Source of the DNA: Allacma fusca
Taxonomy: Eukaryota; Arthropoda; Collembola; Symphypleona; Sminthuridae
Assembly: GCA_947179485.1 (NCBI GenBank)
Contig: OX359247.1
Location: 63,663,001 to 63,727,000 of the forward strand
Reading direction: 5' to 3'
DNA: 64,000 nt
Shown: in pieces, positions 1 through 64,000 of the stretch
Layout: each line of letters starts with the position of its first letter
How positions within the stretch are numbered: position 1 is the stretch's first letter
Notes under the pieces: generated by a model
What the model saw: the letters and a program-made list of their open reading frames with translations, nothing else
What the model was told of the DNA's origin: nothing
Databases searched by the model: none
Translations under genes and position numbers: made by a program

Positions 1-28
1 CTCAAAAATTCTAAATTTGACTAGTATG

Positions 29-45
29 TATATAGCTATATAAAG
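29..45 (+). promoter_or_regulatory. Conserved palindrome and TATA-box-like motif of the monomer (first unit shown)
   Basis: TATATAGCTATATA at 29-42 is a perfect 14-bp palindrome, and its right half continues into TATATAAAG (37-45), which fits the TATA-box consensus TATAWAAR. The block recurs in almost every unit of all subfamilies. Exceptions such as 'taatgata' in unit 7645 and 'agcaatataaag' near 51880 are rare. A TCATT (A and mosaic units) or TCACT (B and C units) lies about 35 bases downstream, slightly further than a usual initiator spacing. A transcription role is possible but unproven; AT-rich satellites produce TATA matches by chance. Confidence 0.3.
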
Positions 46-82
46 TACGGGACATAACTTGATTTTTGTGTCATTAACAAAT

Positions 83-103
83 AACGTCCGAATCAAAGAC
101 GTT
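83..103 (+). other. Conserved small hairpin of the monomer (first unit shown)
   Basis: AACGTC (83-88) and GACGTT (98-103) form a 6-bp perfect stem around a 9-base loop. The stem is intact in most units although the loop's first base changes between A-type (c) and B-type (t). ACGTC recurs again in 'aaacgtctaccc' further downstream, offering an alternative pairing. It could be a structured element in a satellite transcript or simply a conserved stretch. Confidence 0.4.
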
Positions 104-3100
104 GTTTCAATTGTTACATCTTATTGGGGGTTTATTTTAGAATTTAAAACGTCTACCCGTTGTTTGCAAATCGAATTCTGTTTAACATTTTTATATATAT
201 AAACCTTAAGTCGATGAAATTATTTGTTCGTCACTGGCCTGAAGGTTATGTCTCAAAAATTTTGCTACATGTATAAAATCATTAAATGGAGGAGTTTTCA
301 ATTTGAATTGTTAAGTATAACTAAAAAATTTCTAACTGGATAACACCGTATTAAAAATCAATAGTTCGAGCTATAACTTACACGATCGTCCGGTTTATCT
401 AGAGTAGGTCTTAGATTTCATTGCTGGAGTTAAGTTTTTCAGTTAAAATATTTTGTTTTAACAAATGTTGTTTTACGCTCAAAAATTCTAAATTTGACTA
501 GTATGTATATAGCTATATAAAGTACGGGACATAACTTGATTTTTGTGTCATTAACAAATAACGTCCAAATCAAAGACGTTGTTTCAATTGTTACATCTTA
601 TTGGGGGTTTATTTTAGAATTAAAAACGTCTACCCGTTGTTTGCAAATTGAATTCTGTTTAACATTTTTATAAATATAAACCTTAAGTCGATGAAAATAT
701 TTGTTCGTCACTGGCCTGAAGGATATGTCTCAAAATATTTTTAACATGTATACAACCATTAAATGGAAGAGTTTTTCAATTTGAATTGTCAATTATAACT
801 AAAAAATTTCTAACTGGATAACACCGTATTAAAAAATCAATAGTTCGAGCTATAACTTACACGATCGTCTGGTTTATCTGAAGTAGGTCTTAGATTTCAT
901 TGCTGGAGTTAAGTTTTACAGTTAAAATATTTTATTTTAACAAATGTTATTTTACGCTCAAAAATTCTAAATTTGACTAGTATGTATATAGCTATATAAA
1001 GTACGGGACAACTTGATTTTTGTGTCATTAACAAATAACGTCCGAATCAAAGACGTTGTTTCAATTGTTACATCTTATTGGGGGTTTATTTTAGAATTTA
1101 AAACGTCTACCCGTTGTTTGCAAATCGAATTCTGTTTAACATTTTTTAATATATAAACCTTAAGTTGATTAAATTACTTGTTCGTCACTGGCCTGAAGGA
1201 TATGTCTCAAAATCTTTTTAACATGTATACAATCATTAAATGGAAGAGTTTTTCAATTTGAATTGTCAATTATAACTGAAAAATTTCTAACTGGATAACA
1301 CCGTATTAAAAAATCAATAGTTCGAGCTATAACTTACACGATCGTCCGGTTTATCTAGAGTAGGTCTTAGATTTCATTGCTGGAGTTAAGTTTTTCAGTT
1401 AAAATATTTTATTTTAACAAATGTTGTTTTACGCTCAAAAATTCTAAATTTGACTAGTATGTATATAGCTATATAAAGTACGGGACAACTTGATTTTTGT
1501 GTCATTAACAAATAACGTCCGAATCAAAGACGTTGTTTCAATTGTTACATCTTATTGGGGGTTTATTTTAGAATTTAAAACGTCTACCCGTTGTTTGCAA
1601 ATCGAATTCTGTTTAACATTTTTTAATATATAAACCTTAAGTCGATTAAATTACTTGTTCGTCACTGGCCTGAAGGATATGTCTCAAAATCTTTTTAACA
1701 TGTATACAATCATTAAATGGAAGAGTTTTTCAATTTGAAGTGTCAATTATAACTAAAAAATTTCTAACTGGATAACACCGTATTAAAAAATCAATAGTTC
1801 GAGCTATAACTTACACGATCGTCCGGTTTATCTAGAGTAGGTCTTAGATTTCATTGCTGGAGTTAAGTTTTTCAGTTAAAATATTTTATTTTAACAAATG
1901 TTGTTTTACGCTCAAAAATTCTAAATTTGACTAGTATGTATATAGCTATATAAAGTACGGGACATAACTTGATTTTTGTGTCATTAACAAAGAACGTCCG
2001 AATCAAAGACGTTGTTTCAATTGTTACATCTTATTGGGGGTTTATTTTAGAATTAAAGACGTTTACCCGTTGTTTGCAAATCGAATTCAGTTTAACGTTT
2101 TTATATATATAAACCTTAAGTCGATGAAATGATATGTTCGTCACTGGCCTTAAGGTTATGTCTCAAAAATCTTGCTAAATGTATACAATCATTAAATGGA
2201 AGAGTTTTCAATTTGAATTGTCAATTATAACTAAAAAATTTTTAACTAAATAACACCGTCTTAAAAAACCAATAGTTCGAGCTATAACTTACACGATCGT
2301 CCGGTTTATCTAGAGTAGGTCTTAGATTTCATTGCTGGAGTTAAGTTTTTCAGTTAAAATATTTTGTTTTAACAAATGTTTTACGCTCAAAAATTCTAAA
2401 TTTGACTAGTATGTATATAGCTATATAAAGTACGGGACATAACTTGATTTTTGTGTCATTAACAAATAACGTCCGAATCAAAGCCGTTGTTTCAATTGTT
2501 ACATCTTATTGGGGGTTTATTTTAGAATTAAAAACGTCTACCCGTTGTTTGCAAATCGAATTCTGTTTAACATTTTTTAATATATAAACCTTAAGTCGAT
2601 GAAATTACTTGTTCGTCACTGGCCTGAAGGATATGTCTCAAAATCTTTTTAACATGTATACAATCATTAAATGGAAGAGTTTTTCAATTTGAATTGTCAA
2701 TTATAATTTAAAAATTTCTAACTGGATAACACCGTATTAAAAATCAATAGTTCGAGCTATAACTTACACGATCGTCCGGTTTATCTAGAGTAGGTCTTAG
2801 ATTTCATTGCTGGAGTTAAGTTTTTCAGTTAAAATATTTTGTTTTTACAAATGTTGTTTTACGCTCAAAAATTCTAAATTTGACTAGTATGTATATAGCT
2901 ATATAAAGTACGGGACATAACTTGATTTTTGTGTCATTAACAAATAACGTCCGAATCAAAGACGTTGTTTCAATTGTTACATCTTATTGGGGGTTTATTT
3001 TAGAATTAAAAACGTCTACCCGTTGTTTGCAAATCGAATTCTGTTTAACGTTTATATATATATAAACCTTAAGTCGATGAAATGATATGTTCGTCACTGG

Positions 3101-5729
3101 CCTTAAGGTTATGTCTCAAAAATCTTGCTACATGTATACAATCATTAAATGGAAGAGTTTTCAATTTGAATTGTCAATTATAACTAAAAAATTTTTAACT
3201 AAATAACACCGTCTTAAAAAACCAATAGTTCGAGCTATAACTTACACGATCGTCCGGTTTATCTAGAGTAGGTCTTAGATTTCATTGCTGGAGTTAAGTT
3301 TTTCAGTTAAAATATTTTGTTTTAACAAATGTTGTTTTACGCTCAAAAATTCTAAATTTGACTAGTATGTATATAGCTATATAAAGTACGGGACATAACT
3401 TGATTTTTGTGTCATTAACAAATAACGTCCGAATCAAAGACGTTGTTTCAATTGTTACATCTTATTGGGGGTTTATTTTAGAATTAAAAACGTCTACCCG
3501 TTGTTTGCAAATCGAATTCTGTTTAACGTTTTTATATATATAAACCTTAAGTCGATGAAATGATATGTTCGTCACTGGCCTTAAGGTTATGTCTCAAAAA
3601 TCTTGCTACATGTATACAATCATTAAATGGAAGAGTTTTCAATTTGAATTGTCAATTATAACTAAAAAATTTTTAACTAAATAACACCGTCTTAAAAAAC
3701 CAATAGTTCGAGCTATAACTTACACGATCGTCCGGTTTATCTAGAGTAGGTCTTAGATTTCATTGCTGGAGTTAAGTTTTTCAGTTAAAATATTTTGTTT
3801 TAACAAATGTTTTACGCTCAAAAATTCTAAATTTGACTAGTATGTATATAGCTATATAAAGTACGGGACATAACTTGATTTTTGTGTCATTAACAAATAA
3901 CGTCCGAATCAAAGACGTTGTTTCAATTGTTACATCTTATTGGGGGTTTATTTTAGAATTAAAAACGTCTACCCGTTGTTTGCAAATCGAATTCTGTTTA
4001 ACATTTTTTAATATATAAACCTTAAGTCGATGAAATTACTTGTTCGTCACTGGCCTGAAGGATATGTCTCAAAATCTTTTTAACATGTATACATTTATTA
4101 AATGGAAGAGTTTTTCAATTTGAATTGTCAATTATAATTAAAAAATTTCTAACTGGATAACACCGTATTAAAAATCAATAGTTCGAGCTATAACTTACAC
4201 GATCGTCCGGTTTATCTAGAGTAAGCCTTAGATTTCATTGCTGGAGTTAAGTTTTTCAGTTAAAATATTTTGTTTTTACAAATGTTGTTTTACGCTCGAA
4301 ATCTCTAAATTTGACTAGTATGTATATAGCTATATAAAGTACGGGACATAACTTGATTTTTGTGTCATTAACAAATAACGTCCGAATCAAAGACGTTGTT
4401 TCAATTGTTACATCTTATTGGGGGTTTATTTTAGAATTAAAAACGTCTACCCGTTGTTTGCAAATCGAATTCTGTTTAACATTTTTTAATATATAAACCT
4501 TAAGTCGATGAAATTACTTGTTCGTCACTGGCCTGAAGGATATGTCTCAAAATCTTTTTAACATGTATACAATCATTAAATGGAAGAGTTTTTCAATTTG
4601 AATTGTCAATTATAATTAAAAAATTTCTAACTGGATAACACCGTATTAAAAATCAATAGTTCGAGCTATAACTTACACGATCGTCCGGTTTATTTAGAGT
4701 AAGCCTTAGATTTCATTGCTGGAGTTAAGTTTTTCAGTTAAAATATTTTGTTTTTACAAATGTTGTTTTACGCTCGAAATCTCTAAATTTGACTAGTATG
4801 TATATAGCTATATAAAGTACGGGACATAACTTGATTTTTGTGTCATTAACAAATAACGTCCGAATCAAAGACGTTGTTTCAATTGTTACATCTTATTGGG
4901 GGTTTATTTTAGAATTAAAAACGTCTACCCGTTCTTTGCAAATCGAATTCTTTTTAACATTTTTATATATATAAACCTTAAGTCGATGAAATGATTTGTT
5001 CGTCACTGGTCTGAAGGTTACGTCTCAAAAATTTTGCTACATGTATACAATCATTAAATGGAAGAGTTTTTCAATTTGAATTGTCAATTATAACTAAAAA
5101 ATTTTTAACTAAATAACACCGTCTTAAAAAACCAATAGTTCGAGCTATAACTTACACGATCGTCCGGTTTATCTAGAGTAGGTCTTAGATTTCATTGCTG
5201 GAGTTAAGTTTTTCAGTTAAAATATTTTGTTTTAACAAATGTTGTTTTACGCTCAAAAATTCTAAATTTGACTAGTATGTATATAGCTATATAAAGTACG
5301 GGACATAACTTGATTTTTGTGTCATTAACAAATAACGTCCGAATCAAAGACGTTGTTTCAATTGTTACATCTTATTAGGGGTTTATTTTAGAATTAAAAA
5401 CGTCTACCCGTTGTTTGCAAATCGAATTCTGTTTAACATTTTTTAATATATAAACCTTAAGTCGATGAAATTACTTGTTCGTCACTGGCCTGAAGGATAT
5501 GTCTCAAAATCTTTTTAACATGTATACAATCATTAAATGGAAGAGTTTTTCAATTTGAATTGTCAATTATAATTAAAAAATTTCTAACTGGATAACACCG
5601 TATTAAAAATCAATAGTTCGAGCTATAACTTACACGATCGTCCGGTTTATCTAGAGTAAGCCTTAGATTTCATTGCTGGAGTTAAGTTTTTCAGTTAAAA
5701 TATTTTGTTTTTACAAATGTTGTTTTACG

Positions 5730-7644
5730 CTCGAAATCTCTAAATTTGACTAGTATGTATATAGCTATATAAAGTACGGGACATAACTTGATTTTTGTGT
5801 CATTAACAAATAACGTCCGAATCAAAGACGTTGTTTCAATTGTTACATCTTATTGGGGGTTTATTTTAGAATTAAAAACGTCTACCCGTTCTTTGCAAAT
5901 CGAATTCTTTTTAACATTTTTATATATATAAACCTTAAGTCGATGAAATGATTTGTTCGTCACTGGTCTGAAGGTTACGTCTCAAAAATTTTGCTACATG
6001 TATACAATCATTAAATGGAAGAGTTTTTCAATTTGAATTGTCAATTACAACTACAAAATCTCTAACTGGATAACACCGTATTTAAAAACCAATAGTTCGA
6101 GCTATAAGTTACACGATCGTCCGGTTTATCTAGAGTAGGTCTTAGATTTCATTGCTGGAGTTAAGTTTTACAGTTAAAATATTTTGTTTTAACAAATGTT
6201 GTTTTACGCTCAAAAATTCTGAATTTGACTAGTATGTATATAGCTATATAAAGTACGGGACATAACTTGATTTTTGTGTCATTAACAAATAACGTCCGAA
6301 TCAAAGACGTTGTTTCAATTGTTACATCTTATTGGGGGTTTATTTTAGAATTAAAAACGTCTACCCGTTGTTTGCAAATCGTATTCTGTTTAAAATTTTT
6401 TAATATATAAACCTTAAGTCGATGAAATTACTTGTTCGTCACTGGCCTGAAGGATATGTCTCAAAATCTTTTTAACATGTATACAATCATTAAATGGAAG
6501 AGTTTTTCAATTTAAATTGTCAATTATAATTAAAAAATTTCTAACTGGATAACACCGTATTAAAAATCAATAGTTCGAGCTATAACTTACACGATCGTCC
6601 GGTTTATCTAGAGTAGGCCTTAGATTTCATTGCTGGAGTTAAGTTTTTCAGTTAAAATATTTTGTTTTTACAAATGTTGTTTTACGCTCAAAATCTCTAA
6701 ATTTGACTAGTATGTATATAGCTATATAAAGTACGGGACATAACTTGATTTTTGTGGCATTAACAAATAACGTCCGAATCAAAGACGTTGTTTCAATTGT
6801 TACATCTTGTTGGGGGTTTATTTTAGAATTAAAAACGTCTACCCGTTCTTTGCAAATCGAATTCTTTTTAACATTTTTATATATATAAACCTTAAGTCGA
6901 TGAAATGATTTGTTCGTCACTGGTCTGAAGGTTACGTCTCAAAAATTTTGCTACATGTATACAATCATTAAATGGACGAGTTTTTCAATTTGAATTGTCA
7001 ATTACAACTACAAAATCTCTAACTGGATAACACCGTATTTAAAAACCAATAGTTCGAGCTATAACTTACACGATCGTCCGGTTTATCTAGAGTAGGTCTT
7101 ATATTTCATTGCTGGAGTTAAGTTTTACAGTTAAAATATTTTGTTTTAACAAATGTTGTTTTACGCTCAAAAATTCTAAATTTGACTAGTATGTATATAG
7201 CTATATAAAGTACGGGACATAACTTGATTTTTGTGTCATTAACAAATAACGTCCGAATCAAAGACGTTGTTTCAATTGTTACATCTTATTGGGGGTTTAT
7301 TTTAGAATTAAAAACGTCTACCCGTTGTTTGCAAATCGAATTCTGTTTAACATTTTTTAATATATAAACCTTAAGTCGATGAAATTACTTGTTCGTCACT
7401 GGCCTGAAGGATATGTCTCAAAATCTTTTTAACATGTATACAATCATTAAATGGAAGAGTTTTTCAATTTGAATTGTCAATTATAACTAAAAAATTTCTA
7501 ACTGGATATCACCGTATTAAAAAATCAATAGTTCGAGCTATAACTTACACGATCGTCCAGTTTATCTAGAGTAGGTCTTAGATTTCATTGCTGGAGTTAA
7601 GTTTTTCAGTTAAAATATTTTATTTTAACAAATGTTATTTTACG
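5730..7644. repeat. Four-unit block, first copy of a 3824-bp-offset duplication
   Basis: Units at 5730, 6209, 6687 and 7166 correspond one to one in length (479, 478, 479, 479) and rare variants with units at 9554, 10033, 10511 and 10990. Shared rare changes include 'ttctgaatttgac' (second unit), 'tttaaattgtcaatta' (second), 'ctacaaaatctc' (first and third) and 'ggatatcaccg' with 'cgtccagttt' (fourth). A few later substitutions separate the copies. Confidence 0.85.
6044..6051. other. Empty occurrence of the ATTACAAC target in an A-type unit
   Basis: The same 8 bases in the same monomer position as the transposon target, uninterrupted. Further empty occurrences are at 7001-7008, 9868-9875 and 10825-10832. 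These units continue with 'tacaaaatctctaac', while the inserted units and the unit at 62933 have 'tacaaaatttctaac'. Most other A units read 'attataac' here. Confidence 0.85.
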
Positions 7645-9553
7645 CTCAAAAATTCTAAATTTGACTAGTAATGATATAGCTATATAAAGTACGGGACATA
7701 ACTTGATTTTTGTGTCATTAACAAATAACGTCCGAATCAAAGACGTTGTTTCAATTGTTACATCTTATTGGGGGTTTATTTTAGAATTAAAAACGTCTAA
7801 CCGTTCTTTGCAAATCGAATTCTGTTTAACATTTTTATATATATAAACCTTAAGTCGATGAAATTATTTGTTCGTTACTGGCCTGAAGGTTATGTCTCAA
7901 AAAGTTTGCTACATTTATTCAATCATTAAATGGAAGAGTTTTCAATTTGAATTGTTAATTGTAACTAAAACATTTCTAACTGGATAACACCTGATTAAAA
8001 AAATTGGTCGAGCTATTACTGACACATTTGACCGGTTTATCTAGAGTAGGTCTTAGATTTCATTGCTGGAGTTAAGTTTTTCAGTTAAAATATTTTATTT
8101 TAACAAATGTTGTTTTACGCTCAAAAATTCTAAATTTGACTAGTATGTATATAGCTATATAAAGTACGGGACATAACTTGATTTTTGTGTCATTAACAAA
8201 TAACGTCCGAATCAAACACGTTGTTTCAATTGTTACATCTTATTGGGGGTTTATTTTACAATTAAAGACGTCAACCCGTTCTTTGCAAATCGAATTCTGT
8301 TTAACATTTTTATATATATAAACCTTAAGTCGATGAAATTATTTGTTCGTCACTGGCCTTAAGGTTATGTCTCAAAAATCTTGCTACATGTATACAATCA
8401 TTAAATGGAAGAGTTTTCAATTTGAATTGTCAATTATAACTAAAAAATTTTTAACTAAATAACACCGTCTTAAAAAACCAATAGTTCGAGCTATAACTTA
8501 CACGATCGTCCGGTTTATCTAGAGTAGGTCTTAGATTTCATTGCTGGAGTTAAGTTTTTCAGTTAAAATATTTTGTTTTAACAAATGTTGTTTTACGCTC
8601 AAAAATTCTAAATTTGACTAGTATGTATATAGCTATATAAAGTACGGGACATAACTTGATTTTTGTGTCATTAACAAATAACGTCCGAATCAAAGACGTT
8701 GTTTCAATTGTTACATCTTATTGGGGGTTTATTTTAGAATTAAAAACGTCTACCCGTTGTTTGCAAATCGAATTCTGTTTAACATTTTTTAATATATAAA
8801 CCTTAAGTCGATGAAATTACTTGTTCGTCACTGGCCTGAAGGATATGTCTCAAAATCTTTTTAACATGTATACAATCATTAAATGGAAGAGTTTTTCAAT
8901 TTGAATTGTCAATTATAATTAAAAAATTTCTAACTGGATAACACCGTATTAAAAATCAATAGTTCGAGCTATAACTTACACGATCGACCGGTTTATCTAG
9001 AGTAAGCCTTAGATTTCATTGCTGGAGTTAAGTTTTTCAGTTAAAATATTTTGTTTTTACAAATGTTGTTTTACGCTAGAAATCTCTAAATTTGACTAGT
9101 ATGTATATAGCTATATAAAGTACGGGACATAACTTGATTTTTGTGTCATTAACAAATAACGTCCGAATCAAAGACGTTGTTTCAATTGTTACATCTTATT
9201 GGGGGTTTATTTTAGAATTAAAAACGTCTACCCGTTGTTTGCAAATCGAATTCTGTTTAACATTTTTTAATATATAAACCTCAAGTCGATGAAATTACTT
9301 GTTCGTCACTGGCCTGAAGGATATGTCTCAAAATCTTTTTAACATGTATACAATCATTAAATGGAAGAGTTTTTCAATTTGAATTGTCAATTATAATTAA
9401 AAAATTTCTAACTGGATAACACCGTATTAAAAATCAATAGTTCGAGCTATAACTTACACAATCGTCCGGTTTATCTAGAGTAAGCCTTAGATTTCATTGC
9501 TGGAGTTAAGTTTTTCAGTTAAAATATTTTGTTTTTACAAATGTTGTTTTACG

Positions 9554-11468
9554 CTCGAAATCTCTAAATTTGACTAGTATGTATATAGCTATATAAAGTA
9601 CGGGACATAACTTGATTTTTGTGTCATTAACAAATAACGTCCGAATCAAAGACGTTGTTTCAATTGTTACATCTTATTGGGGGTTTATTTTAGAATTAAA
9701 AACGTCTACCCGTTCTTTGCAAATCGAATTCTTTTTAACATTTTTATATATATAAACCTTAAGTCGATGAAATGATTTGTTCGTCACTGGTCTGAAGGTT
9801 ACGTCTCAAAAATTTTGCTACATGTATACAATCATTAAATGGAAGAGTTTTTCAATTTGAATTGTCAATTACAACTACAAAATCTCTAACTGGATAACAC
9901 CGTATTTAAAAACCAATAGTTCGAGCTATAACTTACACGATCGTCCGGTTTATCTAGAGTAGGTCTTAGATTTCATTGCTGGAGTTAAGTTTTACAGTTA
10001 AAATATTTTGTTTTAACAAATGTTGTTTTACGCTCAAAAATTCTGAATTTGACTAGTATGTATATAGCTATATAAAGTACGGGACATAACTTGATTTTTG
10101 TGTCATTAACAAATAACGTCCGAATCAAAGACGTTGTTTCAATTGTTACATCTTATTGGGGGTTTATTTTAGAATTAAAAACGTCTACCCGTTGTTTGCA
10201 AATCGAATTCTGTTTAAAATTTTTTAATATATAAACCTTAAGTCGATGAAATTACTTGTTCGTCACTGGCCTGAAGGATGTGTCTCAAAATCTTTTTAAC
10301 ATGTATACAATCATTAAATGGAAGAGTTTTTCAATTTAAATTGTCAATTATATTTAAAAAATTTCTAACTGGATAACACCGTATTAAAAATCAATAGTTC
10401 GAGCTATAACTTACACGATCGTCCGGTTTATCTAGAGTAGGCCTTAGATTTCATTGCTGGAGTTAAGTTTTTCAGTTAAAATATTTTGTTTTTACAAATG
10501 TTGTTTTACGCTCAAAATCTCTAAATTTGACTAGTATGTATATAGCTATATAAAGTACGGGACATAACTTGATTTTTGTGTCATTAACAAATAACGTCCG
10601 AATCAAAGACGTTGTTTCAATTGTTACATCTTATTGGGGGTTTATTTTAGAATTAAAAACGTCTACCCGTTCTTTGCAAATCGAATTCTTTTTAACATTT
10701 TTATATATATAACCCTTAGGTCGATGAAATGATTTGTTCGTCACTGGTCTGAAGGTTACGTCTCAAAAATTTTGCTACATGTATACAATCATTAAATGGA
10801 AGAGTTTTTCAATTTGAATTGTCAATTACAACTACAAAATCTCTAACTGGATAACACCGTATTTAAAAACCAATAGTTCGAGCTATAACTTACACGATCG
10901 TCCGGTTTATCTAGAGTAGGTCTTAGATTTCATTGCTGGAGTTAAGTTTTACAGTTAAAATATTTTGTTTTAACAAATGTTGTTTTACGCTCAAAAATTC
11001 TAAATTTGACTAGTATGTATATAGCTATATAAAGTACGGGACATAACTTGATTTTTGTGTCATTAACAAATAACGTCCGAATCAAAGACGTTGTTTCAAT
11101 TGTTACATCTTATTGGGGGTTTATTTTAGAATTAAAAACGTCTACCCGTTGTTTGCAAATCGAATTCTGTTTAACATTTTTTAATATATAAACCCTAAGT
11201 CGATGAAATTACTTGTTCGTCACTGGCCTGAAGGATATGTCTCAAAATCTTTTTAACATGTATACAATCATTAAATGGAAGAGTTTTTCAATTTGAATTG
11301 TCAATTATAACTAAAAAATTTCTAACTGGATATCACCGTATTAAAAAATCAATAGTTCGAGCTATAACTTACACGATCGTCCAGTTTATCTAGAGTAGGT
11401 CTTAGATTTCATTGCTGGAGTTAAGTTTTTCAGTTAAAATATTTTATTTTAACAAATGTTGTTTTACG
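9554..11468. repeat. Four-unit block, second copy of a 3824-bp-offset duplication
   Basis: Second copy of the block at 5730-7644; the offset equals eight monomers. Private differences include 'ggatgtgtctc' near 10277 and 'aacccttaggtc' near 10711. Confidence 0.85.
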
Positions 11469-14400
11469 CTCAAAAATTCTAAATTTGACTAGTATGTATA
11501 TAGCTATATAAAGTACGGGACATAACTTGATTTTTGTGTCATTAACAAATAACGTCCGAATCAAACACGTTGTTTCAATTGTTACATCTTATTGGGGGTT
11601 TATTTTACAATTAAAGACGTCTACCCGTTCTTTGCAAATCGAATTCTGTTTAACATTTTTATATATATAAACCTTAAGTCGATGAAATTATTTGTTCGTC
11701 ACTGGCCTGAAGGTTATGTCTCAAAAATTTTGCTACATGTATAAAATCATTAAATGGAGGAGTTTTCAATTTGAATTGTCAATTATAACTAAAAAATTTC
11801 TAACTGGATAACACCGTATTAAAAATCAATAGTTCGAGCTATAACTTACACGATCGTCCGGTTTATCTAGAGTAGGTCTTAAAATTCATTGCTGGAGTTA
11901 AGTTTTTCAGTTAAAATATTTTGTTTTAACAAATGTTGTTTTACGCTCAAAAATTCTAAATTTGACTAGTATGTATATAGCTATATAAAGTACGGGACAT
12001 AACTTGATTTTTGTGTCATTAACAAATAACGTCCGAATCAAAGACGTTGTTTCAATTGTTTCATCTTATTGGGGGTTTATTTTAGAATTAAAAACGTCTA
12101 CCCGTTGTTTGCAAATCGAATTCTGTTTAACATTTTTTAATATATAAACCTTAAGTCGATGAAATTACTTGTTCGTCACTGGCCTGAAGGTTATGTCTCA
12201 AAAATTTTGCTACATGTATACAATCATAAAATGGAAGAGTTTTTCAATTTGAATTGTCAATTATAATTAAAAAATTTCTAACTGGATAACACCGTATTAA
12301 AAATCAATAGTTCGACCTATAACTTACACGATCGTCCGGTTTATCTAGAGTAGGCCTTAGATTTCATTGCTGGAGTTAAGTTTTTCAGTTAAAATATTTT
12401 GTTTTTACAAATGTTGTTTTACGCTCAAAATCTCTAAATTTGACTAGTATGGATATAGCTATATAAAGTACGGGACATAACTTGATTTTTGTGTCATTAA
12501 CAAATAACGTCCGAATCAAAGACGTTGTTTCAATTGTTACATCTTATTGGGGGTTTATTTTAGAATAAAAAACGTCTACCCGTTCTTTGCAAATCGAATT
12601 CTGTTTAACATTTTTATATATATAAACCTTAAGTCGATGAAATTATTTGTTCGTTACTGGCCTGAAGGTTATGTCTCAAAAAGTTTGCTACATTTATTCA
12701 ATCATTAAATGGAAGAGTTTTCAATTTAAATTGTTAATTATAACTAAAACATTTCTAACTGGATAACACCTGATTAAAAAAATTGGTCGAGCTATTACTG
12801 ACACATTTGACCGGTTTATCTAGAGTAGGTCTTAGATTTCATTGCTGGAGTTAAGTTTTTCAGTTAAAATATTTGATTTTAACAAATGTTGTTTTACGCT
12901 CAAAAATTCTAAATTTGACCAGTATGTATATAGCTATATAAAGTACGGGACATAACTTGATTTTTGTGTCATTAACAAATAACGTCCGAATCAAACACGT
13001 TGTTTCAATTGTTACATCTTATTGGGGGTTTATTTTAGAATAAAAAACGTCTACCCGTTCTTTGCAAATCGAATTCTGTTTAACATTTTTATATATATAA
13101 ACCTTAAGTCGATGAAATTATTTGTTCGTTACTGGCCTGAAGGTTATGTCTCAAAAAGTTTGCTACATTTATTCAATCATTAAATGGAAGAGTTTTCAAT
13201 TTAAATTGTTAATTATCACTAAAACATTTCTAACTGGATAACACCTGATTAAAAAAATTGGTCGAGCTATTACTGACACATTTGACCGGTTTATCTAGAG
13301 TAGGTCTTAGATTTCATTGCTGGAGTTAAGTTTTTCAGTTAAAATATTTGATTTTAACAAATGTTGTTTTACGCTCAAAAATTCTAAATTTGACCAGTAT
13401 GTATATAGCTATATAAAGTACGGGACATAACTTGATTTTTGTGTCATTAACAAATAACGTCCGAATCAAACACGTTGTTTCAATTGTTACATCTTATTGG
13501 GGGTTTATTTTAGAATAAAAAACGTCTACCCGTTCTTTGCAAATCGAATTCTGTTTAACATTTTTATATATATAAACCTTAAGTCGATGAAATGATTTGT
13601 TCGTCACTGGCCTGAAGGTTATGTCTCAAAAATTTTGCTACATGTATACAATCATAAAATGGAAGAGTTTTTCAATTTGAATTGTCAATTATAACTAATA
13701 AATTTCTAACTGGATAACACCGTATTAAATAATCAATAGTTCGAGCTATAACTTACACGATCGTCCGGTTTATCTAGATTAGGTCTTAGATTTCATTGCT
13801 GGAGTTAAGTTTTTCAGTTATATTTTATTTTAACAAATGTTGTTTTACGCTCAAAAATTCTAAATTTGACTAGTATGTATATAGCTATATAAAGTACGGG
13901 ACATAACTTGATTTTTGTGTCATTAACAAATAACGTCCGAATCAAAGACGTTGTTTCAATTGTTACATCTTATTGGGGGTTTATTTTAGAATTAAAAACG
14001 TCTACCCGTTCTTTGCAAATCGAATTCTGTTTAACATTTATATATATATATAAACCTTAAGTCGATGAAATTATTAGTTCGTCACTGGCCTGAAGGTTAT
14101 GTCTCAAAAATTTTGCAACATGTATACAATCATTAAATGGAAGAGTTTTTCACTTTGAATTGTCAATTATAACTAATAAATTTCTAACTGGATAACACCG
14201 TATTAAAAAACCAATAGTTCGAGCTGTAACTTACACGATCGTCCGGTTTATCTAGAGTAGGTATTAGATTTCATTGCTGGAGTTAAGTTTTACAGTTAAA
14301 ATATTTTATTTTAACAAATGTTGTTTTACGGTCAAAAATTCTAAATTTGACTAGTATGTATATATCTTTATAAAGTACGGGACATAACTTGATTTTTGTG

Positions 14401-17400
14401 TCACTAACAAATACCGTCTGAATCAAAGACGTTGTTGAAAAATGTTACATCTTATTGGGTTTTTTTAGAATTCAATTAAAAATGTCTACCTGTTCTTTAA
14501 AAATCGAATTCTGTTTCACATTTTTTTAATATATAAACCTTAAGTCGATGAAATGATTTGTTCGTCACTGGTCTGAAGGTTACGTCTCAAAAATTTTGCT
14601 ACATGTATACAATCATTTAATGGAAGAGTTTTCAATTTGAATTGTTAATTATAACTATAATTTCTAACTGAATAACACCTGATTAAAAAAATTGGTCGAG
14701 CTATTACTGACACATTTGACCGGTTTATCTAGAGAAGGTCTTAGATTTCATTACTGGAGTTAAGTTTTTCAGTTAAAATATTTTATTTTAACAAATGTTG
14801 TTTTACGCTCAAAAATTCTAAATTTGACTAGTATGTATACAGCTATATAAAGTACGGGACATAACTTGATTTTTGTGTCATTAACAAATAACGTCCGAAT
14901 CAAAGACGTTGTTTCAATTGTTACATCCTATTGGGGGTTTATTTTAGAATTAAAAACGTCTACCCGTGTATTGCAAGTCGAATTCTGTTTAACATGTTTA
15001 TATATATAAACCTTAAGTCGATGAAATTATTTTTTCGTCACTGGCCTGAAGGTCATGTCTCAAAAATTTTGCAACATGTATACAATCATTAAATGGAAAA
15101 GTTTTTCAATTTGAATTGTCAATTATAACTAATAAATTTCTAACTGGATAACACCGTATTAAAAAACCAATAGTTCGAGCTGTAACTTACACGATCGTCC
15201 GGTTTATCCAGAGTAGGTATTAGATTTCATTGCTGGAGTTAAGTTTTACAGTTAAAATATTTTATTTTAACAAATGTTGTTTTACGGTCAAAAATTCTAA
15301 ATTTGACTAGTATGTATATATCTTTATAAAGTACGGGACATAACTTGATTTTTGTGTCACTAACAAATACCGTCTGAATCAAAGACGTTGTTGAAAAATG
15401 TTACATCTTATTGGATTTTTTTAGAATTCAATTAAAAATGTCTACCTGTTCTTTGAAAATCGAATTCTGTTTCACATTTTTTTAACATATAAACCTTAAG
15501 TCGATGAAATGATTTGTTCGTCACTGGTCTGAAGGTTACGTCTCAAAAATTTTGCTACATGTATACAATCATAAAAATGAAGAGTTTTCAATTTGAATTG
15601 TTAATTGTAACTGAAAAATTTCTAACTGGATAACACCTGATTTAAAAAATTGGTCGAGCTATTACTTACACATTTGACCGGTTTATGTAGAGTAGGTCTT
15701 AAATTTTATTGCGGGAGGTAAAAGCGTTTCAGTTAAAATATTTTATTTTCACAAATGTTGTTTTACGCTCAAAAATTCTAAATTTGACTAGTATGTAAAT
15801 AGGTATATAAAGTACGGGACATAACTTGATTTTTGTGCCATTAACAAATCACGTCCGAATCAACGACGGTTTTTCAATTGTTACATCTTATTGGGGGTTT
15901 ATTTTAGAATTAAAAACGTCTACCCGTTCTTTGCAAATCGAATTCTGTTTAACATTTTTTCATATATAAACCTTACGTCGATGAAATTATTTGTTCGTCA
16001 CTGGCCTGAAGGTTATGTCTCAAAAAAACTTTAACATGTATACAATCAATTAATGGAAGAGTTTTTCAATTTGAATTGTCAATTATAACTAAAAAATTTC
16101 TAACTGGATAACACCGTATTAAAAAACCAATAGATCGAGCTATAACTTACACGATCGTCCGGTTTATCTAGAGTAGGTATTAGATTTCATTGCTGGAGTT
16201 AAGTTTTACAGTTAAAATATTTTATTTTAACAAATGTGGTTTTACGCTCAAAAATTCTAAATTTGACTAGTATGTATACAGCTATATAAAGTATGGGACA
16301 TAACTTGATTTTTGTGTCATTAACAAATAACGTCCGAATCAAAGACGTTGTTTCAATTGTTACATCTTATTGGGGGTTTATTTTAGAATTAAAAACGTCT
16401 ACCCGTTTTTTGCAAGTCGAATTCTGTTTAACATTTTTATATATATAAACCTTAAGTCGATGAAATTATTTTTTCGTCACTGGCCTGAAGGTCATGTCTC
16501 AAAAATTTTGCTACATGTATACAATCATAAAATGGAAGAGTTTTTCAATTTGAATTGTCAATTATAACTAAAAAATTTCTAACTGGATAACACCGTATTA
16601 AAAATCAATAGTTCCAGCTATAACTTACACGATCGTCCGGTTTGTCTAGAGTAGGTCTTAGATTTCATTGCTGGAGTTAAGTTTTACAGTTAAAATATTT
16701 GATTTTAACAAATGTTGTTTTACGCTCAAAAATTCTAAATTTGACTAGTATGTTTATAGCTATATAAAGTTCGGGACATAACTTGATTTTTGTGTCACTA
16801 ACAAATAACGTCTGAATCAAAGACGTTGTTGAAAAATATTACATCTTATTGGGTTTTTTTAGAATTTAAATAAAAATGTCTACCCATTCTTTGCAAATCG
16901 AATTCTGTTTCACATTTTTTAATATATAAACTTTAAATCGATGAAATAATTTATTCGTCACTGGTCTGAAGGTTATGTCTCAAAAATTTTGCTACATGTA
17001 TACAATCATTAAAATGAAGAGTTTTCAATTTGAATTGTTAATTGTAACTGAAAAATTTCTAACTGGATAACACCTGATTTAAAAAATTGGTCGAGCTATT
17101 ACTTACACATTTGACCGGTTTATGTAGAGTAGGTCTTAAATTTTATTGCGGGAGGTAAAAGCGTTTCAGTTAAAATATTTTATTTTTACAGATGTTGTTT
17201 TACGCTCAAAAATTCTGAATTTGACTAGTATGTAAATAGGTATATAAAGTACAGGACATAACTTGATTTTTGTGTCATTAACAAATAACGTCCGAATCAA
17301 CGACGTTGTTTCAATTGTTACATCTTATTGGGGGTTTATTTTAGAATTAAAAACGTGTACCCGTTCTTTTTAAATCGAATTCTGTTTAACATTTTTTCAT

Positions 17401-18200
17401 ATATAAACCTTAAGTCGATGAAATAATTTGTTCGTCACTGGTCTAAAGGTTATGTCTCAAAAATTTTGCTACATCTGTACAATCAGTAAATGGAAGAGTT
17501 TTGAATTTGAATTGTTAATTGTAACTGAAAAATTTCTAACTGGATAACACCTGATGAAAAAAATTGTTCGAGCGATTACTTACACATTTAACCGGATTAT
17601 CTAGAGTAGGTCTTAAATTTTATTGCGGGAGGTAAAAGCTTTTCAGTTAAAATATTTTATTTTAACAAATGTTGTTTTACGCTCAAAAATTCTAAATTTG
17701 ACTAGTATGTATCTAGCTATATAAAGTACGGGACATAACTTGATTTTTGTGTCACTAACAAATAACGTCTGAATCCCAGACGTTGTTTCAATTGTTACAT
17801 CTTATTGGGGGTTTATTTTAGAATTAAAAACGTGTACCCGTTCTTTGCAAATCAAATTCTGTTTAACATTTTTTAATATATAAACCTTAAGTCGATGAAA
17901 TTATTTGTCCGTCACTGGTCTGAAGGTAATGTCTCAAAAATTTTTCTACATGTATACAATTAATAAGTGGAAGCGTTTTTCAATTTGAATTGTCAATTAT
18001 AACTAAAAAATTTCTAACTGGATAACACCGTATTAAGAAACTAATAGTTCGAGCTGTAACTTACACGATCGTCCGGTTTATCTAGAGTAGGTCTTAGATT
18101 TCATTGCTGGAGTTAAGTTTTTCAGTTAAAATATTTTATTTTAACAAATGTTGTTTTACGCTCAAATATTCTATGTATGACTAGTATGTATATAGCTATA

Positions 18201-18216
18201 TAAAGTAAAAGTACGG
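18201..18216. repeat. Six-base tandem duplication next to the TATA-like motif
   Basis: In the unit starting at 18161 the usual 'ataaagtacggg' reads 'ataaagtaaaagtacggg', a tandem duplication of AAAGTA. It helps explain the 485-bp length of this unit. Confidence 0.8.
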
Positions 18217-19606
18217 GACATAACTTGATTTTTGTGTCATTAACATATAACGCCCGAATCAAAGACGTTGTTTCAATTGTTACATCTTATTGGGGGTTTA
18301 TTTTAGAATTAAAAACGTCTACCCGTTCTTTGCAAATCGAATTCTGTTTAACATTTTTATATATATAAACCTAAAGTCGATGAAATTATTTGTTCGTCAC
18401 TGGTCTGAAGGTTGTCTCAAAAATTTCGCTACATGTATACAATCATTAAATGGAAGAGTTTTTCAATTTGAATTGTCAATTATAACTAAAAAATTTCTAA
18501 ATGGATAACACCGTATTAAAAAACCAATAGTTCGAGCTATAACTTACACGATTGTCCGGTTTATCTGGAGTAGGTCTTAGATTTCATTGCTGGAGTTAAA
18601 CATTTATCAGTTTAAATATTTTATTCTAACAAATGTGGTTTTACGCTCAAAAATTCTAAATATGACTAGTATGTATATAGCTATATAAAGTACGGGACAT
18701 AATTAGATTTTTGTGTCATTAACAAATAACGTCTGAATCAAAGACGTTGTTGAAAAATGTTACATCTTATTAGGTTTTCTTTAGAATTCAATTAAAAATG
18801 TCTACCCGTTCTTTGCGAATCGAATTCTGTGTCACATTTTTTTAATATATAAACCTTAAGTCGATGAAATGATTTGTTCGTCACTGGTCTGAAGGTTATG
18901 TCTCAAAAATTTTGCTAAATGTATACAATCATTTAATGGAAGAGTTTTCAATTAGAATTGTTAATTGTAACTGAAAAATTTCTAACTGGATAACACCTGA
19001 TTAAAAAAATTGGTCGAGCTATTACTTACACATTTGACCGGTTTATCTAGAGTAGGTCTTAAATTTTATTGCGGAAGGTAAAAGCTTTTCAGTTAAAATA
19101 TATTATTTTAACAAAGGTTGTTTTACGCTCAAATATTCTAAATATGACTAGTATGTAAATAGCTATATAAAGTACGGGACATAACTTGATTTTTGTGTCA
19201 TTAACAAATAACGTCCGAATCAAAGACGTTGTTTCAATTGTTACATCTTATTGGGGGTTTATTTTAGAATTAAAAACGTCTACCCGTTCTTTGCAAATCG
19301 AAATCTGTTCAACATTTGTTTATATATAAACCTTACGTCGATTAAATTATTTGTTCGTCACTGGCCTGAAGGTTATGTCTCAAAAAAATTTTAACATGTA
19401 TATAATCAATTAATGGAAGAGTTTTTCAATTTGAGTTGTCAATTATAACTAAAAAATTTCTAACAGGATAACACCGTATTAAAAAATCAATAGTTCGAGC
19501 TATTACTTACACATTTGACCGGTTTATCTAGAGTAGGTCTTAAATTTCATTGCTGGAGTTAAGTTTTTTAGTTAAAATATTTTATTTTAACAAATGTTGT
19601 TTTACG

Positions 19607-20263
19607 CTCAAAAATTCTAAATTTGACTAGTATGTATATAGGTATATAAAGTTCGGGACATAACTTGATTTATGTGTCACTAACAAATAACGTCTGAATC
19701 AAAGACGTTGTTGAAAAATATTACATCTTATTGGGTTGTTTTAGAATTCAAATAAAAATGTCTACCCATTCTTTGCAAATCGAATTCTGTTTCACATTTT
19801 TTAATATATAAACTTTAAGTCGATGAAATGATTTGTTCGTCACTGGTCTGAAGGTTATGTCTCAAAAATTTTGCAAATCGAATTTTGTTGTTTCAATTGT
19901 TACATCTTATTGGGGGTTTATTTTAGAATTAAAAACGTCTACCCGTTCTTTGCAAATCGAAATCTGTTCAACATTTTTTTATATATAAACCTTACGTCGA
20001 TGAAATTATTTGTTCGTCACTGGCCTGAAGGTTATGTCTCAAAAATTTTGCTACATGTATACAGTCATTAAATGGAAGTTTTTCAATTTGAATTTTCAAT
20101 TATAACTAAAAAATTGCTAACTGGATAACACCGTATTAAAAAACTAATAGTTCGAGCTGTAACTTACAAGATCGTCCGGTTTATCTAGAGTAGGTCTTAG
20201 ATTTCATTGCTGGAGTTAAGTTCTTCAGTTCAAATATTTTATTTTAACAAATGTTGTTTTACG
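19607..20263. repeat. Over-long satellite unit (657 bp) with an internal partial duplication
   Basis: The unit proceeds normally to 'gtctcaaaaattttgc' near 19874, where 'tacatg' should follow. Instead it reads 'aaatcgaatt', normally found about 110 bases earlier. After 'ttttg' it continues with 'ttgtttcaattg' (from about 19885), normally found still further upstream. It then runs on to a normal unit end. The result is about 178 extra bases made by two backward jumps, each at a few bases of shared sequence (ttgc, then ttg). Confidence 0.85.
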
Positions 20264-23129
20264 CTCAAAAATTCTATATATGACTAGTATGTGTATAGCT
20301 ATATAAAGTACGGGACATAACTTGATTTTTGTGTCATTAACAAATAACGTCCGAATCAAAGACGTTGTTTCAATTGTTACATCTTATTGGGGGTTTATTT
20401 TAGAATTAAAAACGTCTACCCGTTTTTCGCAAATTGAATTCTGTTTCACATTTTTTAAGTATATTAACCTTAAGTCGATGAAAAGATTTGTTCGTCACTG
20501 GTCTGAAGGTTATGTCTCAAAAAGTTTTTAACATGTATACAATCATTAAATGGAGAAGTTTTCAATTTGAATTGTTAATTGTAACTGAAAAATTTCTAAC
20601 TGTATAACACCTGATTAAAAAAATTGGTCGAGCTATTACTTACACATTTGACCGGTTAATCTAGAGTAGGTCTTAAATTTTATTGCGGGAGGTAAAAGCT
20701 TTTCAGTTAAAATATATTATTTTAACAAAGGTTGTTTTACGCTCAAATATTCTAAATATGACTAGTATGTAAATAGCTACATAAAGTACGGGACATAACT
20801 TGATTTTTGTGTCGTTAACAAATAACGTCCGAATCAAAGACGTTGTTTCAATTGTTACATCTTCTTGGGGGTTTATTTTAGAATTAAAAACGTCTACCCG
20901 TTCTTTACAAATCGAAATCTGTTCAAAATTTTTTTATATATAAACCTTACGTCGATGAAATTATTTGTTCGTCACTGGCCTGAAGGTTATGTCTCAAAAA
21001 AATTTTAACATGTATATAATCAATTAATGGAAGAGTTTTTCAATTTGAATTGTCAATTATAACTAAAAAATTTCTAACAGGATAACACCGTATTAAAAAA
21101 TCAATAGTTCGAGCTATTACTTACACATTTGACCGGTTTATCTAGAGTAGGTCTTAAATTTCATTGCTGGAGTTAAGTTTTTTAGTTAAAATATTTTATT
21201 TTAACAAATGTTGTTTTACGCTCAAAAATTCTAAATTTGACTAGTATGTATATAGGTATATAAAGTTCGGGACATAACTTGATTTATGTGTCACTAACAA
21301 ATAACGTCTGAATCAAAGACGTTGTTGAAAAATATTACATCTTATTGGGTTGTTTTAGAATTCAAATAAAAATGTCTACCCATTCTTTGCAAATCGAATT
21401 CTGTTTAACATTTTTTTTATATATAAACCTTAAGTCGATGAAATGATTTGTTCGTCACTGGTCTGAAGGTTATGTCTCAAAAATTTTGCTACATGTATAC
21501 AGTCATAAAATGGAAGTTTTTCAATTTGAATTGTCAATTATAACTAAAAAATTTCTAACTGGATAACACCGTATTAAAAAACTAATAGTTCGAGCTGTAA
21601 CTTACACGATCGTCCGGTTTATCTAGAGTAGGTCTTAGATTTCATTGCTGGAGTTAAGTTCTTCAGTTCAAATATTTTATTTTAACAAATGTTGTTTTAC
21701 GCTCAAAAATTCTATATATGACTAGTATGTGTATAGCTATATAAAGTACGGGACATAACTTGATTTTTGTGTCATTAACAAATAACGTCCGAATCAAAGA
21801 CGTTGTTTCAATTGTTACATCTTATTGGGGGTTTATTTTAGAATTAAAAACGTCTACCCGTTCTTTGCAAATCGAATTCGGTTTAACATTTTATATGTAC
21901 ACCTTAAGTCGATGAAATGATTTGTTCGTCACTGGTCTGAAGGTTATGTCTCAAAAATTTTGCTAAATGTATACCGTCATAAAATGGAAGTTTTTCAATT
22001 TGAATTGTCAATTATAACTAAAAAATTTCTAACTGGATAACACCGTATGAAAGAACTAATAGTTCGAGCTGTAACTTACACGATCGTTCGGTTTATGTAG
22101 AGTAGGTCTTAGATTTCATTGCTGGAGTTAAGTTTTTCGGTTAAAATATTTTATTTTAACAAATGTTGTTTTACGCTCAAAAATTCTATATATGATTAGT
22201 ATGTATATAGCTATATAAAGTACGGGACATAACTTGATTTTTGTGTCATTAACAAATAACGTCCGAATCAAAGACGTTGTTTCAATTGTTACATCTTATT
22301 GGGGGTTTATTTTAGAATTAAAAACGTCTACCCGTTCTTTGCAAATCGAATTCTGTTTAACATTTTTTTATATATAAACCTTAAGTCGATGAAATGATTT
22401 GTTCGTCACTGGTCTGAAGGTTATGTCTCAAAAATTTTGCTACATGTATACAGTCATAAAATGGAAGTTTTTCAATTTGAATTGTCAATTATAACTAAAA
22501 AATTTCTAACTGGATAACACCGTATTAAAAAACTAATAGTTCGAGCTGTAACTTACACGATCGTCCGGTTTATCTAGAGTAGGTCTTAGATTTCATTGCT
22601 GGAGTTAAGTTCTTCAGTTCAAATATTTTATTTTAACAAATGTTGTTTTACGCTCAAAAATTCTATATATGATTAGTATGTATATAGCTATATAAAGTAC
22701 GGGACATAACTTGATTTTTGTGTCATTAACAAATAACGTCCGAATCAAAGACGTTGTTTCAATTGTTACATCTTATTGGGGGTTTATTTTAGAATTAAAA
22801 ACGTCTACCCGTTCTTTGCAAATCGAAATCTAATCAACATTTTTTATATATAAACCTTACGTCGATGAAATTATTTGTTCGTCACTGGCCTGAAGTTTAT
22901 GTCTCGAAAAATGTTTAACATGTATATAATCAATAAATGGAAGAGTTTTTCAATTTTAATTGTCAATTATAACTAAAAAATTTCAACAGGATAACACCGT
23001 ATTAAAAAATCAATAGTTCGAACTATTACTTACACATTTGACCGGTTTATCTAGAGTAGGTCTTAAATTTTATTGCTGGAGTTACGTTTTTTAGTTAAAA
23101 TATTTTATTTTAACAAATGTTGTTTAACG

Positions 23130-23429
23130 CTCAAAAATTCTAAATTTGACTAATATGTATATTGCTATAAAAAGTACGGGACATAACTTGATTTTTGTGT
23201 CATTAACAAATAACGTCCGAATCAAAGACGTTGTTTCAATTGTTACATCTTATTGTGGGTTTATTTTAGAATTAAAAACGTCTACCCGTTCTTTGCAAAT
23301 CGAATTCTGTTTAACATTTTTTGTATATATAAACCTTAAGTCGATGAAATGATTTGTTCGTCACTGGTCTGAAGGTTATGTCTCAAAAATTTTGCTACAT
23401 GTATACAATCATTTAATGGAAGAGTTACG
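23130..23429. repeat. Truncated satellite unit (300 bp)
   Basis: The unit runs normally to 'aatggaagagtt' and then jumps directly to 'acgctc' of the next unit at about 23427. About 179 bases are missing, from the 'tttcaattt' segment to the unit end. The junction falls within 'gtt', present at both edges, as expected for a short-homology deletion or unequal exchange. Confidence 0.88.
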
Positions 23430-26400
23430 CTCAAAAATTCTATCTATGACTAGTATGTATATAGCTATATAAAGTACGGGACATAACTTGATTTTTGTGT
23501 CATTAACAAATAACGTCCGAATCAAAGACGTTGTTTCAATTGTTACATCTTATTGGGCATTTATTTTAGAATTAAAAACGTCTACCCGTTCTTTGCAAAT
23601 CGAATTCTGTTTAACATTTTTTTATATATAAACCTTAAGTCGATGAAATGATTTGTTCGTCACTGGTCTGAAGGTTATGTCTCAAAAATTTTGCTACATG
23701 TATACAGTCATTAAATGGAAGTTTTTCAATTTGAATTGTCAATTATAACTAAAAAATTTCTAACTGGATAACACCGTATTAAAAAACCAATAGTTCGAGC
23801 TATAACTTACACGATCGTCCGGTTTATCTAGATTAGGTCTTAGATTTCATTGCTGGAGTTAAGTTTTTCAGTTAAAATATTTTATTCTAACAAATGTTGT
23901 TTTACGCTCAAAAATTCTAAATATGACAAGTATGTATATAGCTATATAAAGTACGGGAAATAACTTGATTTTTGTGTCACTTACCAATAACGTTTGAATC
24001 AAAGACGTTGTTGCAAATGTTACATCATAGGGGATTTATTGTAAAATTTAATTTAAAACGTCTACCCGTTCTTTGCAAATCTAATTTTGTTTTATATTTT
24101 TATATTTATAAACGTTTAGTCCATGAAATTATTTGTTCGGCCCTGGTCTGAAGGTTATGTCTCAAACATTTTGCTACATGTATACAATCAATTAATGGAA
24201 GAGTTTTTTAATTTTAATTGTCAATTATATCTAAAAAATTTCTAAATGGAGAACACCGTATTAAAAAATCAATATTTCGAGCTAGAACTTACACGATCGT
24301 CCGCATTATCTAGAGTAGGTCTTAGATTTCATTGCTGGAGTTAAACATTTATCAGTTTAAATATTTTATTCTAACAAATGTTATTTTACGCTCAAAAATT
24401 CTAAATTTGACTAGTATGTATATAGCTATATAAAGTACGGGACATAACTTGATTTTTGTGTCATTAACAAATAACGTCCGAATTAAAGACGTTGTTTCAA
24501 TTGTTACATCTTAAAAGGGGATTTATTGTAAAATTTAATTTAAAACGTCTACTCGTTCTTTGCAAATCGAATTCTGTTTCACATTTTATATATTTATAAC
24601 CGTTTAGACCATGAAATTATTTGTTCGGCCCTGGTCTGAAGGTTATGTCTCAAACATTTTGCTACATGTATACAATCAATTAATGGAAGAGTTTTTCAAT
24701 TTGAATTGTCAATTATAACTAAACAATTTCTAACTGGATAACACCGTATTAAAAAATCAATATTTCGAGCTAGAACTTACACGATCGTCCGCATTATCTA
24801 GAGTAGGTCTTAGATTTCATTGCTGGAGTTAAACATTTATCAGTTTAAATATTTTATTCTAACAAATGTGGTTTTACGCTCAAAAATTCAAAATATGACT
24901 AGTATGTATATAGCTATATAAAGTACGGGACATAACTTGATTTTTGTATCACTAACAAATAGCGTCTGAATCAAAGACGTTTTTGCAAATTTTACATTTT
25001 ATTGGGGGTTTATTTTAGAATAAAAAACGTCTACCCGTTCTTTGCAAATCGAATTCTGTTTTATATTTTTATATATGTAAAAGTTTAGTCGATGAAATGA
25101 TTAGTTCTTCCCTGGTCTGAAGGTTATGTCTCAAACATTTGTTAACATGTATACAACCAATTATTGGAACAGTTTTTCAATTTGAATTGTCAATTATAAC
25201 TAAAACATTTCTAACTAGATAACACCGTATTAAAAAATCAATATTTCGAGCTATAACTTACACGATCGTCCGCATTATCTAGAGTAGGTCTTAGATTTCA
25301 TTGCTGGAGTTAAACATTTATCAGTTTAAATATTTTATTCTAACAAATGTTGTTTTACGCTCAAAAATTCAAAATGTGACTAGTATGTTTATAGCTATAT
25401 AAAGTACGGGACATAACTTGATTTTTGTGTCACTAACAAATAACGTCTGAATCAAAGACGTTGTTGCAAATGTTACATCTTATAGGGGATTTATTGTAAA
25501 ATTTAATTTAAAACGTCTACCCGTTCTTTGCAAATCGAATTCTGTTTTATATTTTTATATATGTAAAAGTTTAGTCGATGAAAGGATTTGTTCGGCCCTG
25601 GTCTGAAGGTTATGTCTCAAACATTTTTTAACATGTATACAATCAATTAATGGAAGAGTTTTTCAATTTGAATTGTCAATTATAACTAAAACATTTCTAA
25701 CTGGATAACACCGTATAAAAAAATCAATATTTCGAGCTATAACTTACACGATCGTCCGCATTATCTAGAGTAGGTCTTAGATTTCATTGCTGGAGTTAAA
25801 CATTTATCAGTTTAAATATTTTTTTCTAACAAATGTTGTTTTACGCTCAAAAATTCAAAATGTGACTAGTATGTTTATAGCTATATAAAGTACGGGACAT
25901 AACTTGATTTTTGTGTCACTAACAAATAACGTCTGAATCAAAGACGTTGTTGCAAATGATACACCTTATAGGGGATTTATTGTAAAATTTGATTTAAAAC
26001 GTCTACCTGTTCTTTGCAAATCGATTTCTGTTTCACATTTTATATATTTATAACCGTTTAGACCATGAAATTATTTGTTCGGACCTGGTCTGAAGGTTAT
26101 GTCTCAAACATTTTGCTACATGTATACAATCAATTAATGGAAGAGTTTTTCAATTTGAATTGTCAATTAAAACTAAAAAATTTCTAACTGGATAACACCG
26201 TATTAAAAAATCAATATTTCGAGCTATAACTTACACGATCGTCCGCATTATCTAGAGTAGGTCTCAGATTTCATTGCTGGAGTTAAACATTTATCAGTTT
26301 AAATATTTTATTCTAACAAATGTGGTTTTACGCTCAAAAATTCAAAATATGACTAGTATGTATATAGCTATATAAAGTACGGGACATAACTTGATTTTTG

Positions 26401-29400
26401 TGTCACTAACAAATAACGTCTGAATCAAAGACGTTGTTGCAAATGTTACATCTTATAGGGGATGTATTGTAAAATTTAATTTAAAACTTCTACCCGTTCT
26501 TTAGAAATCGAATTCTGTTTCACATTTTATATATTTATAACCGTTTAGACCATGAAATTATTTGTTCGTCACTGGCCTGAAGGTCATGTCTCAAAAATTT
26601 TGCTACATGTATACAATCAATTAATGAAAGAGTTTTTCAATTTGAATTGTCAATTATAACTAAAAAATTTCTAACTGGATAACACCGTATTAAAAAATCT
26701 ATATTTCGAGCTATAACTTACACGATCGTCCGCATTATCTAGAGTAGGTCTTAGATTTCATTGCTGGAGTTAAACATTTATCAGTTTAAATATTTTATTC
26801 TAACAAATGTGGTTTTACGCTCAAAAATTCAAAATATGACTAGTATGTATATAGCCATATAAAGTACGGGACATAACTTGATTTTTGTATCACTAACAAA
26901 TAACGTCTGAATCAAAGACGTTTTTGCAAATTTTACATTTTATTGGGGGTTTATTTTAGAATAAAAAACGTCTACCCGTTCTTTGCAAATCGAATTCTGT
27001 TTTATATTTTTATATATATAAAAGTTTAGTCGATGAAATGATTTGTTCTTCCCTGGTCTGAAGGTTATGTCTCAAACATTTGTTAACATGTATACAATCA
27101 ATTATTGGAACAGTTTTTCAATTTGAATTGCCAATTATAACTAAAAAAATTTCTAACTGGATAACCCAATATTAAAAAATCAATATTTCGAGCTATAATT
27201 TACACGATCGTCCGCATTATCTAGAGTAGGTCTTAGATATCATTGCTGGAGTTAAAATTATTCAGCTAAAATATTTTATTCTAACAAATGTTGTTTTACG
27301 CTCAAAAATTCTAAATATGACTAGTATGTATATAGCTATATAAAGTATGGGACATAACTTGATTTTTGTGTCACTAACAAATAACGTCTGAATCAAAGAC
27401 GTTGTTGCAAATGTTACATCTTATAGTGGATGTATTGTAAAATTTAATTTAAAACGTCTACCCGTTCTTTAGAAATCGAATTCTGTTTCACATTTTATAT
27501 ATTTATAACCGTTTAGACCATGAAATTATTTGTTCGGCCCTGGTCTGAAGGTTATGTCTCAAACATTTTGCTACATGTATACAATCAATTAATGGAAGAG
27601 TTTTTCAATTTGAATTGTCAATTATAACTAAAAAATTTGTAACTGGATAACACCGTATTAAAAAATCAATATTTTGAGCTATAACTTACACGATCGTCCG
27701 CATTATCTAGAGTAGGTCTTAGATTTCATTGCTGGAGTTAAACATTTATCAGTTTAAATATTTTATTCTAACAAATGTGGTTTTACGCTCAAAAATTCAA
27801 AATATGACTAGTATGTATATAGCTATATAAAGTACGGGACATAACTTGATTTTTGTGTCACTAACAAATAACGTCTGAATCAAAGACGTTGTTGCAAATG
27901 TTACATCTTATAGGGGATGTATTGTAAAATTTAATTTAAAACGTCTAACCGTTCTTTAGAAATCGAATTCTGTTTCACATTTTATATATTTATAACCGTT
28001 TAGACCATGAAATTATTTGTTCGGCCCTGGTCTGAAGGTTATGTCTCAAACATTTTTTAACATGTATACAATCAATTAATGGAACAGTTTTTCAATTTAA
28101 ATTGTCAATTATAACTAGAAAATTTCAAACTGGACAACACCGTAAAAAAAAAATCAATATTTCGAGCTATAACTTATACGATCGTCGGCATTATCTAGAG
28201 TAGGTCTTAGATTTCACTGCCGGAGTTAAACATTTATCAGTTTAAATATTTTATTCTAACAAATGTTGTTTTACGCTCAAAAGTTCAAAATATGACTAGT
28301 ATGTATATAGCTATATAAAGTACGGGACATAACTTGATTTTTGTGTCACTAACAAATAACGTCTGAATCAAAGACGTTGTTGCAAATGTTACATCTTATA
28401 GGGGATTTATTGTAAAATTTAATTTAAAACGTCTACCCGTTCTTTGCAAATCGAATTCTGTTTTATATTTTTATAAATATAAAAGTTTAGTCGATGAAAT
28501 GATTTGTTCGTCCCTGGTCTGAAGGTTATGTCTCAAACATTTTTTAACATGTATACAATCTATTAATAGAAGAGTTTTTCAATTTTAATTGTCAATTATA
28601 ACTAAAAAATTTCTAACTGGATAACACCGTATAAAAAAATCAATATTTCGAGCTATAATTCACACGATCGTCCGCATTATCTAGAGTAGGTCATAGATTT
28701 CATTGCTGGAGTTAAACATTTATCAGTTTAAATATTTTATTCTAACAAATGTTGTTTTACGCTCAAAAATTCAAAATTTGACTAGTATGTATATAGCTAT
28801 ATAAAGTAAGGGACATAACTTGATTTTTGTGTCACTAACAAATAACGTCTGAATCAAAGACGTTGTTGCAAATGTTACAATTTATTGGGGATTTATTGTA
28901 AAATTTAATTTAAAACGTCTACCGGTTCTTTGCAAATCGAATTCTGTTCCACATTTTATATATTTATAACCGTTTAGTCCATGAAATTATTTGTTCGGCT
29001 TGGTCTGAAGGTTATGTCTCAAACATTTTGCTACACGTATACAATCAATTAATGGAAGAGTTTTTCAATTTGAATGGTCAATTATAACTAAAATATTTCT
29101 AACTGGATAACACCGTATTAAAAAATCAATATTTCGAGCTATAACTTGCACGACCGTCCGCATTATCTAGAGTAGGTCTTAGATTTCATTGCTGGAGTTA
29201 AACATTTATCAGTTTAAATATTTTATTCTAACAAATGTGGTTTTACGCTCAAAAATTCAAAATATGACTAGTATGTATATAGCTATATAAAGTACGGGAC
29301 ATAACTTGATTTTTGTGTCACTAACAAATAACGTCTGAATCAAAGACGTTGTTGCAAATGATACACCTTATAGGGGATGTATTGTAAAATTTAATTTAAA

Positions 29401-30215
29401 ACGTCTACCCGTTCTTTAGAAATCGAATTCTGTTTCACATTTTATATATTTATAACCGTTTAGACCATGAAATTATTTGTTCGGCCTTGGTCTGAAGGTT
29501 ATGTCTCAAACATTTTGCTAGATGTATACAATCAATTAATGGAAGAGTTTTTCAATTTGAATTGTCAATTATAACTAAAAAATTTCTAACTGGATAACAC
29601 CGTATTAAAAAATCAATATTTCGAGCTATAACTTACACGATCGTCCGCATTATCTAGAGTAGGTCTTAGATTTCATTGCTGGAGTTAAACATTTATCAGT
29701 TTAAATATTTTATTCTAACAAATGTTGTTTTACGCTCAAAAATTCAAAATATGACTAGTATGTATATAGCTATATAAAGTACGGGACATAACTTGATTTT
29801 TGTATCACTAACAAATAACATCTGAATCAAAGACGTTTTTGCAAATTTTACATCTTATTGGGGGTTTATTTTAGATTAAAAAACGTCTACCCGTTCTTTG
29901 CAAATCGAATTCTGTTTTATATTTTTTTATATATAAAAGTTTAGTCGATGAAATGATTTGTTCTTCCCTGGTCTGAAGGTTATGTCTCAAACATTTTGCT
30001 ACATGTATACAATCAATTAATGGAAGAGTTTTTCAATTTGAATTGTCAATTATAACTAAAAAATTTCTAACTGGATAACACAATATTAAAAAATCAATAT
30101 TTCGAGCTATAACTTACACGATCGTCCGCATTATCTAGAGTAGGTCTTAGATATCATTGCTGGAGTTAAAAGTTTTTCAGCTAAATTATTTTATTCTAAC
30201 AAATGTTGTTTTACG

Positions 30216-30626
30216 CTCAAAAATTCTAAATATGACTAGTAGGTATATAGCTATATAAAGTATGGGACATAACTTGATTTTTGTGTCACTAACAAATAAC
30301 GTCTGAATCAAAGACGTTTTTGCATATTTTACATTTTATTGGGGGTTTATTTTAGAATAAAAAACGTCTACCCGTTCTTTGCAAATCGAATTCTGTTTTA
30401 TATTTTTATAAATATAAAAGTTTAGTCGATGAAATGATTTGTTCGTCCCTGGTCTGAAGGTTATGTCTCAAAAATTTCTAACTGGATAACACAATATTAA
30501 AAAATCAATATTTCGAGCTATAACTTACACGACCGTCCGCATTATCTAGAGTAGGTCTTAGATTTCATTGCTGGAGTTAAACATTTATCAGTTTAAATAT
30601 TTTATTCTAACAAATGTGGTTTTACG
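30216..30626. repeat. Internally deleted satellite unit (411 bp)
   Basis: Relative to neighbouring units of 481-487 bp, about 70-75 bases are lost. 'atgtctcaaa' near 30470 is followed at once by 'aatttctaactgg', which normally lies beyond the 'tgtatacaatc ... attataact' segment. The shared A-run at both edges is the likely junction. Confidence 0.85.
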
Positions 30627-31112
30627 CTCAAAAATTCAAAATATGACTAGTATGTATATAGCTATATAAAGTACGGGACATAACTTGATTTTTGTGTCAC
30701 TATCAAATAACGTCTGAATCAAAGACGTTGTTGCAAATGTTACATCCTGTAGGGGATGTATTGTAAAATTTAATTTAAAACGTCTACCGGTTCTTTGCAA
30801 ATCGAATTCTGTTCCACATTTTATATATTTATAACCGTTTAGTCCATGAAATTATTTGTTCGGCTTTGTCTGAAGGTTATGTCTCAAACATTTTGCTACA
30901 TGTATACAATCAATTAATGGAATAGTTTTTCATTTTGAATGGTCAATTATAACTAAAATATTTCTAACTGGATAACACCGTATTAAAAAATCAATATTTC
31001 GAGCTATAACTTTCACGATCGTCCGCATTATCTAGAGTAGGTCTTAGATTTCATTGCTGGAGTTAAACGTTTTTCAGCTAAATTATTTTATTCTAACAAA
31101 TGTTGTTTTACG

Positions 31113-32568
31113 CTCAAAAATTCAAAATATGACTAGTATGTATATAGCTATATAAAGTACGGGACATAACTTGATTTTTGTGTCACTAACAAATAACGTC
31201 TGAATCAAAGACGTTGTTGCAAATGTTACATCCTATAGGGGATGTATTGTAAAATTTAATTTAAAACGTCTACCGGTTCTTTGCAAATCGAATTCTGTTC
31301 CACATTTTATATATTTATAACCGTTTAGTCCATGAAATTATTTGTTCGGCTTTGTCTGAAAGTTATGTCTCAAACATTTTGCTACATGTATACAATCAAT
31401 TAATGGAAGAGTTTTTCAATTTGAATGGTCAATTATAACTAAAATATTCTAACTGGATAACACCGTATTAAAAAATCAATATTTCGAGCTATAACTTACA
31501 CGATCGTCCGCATTATCTAGAGTAGGTCTTAGATTTCATTGCTGGAGTTAAAAGTTTTTCAGCTAAATTATTTTATTCTAACAAATGTTGTTTTACGCTC
31601 AAAAATTCAAAATATGACTAGTATGTATATAGCTATATAAAGTACGGGACATAACTTGATTTTTGTGTCACTAACAAATAACGTCTGAATCAAAGACGTT
31701 GTTGCAAATGTTACAACTTATAGGGGATTTATTGTAAAATTTAATTTAAAACGTCTACCCTCTCTTTGCAAGTCGAATTCTGTTTCACATTTTATATATT
31801 TATAACCGTTTAGTCCATGAAATTATTTGTTCGGCTTTGTCTGAAAGTTATGTCTCAAATATTTTGCTTCATGTATACAATCAATTAATGGAAGAGTTTT
31901 TCAATTTGAATTGTCAATTAAAACTAAAAAATTTCTAACTGGATAACACCGTATAAAAAAATCAATATTTCGAGCTATAACTTACACGATCGTCCGCATT
32001 ATCTAGAGTAGGTCTTAGATTTCATTGCTGGAGTTAAACATTTATCAGTTTAAATATGTTATTCTAACAAATGTTGTTTTACGCTCAAAAATTCAAAATA
32101 TGACTAGTATGTATATAGCTATATAAAGTACGGGACATAACTTGATTTTTGTGTCACTAACAAATAACGTCTGAATCAAAGACGTTGTTGCAAATGTTAC
32201 ATCCTATAGGGGATGTATTGTAAAATTTAATTTAAAACGTCTACCGGTTCTTTGCAAATCGAATTCTGTTCCACATTTTATATATTTATAACCGTTTAGT
32301 CCATGAAATTATTTGTTCGGCTTTGTCTGAAAGTTATGTCTCAAACATTTTGCTACATGTATACAATCAATTAATGGAAGAGTTTTTCAATTTGAATGGT
32401 CAATTATAACTAAAATATTCTAACTGGATAACACCGTATTAAAAAATCAATATTTCGAGCTATAACTTACACGATCGTCCGCATTATCTAGAGTAGGTCT
32501 TAGATTTCATTGCTGGAGTTAAAAGTTTTTCAGCTAAATTATTTTATTCTAACAAATGTTGTTTTACG
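31113..32568. repeat. Three-unit higher-order repeat (1456 bp), first copy
   Basis: Units 31113 and 31598 recur as 32569 and 33054, an offset of 1456 bp. The first of each pair has 'tacatcctatagggg', 'taccggttc' and 'ggctttgtctgaaagtt'; the second has 'tacaacttatagggg' and 'taccctctctttgcaagtc'. The third unit (32084) is itself nearly identical to 31113 and 32569. Confidence 0.85.
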
Positions 32569-34021
32569 CTCAAAAATTCAAAATATGACTAGTATGTATA
32601 TAGCTATATAAAGTACGGGACATAACTTGATTTTTGTGTCACTAACAAATAACGTCTGAATCAAAGACGTTGTTGCAAATGTTACATCCTATAGGGGATG
32701 TATTGTAAAATTTAATTTAAAACGTCTACCGGTTCTTTGCAAATCGAATTCTGTTCCACATTTTATATATTTATAACCGTTTAGTCCATGAAATTATTTG
32801 TTCGGCTTTGTCTGAAAGTTATGTCTCAAACATTTTGCTACATGTATACAATCAATTAATGGAAGAGTTTTTCAATTTGAATGGTCAATTATAACTAAAA
32901 TATTCGAACTGGATAACACCGTATTAAAAAATCAATATTTCGAGCTATAACTTACACGATCGTCCGCATTATCTAGAGTAGGTCTTAGATTTCATTGCTG
33001 GAGTTAAAAGTTTTTCAGCTAAATTATTTTATTCTAACAAATGTTGTTTTACGCTCAAAAATTCAAAATATGACTAGTATGTATATAGCTATATAAAGTA
33101 CGGGACATAACTTGATTTTTGTGTCACTAACAAATAACGTCTGAATCAAAGACGTTGTTGCAAATGTTACAACTTATAGGGGATTTATTGTAAAATTTAA
33201 TTTAAAACGTCTACCCTCTCTTTGCAAGTCGAATTCTGTTTCACATTTTATATATTTATAACCGTTTAGACCATGAAATTATTTGTTCGGCCCTGGTCTG
33301 AAGGTTATGTCTCAAATATTTTGCTTCATGTATACAATCAATTAATGGAAGAGTTTTTCAATTTGAATTGTCAATTAAAACTAAAAAATTTCTAACTGGA
33401 TAACACCGTATAAAAAAATCAATATTTCGAGCTATAACTTACACGATCGTCCGCATTATCTAGAGTAGGTCTTAGATTTCATTGCTGGAGTTAAACATTT
33501 ATCAGTTTAAATATTTTATTCTAACAAATGTTGTTTTACGCTCAAAAATTCAAAATATGACTAGTATGTATATAGCTATATAAAGTACGGGACATAACTT
33601 GATTTTTGTATCACTAACAAATAACATCTGAATCAAAGACGTTTTTGCAAATTTTACATCTTATTGGGGGTTTATTTTAGATTAAAAAACGTCTACCCGT
33701 TCTTTGCAAATCGAATTCTGTTTTATATTTTTTTATATATAAAAGTTTAGTCGATGAAATGATTTGTTCTTCCCTGGTCTGAAGGTTATGTCTCAAACAT
33801 TTTGCTACATGTATACAATCAATTAATGGAAGAGTTTTTCAATTTGAATTGTCAATTATAACTAAAAAATTTCTAACTGGATAACACCGTATTAAAAAAT
33901 CAATATTTCGAGCTATAACTTACACGATCGTCCGCATTATCTAGAGAAGGTCTTAGATTTCATTGCTGGAGTTAAAAGTTTTTCAGCTAAAATATTTTAT
34001 TCTAACAAATGTTGTTTTACG

Positions 34022-37000
34022 CTCAAAAGTTCTAAATATGACTAGTATGTATATAGCTATATAAAGTATGGGAAATAACTTGATTTTTGTGTCACTAACA
34101 AATAACGTCTGAATCAAAGACGTTTTTGCAAATTTTACATTTTATTGGGGGTTTATTTTAGAATAAAAAACGTCTACCCGTTCTTTGAAAATCGAATTCT
34201 GTTTTATATTTTATATATATAAACGTTTAGTCGATGAAATGATTTGTTCGACCATGGTCTAAAGGTTATGTCTCAAACATTTTTTAACATGTATACAATC
34301 ATATGATGGAAGAGTTTTTCAATTTAAATTGTCAATTATAACTAAAATATTTCTAACTGGACAACACCGTATTAAAAAATCAATATTTCGAGCTATAACT
34401 TACACGATCGTCCGCATTATCTAGAGTAGGTCTTAGATTTCATTGCTGGAGTTAAACATTTATCAGTTTAAATATTTTATTCTAATAAATGTTGTTTTAC
34501 GCTCAAAAGTTCAAAATATGACTAGTATGTATATAGCTATATAAAGTATCGGAAATAACTTGATTTTTGTGTCACTAACAAATAACGTCTGAATCAAAGA
34601 CGTTTTTGCAAATTTTACATTTTATTGGGGGTTTATTTTAGAATAAAAAACGTCTACCCGTTCTTTGCAAATCGAATTCTGTTTTATATTTTATATATAT
34701 AAACGTTTAGTCGATGAAATGATTTGTTCGTCCCTGGTCTGAAGGTTATGTCTCAAAAATGTTTTAACATGTATACAATCATATGATGGAAGAGTTTTTC
34801 AATTTAAATTGTCAATTATAACTAAAAAATTTCTAACTGGACAACACCGTATTAAAAAATCAATATTTCGAGCTATAACTTACACGATCGTCCGCATTAT
34901 CTAGAGTAGGTCTTAGATTTCATTGCTGGAGTTAAACATTTATCAGTTTAAATATTTTATTCTAATAAATGTTGTTTTACGCTCAAAAGTTCAAAATATG
35001 ACTAGTATGTATATAGCTATATAAAGTATCGGAAATAACTTGATTTTTGTGTCACTAACAAATAACGTCTGAATCAAAGACGTATTTGCAAATTTTACAT
35101 TTTATTGGGGGTTTATTTTAGAATAAAAAACGTCTACCCGTTCTTTGAAAATCGAATTCTGTTTTATATTTTATATATATAAACGTTTAGTCGATGAAAT
35201 GATTTGTTCGTCCCTGGTCTGAAGGTTATGTCTCAAACATTTTTTAACATGTATACAATCAATTGATGGAAGAGTTTTTCAATTTAAATTGTCAATTATA
35301 ACTAACAAATTTCTAACTGGACAACACCGTATTAAAAAATCAATATTTCGAGCTATAACTTACACGATCGTCCGCATTATCTAGAGTAGGTCTTAGATTT
35401 CATTGCTGGAGTTAAACATTTATCAGTTTAAATATTTTATTCTAATAAATGTTGTTTTACGCTCAAAAGTTCAAAATATGACTAGTATGTATATAGCTAT
35501 ATAAAGTACGGGACATAACTTGATTTTTGTGTCACTAACAAATAACGTCTGAATCAAAGACGTTGTTGCAAATGTTACATCTTATAGGGGATGTATTGTA
35601 AAATTTAATTTAAAACGTCTACCCGTTCTTTGCAAATCGAATTCTGTTTCACATTTTATATATTTATAACCGTTTAGTCCATGAAATTATTTGTTCGGCT
35701 CGTTCTGAAGGTTACGTCTCAAACATTTTGCTACATGTATACAATCAATTAATGGAAGAGTTTTTCAATTTGAATTGTCAATTATAACTAAAATATTTCT
35801 AACTGGATAACACCGTATTAAAAAATCAATATTTCGAGCTATAACTTACACGATCGTCCGCATTATCTAGAGTAGGTCTTAGATTTCATTGCTGGAGTTA
35901 AAAGGTTTTCAGCTAAAATATTTTATTCTAACAAATGTTGTTTTACGCTCAAAAATTCTAAATATGACTAGTATGTATATAGCTATATAAAGTATGGGAA
36001 ATAACTTGATTTTTGTGTCACTAACAAATAACGTCTGAATCAAAGACGTTTTTGCAAATTTTACATTTTATTGGGGGTTTATTTTAGAATAAAAAACGTC
36101 TACCCGTTCTTTGAAAATCGAATTCTGTTTTATATTTTATATATATAAACGTTTAGTCGATGAAATGATTTGTTCGTCCATGGTCTGAAGGTTATGTCTC
36201 AAACATTTTTTAACATGTATACAATCAATTGATGGAAGAGTTTTTCAATTTAAATTGTCAATTATAACTAAAAAATTTCTAACTGGACAACACCGTATTA
36301 AAAAATCAATATTTCGAGCTATAACTTACACGATCGTCCGCATTATCTAGAGTAGGTCTTAGATTTCATTGCTGGAGTTAAACATTTATCAGTTTAAATA
36401 TTTTATTCTAATAAATGTTGTTTTACGCTCAAAACTTCTAAATATGACTAGTATGTATATAGCTATATAAAGTATGGGAAATAACTTGATTTTTGTGTCA
36501 CTAACAAATAACGTCTGAATCAAAGACGTTTTTGCAAATTTTACATTTTATTGGGGGTTTATTTTAGAATAAAAAACGTCTACCCGTTCTTTGAAAATCG
36601 AATTCTGTTTTATATTTTATATATATAAACGTTTAGTCGATGAAATGATTTGTTCGTCCATGGTCTGAAGGTTATGTCTCAAACATTTTTTAACATGTAT
36701 ACAATCAATTGATGGAAGAGTTTTTCAATTTAAATTGTCAATTATAACTAAAAAATTTCTAACTGGACAACACCGTATTAAAAAATCAATATTTCGAGCT
36801 ATAACTTACACGATCGTCCGCATTATCTAGAGTAGGTCTTAGATTTCATTGCTGGAGTTAAACATTTATCAGTTTAAATATTTTATTCTAATAAATGTTG
36901 TTTTACGCTCAAAAGTTCAAAATATGACTAGTATGTATATAGCTATATAAAGTATCGGAAATAACTTGATTTTTGTGTCACTAACAAATAACGTCTGAAT

Positions 37001-40000
37001 CAAAGACGTATTTGCAAATTTTACATTTTATTGGGGGTTTATTTTAGAATAAAAAACGTCTACCCGTTCTTTGAAAATCGAATTCTGTTTTATATTTTAT
37101 ATATATAAACGTTTAGTCGATGAAATGATTTGTTCGTCCCTGGTCTGAAGGTTATGTCTCAAACAATTTTTAACATGTATACAATCAATTGATGGAAGAG
37201 TTTTTCAATTTAAATTGTCAATTATAACTAACAAATTTCTAACTGGACAACACCGTATTAAAAAATCAATATTTCGAGCTATAACTTACACGATCGTCCG
37301 CATTATCTAGAGTAGGTCTTAGATTTCATTGCTGGAGTTAAACATTTATCAGTTTAAATATTTTATTCTAATAAATGTTGTTTTACGCTCAAAAGTTCAA
37401 AATATGACTAGTATGTATATAGCTATATAAAGTACGGGACATAACTTGATTTTTGTGTCACTAACAAATAACGTCTGAATCAAAGACGTTGTTGCAAATG
37501 TTACATCTTATAATGGATTTATTGTAAAATTTAATTTAAAACGTCTACCGGTTCTTTGCAAATCGAATTCTTTTCCACATTTTATATATTTATAACCGTT
37601 TAGTCCATGAAATTATTTGTTCGGCTTGGTCTGAAGGTTATGTCTCAAACATTTTGCTACATGTATACACTCAATTAATGGAAGAGTTTTTCAATTTGAA
37701 TTGTCAATTATAACTAAAATATTTCTAACTGGATAACACCGTATTAAAAAATCAATATTTCGAGCTATAACTTACACGATCGTCCGCATTATCTAGAGTA
37801 GGTCTTAGATTTCATTGCTGGAGTTAAAAGGTTTTCAGCTAAAATATTTTATTCTAACAAATGTTGTTTTACGCTCAAAAATTCTAAATATGACTAGTAT
37901 GTATATAGCTATATAAAGTATGGGAAATAACTTGATTTTTGTGTCACTAACAAATAACGTCTGAATCAAAGACGTTTTTGCAAATTTTACATTTTATTGG
38001 GGGTTTATTTTAGAATAAAAAACGTCTACCCGTTCTTTGAAAATCGAATTCTGTTTTATATTTTATATATATAAACGTTTAGTCGATGAAATGATTTGTT
38101 CGTCCATGGTCTGAAGGTTATGTCTCAAACATTTTTTAACATGTATACAATCAATTGATGGAAGAGTTTTTCAATTTAAATTGTCAATTATAACTAAAAA
38201 ATTTCTAACTGGACAACACCGTATTAAAAAATCAATATTTCGAGCTATAACTTACACGATCGTCCGCATTATCTAGAGTAGGTCTTAGATTTCATTGCTG
38301 GAGTTAAACATTTATCAGTTTAAATATTTTATTCTAATAAATGTTGTTTTACGCTCAAAAGTTCAAAATATGACTAGTATGTATATAGCTATATAAAGTA
38401 TCGGAAATAACTTGATTTTTGTGTCACTAACAAATAACGTCTGAATCAAAGACGTATTTGCAAATTTTACATTTTATTGGGGGTTTATTTTAGAATAAAA
38501 AACGTCTACCCGTTCTTTGAAAATCGAATTCTGTTTTATATTTTATATATATAAACGTTTAGTCGATGAAATGATTTGTTCGTCCCTGGTCTGAAGGTTA
38601 TGTCTCAAACATTTTTTAACATGTATACAATCAATTGATGGAAGAGTTTTTCAATTTAAATTGTCAATTATAACTAACAAATTTCTAACTGGACAACACC
38701 GTATTAAAAAATCAATATTTCGAGCTATAACTTACACGATCGTCCGCATTATCTAGAGTAGGTCTTAGATTTCATTGCTGGAGTTAAACATTTATCAGTT
38801 TAAATATTTTATTCTAATAAATGTTGTTTTACGCTCAAAAGTTCAAAATATGACTAGTATGTATATAGCTATATAAAGTACGGGACATAACTTGATTTTT
38901 GTGTCACTAACAAATAACGTCTGAATCAAAGACGTTGTTGCAAATGTTACATCTTATAGGGGATTTATTGTAAAATTTAATTTAAAACGTCTACCGGTTC
39001 TTTGCAAATCGAATTCTTTTCCACATTTTATATATTTATAACCGTTTAGTCCATGAAATTATTTGTTCGGCTTGGTCTGAAGGTTATGTCTCAAACATTT
39101 TGCTACATGTATACACTCAATTAATGGAAGAGTTTTTCAATTTGAATTGTCAATTATAACTAAAATATTTCTAACTGGATAACACCGTATTAAAAAATCA
39201 ATATTTCGAGCTATAACTTACACGATCGTCCGCATTATCTAGAGTAGGTCTTAGATTTCATTGCTGGAGTTAAAAGGTTTTCAGCTAAAATATTTTATTC
39301 TAACAAATGTTGTTTTACGCTCAAAAATTCTAAATATGACTAGTATGTATATAGCTATATAAAGTATGGGAAATAACTTGATTTTTGTGTCACTAACAAA
39401 TAACGTCTGAATCAAAGACGTTTTTGCAAATTTTACATTTTATTGGGGGTTTATTTTAGAATAAAAAACGTCTACCCGTTCTTTGAAAATCGAATTCTGT
39501 TTTATATTTTATATATATAAACGTTTAGTCGATGAAATGATTTGTTCGTCCATGGTCTGAAGGTTATGTCTCAAACATTTTTTAACATGTATACAATCAA
39601 TTGATGGAAGAGTTTTTCAATTTAAATTGTCAATTATAACTAAAAAATTTCTAACTGGACAACACCGTATTAAAAAATCAATATTTCGAGCTATAACTTA
39701 CACGATCGTCCGCATTATCTAGAGTAGGTCTTAGATTTCATTGCTGGAGTTAAACATTTATCAGTTTAAATATTTTATTCTAATAAATGTTGTTTTACGC
39801 TCAAAAGTTCTAAATATGACTAGTATGTATATAGCTATATAAAGTATGGGAAATAACTTGATTTTTGTGTCACTAACAAATAACGTCTGAATCAAAGACG
39901 TTTTTGCAAATTTTACATTTTATTGGGGGTTTATTTTAGCATAAAAAACGTCTACCCGTTCTTTGAAAATCGAATTCTGTTTTATATTTTATATATATAA

Positions 40001-43000
40001 ACGTTTAGTCGATGAAATGATTTGTTCGTCCATGGTCTGAAGGTTATGTCTCAAACATTTTTTAACATGTATACAATCAATTGATGGAAGAGTTTTTCAA
40101 TTTAAATTGTCAATTATAACTAAAAAATTTCTAACTGGACAACACCGTATTAAAAAATCAATATTTCGAGCTATAACTTACACGATCGTCCGCATTATCT
40201 AGAGTAGGTCTTAGATTTCATTGCTGGAGTTAAACATTTATCAGTTTAAATATTTTATTCTAATAAATGTTGTTTTACGCTCAAAAGTTCAAAATATGAC
40301 TAGTATGTATATAGCTATATAAAGTATCGGAAATAACTTGATTTTTGTGTCACTAACAAATAACGTCTGAATCAAAGACGTATTTGCAAATTTTACATTT
40401 TATTGGGGGTTTATTTTAGAATAAAAAACGTCTACCCGTTCTTTGAAAATCGAATTCTGTTTTATATTTTATATATATAAACGTTTAGTCGATGAAATGA
40501 TTTGTTCGTCCCTGGTCTGAAGGTTATGTCTCAAACATTTTTTAACATGTATACAATCAATTGATGGAAGAGTTTTTCAATTTAAATTGTCAATTATAAC
40601 TAACAAATTTCTAACTGGACAACACCGTATTAAAAAATCAATATTTCGAGCTATAACTTACACGATCGTCCGCATTATCTAGAGTAGGTCTTAGATTTCA
40701 TTGCTGGAGTTAAACATTTATCAGTTTAAATATTTTATTCTAATAAATGTTGTTTTACGCTCAAAAGTTCAAAATATGACTAGTATGTATATAGCTATAT
40801 AAAGTACGGGACATAACTTGATTTTTGTGTCACTAACAAATAACGTCTGAATCAAAGACGTTGTTGCAAATGTTACATCTTATAGGGGATTTATTGTAAA
40901 ATTTAATTTAAAACGTCTACCGGTTCTTTGCAAATCGAATTCTTTTCCACATTTTATATATTTATAACCGTTTAGTCCATGAAATTATTTGTTCGGCTTG
41001 GTCTGAAGGTTATGTCTCAAACATTTTGCTACATGTATACACTCAATTAATGGAAGAGTTTTTCAATTTGAATTGTCAATTATAACTAAAATATTTCTAA
41101 CTGGATAACACCGTATTAAAAAATCAATATTTCGAGCTATAACTTACACGATCGTCCGCATTATCTAGAGTAGGTCTTAGATTTCATTGCTGGAGTTAAA
41201 CATTTATCAGTTTAAATATTTTATTCTAATAAATGTTGTTTTACGCTCAAAAGTTCAAAATATGACTAGTATGTATATAGCTATATAAAGTATCGGAAAT
41301 AACTTGATTTTTGTGTCACTAACAAATAACGTCTGAATCAAAGACGTATTTGCAAATTTTACATTTTATTGGGGGTTTATTTTAGAATAAAAAACGTCTA
41401 CCCGTTCTTTGAAAATCGAATTCTGTTTTATATTTTATATATATAAACGTTTAGTCGATGAAATGATTTGTTCGTCCCTGGTCTGAAGGTTATGTCTCAA
41501 ACATTTTTTAACATGTATACAATCAATTGATGGAAGAGTTTTTCAATTTAAATTGTCAATTATAACTAAAAAATTTCTAACTGGACAACACCGTATTAAA
41601 AAATCAATATTTCGAGCTATAACTTACACGATCGTCCGCATTATCTAGAGTAGGTCTTAGATTTCATTGCTGGAGTTAAACATTTATCAGTTTAAATATT
41701 TTATTCTAATAAATGTTGTTTTACGCTCAAAAGTTCAAAATATGACTAGTATGTATATAGCTATATAAAGTATCGGAAATAACTTGATTTTTGTGTCACT
41801 AACAAATAACGTCTGAATCAAAGACGTATTTGCAAATTTTACATTTTATTGGGGGTTTATTTTAGAATAAAAAACGTCTACCCGTTCTTTGAAAATCGAA
41901 TTCTGTTTTATATTTTATATATATAAACGTTTAGTCGATGAAATGATTTGTTCGTCCCTGGTCTGAAGGTTATGTCTCAAACATTTTTTAACATGTATAC
42001 AATCAATTGATGGAAGAGTTTTTCAATTTAAATTGTCAATTATAACTAACAAATTTCTAACTGGACAACACCGTATTAAAAAATCAATAGTTCGAGCTAT
42101 AACTTACACGATCGTCCGCATTATCTAGAGTAGGTCTTAGATTTCATTGCTGGAGTTAAACATTTATCAGTTTAAATATTTTATTCTAACAAATGTTGTT
42201 TTACGCTCAAAAGTTCAAAATATGACTAGTATGTATATAGCTATATAAAGTACGGGACATAACTTGATTTTTGTGTCACTAACAAATAACGTCTGAATCA
42301 AAGACGTTGTTGCAAATGTTACATCTTATAGGGGATTTATTGTAAAATTTAATTTAAAACGTCTACCGGTTCTTTGCAAATCGAATTCTTTTCCACATTT
42401 TATATATTTATAACCGTTTAGTCCATGAAATTATTTGTTCGGCTTGGTCTGAAGGTTATGTCTCAAACATTTTGCTACATGTATACACTCAATTAATGGA
42501 AGAGTTTTTCAATTTGAATTGTCAATTATAACTAAAATATTTCTAACTGGATAACACCGTATTAAAAAATCAATATTTCGAGCTATAACTTACACGATCG
42601 TCCGCATTATCTAGAGTAGGTCTTAGATTTCATTGCTGGAGTTAAAAGTTTTTCAGCTAAAATATTTTATTCTAACAAATGTTGTTTTACGCTCAAAAAT
42701 TCTAAATATGACTAGTATGTATATAGCTATATAAAGTATGGGAAATAACTTGATTTTTGTGTCACTAACAAATAACGTCTGAATCAAAGACGTTTTTGCA
42801 AATTTTACATTTTATTGGGGGTTTATTTTAGAATAAAAAACGTCTACCCGTTCTTTGAAAATCGAATTCTGTTTTATATTTTATATATATAAACGTTTAG
42901 TCGATGAAATGATTTGTTCGTCCATGGTCTGAAGGTTATGTCTCAAACATTTTTTAACATGTATACAATCAATTGATGGAAGAGTTTTTCAATTTAAATT

Positions 43001-44131
43001 GTCAATTATAACTAAAAAATTTCTAACTGGACAACACCGTATTAAAAAATCAATATTTCGAGCTATAACTTACACGATCGTCCGCATTATCTAGAGTAGG
43101 TCTTAGATTTCATTGCTGGAGTTAAACATTTATCAGTTTAAATATTTTATTCTAATAAATGTTGTTTTACGCTCAAAAGTTCAAAATATGACTAGTATGT
43201 ATATAGCTATATAAAGTATCGGAAATAACTTGATTTTTGTGTCACTAACAAATAACGTCTGAATCAAAGACGTATTTGCAAATTTTACATTTTATTGGGG
43301 GTTTATTTTAGAATAAAAAACGTCTACCCGTTCTTTGAAAATCGAATTCTGTTTTATATTTTATATATATAAACGTTTAGTCGATGAAATGATTTGTTCG
43401 TCCATGGTCTGAAGGTTATGTCTCAAACATTTTTTAACATGTATACAATCAATTGATGGAAGAGTTTTTCAATTTAAATTGTCAATTATAACTAAAAAAT
43501 TTCTAACTGGACAACACCGTATTAAAAAATCAATATTTCGAGCTATAACTTACACGATCGTCCGCATTATCTAGAGTAGGTCTTAGATTTCATTGCTGGA
43601 GTTAAACATTTATCAGTTTAAATATTTTATTCTAATAAATGTTGTTTTACGCTCAAAAGTTCAAAATATGACTAGTATGTATATAGCTATATAAAGTATC
43701 GGAAATAACTTGATTTTTGTGTCACTAACAAATAACGTCTGAATCAAAGACGTATTTGCAAATTTTACATTTTATTGGGGGTTTATTTTAGAATAAAAAA
43801 CGTCTACCCGTTCTTTGAAAATCGAATTCTGTTTTATATTTTATATATATAAACGTTTAGTCGATGAAATGATTTGTTCGTCCATGGTCTGAAGGTTATG
43901 TCTCAAACATTTTTTAACATGTATACAATCAATTGATGGAAGAGTTTTTCAATTTAAATTGTCAATTATAACTAAAAAATTTCTAACTGGACAACACCGT
44001 ATTAAAAAATCAATATTTCGAGCTATAACTTACACGATCGTCCGCATTATCTAGAGTAGGTCTTAGATTTCATTGCTGGAGTTAAACATTTATCAGTTTA
44101 AATATTTTATTCTAACAAATGTTGTTTTACG
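34022..44131. repeat. Satellite array with 4-unit and 3-unit higher-order blocks (21 units)
   Basis: Unit starts: 34022, 34502, 34982, 35462, 35948, 36428, 36908, 37388, 37874, 38354, 38834, 39320, 39800, 40280, 40760, 41246, 41726, 42206, 42692, 43172, 43652. A 486-bp B-type unit (gttgcaaatgttac) starts at 35462, 37388, 38834, 40760 and 42206, and again at 44132 as a 485-bp mosaic. Between them lie two or three 480-bp C-type units. Spacings are therefore 1926, 1446, 1926, 1446 and 1926 bp. The C units follow an order: first 'aaaaattctaaatatg' with cgtccatgg, last 'aaaagttcaaaatatg' with tatcgg, gacgtatttgc, cgtccctgg and often 'actaacaaat'. Neighbouring blocks are almost identical, making this the most homogenised part of the window. 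Confidence 0.9.
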
Positions 44132-46063
44132 CTCAAAAGTTCAAAATATGACTAGTATGTATATAGCTATATAAAGTACGGGACATAACTTGATTTTTGT
44201 GTCACTAACAAATAACGTCTGAATCAAAGACGTTGTTGCAAATGTTACATCTTATAGGGGATTTATTGTAAAATTTATTTTAAAACGTCTACCCGTTCTT
44301 TGCAAATCGAATTCTGTTTAACATTTTTAATATATAAACCTTAAGTCGATGAAATTATTTGTTCGTCACTGGCCTGAAGGATATGTCTCAAAAATTTTTT
44401 AACATGTATACAATAGTTAAATGGAAGAGTTTTTCAATTTGGATTGTCAATTATAACTAAAAAATTTCTAACTGGATAACACCGTATTAAAAAATCAATA
44501 TTTCGAGCTATAACTTACACGATCGTCCGCATTATCTAGAGTAGGTCTTAGATTTCATTGCTGGAGTTAAAAGTTTTTCAGCTAAAATATTTTATTCTAA
44601 CAAATGTTGTTTTACGCTCAAAAATTCTAAATATGACTAGTATGTATATAGCTATATAAAGTATGGGAAATAACTTGATTTTTGTGTCACTAACAAATAA
44701 CGTCTGAATCAATGACGTTTTTGTAATTTTACATTTTATTGGGGGTTTATTTTAGAATAAAAAACGTCTACCCGTTCTTTGAAAATCGAATTCTGTTTTA
44801 TATTTTATATATATAAACGTTTAGTCGATGAAATGATTTGTTCGTCCCTGGTCTGAAGGTTATGTCTCAAACATTTTTTAACATGTATACAATCAATAAA
44901 TGGAAGAGTTTTTCAATTTAAATTGTCAATTATAACTAACAAATTTCTAACTGGACAACACCGTATTAAAAAATCAATATTTCGAGATATAACTTACACG
45001 ATCGTCCGCATTATCTAGAGTAGGTCTTAGATTTCATTGCTGGAGTTAAACATTTATCAGTTTAAATATTTTATTCTAACAAATGTTGTTTTACGCTCAA
45101 AAGTTCAAAATATGACTAGTATGTATATAGCTATATAAAGTACGGGACATAACTTGATTTTTGTGTCACTAACAAATAACGTCTTAATCAAAGACGTTGT
45201 TGCAAATGTTACATCTTATAGGGGATTTATTGTAAAATATAATTTAAAACGTCTACCCGTTCTTTGCAAATCGAATTCTGTTTGACATTTTATATATTTA
45301 TAACCGTTTAGTCCATGAAATTATTTGTTCGGCCCTGGTCTGAAGGTTATGTCTCAAACATTTTGCTACATGTACACAATCAATTAATGGAAGAATTTTT
45401 CAATTTAAATTGTCAATTATAACTAAAAAATTTCTAACTGGATAACACCGCATTAAAAAATCAATATTTCGAGCTATAACTTACACGATCGTCCGCATTA
45501 TCTAGAGTAGGTCTTAGATTTCATTGCTGGAGTTAAACATTTATCAGTTTAAATATTTTATTCTAACAAATGTTGTTTTACGCTCAAAAGTTCAAAATAT
45601 GACTAGTATGTATATAGCTATATAAAGTACGGGACATAACTTGATTTTTGTGTCACTAACAAATAACGTCTGAATCAAAGACGTTGTTGCAAATGTTACA
45701 TCTTATAGGGGATTTATTGTAAAATTTATTTTAAAACGTCTACCCGTTCTTTGCAAATCGAATTCTGTTTAACATTTTTAATATATAAACCTTAAGTCGA
45801 TGAAATTATTTGTTCGTCACTGGCCTGAAGGATATGTCTCAAAAATTTTTTAACATGTATACAATAGTTAAATGGAAGTTTTTCAATTTGGATTGTCAAT
45901 TATAACTAAAAAATTTCTAACTGGATAACACCGTATTAAAAAATCAATAGTTCGAGCTATAACTTACACGATCGTCCGGTTTATCTAGAGTAGGTCTTAG
46001 ATTTCATTGCTGGAGTTAAGTTTTTCAGTTAAAATATTTTATTTTATCAAATGTTGTTTTACG
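44132..46063. repeat. Mosaic satellite units linking the B/C array to the A/B/C higher-order array
   Basis: Four units start at 44132, 44617, 45096 and 45583. The first begins as B-type (gttgcaaatgttac, ggggatttattg), switches to A-type around 44300 (aaccttaagtcgatg, cactggcctgaaggatatg) and returns to B-type by about 44490 (tatttcgagc, cgcattatctagag). The second is C-type with the private changes 'gaatcaatgacg' and a shortened 'ttgtaatttt'. The third is B-type. The fourth starts B-type and ends A-type (tagttcgagc, cggtttatctagag). Such mosaics are the expected product of crossover or gene conversion between subfamilies. No gene is seen. Confidence 0.85.
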
Positions 46064-46377
46064 CTCAAAAATTCTAAATTTGACTAGTATGTATATAGCT
46101 ATATAAAGTACGGGACATAACTTGATTTTTGTGTCATTAACAAATAACGTCCGAATCAAAGACGTTGTTTCAATTGTTACATCTTATTGGGGGTTTATTT
46201 TAGAATTAAAAACGTCTACCCGTTCTTTGCAAATCGAAATCTTTTTAACATTTTAATATATATAAACCTTAAGTCGATGAAATGATTTGTTCGTCACTGG
46301 TCTGAAGGTTACGTCTGAAAAAGTTTGCTACATGTATACAATCATTAAATGGAAGAGTTTTTCAATTTGAATTGTCA

Positions 46378-46385
46378 ATTACAAC
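46378..46385. repeat. Target-site duplication ATTACAAC, left of transposon copy 1
   Basis: Direct repeat of the 8 bases at 48306-48313. The undisrupted sequence 'caattacaactac' occurs in empty A-type units (for example 63247-63254), which confirms that these 8 bases were duplicated on insertion. Confidence 0.95.
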
Positions 46386-46648
46386 CAGTGCTCGGACTGG
46401 GTACGGGTAATACTCGGGTAAATGGGTACGGGTACAGGTATGGGTACTACCCGGGTACAGAAGTTGCGTACTCGCAAGTACGTGGGTACTACCCACGTAC
46501 TCTTGATTTTAGGCAATAAAGTGGGTACAGGTACGGGTACGGGTATGGGTACTCACTCAGTGGCAATCGGGTAGTACCCAATGGGTACGGGTATCACTAT
46601 GTAAAATGCCTGTACCCGTGGGTGCTGTACCCGAGTATTTTGGGGTAC
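46386..46648. repeat. Left subterminal GGGTAC-rich region of the transposon (shown for copy 1)
   Basis: About 260 bp densely filled with GGGTAC, GGGTAT and GTACCC hexamers, much more G+C-rich than the satellite. Includes a palindrome TACCCGGGTA and a perfect inverted repeat with 12-bp arms and a 1-base spacer at 46477-46501 (arm AGTACGTGGGTA). The same layout starts at 48793, 53134, 55541 and 58915. Clustered short subterminal motifs are typical transposase-binding regions in hAT elements; that role is inferred here. Confidence 0.8.
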
Positions 46649-48052
46649 TTCAAGGGTTCCTGATGGGATGGATTACTATGGCTAACAATAAGACCTACCA
46701 ACCGTGGAGTTGCTTATTTCGTAGTATACAGATACTTGCGTTAGTGACAGAGCCAAGTGGCTTCGTCTCATTTATGATTACGTGTTAGTTGCAATCTACC
46801 CTTCTAATAATTCATCCAAGGAATCTAATAAAGAAATAGAGCGTAGAGTCAGTGAAATCATCTGTTTATCGACTTAAATAGTGAAGCTCATCAACGAAGA
46901 ATTTCAAGAGTGAAGTTCTTGGGATTCAATTTAATTATCTTCATTGGGAGCGTAACATTACAATTATTTGAAGACGTATTACGAGATAAGATCGGAATAA
47001 ATATACACGAGCACAGCACAGCCAGCATTTGCTGGCTCAGAAAGGCAAATGTAAATAGGGAAGGCAGTAAATAGTTGTATATGCAATAGCTAGCTGCACA
47101 GCTATGCTCGTCGATACAGCTAGAGCGCGCGAATATTTGATTTTTACCATCACGACCACGGTCACGGTCGCGGACACGGACACTATCCACTCGCTCAAAT
47201 TAGAAGAGAGGATTTATTAGCAGATCCATTTCTTAACGTTACAAGTACCCAGGGTTGTCCATTTGAAAACGCCAAGGCATTTTATGCAGGCAATTTGAGC
47301 ATTTTCAGTTCTGGGTATTTATGACACTTTGAGTATTTATTGAGGTGAATATTTATAACATTTTAGACTGAAAAATATCATTCCTTGCACGCAATATTTA
47401 TATTTCAGTCCCTTTGATTAATCTTGATAATTTTGATGTTAAAAGAACTTGACAGACATCTGAACTTGGCGTTCAAAACTTCCATGGGGTTGCATTTTAG
47501 TCCTATTTTGCCTGCATTTTTCGAAAATCTCCGTCTCGGGCTTCATAAATGTGAGAGACAGTTTACGAATGTTTTTTTTATAAAGCTGTAGAAATATAAA
47601 ATGAATATTCAATATTGCCTCCCGCATTTATTTCCTGAAAAACAATATTTGACTTGGAAAAATTATGATCAACTCAATTTTTCCGTATAACATTTTCTAA
47701 ACACAGAGTTCGATTAGCCGGAAAAAAGATTGTTTCTTGTTCTCCAAGTTGAAAAGCAAGTTATGGAGAGTTTAGTATTAAAGAATCCGCCCCAATTCCA
47801 ATTAGTGAGAACACATTTCATTTTATTCAGCAAGTTATTATTTTGGGGTAGTAGGATTTGAATTTCGTCAGTGTAAAAATCCCAAAATGCCTTAAATAAT
47901 TTTTTCAAAAAATTCAAATAGGATGTCTTTAACGCCTAGGGAAAATTCCCAAAATCCCGGATACTTTTAATGGAGGTCAAAAAATTGACAACTTAAAATT
48001 TTTCAGCTGGGCAGGCTAATGTCGTCGGGGATTTTAAATCGGCCAAACTTCC
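46649..48052. other. Transposon interior without recognisable coding sequence (copy 1)
   Basis: About 1.4 kb of sequence unrelated to the satellite and free of GGGTAC clusters. I recognise no gene. The longest open frame is 99 codons on the minus strand (46891-47190). It and the other short frames are repeated only because the whole element is repeated, and none resembles a known domain. Small perfect stems are present, for example GCCAGCA/TGCTGGC at 47021-47036. It could be captured host DNA or badly decayed transposase sequence. Confidence 0.6.
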
Positions 48053-48305
48053 AGTACCCGAGTAATACCCGGGTACACACAATAGATACTCGGGTACGGG
48101 TACAGATTTTGGGTACATTACGGGTACGGGTAAATTGTGGGTACAGGTATTACATTGTATTTTCAGGTACGGGTACGGGTACTGAAATAATTTACCCGGG
48201 TACTCGGGTATGGGTACGGGTATAGGTACAGCATTTTGTAGTACCCGATATTCGGGTACGGGTATGGGTACGGGTACACGGTTTCTGTACCCAGTCCGAG
48301 CACTG
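48053..48305. repeat. Right subterminal GGGTAC-rich region of the transposon (shown for copy 1)
   Basis: About 250 bp of interspersed GGGTAC/GTACCC motifs ending in the inverted terminal repeat. Most hexamers read GGGTAC on the plus strand, the same direction as at the left end, so only the terminal 19 bp is a strict inverted repeat. The corresponding regions of the other copies end at 50713, 55053, 57460 and 60834. Confidence 0.8.
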
Positions 48306-48313
48306 ATTACAAC
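48306..48313. repeat. Target-site duplication ATTACAAC, right of transposon copy 1
   Basis: Second copy of the 8-bp duplication; the satellite unit resumes in phase directly after it with 'tacaaaatttctaac'. Confidence 0.95.
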
Positions 48314-48792
48314 TACAAAATTTCTAACTGGATAACACCGTATTAAAAAATCAATAGTTCGAGCTATAACTTACACGATCGTCCGGTTTATCTAGAGTAG
48401 GTCTTAGATTTCATTGCTGGAGTTCAGTTTTACAGTTAAAATATTTTATTTTAACAAATGTTATTTTACGCTCAAAAAGTCTAAATTTGACTAGTATGTA
48501 TATAGCTATATAAAGTACGGGACATAACTTGATTTTTGTGTCATTAACAAATAACGTCCGAATCAAAGACGTTGTTTCAATTGTTACATCTTATTGGGGG
48601 TTTATTTTAGAATTAAAAACGTCTACCCGTTCTTTGCAAATCGAAATCTTTTTAACATTTTAATATATATAAACCTTAAGTCGATGAAATGATTTGTTCG
48701 TCACTGGTCTGAAGGTTACGTCTGAAAAAGTTTGCTACATGTATACAATCATTAAATGGAAGAGTTTTTCAATTTGAATTGTCAATTACAAC

Positions 48793-50713
48793 CAGTGCTC
48801 GGACTGGGTACGGGTAATACTCGGGTAAATGGGTACGGGTACAGGTATGGGTACTACCCGGGTACAGAAGTTGCGTACTCGCAAGTACGTGGGTACTACC
48901 CACGTACTCTTGATTTTAGGCAATAAAGTGGGTACAGGTACGGGTACGGGTATGGGTACTCACTCAGTGGCAATCGGGTAGTACCCAATGGGTACGGGTA
49001 TCACTATGTAAAATGCCTGTACCCGTGGGTGCTGTACCCGAGTATTTTGGGGTACTTCAAGGGTTCCTGATGGGATGGATTACTATGGCTAACAATAAGA
49101 CCTACCAACCGTGGAGTTGCTTATTTCGTAGTATACAGATACTTGCGTTAGTGACAGAGCCAAGTGGCTTCGTCTCATTTATGATTACGTGTTAGTTGCA
49201 ATCTACCCTTCTAATAATTCATCCAAGGAATCTAATAAAGAAATAGAGCGTAGAGTCAGTGAAATCATCTGTTTATCGACTTAAATAGTGAAGCTCATCA
49301 ACGAAGAATTTCAAGAGTGAAGTTCTTGGGATTCAATTTAATTATCTTCATTGGGAGCGTAACATTACAATTATTTGAAGACGTATTACGAGATAAGATC
49401 GGAATAAATATACACGAGCACAGCACAGCCAGCATTTGCTGGCTCAGAAAGGCAAATGTAAATAGGGAAGGCAGTAAATAGTTGTATATGCAATAGCTAG
49501 CTGCACAGCTATGCTCGTCGATACAGCTAGAGCGCGCGAATATTTGATTTTTACCATCACGACCACGGTCACGGTCGCGGACACGGACACTATCCACTCG
49601 CTCAAATTAGAAGAGAGGATTTATTAGCAGATCCATTTCTTAACGTTACAAGTACCCAGGGTTGTCCATTTGAAAACGCCAAGGCATTTTATGCAGGCAA
49701 TTTGAGCATTTTCAGTTCTGGGTATTTATGACACTTTGAGTATTTATTGAGGTGAATATTTATAACATTTTAGACTGAAAAATATCATTCCTTGCACGCA
49801 ATATTTATATTTCAGTCCCTTTGATTAATCTTGATAATTTTGATGTTAAAAGAACTTGACAGACATCTGAACTTGGCGTTCAAAACTTCCATGGGGTTGC
49901 ATTTTAGTCCTATTTTGCCTGCATTTTTCGAAAATCTCCGTCTCGGGCTTCATAAATGTGAGAGACAGTTTACGAATGTTTTTTTTTATAAAGCTGTAGA
50001 AATATAAAATGAATATTCAATATTGCCTCCCGCATTTATTTCCTGAAAAACAATATTTGACTTGGAAAAATTATGATCAACTCAATTTTTCCGTATAACA
50101 TTTTCTAAACACAGAGTTCGATTAGCCGGAAAAAAGATTGTTTCTTGTTCTCCAAGTTGAAAAGCAAGTTATGGAGAGTTTAGTATTAAAGAATCCGCCC
50201 CAATTCCAATTAGTGAGAACACATTTCATTTTATTCAGCAAGTTATTATTTTGGGGTAGTAGGATTTGAATTTCGTCAGTGTAAAAATCCCAAAATGCCT
50301 TAAATAATTTTTTCAAAAAATTCAAATAGGATGTCTTTAACGCCTAGGGAAAATTCCCAAAATCCCGGATACTTTTAATGGAGGTCAAAAAATTGACAAC
50401 TTAAAATTTTTCAGCTGGGCAGGCTAATGTCGTCGGGGATTTTAAATCGGCCAAACTTCCAGTACCCGAGTAATACCCGGGTACACACAATAGATACTCG
50501 GGTACGGCTCCAGATTTTGGGTACATTACGGGTACGGGTAAATTGTGGGTACAGGTATTACATTGTATTTTCAGGTACGGGTACGGGTACTGAAATAATT
50601 TACCCGGGTACTCGGGTATGGGTACGGGTATAGGTACAGCATTTTGTAGTACCCGATATTCGGGTACGGGTATGGGTACGGGTACACGGTTTCTGTACCC
50701 AGTCCGAGCACTG
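48793..50713. mobile_element. Non-autonomous hAT-like transposon, copy 2 (1921 bp)
   Basis: Same element, same orientation and same position in the monomer as copy 1, exactly 2407 bp further on. Terminal repeats are at 48793-48811 and 50695-50713; duplications ATTACAAC are at 48785-48792 and 50714-50721. It differs by one extra T in a T run (nine at 49979-49987 against eight in the other copies) and by two substitutions at 50508 (G to C) and 50510 (A to C), which destroy one GGGTAC motif. I noticed no other differences by eye. It has no coding capacity. Confidence 0.92.
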
Positions 50714-53133
50714 ATTACAACTACAAAATTTCTAACTGGATAACACCGTATTAAAAAATCAATAGTTCGAGCTATAACTTACACGATCGTCCGGTTTATC
50801 TAGAGTAGGTCTTAGATTTCATTGCTGGAGTTCAGTTTTACAGTTAAAATATTTTATTTTAACAAATGTTATTTTACGCTCAAAAAGTCTAAATTTGACT
50901 AGTATGTATATAGCTATATAAAGTACGGGACATAACTTGATTTTTGTGTCATTAACAAATAACGTCCGAATCAAAGACGTTGTTTCAATTGTTACATCTT
51001 ATTGGGGGTTTATTTTAGAATTAAAGACGTCTACCCGTTCTTAGCAAATCGAATTCTGTTTAACATTTTTTAATATATAAACCTTAAGTCGATGAAATTA
51101 CTTGTTCGTCACTGGCCTGAAGGATATGTCTCAAAATCTTTTTAACATGTATACAATCATTAAATGGAAGAGTTTTTCAATTTGAATTGTCAATTATAAC
51201 TAAAATATTTCTAACTGGATAACACCGTATTAAAAAATCAATATTTCGAGCTATAACTTACACGATCGTCCGCATTATCTAGAGTAGGTCTTAGATTTCA
51301 TTGCTGGAGTTAAAAGTTTTTCAGCTAAAATATTTTATTCTAACAAATGTTGTTTTACGCTCAAAAATTCTAAATATGACTAGTATGTATATAGCTATAT
51401 AAAGTATGGGAAATAACTTGATTTTTGTGTCACTAACAAATAACGTCTGAATCAAAGACGTTGTTGCAAATGTTACAATTTATTGGGGATTTATTGTAAA
51501 ATTTAATTTAAAACGTCTACCGGTTCTTTGCAAATCGAATTCTGTTCCACATTTTATATATTTATAACCGTTTAGTCCATGAAATTATTTGTTCGGCTTG
51601 GTCTGAAGGTTATGTCTCAAACATTTTGCTACATGTATACAATCAATTAATGGAAGAGTTTTTCAATTTGAATTGTCAATTATAACTAAAATATTTCTAA
51701 CTGGATAACACCGTATTAAAAAATCAATATTTCGAGCTATAACTTACACCATCGTCCGCATTATCTAGAGTAGGTCTTAGATTTCATTGCTGGAGTTAAA
51801 AGTTTTTCAGCTAAAATATTTTATTCTAACAAATGTTGTTTTACGCTCAAAAATTCTAAATATGACTAGTATGTATATAGCAATATAAAGTATGGGAAAT
51901 AACTTGATTTTTGTGTCACTAACAAATAACGTCTGAATCAATGACGTTTTTGCAAATTTTACATTTTATTGGGTGGTTTATTTTAGAATAAAAAACGTCT
52001 ACCCGTTCTTTGAAAATCGAATTCTGTTTTATATTTTTATATATATAAACGTTTAGTCGATGAAATGATTTGTTCGTCCCTGGTCTGAAGGTTATGTCTC
52101 AAACATTTTTTAACATGTATACAATCAATAAATGGAAGAGTTTTTCAATTTAAATTGTCAATTATAACTAACAAATTTCTAACTGGACAACAGCGTATTA
52201 AAAAATCAATATTTCGGGATATAACTTACACGATCGTCCGCATTATCTAGAGTAGGTCTTAGATTTCATTGCTGGAGTTAAACATTTATCAGTTTAAATA
52301 TTTTATTCTAACAAATGTTGTTTTACGCTCAAAAGTTCAAAATATGACTAGTATGTATATAGCTATATAAAGTACGGGACATAACTTGATTTTTGTGTCA
52401 CTAACAAATAACGTCTGAATCAAAGACGTTGTTGCAAATGTTACATCTTATAGGGGATTTATTGTAAAATATAATTTAAAGACGTCTACCCGTTCTCAGC
52501 AAATCGAATTCTGTTTAACATTTTTAATATATAAACCTTAAAACGATGAAATTACTTGTTCGTCACTGGCCTGAAGGATATGTCTCAAACATTTTTTAAC
52601 ATGTATACAATAGTTAAATGGAAGAGTTTTTCAATTTGGATTGTCAATTATAACTAAAAAATTTCTAACTGGATAACACCGTATTAAAAAATCAATAGTT
52701 CGAGCTATAACTTACACGATCGTCCGGTTTATCTAGAGTAGGTCTTAGATTTCATTGCTGGAGTTAAGTTTTTCAGTTAAAATATTTTATTTTATCAAAT
52801 GTTGTTTTACGCTCAAAAATTCTAAATTTGACTAGTATGTATAAAGCTATATAAAACACGGGACATAACTTGATTTTTGTGTCATTAACAAATAACGTCC
52901 GAATCAAAGACGTTGTTTCAATTGTTACATCTTATTGGGGGTTTATTTTAGAATTAAAAACGTCTACCCGTTCTTTGCAAATCGAATTCTTTTTAACATT
53001 TTAATATATATAAACCTTAAGTCGATGAAATGATTTGTTCGTCACTGGTCTGAAGGTTACGTCTGAAAAAGTTTGCTACATGTATACAATCATTAAATGG
53101 AAGAGTTTTTCAATTTGAATTGTCAATTACAAC

Positions 53134-55053
53134 CAGTGCTCGGACTGGGTACGGGTAATACTCGGGTAAATGGGTACGGGTACAGGTATGGGTACTACCC
53201 GGGTACAGAAGTTGCGTACTCGCAAGTACGTGGGTACTACCCACGTACTCTTGATTTTAGGCAATAAAGTGGGTACAGGTACGGGTACGGGTATGGGTAC
53301 TCACTCAGTGGCAATCGGGTAGTACCCAATGGGTACGGGTATCACTATGTAAAATGCCTGTACCCGTGGGTGCTGTACCCGAGTATTTTGGGGTACTTCA
53401 AGGGTTCCTGATGGGATGGATTACTATGGCTAACAATAAGACCTACCAACCGTGGAGTTGCTTATTTCGTAGTATACAGATACTTGCGTTAGTGACAGAG
53501 CCAAGTGGCTTCGTCTCATTTATGATTACGTGTTAGTTGCAATCTACCCTTCTAATAATTCATCCAAGGAATCTAATAAAGAAATAGAGCGTAGAGTCAG
53601 TGAAATCATCTGTTTATCGACTTAAATAGTGAAGCTCATCAACGAAGAATTTCAAGAGTGAAGTTCTTGGGATTCAATTTAATTATCTTCATTGGGAGCG
53701 TAACATTACAATTATTTGAAGACGTATTACGAGATAAGATCGGAATAAATATACACGAGCACAGCACAGCCAGCATTTGCTGGCTCAGAAAGGCAAATGT
53801 AAATAGGGAAGGCAGTAAATAGTTGTATATGCAATAGCTAGCTGCACAGCTATGCTCGTCGATACAGCTAGAGCGCGCGAATATTTGATTTTTACCATCA
53901 CGACCACGGTCACGGTCGCGGACACGGACACTATCCACTCGCTCAAATTAGAAGAGAGGATTTATTAGCAGATCCATTTCTTAACGTTACAAGTACCCAG
54001 GGTTGTCCATTTGAAAACGCCAAGGCATTTTATGCAGGCAATTTGAGCATTTTCAGTTCTGGGTATTTATGACACTTTGAGTATTTATTGAGGTGAATAT
54101 TTATAACATTTTAGACTGAAAAATATCATTCCTTGCACGCAATATTTATATTTCAGTCCCTTTGATTAATCTTGATAATTTTGATGTTAAAAGAACTTGA
54201 CAGACATCTGAACTTGGCGTTCAAAACTTCCATGGGGTTGCATTTTAGTCCTATTTTGCCTGCATTTTTCGAAAATCTCCGTCTCGGGCTTCATAAATGT
54301 GAGAGACAGTTTACGAATGTTTTTTTTATAAAGCTGTAGAAATATAAAATGAATATTCAATATTGCCTCCCGCATTTATTTCCTGAAAAACAATATTTGA
54401 CTTGGAAAAATTATGATCAACTCAATTTTTCCGTATAACATTTTCTAAACACAGAGTTCGATTAGCCGGAAAAAAGATTGTTTCTTGTTCTCCAAGTTGA
54501 AAAGCAAGTTATGGAGAGTTTAGTATTAAAGAATCCGCCCCAATTCCAATTAGTGAGAACACATTTCATTTTATTCAGCAAGTTATTATTTTGGGGTAGT
54601 AGGATTTGAATTTCGTCAGTGTAAAAATCCCAAAATGCCTTAAATAATTTTTTCAAAAAATTCAAATAGGATGTCTTTAACGCCTAGGGAAAATTCCCAA
54701 AATCCCGGATACTTTTAATGGAGGTCAAAAAATTGACAACTTAAAATTTTTCAGCTGGGCAGGCTAATGTCGTCGGGGATTTTAAATCGGCCAAACTTCC
54801 AGTACCCGAGTAATACCCGGGTACACACAATAGATACTCGGGTACGGGTACAGATTTTGGGTACATTACGGGTACGGGTAAATTGTGGGTACAGGTATTA
54901 CATTGTATTTTCAGGTACGGGTACGGGTACTGAAATAATTTACCCGGGTACTCGGGTATGGGTACGGGTATAGGTACAGCATTTTGTAGTACCCGATATT
55001 CGGGTACGGGTATGGGTACGGGTACACGGTTTCTGTACCCAGTCCGAGCACTG
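53134..55053. mobile_element. Non-autonomous hAT-like transposon, copy 3 (1920 bp)
   Basis: Terminal repeats are at 53134-53152 and 55035-55053; duplications ATTACAAC are at 53126-53133 and 55054-55061. By eye the sequence matches copy 1. The left flank differs from copies 1, 2 and 4: the host unit has 'ataaaacacggg' where they have 'ataaagtacggg', and 'cgaattc' where they have 'cgaaatc'. It shares both of these with copy 5. Confidence 0.92.
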
Positions 55054-55540
55054 ATTACAACTACAAAATTTCTAACTGGATAACACCGTATTAAAAAATC
55101 AATAGTTCGAGCTATAACTTACACGATCGTCCGGTTTATCTAGAGTAGGTCTTAGATTTCATTGCTGGAGTTCAGTTTTACAGTTAAAATATTTTATTTT
55201 AACAAATGTTATTTTACGCTCAAAAAGTCTAAATTTGACTAGTATGTATATAGCTATATAAAGTACGGGACATAACTTGATTTTTGTGTCATTAACAAAT
55301 AACGTCCGAATCAAAGACGTTGTTTCAATTGTTACATCTTATTGGGGGTTTATTTTAGAATTAAAAACGTCTACCCGTTCTTTGCAAATCGAAATCTTTT
55401 TAACATTTTAATATATATAAACCTTAAGTCGATGAAATGATTTGTTCGTCACTGGTCTGAAGGTTACGTCTGAAAAAGTTTGCTACATGTATACAATCAT
55501 TAAATGGAAGAGTTTTTCAATTTGAATTGTCAATTACAAC

Positions 55541-57460
55541 CAGTGCTCGGACTGGGTACGGGTAATACTCGGGTAAATGGGTACGGGTACAGGTATGGGT
55601 ACTACCCGGGTACAGAAGTTGCGTACTCGCAAGTACGTGGGTACTACCCACGTACTCTTGATTTTAGGCAATAAAGTGGGTACAGGTACGGGTACGGGTA
55701 TGGGTACTCACTCAGTGGCAATCGGGTAGTACCCAATGGGTACGGGTATCACTATGTAAAATGCCTGTACCCGTGGGTGCTGTACCCGAGTATTTTGGGG
55801 TACTTCAAGGGTTCCTGATGGGATGGATTACTATGGCTAACAATAAGACCTACCAACCGTGGAGTTGCTTATTTCGTAGTATACAGATACTTGCGTTAGT
55901 GACAGAGCCAAGTGGCTTCGTCTCATTTATGATTACGTGTTAGTTGCAATCTACCCTTCTAATAATTCATCCAAGGAATCTAATAAAGAAATAGAGCGTA
56001 GAGTCAGTGAAATCATCTGTTTATCGACTTAAATAGTGAAGCTCATCAACGAAGAATTTCAAGAGTGAAGTTCTTGGGATTCAATTTAATTATCTTCATT
56101 GGGAGCGTAACATTACAATTATTTGAAGACGTATTACGAGATAAGATCGGAATAAATATACACGAGCACAGCACAGCCAGCATTTGCTGGCTCAGAAAGG
56201 CAAATGTAAATAGGGAAGGCAGTAAATAGTTGTATATGCAATAGCTAGCTGCACAGCTATGCTCGTCGATACAGCTAGAGCGCGCGAATATTTGATTTTT
56301 ACCATCACGACCACGGTCACGGTCGCGGACACGGACACTATCCACTCGCTCAAATTAGAAGAGAGGATTTATTAGCAGATCCATTTCTTAACGTTACAAG
56401 TACCCAGGGTTGTCCATTTGAAAACGCCAAGGCATTTTATGCAGGCAATTTGAGCATTTTCAGTTCTGGGTATTTATGACACTTTGAGTATTTATTGAGG
56501 TGAATATTTATAACATTTTAGACTGAAAAATATCATTCCTTGCACGCAATATTTATATTTCAGTCCCTTTGATTAATCTTGATAATTTTGATGTTAAAAG
56601 AACTTGACAGACATCTGAACTTGGCGTTCAAAACTTCCATGGGGTTGCATTTTAGTCCTATTTTGCCTGCATTTTTCGAAAATCTCCGTCTCGGGCTTCA
56701 TAAATGTGAGAGACAGTTTACGAATGTTTTTTTTATAAAGCTGTAGAAATATAAAATGAATATTCAATATTGCCTCCCGCATTTATTTCCTGAAAAACAA
56801 TATTTGACTTGGAAAAATTATGATCAACTCAATTTTTCCGTATAACATTTTCTAAACACAGAGTTCGATTAGCCGGAAAAAAGATTGTTTCTTGTTCTCC
56901 AAGTTGAAAAGCAAGTTATGGAGAGTTTAGTATTAAAGAATCCGCCCCAATTCCAATTAGTGAGAACACATTTCATTTTATTCAGCAAGTTATTATTTTG
57001 GGGTAGTAGGATTTGAATTTCGTCAGTGTAAAAATCCCAAAATGCCTTAAATAATTTTTTCAAAAAATTCAAATAGGATGTCTTTAACGCCTAGGGAAAA
57101 TTCCCAAAATCCCGGATACTTTTAATGGAGGTCAAAAAATTGACAACTTAAAATTTTTCAGCTGGGCAGGCTAATGTCGTCGGGGATTTTAAATCGGCCA
57201 AACTTCCAGTACCCGAGTAATACCCGGGTACACACAATAGATACTCGGGTACGGGTACAGATTTTGGGTACATTACGGGTACGGGTAAATTGTGGGTACA
57301 GGTATTACATTGTATTTTCAGGTACGGGTACGGGTACTGAAATAATTTACCCGGGTACTCGGGTATGGGTACGGGTATAGGTACAGCATTTTGTAGTACC
57401 CGATATTCGGGTACGGGTATGGGTACGGGTACACGGTTTCTGTACCCAGTCCGAGCACTG
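55541..57460. mobile_element. Non-autonomous hAT-like transposon, copy 4 (1920 bp)
   Basis: Lies 2407 bp after copy 3, so copies 3 and 4 repeat the tandem arrangement of copies 1 and 2. Terminal repeats are at 55541-55559 and 57442-57460; duplications ATTACAAC are at 55533-55540 and 57461-57468. The left flank (aaaaagtctaaat at the unit start, cgaaatc) matches that of copy 2. The right flank has a private change, 'ttatttcaac' for 'ttattttaac', near 57605. Confidence 0.92.
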
Positions 57461-58914
57461 ATTACAACTACAAAATTTCTAACTGGATAACACCGTATTA
57501 AAAAATCAATAGTTCGAGCTATAACTTACACGATCGTCCGGTTTATCTAGAGTAGGTCTTAGATTTCATTGCTGGAGTTCAGTTTTACAGTTAAAATATT
57601 TTATTTCAACAAATGTTATTTTACGCTCAAAAAGTCTAAATTTGACTAGTATGTATATAGCTATATAAAGTACGGGACATAACTTGATTTTTGTGTCATT
57701 AACAAATAACGTCCGAATCAAAGACGTTGTTTCAATTGTTACATCTTATTGGGGGTTTATTTTAGAATTAAAGACGTCTACCCGTTCTTAGCAAATCGAA
57801 TTCTGTTTAACATTTTTTAATATATAAACCTTAAGTCGATGAAATTACTTGTTCGTCACTGGCCTGAAGGATATGTCTCAAAATCTTTTTAACATGTATA
57901 CAATCATTAAATGGAAGAGTTTTTCAATTTGAATTGTCAATTATAACTAAAATATTTCTAACTGGATAACACCGTATTAAAAAATCAATATTTCGAGCTA
58001 TAACTTACACGATCGTCCGCATTATCTAGAGTAGGTCTTAGATTTCATTGCTGGAGTTAAAAGTTTTTCAGCTAAAATATTTTATTCTAACAAATGTTGT
58101 TTTACGCTCAAAAATTCTAAATATGACTAGTATGTATATAGCTATATAAAGTATGGGAAATAACTTGATTTTTGTGTCACTAACAAATAACGTCTGAATC
58201 AAAGACGTTGTTGCAAATGTTACAATTTATTGGGGATTTATTGTAAAATTTAATTTAAAACGTCTACCGGTTCTTTGCAAATCGAATTCTGTTCCACATT
58301 TTATATATTTATAACCGTTTAGTCCATGAAATTATTTGTTCGGCTTGGTCTGAAGGTTATGTCTCAAACATTTTGCTACATGTATACAATCAATTAATGG
58401 AAGAGTTTTTCAATTTGAATTGTCAATTATAACTAAAATATTTCTAACTGGATAACACCGTATTAAAAAATCAATATTTCGAGCTATAACTTACACCATC
58501 GTCCGCATTATCTAGAGTAGGTCTTAGATTTCATTGCTGGAGTTAAAAGTTTTTCAGTTAAAATATTTTATTTTATCAAATGTTGTTTTACGCTCAAAAA
58601 TTCTAAATTTGACTAGTATGTATAAAGCTATATAAAACACGGGACATAACTTGATTTTTGTGTCATTAACAAATAACGTCCGAATCAAAGACGTTGTTTC
58701 AATTGTTACATCTTATTGGGGGTTTATTTTAGAATTAAAAACGTCTACCCGTTCTTTGCAAATCGAATTCTTTTTAACATTTTAATATATATAAACCTTA
58801 AGTCGATGAAATGATTTGTTCGTCACTGGTCTGAAGGTTACGTCTGAAAAAGTTTGCTACATGTATACAATCATTAAATGGAAGAGTTTTTCAATTTGAA
58901 TTGTCAATTACAAC

Positions 58915-60834
58915 CAGTGCTCGGACTGGGTACGGGTAATACTCGGGTAAATGGGTACGGGTACAGGTATGGGTACTACCCGGGTACAGAAGTTGCGTAC
59001 TCGCAAGTACGTGGGTACTACCCACGTACTCTTGATTTTAGGCAATAAAGTGGGTACAGGTACGGGTACGGGTATGGGTACTCACTCAGTGGCAATCGGG
59101 TAGTACCCAATGGGTACGGGTATCACTATGTAAAATGCCTGTACCCGTGGGTGCTGTACCCGAGTATTTTGGGGTACTTCAAGGGTTCCTGATGGGATGG
59201 ATTACTATGGCTAACAATAAGACCTACCAACCGTGGAGTTGCTTATTTCGTAGTATACAGATACTTGCGTTAGTGACAGAGCCAAGTGGCTTCGTCTCAT
59301 TTATGATTACGTGTTAGTTGCAATCTACCCTTCTAATAATTCATCCAAGGAATCTAATAAAGAAATAGAGCGTAGAGTCAGTGAAATCATCTGTTTATCG
59401 ACTTAAATAGTGAAGCTCATCAACGAAGAATTTCAAGAGTGAAGTTCTTGGGATTCAATTTAATTATCTTCATTGGGAGCGTAACATTACAATTATTTGA
59501 AGACGTATTACGAGATAAGATCGGAATAAATATACACGAGCACAGCACAGCCAGCATTTGCTGGCTCAGAAAGGCAAATGTAAATAGGGAAGGCAGTAAA
59601 TAGTTGTATATGCAATAGCTAGCTGCACAGCTATGCTCGTCGATACAGCTAGAGCGCGCGAATATTTGATTTTTACCATCACGACCACGGTCACGGTCGC
59701 GGACACGGACACTATCCACTCGCTCAAATTAGAAGAGAGGATTTATTAGCAGATCCATTTCTTAACGTTACAAGTACCCAGGGTTGTCCATTTGAAAACG
59801 CCAAGGCATTTTATGCAGGCAATTTGAGCATTTTCAGTTCTGGGTATTTATGACACTTTGAGTATTTATTGAGGTGAATATTTATAACATTTTAGACTGA
59901 AAAATATCATTCCTTGCACGCAATATTTATATTTCAGTCCCTTTGATTAATCTTGATAATTTTGATGTTAAAAGAACTTGACAGACATCTGAACTTGGCG
60001 TTCAAAACTTCCATGGGGTTGCATTTTAGTCCTATTTTGCCTGCATTTTTCGAAAATCTCCGTCTCGGGCTTCATAAATGTGAGAGACAGTTTACGAATG
60101 TTTTTTTTATAAAGCTGTAGAAATATAAAATGAATATTCAATATTGCCTCCCGCATTTATTTCCTGAAAAACAATATTTGACTTGGAAAAATTATGATCA
60201 ACTCAATTTTTCCGTATAACATTTTCTAAACACAGAGTTCGATTAGCCGGAAAAAAGATTGTTTCTTGTTCTCCAAGTTGAAAAGCAAGTTATGGAGAGT
60301 TTAGTATTAAAGAATCCGCCCCAATTCCAATTAGTGAGAACACATTTCATTTTATTCAGCAAGTTATTATTTTGGGGTAGTAGGATTTGAATTTCGTCAG
60401 TGTAAAAATCCCAAAATGCCTTAAATAATTTTTTCAAAAAATTCAAATAGGATGTCTTTAACGCCTAGGGAAAATTCCCAAAATCCCGGATACTTTTAAT
60501 GGAGGTCAAAAAATTGACAACTTAAAATTTTTCAGCTGGGCAGGCTAATGTCGTCGGGGATTTTAAATCGGCCAAACTTCCAGTACCCGAGTAATACCCG
60601 GGTACACACAATAGATACTCGGGTACGGGTACAGATTTTGGGTACATTACGGGTACGGGTAAATTGTGGGTACAGGTATTACATTGTATTTTCAGGTACG
60701 GGTACGGGTACTGAAATAATTTACCCGGGTACTCGGGTATGGGTACGGGTATAGGTACAGCATTTTGTAGTACCCGATATTCGGGTACGGGTATGGGTAC
60801 GGGTACACGGTTTCTGTACCCAGTCCGAGCACTG
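58915..60834. mobile_element. Non-autonomous hAT-like transposon, copy 5 (1920 bp)
   Basis: Terminal repeats are at 58915-58933 and 60816-60834; duplications ATTACAAC are at 58907-58914 and 60835-60842. By eye it matches copies 1, 3 and 4. The left host unit carries the same 'ataaaacacggg' variant as copy 3. Unlike copies 1 and 3, it is not followed directly by another inserted unit. Confidence 0.92.
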
Positions 60835-62932
60835 ATTACAACTACAAAATTTCTAACTGGATAACACCGTATTAAAAAATCAATAGTTCGAGCTATAACT
60901 TACACGATCGTCCGGTTTATCTAGAGTAGGTCTTAGATTTCATTGCTGGAGTTCAGTTTTACAGTTAAAATATTTTATTTTAACAAATGTTATTTTACGC
61001 TCAAAAAGTCTAAATTTGACTAGTATGTATATAGCTATATAAAGTACGGGACATAACTTGATTTTTGTGTCATTAACAAATAACGTCCGAATCAAAGACG
61101 TTGTTTCAATTGTTACATCTTATTGGGGGTTTATTTTAGAATTAAAGACGTCTACCCGTTCTTAGCAAATCGAATTCTGTTTAACATTTTTTAATATATA
61201 AACCTTAAGTCGATGAAATTACTTGTTCGTCACTGGCCTGAAGGATATGTCTCAAAATCTTTTTAACATGTATACAATCATTAAATGGAAGAGTTTTTCA
61301 ATTTGAATTGTCAATTATAACTAAAATATTTCTAACTGGATAACACCGTATTAAAAAATCAATATTTCGAGCTATAACTTACACGATCGTCCGCATTATC
61401 TAGAGTAGGTCTTAGATTTCATTGCTGGAGTTAAAAGTTTTTCAGCTAAAATATTTTATTCTAACAAATGTTGTTTTACGCTCAAAAATTCTAAATATGA
61501 CTAGTATGTATATAGCTATATAAAGTATGGGAAATAACTTGATTTTTGTGTCACTAACAAATAACGTCTGAATCAAAGACGTTGTTGCAAATGTTACAAT
61601 TTATTGGGGATTTATTGTAAAATTTAATTTAAAACGTCTACCGGTTCTTTGCAAATCGAATTCTGTTCCACATTTTATATATTTATAACCGTTTAGTCCA
61701 TGAAATTATTTGTTCGGCTTGGTCTGAAGGTTATGTCTCAAACATTTTGCTACATGTATACAATCAATTAATGGAAGAGTTTTTCAATTTGAATTGTCAA
61801 TTATAACTAAAATATTTCTAACTGGATAACACCGTATTAAAAAATCAATATTTCGAGCTATAACTTACACCATCGTCCGCATTATCTAGAGTAGGTCTTA
61901 GATTTCATTGCTGGAGTTAAAAGTTTTTCAGCTAAAATATTTTATTCTAACAAATGTTGTTTTACGCTCAAAAATTCTAAATATGACTAGTATGTATATA
62001 GCAATATAAAGTATGGGAAATAACTTGATTTTTGTGTCACTAACAAATAACGTCTGAATCAATGACGTTTTTGCAAATTTTACATTTTATTGGGGGTTTA
62101 TTTTAGAATAAAAAACGTCTACCCGTTCTTTGAAAATCGAATTCTGTTTTATATTTTATATATATAAACGTTTAGTCGATGAAATGATTTGTTCGTCCCT
62201 GGTCTGAAGGTTATGTCTCAAACATTTTTTAACATGTATACAATCAATAAATGGAAGAGTTTTTCAATTTAAATTGTCAATTATAACTAACAAATTTCTA
62301 ACTGGACAACAGCGTATTAAAAAATCAATATTTCGAGATATAACTTACACGATCGTCCGCATTATCTAGAGTAGGTCTTAGATTTCATTGCTGGAGTTAA
62401 ACATTTATCAGTTTAAATATTTTATTCTAACAAATGTTGTTTTACGCTCAAAAGTTCAAAATATGACTAGTATGTATATAGCTATATAAAGTACGGGACA
62501 TAACTTGATTTTTGTGTCACTAACAAATAACGTCTGAATCAAAGACGTTGTTGCAAATGTTACATCTTATAGGGGATTTATTGTAAAATATAATTTAAAG
62601 ACGTCTACCCGTTCTCAGCAAATCGAATTCTGTTTAACATTTTTAATATATAAACCTTAAAACGATGAAATTACTTGTTCGTCACTGGCCTGAAGGATAT
62701 GTCTCAAACATTTTTTAACATGTATACAATCATTAAATGGAAGAGTTTTTCAATTTGAATTGTCAATTATAACTAAAAAATTTCTAACTGAATAACACCG
62801 TATTAAAAAATCAATAGTTCGAGCTATAACTTACACGATCGTCCGGTTTATCTAGAGTAGGTCTTAGATTTCATTGCTGGAGTTAAAAGTTTTTCAGCTA
62901 AAATATTTTATTCTAACAAATGTTGTTTTACG

Positions 62933-63411
62933 CTCAAAAATTCTAAATTTGACTAGTATATATATAGCTATATAAAACACGGGACATAACTTGATTTTTG
63001 TGTCATTAACAAATAACGTCCGAATCAAAGACGTTGTTTCAATTGTTACATCTTATTGGGGGTTTATTTTAGAATTAAAAACGTCTACCCGTTCTTTGCA
63101 AATCGAATTCTTTTTAACATTTTTATATATATAAACCTTAAGTCGATGAAATGATTTGTTCGTCACTGGTCTGAAGGTTACGTCTGAAAAAGTTTGCTAC
63201 ATGTATACAATCATTAAATGGAAGAGTTTTTCAATTTGAATTGTCAATTACAACTACAAAATTTCTAACTGGATAACACCGTATTAAAAAACCAATAGTT
63301 CGAGCTATAACTTACACGATCGTCCGGTTTATCTAGAGTAGGTCTTAGATTTCATTGCTGGAGTTCAGTTTTACAGTTAAAATATTTTATTTTAACAAAT
63401 GTTATTTTACG
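62933..63411. repeat. Satellite unit with the empty transposon target site
   Basis: This 479-bp unit has the uninterrupted 'caattacaactac' with ATTACAAC at 63247-63254. Its left part shares 'ataaaacacggg', 'cttttta' and 'gtctgaaaaagtttgc' with the units carrying insertions 3 and 5. Its right part shares 'gttcagttttacag' and 'gttattttacgctcaaaaagtc' with the right flank of all five insertions. It sits four units after insertion 5, where insertion 3 sits after insertion 2. It is therefore the direct empty counterpart of the inserted unit. No footprint of excision is visible. Confidence 0.85.
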
Positions 63412-64000
63412 CTCAAAAAGTCTAAATTTGACTAGTATGTATATAGCTATATAAAGTACGGGACATAACTTGATTTTTGTGTCATTAACAAATAACGTCC
63501 GAATCAAAGACGTTGTTTCAATTGTTACATCTTATTGGGGGTTTATTTTAGAATTAAAAACGTCTACCCGTTCTTTGCAAATCGAATTCTTTTTAACATT
63601 TTTATATATATAAACCTTAAGTCGATGAAATGATTTGTTCGTCACTGGCCTGAAGGATATGTCTCAAAATCTATTTAACATGTATACAATCATTAAATGG
63701 AAGAGTTTTTCAATTTGAATTGTCAATTATAACTAAAAAATTTCTAACTGGATAACACCGTATTAAAAATCAATACTTCGAGCTATAACTTACACGATCG
63801 TCCGGTTTATCTAGAGTAGGTCTTAGATTTCATTGCTGGAGTTAAGTTTTTCATTTAAAATATTTTGTTTTTACAAATGTTGTTTTACGCGCAAAAATTC
63901 TAAATTTGACTAGTATGTATATAGCTATATAAAGTACGGGACATAACTTGATTTTTGTGTCATTAACAAATAACGTCCGAATCAAAGACGTTGTTTCAAT
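62933..64000. repeat. Terminal A-type satellite units, last one cut by the window end
   Basis: Units start at 62933, 63412 and 63890; the last is truncated by the window after 111 bases. The first carries the uninterrupted transposon target site and is described separately. The array clearly continues past the right edge, and the left edge likewise begins inside the array. Confidence 0.95.

Follow-up and report, generated by a model that had tools for sequence, protein, structure and literature searches.

Five element copies in a satellite array

The window, a 64,000-nucleotide stretch of Allacma fusca DNA, is part of contig C10 of a 392.7-Mb assembly. A 480-bp satellite (1 to 64000, forward strand) makes up the greater part of it and lies inside an array of ∼109 kb that extends from −25590 to 83819 in window coordinates and whose structure is read from the assembled sequence. 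Five copies of a hAT-like element interrupt the satellite, all on the forward strand: copy 1 (F1; 1,920 bp; 46386 to 48305), copy 2 (F2; 1,921 bp; 48793 to 50713), copy 3 (F3; 53134 to 55053), copy 4 (F4; 55541 to 57460), and copy 5 (F5; 58915 to 60834). F1, F3, F4, and F5 are identical over 1,920 bp, and F2 differs from them by 2 mismatches and 1 gap; its private substitutions lie within three bases, and the gap is an additional T in a run of Ts. The TSD ATTACAAC is found at both ends of all five copies, on the left at 46378 to 46385 for copy 1 and starting at 48785, 53126, 55533, and 58907 for the others, and on the right at 48306 to 48313 for copy 1 and starting at 50714, 55054, 57461, and 60835. 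The sequence-only reading had described five 1,920-bp hAT-like copies with a common position, orientation, and TSD and nearly identical sequence, and both the coordinates and the alignment confirm this. In the 100 kb on each side of the window, which include 2,700 N bases outside the array, no further match longer than 100 bp was found.

The elements and their surrounding monomers follow the order L1 F1 M1 F2 R2 a b c L3 F3 M2 F4 R4 a L5 F5 R5 a b c E6 E7, all on the forward strand. The left-flank monomers L1 (45899 to 46385) and L3 (52647 to 53133) precede copies 1 and 3, and the right-flank monomers R2 (50714 to 51200), R4 (57461 to 57947), and R5 (60835 to 61321) follow copies 2, 4, and 5. 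Two identical recombinant monomers, M1 (48306 to 48792) and M2 (55054 to 55540), lie between elements. Monomers a, b, and c (51193 to 52654) complete an L-F-R-a-b-c unit; the single a monomer at 57940 to 58433 has the same sequence as those at 51201 and 61322. By direct comparison, R2 equals R5 and the monomers a2, a4, and a5 are all the same, whereas R4 differs once from both R2 and R5, and L1 and L3 as well as the b and c monomers also differ from their counterparts (c2 and c5 at 4 of 478 positions). The higher-order unit L-F-R-a-b-c recurs in register, with added F-M segments and partial losses. Successive copies are spaced 2,407, 4,341, 2,407, and 3,374 bp apart. A composite repeat of 2,407 bp had been proposed from the sequence, and this spacing does exist; however, it holds in only two of the four intervals, so 2,407 bp was rejected as the general repeat unit, the basic amplified unit being ∼4.34 kb (L-F-R-a-b-c). 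The 2,407-bp segment (F plus M) would have arisen through a single unequal exchange.

The element, its dispersed relatives, and a nested repeat

hAT elements possess short TIRs with a CAGTG-like start. The element agrees with that class in its 8-bp TSD and in its short TIRs with such a start; its TIR is a perfect 19 bp, CAGTGCTCGGACTGGGTAC, and subterminal GGGTAC repeats are located near both ends. No Pfam family scored above the cutoff in the 10 ORFs scanned of the 16 listed, and Rfam gave no match in positions 45800 to 48900 up to E = 1. Judged by these features, the element is a putative non-autonomous, hAT-like transposon, which would be mobilised in trans by a hAT transposase.

Of 2,962 candidate places, 36 in the assembly were scored, none of them a window copy, and the ends were examined in 26 of the 36 (L005 and L006, with missing 5′ parts, were dropped). 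Perfect 8-bp TSDs flank 24 of these 26 dispersed copies; all 24 are different, and none equals ATTACAAC on either strand. The exceptions are L037, the 5′ end of which is missing, and L044, which has the same left 8 bases as L034, 4.6 kb away on the opposite strand; L044 looks like part of an inverted duplication. The satellite-borne element would belong to a recently active sublineage. Across the 25 TSDs (the 24 dispersed ones and ATTACAAC), position 7 is A in 17 and position 2 is T in 11, a weak bias; ATTACAAC itself fits nTnnnnAn, which is reported as the consensus of Hermes TSDs (PMC2803484).

All five satellite copies contain a 204-bp repeat at element positions 623 to 826, on the minus strand in F1 (47008 to 47211) and likewise present in F2 to F5 (49415 to 49618, 53756 to 53959, 56163 to 56366, and 59537 to 59740). 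The same 204 bp are present in 3 of the 36 dispersed places scored and absent from the other 33. They also form a repeat in their own right, for which 40 of 1,064 candidate places were scored. At each of the 11 places read outside the hAT-like element, the base on the left is A and the bases on the right are AT, as at the site within the element; the repeat thus goes in between an A and a T and leaves the target unduplicated. Helitrons begin with TC at the 5′ end, carry a hairpin just before the 3′ end, and when canonical terminate in CTRR. The minus strand of the 204-bp repeat begins with TCCTCTC and forms, 12 nt before its 3′ end, a hairpin with a 7-bp stem; because that end is CTCG and not the canonical CTRR, the repeat is termed only Helitron-like, with no claim of membership. 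The locus is therefore a layered stack in which the satellite contains the hAT-like element and the element contains the Helitron-like repeat.

A tree of 31 element copies (5 satellite and 26 dispersed) was built from columns filled in at least 30% of the rows, excluding the 204 bp, which are present in 8 of the 31. The five satellite copies group with L001, L002, and L003 (99/93), the three dispersed copies that bear the 204-bp repeat; the repeat was therefore probably gained once. A 7-bp deletion is common to the satellite copies, L001, and L002. The nearest dispersed copy, L001 (C1:49086040), differs by 3 substitutions, all on the L001 side, and by a single T in the length of one T run; one of the three substitutions also occurs in 2 of 23 more distant copies. 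No substitution common to all five separates the satellite copies from L001 (branch 0, bootstrap 96, SH-aLRT 0). The unity of the five copies relative to L001 accordingly rests on the TSD and the flanks, not on element substitutions or the tree. Congruence between an element tree and a flank tree was discarded as a test, since four of the elements are identical.

The relationship to L001 raises another reading, that the satellite-borne element still transposes and that L001 is the daughter of a satellite copy. This reading is quite improbable and draws on three observations: four satellite copies have zero branch length from the node joining L001, the substitutions lie on the L001 side, and a 9-T run is common to F2 and L001 but absent from the other four satellite copies. 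The 9-T run most likely reflects repeated slippage. If L001 did descend from the array, amplification would turn a satellite-borne element into a small reservoir. The differences in F2 correspond to a rough age of some 2 to 7 × 10^4 generations at an assumed rate of 3 × 10^−9 to 1 × 10^−8 changes per site per generation, which homogenisation would make an underestimate.

A very probable single insertion and its amplification

An exact 30-base junction of satellite, TSD, and element has 5 matches in the 392.7-Mb assembly (in which N stretches cannot match), all of them in the window; two further places, both on C1, match it with 2 mismatches. Within the array ATTACAAC is the scarcer variant, occurring 15 times compared with 150 times for ATTATAAC; 10 of the 15 are the TSDs described here, leaving 5 other array sites. 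Copies that differ in TSD or insertion base were looked for, and all five agree; the same element was also sought outside the satellite, and none of the 26 dispersed copies carries the satellite TSD. Since they have a single TSD and a single junction, while the dispersed copies show 24 different TSDs, the five copies almost certainly go back to one insertion that was then amplified.

The flanking monomers retain traces of how this amplification may have proceeded. At 25 diagnostic columns that separate L (L1 and L3) from R (R2, R4, and R5), M1 and M2 are of R type at the first 7 and of L type at the last 18, that is, R type at the 5′ end and L type at the 3′ end. Among the 204 monomers longer than 400 nt (the remaining 9 of the 213 pieces do not exceed that length and were excluded), this haplotype occurs in 2, both lying between elements, and each of the other 202 departs from it at more than two columns. 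Seven R and 18 L columns can be ordered in C(25,7) = 480,700 ways, and the observed switch, R then L, is the one required of a monomer that runs from a right to a left element flank. From its sequence, M is the expected product of out-of-register recombination between a right-flank and a left-flank monomer, with a breakpoint confined to 144 alignment columns (177 to 320). By direct comparison, F1-M1 is identical to F3-M2 over 2,407 bp, and over the 2.9 kb that follow there are 3 substitutions and a difference of one T; the doubled block was therefore probably duplicated again.

A second chimera, L5 (58426 to 58914), is of b type at 7 columns (14 to 121) and of L type at 33 columns from column 133, so that its breakpoint falls between columns 121 and 133 (the first 8 columns, a segment-end artefact, are omitted from this comparison). 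L5 marks a b × L exchange, a contraction of the array before copy 5. E6 and E7 (62766 to 63733), an L-type and an R-type monomer, are joined seamlessly at an intact, empty ATTACAAC site (63247) and match the joined flanks of the element exactly over 167 bases, 130 to the left and 37 to the right of the TSD end. E6 has 9 to 12 columns in which it departs from L1, L3, and L5, and E7 has 9 or 10 in which it departs from R2, R4, and R5; this site is therefore more probably a paralogue that was never filled than the scar of an excision. Since E7 too is mosaic, mosaics extend beyond the element block, whereas the M haplotype is confined to it.

These observations can be assembled into one history. 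A non-autonomous hAT-like element would have inserted once at ATTACAAC, where an L-type monomer met an R-type one in the 480-bp array, and would then have been multiplied as passenger DNA. The ∼4.34-kb unit (L-F-R-a-b-c) would have been tandemly duplicated, after which out-of-register R × L recombination could have yielded L-F-M-F-R, with M as the R/L recombinant. This L-F-M-F-R block would have been duplicated again, and a b × L exchange would have removed about two monomers and left the chimera L5. One transposition followed by amplification through exchange within the satellite, as the sequence-only reading had suggested, is supported by the common TSD, the single junction, and the recombinant monomers. 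A single insertion multiplied by events of the crossing-over type is very probably the correct account, although we infer both the order of the events and the choice of crossing-over over the other two means of spread. Crossing-over, conversion, and re-insertion of a circle all move the element and its flank together.

There is a small chance that a circle was involved: R × L recombination around one element would excise a 2,407-bp F+M circle, and its re-insertion by homology would produce L-F-M-F-R. The F+M segment measures exactly 2,407 bp, and M is the R/L recombinant that such a circle must carry; on its own, however, this route leaves the 4.34-kb a-b-c unit and the L5 contraction unexplained, whereas unequal crossing-over accounts for everything by one process. 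It is unlikely that a single insertion spread by gene conversion into neighbouring empty monomers instead of through unequal crossing-over or block duplication. Conversion likewise copies the element and flank jointly, and the mosaic E7 suggests that short tracts do move, but multi-kilobase blocks agree in order (F1-M1 with F3-M2, and three identical copies of monomer a), M switches once, from R to L, as a crossover product does, and the spacing of the copies changes by whole monomers. The multi-block structure thus favours crossing-over over both conversion and re-insertion of a 2,407-bp circle.

Duplication of at least one copy by the assembler is very unlikely. The identity of F1-M1 and F3-M2 over 2,407 bp would fit such an artefact in a structure read from an assembly, but copy 2, R4, L1 and L3, and the b and c monomers are all distinguishable from the corresponding parts, and the set of monomers separating one copy from the next varies. 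Finally, five independent insertions into a preferred monomer site have next to no probability and were rejected on the TSD, the rare target variant, and the M monomer: although ATTACAAC fits the Hermes consensus, the dispersed TSDs lean the same way, and satellite-monomer targeting is described for a LINE lineage in Cuscuta (PMC8091179), the consensus is weak, all five copies occupy the rare ATTACAAC in one orientation with near-identical sequence, the shared flank blocks speak against separate events, and an M monomer found only between elements would be left unexplained.

Comparison with other satellite-borne elements

A transposon insertion gives an otherwise confusing array a unique landmark, so that single out-of-register exchanges become readable; here, one recombinant product, one contraction, and one intact empty site can be read. 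Literature searches, which are not proof of absence, recognised no hAT element amplified in a satellite. Related cases are known. In human alpha-satellite HOR arrays, notably D2Z1, L1HS and Alu insertions have been duplicated; for D2Z1, a preprint describes the majority of mobile-element copies as consistent with duplication of a single element (PMC11451754). D2Z1 involves retrotransposons and centromeric alpha satellite, whereas the case described here involves a DNA transposon and a 480-bp satellite in which the recombinant monomer is still readable.

In the ant Messor bouvieri, five Mboumar copies occupy one and the same TA in different IRE-130 satellite copies; this coincidence suggested a hot spot, and in vitro assays revealed no intrinsic affinity (PMC2581405). 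The likeness consists in a DNA transposon, insect satellite DNA, and five copies at one site. For Mboumar a hot spot was suggested, whereas here the flanking recombinants show copying with the satellite. The ant mariner raised the question of whether identical satellite sites reflect a hot spot or copying, and the present array settles it for this case; the Mboumar copies are perhaps a product of the same kind of process.

In Cuscuta, many LINE elements occupy recurrent monomer positions of CUS-TR24, which is explained there by target preference (PMC8091179); here, the TSD and the flanks point the other way. Transposons turned into tandem repeats are also discussed in two reviews (PMC6947457, PMC9659126). 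In the present array the element is a minority passenger, with five copies in 109 kb. The chicken HinfI tandem repeat, by contrast, is said in the title of a paper to have a CR1 element embedded in its unit, that is, a transposon within the repeat unit. The process itself is already known from human and insect satellites; the mechanism is not new, and what distinguishes this case is how unusually legible it is.

Boundaries and interior of the satellite array

The 109-kb satellite array is bounded on both sides by inverted modules (window coordinates -26800..-25300 on the left, loci L021, and 83600..85100 on the right, loci L010-L011; values below zero or above 64000 lie outside the window) that share 96.8% identity over 1.3 kb. 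Each boundary module carries a short TTAGG-type tract ~1.04 kb outside the array, and the two leftmost monomers of the array are themselves in inverted orientation. A neighbouring sub-array within the window (24224-45906) shows its own higher-order pattern, with a-like monomers alternating with b-like ones.

Surrounding satellites and a telomere-type tract

Two additional satellites, with periods of 148 bp and 493 bp, were identified in the vicinity of the 480-bp array (window coordinates -99999..-71942 and 120397..144088); the end of the 493-bp-period satellite adjoins TAACC tracts. A perfect telomere-type tract, (TAACC)567, spans window coordinates -40879..-38044 (C10:63622121-63624956, loci L022-L023), ~2.5 Mb from the end of the 66-Mb contig C10. 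It could be an interstitial telomere, or it could mark a fusion or a misjoin made during scaffolding.

Related sequences elsewhere in the assembly

Two near-junctions in assembly G000 (C1:1331036 and C1:1344906), identical to each other and located 13.9 kb apart, differ from the satellite junction by 2 mismatches; the pair may come from a distinct hAT copy that has itself been duplicated and has ATTAGAAC as its TSD. The Helitron-like 204-bp repeat was also observed in head-to-tail pairs, with 2 bases between the copies, on three contigs of the same assembly (C5:20234388-20234733, C1:41170933-41171278 and C10:12530200-12530545).
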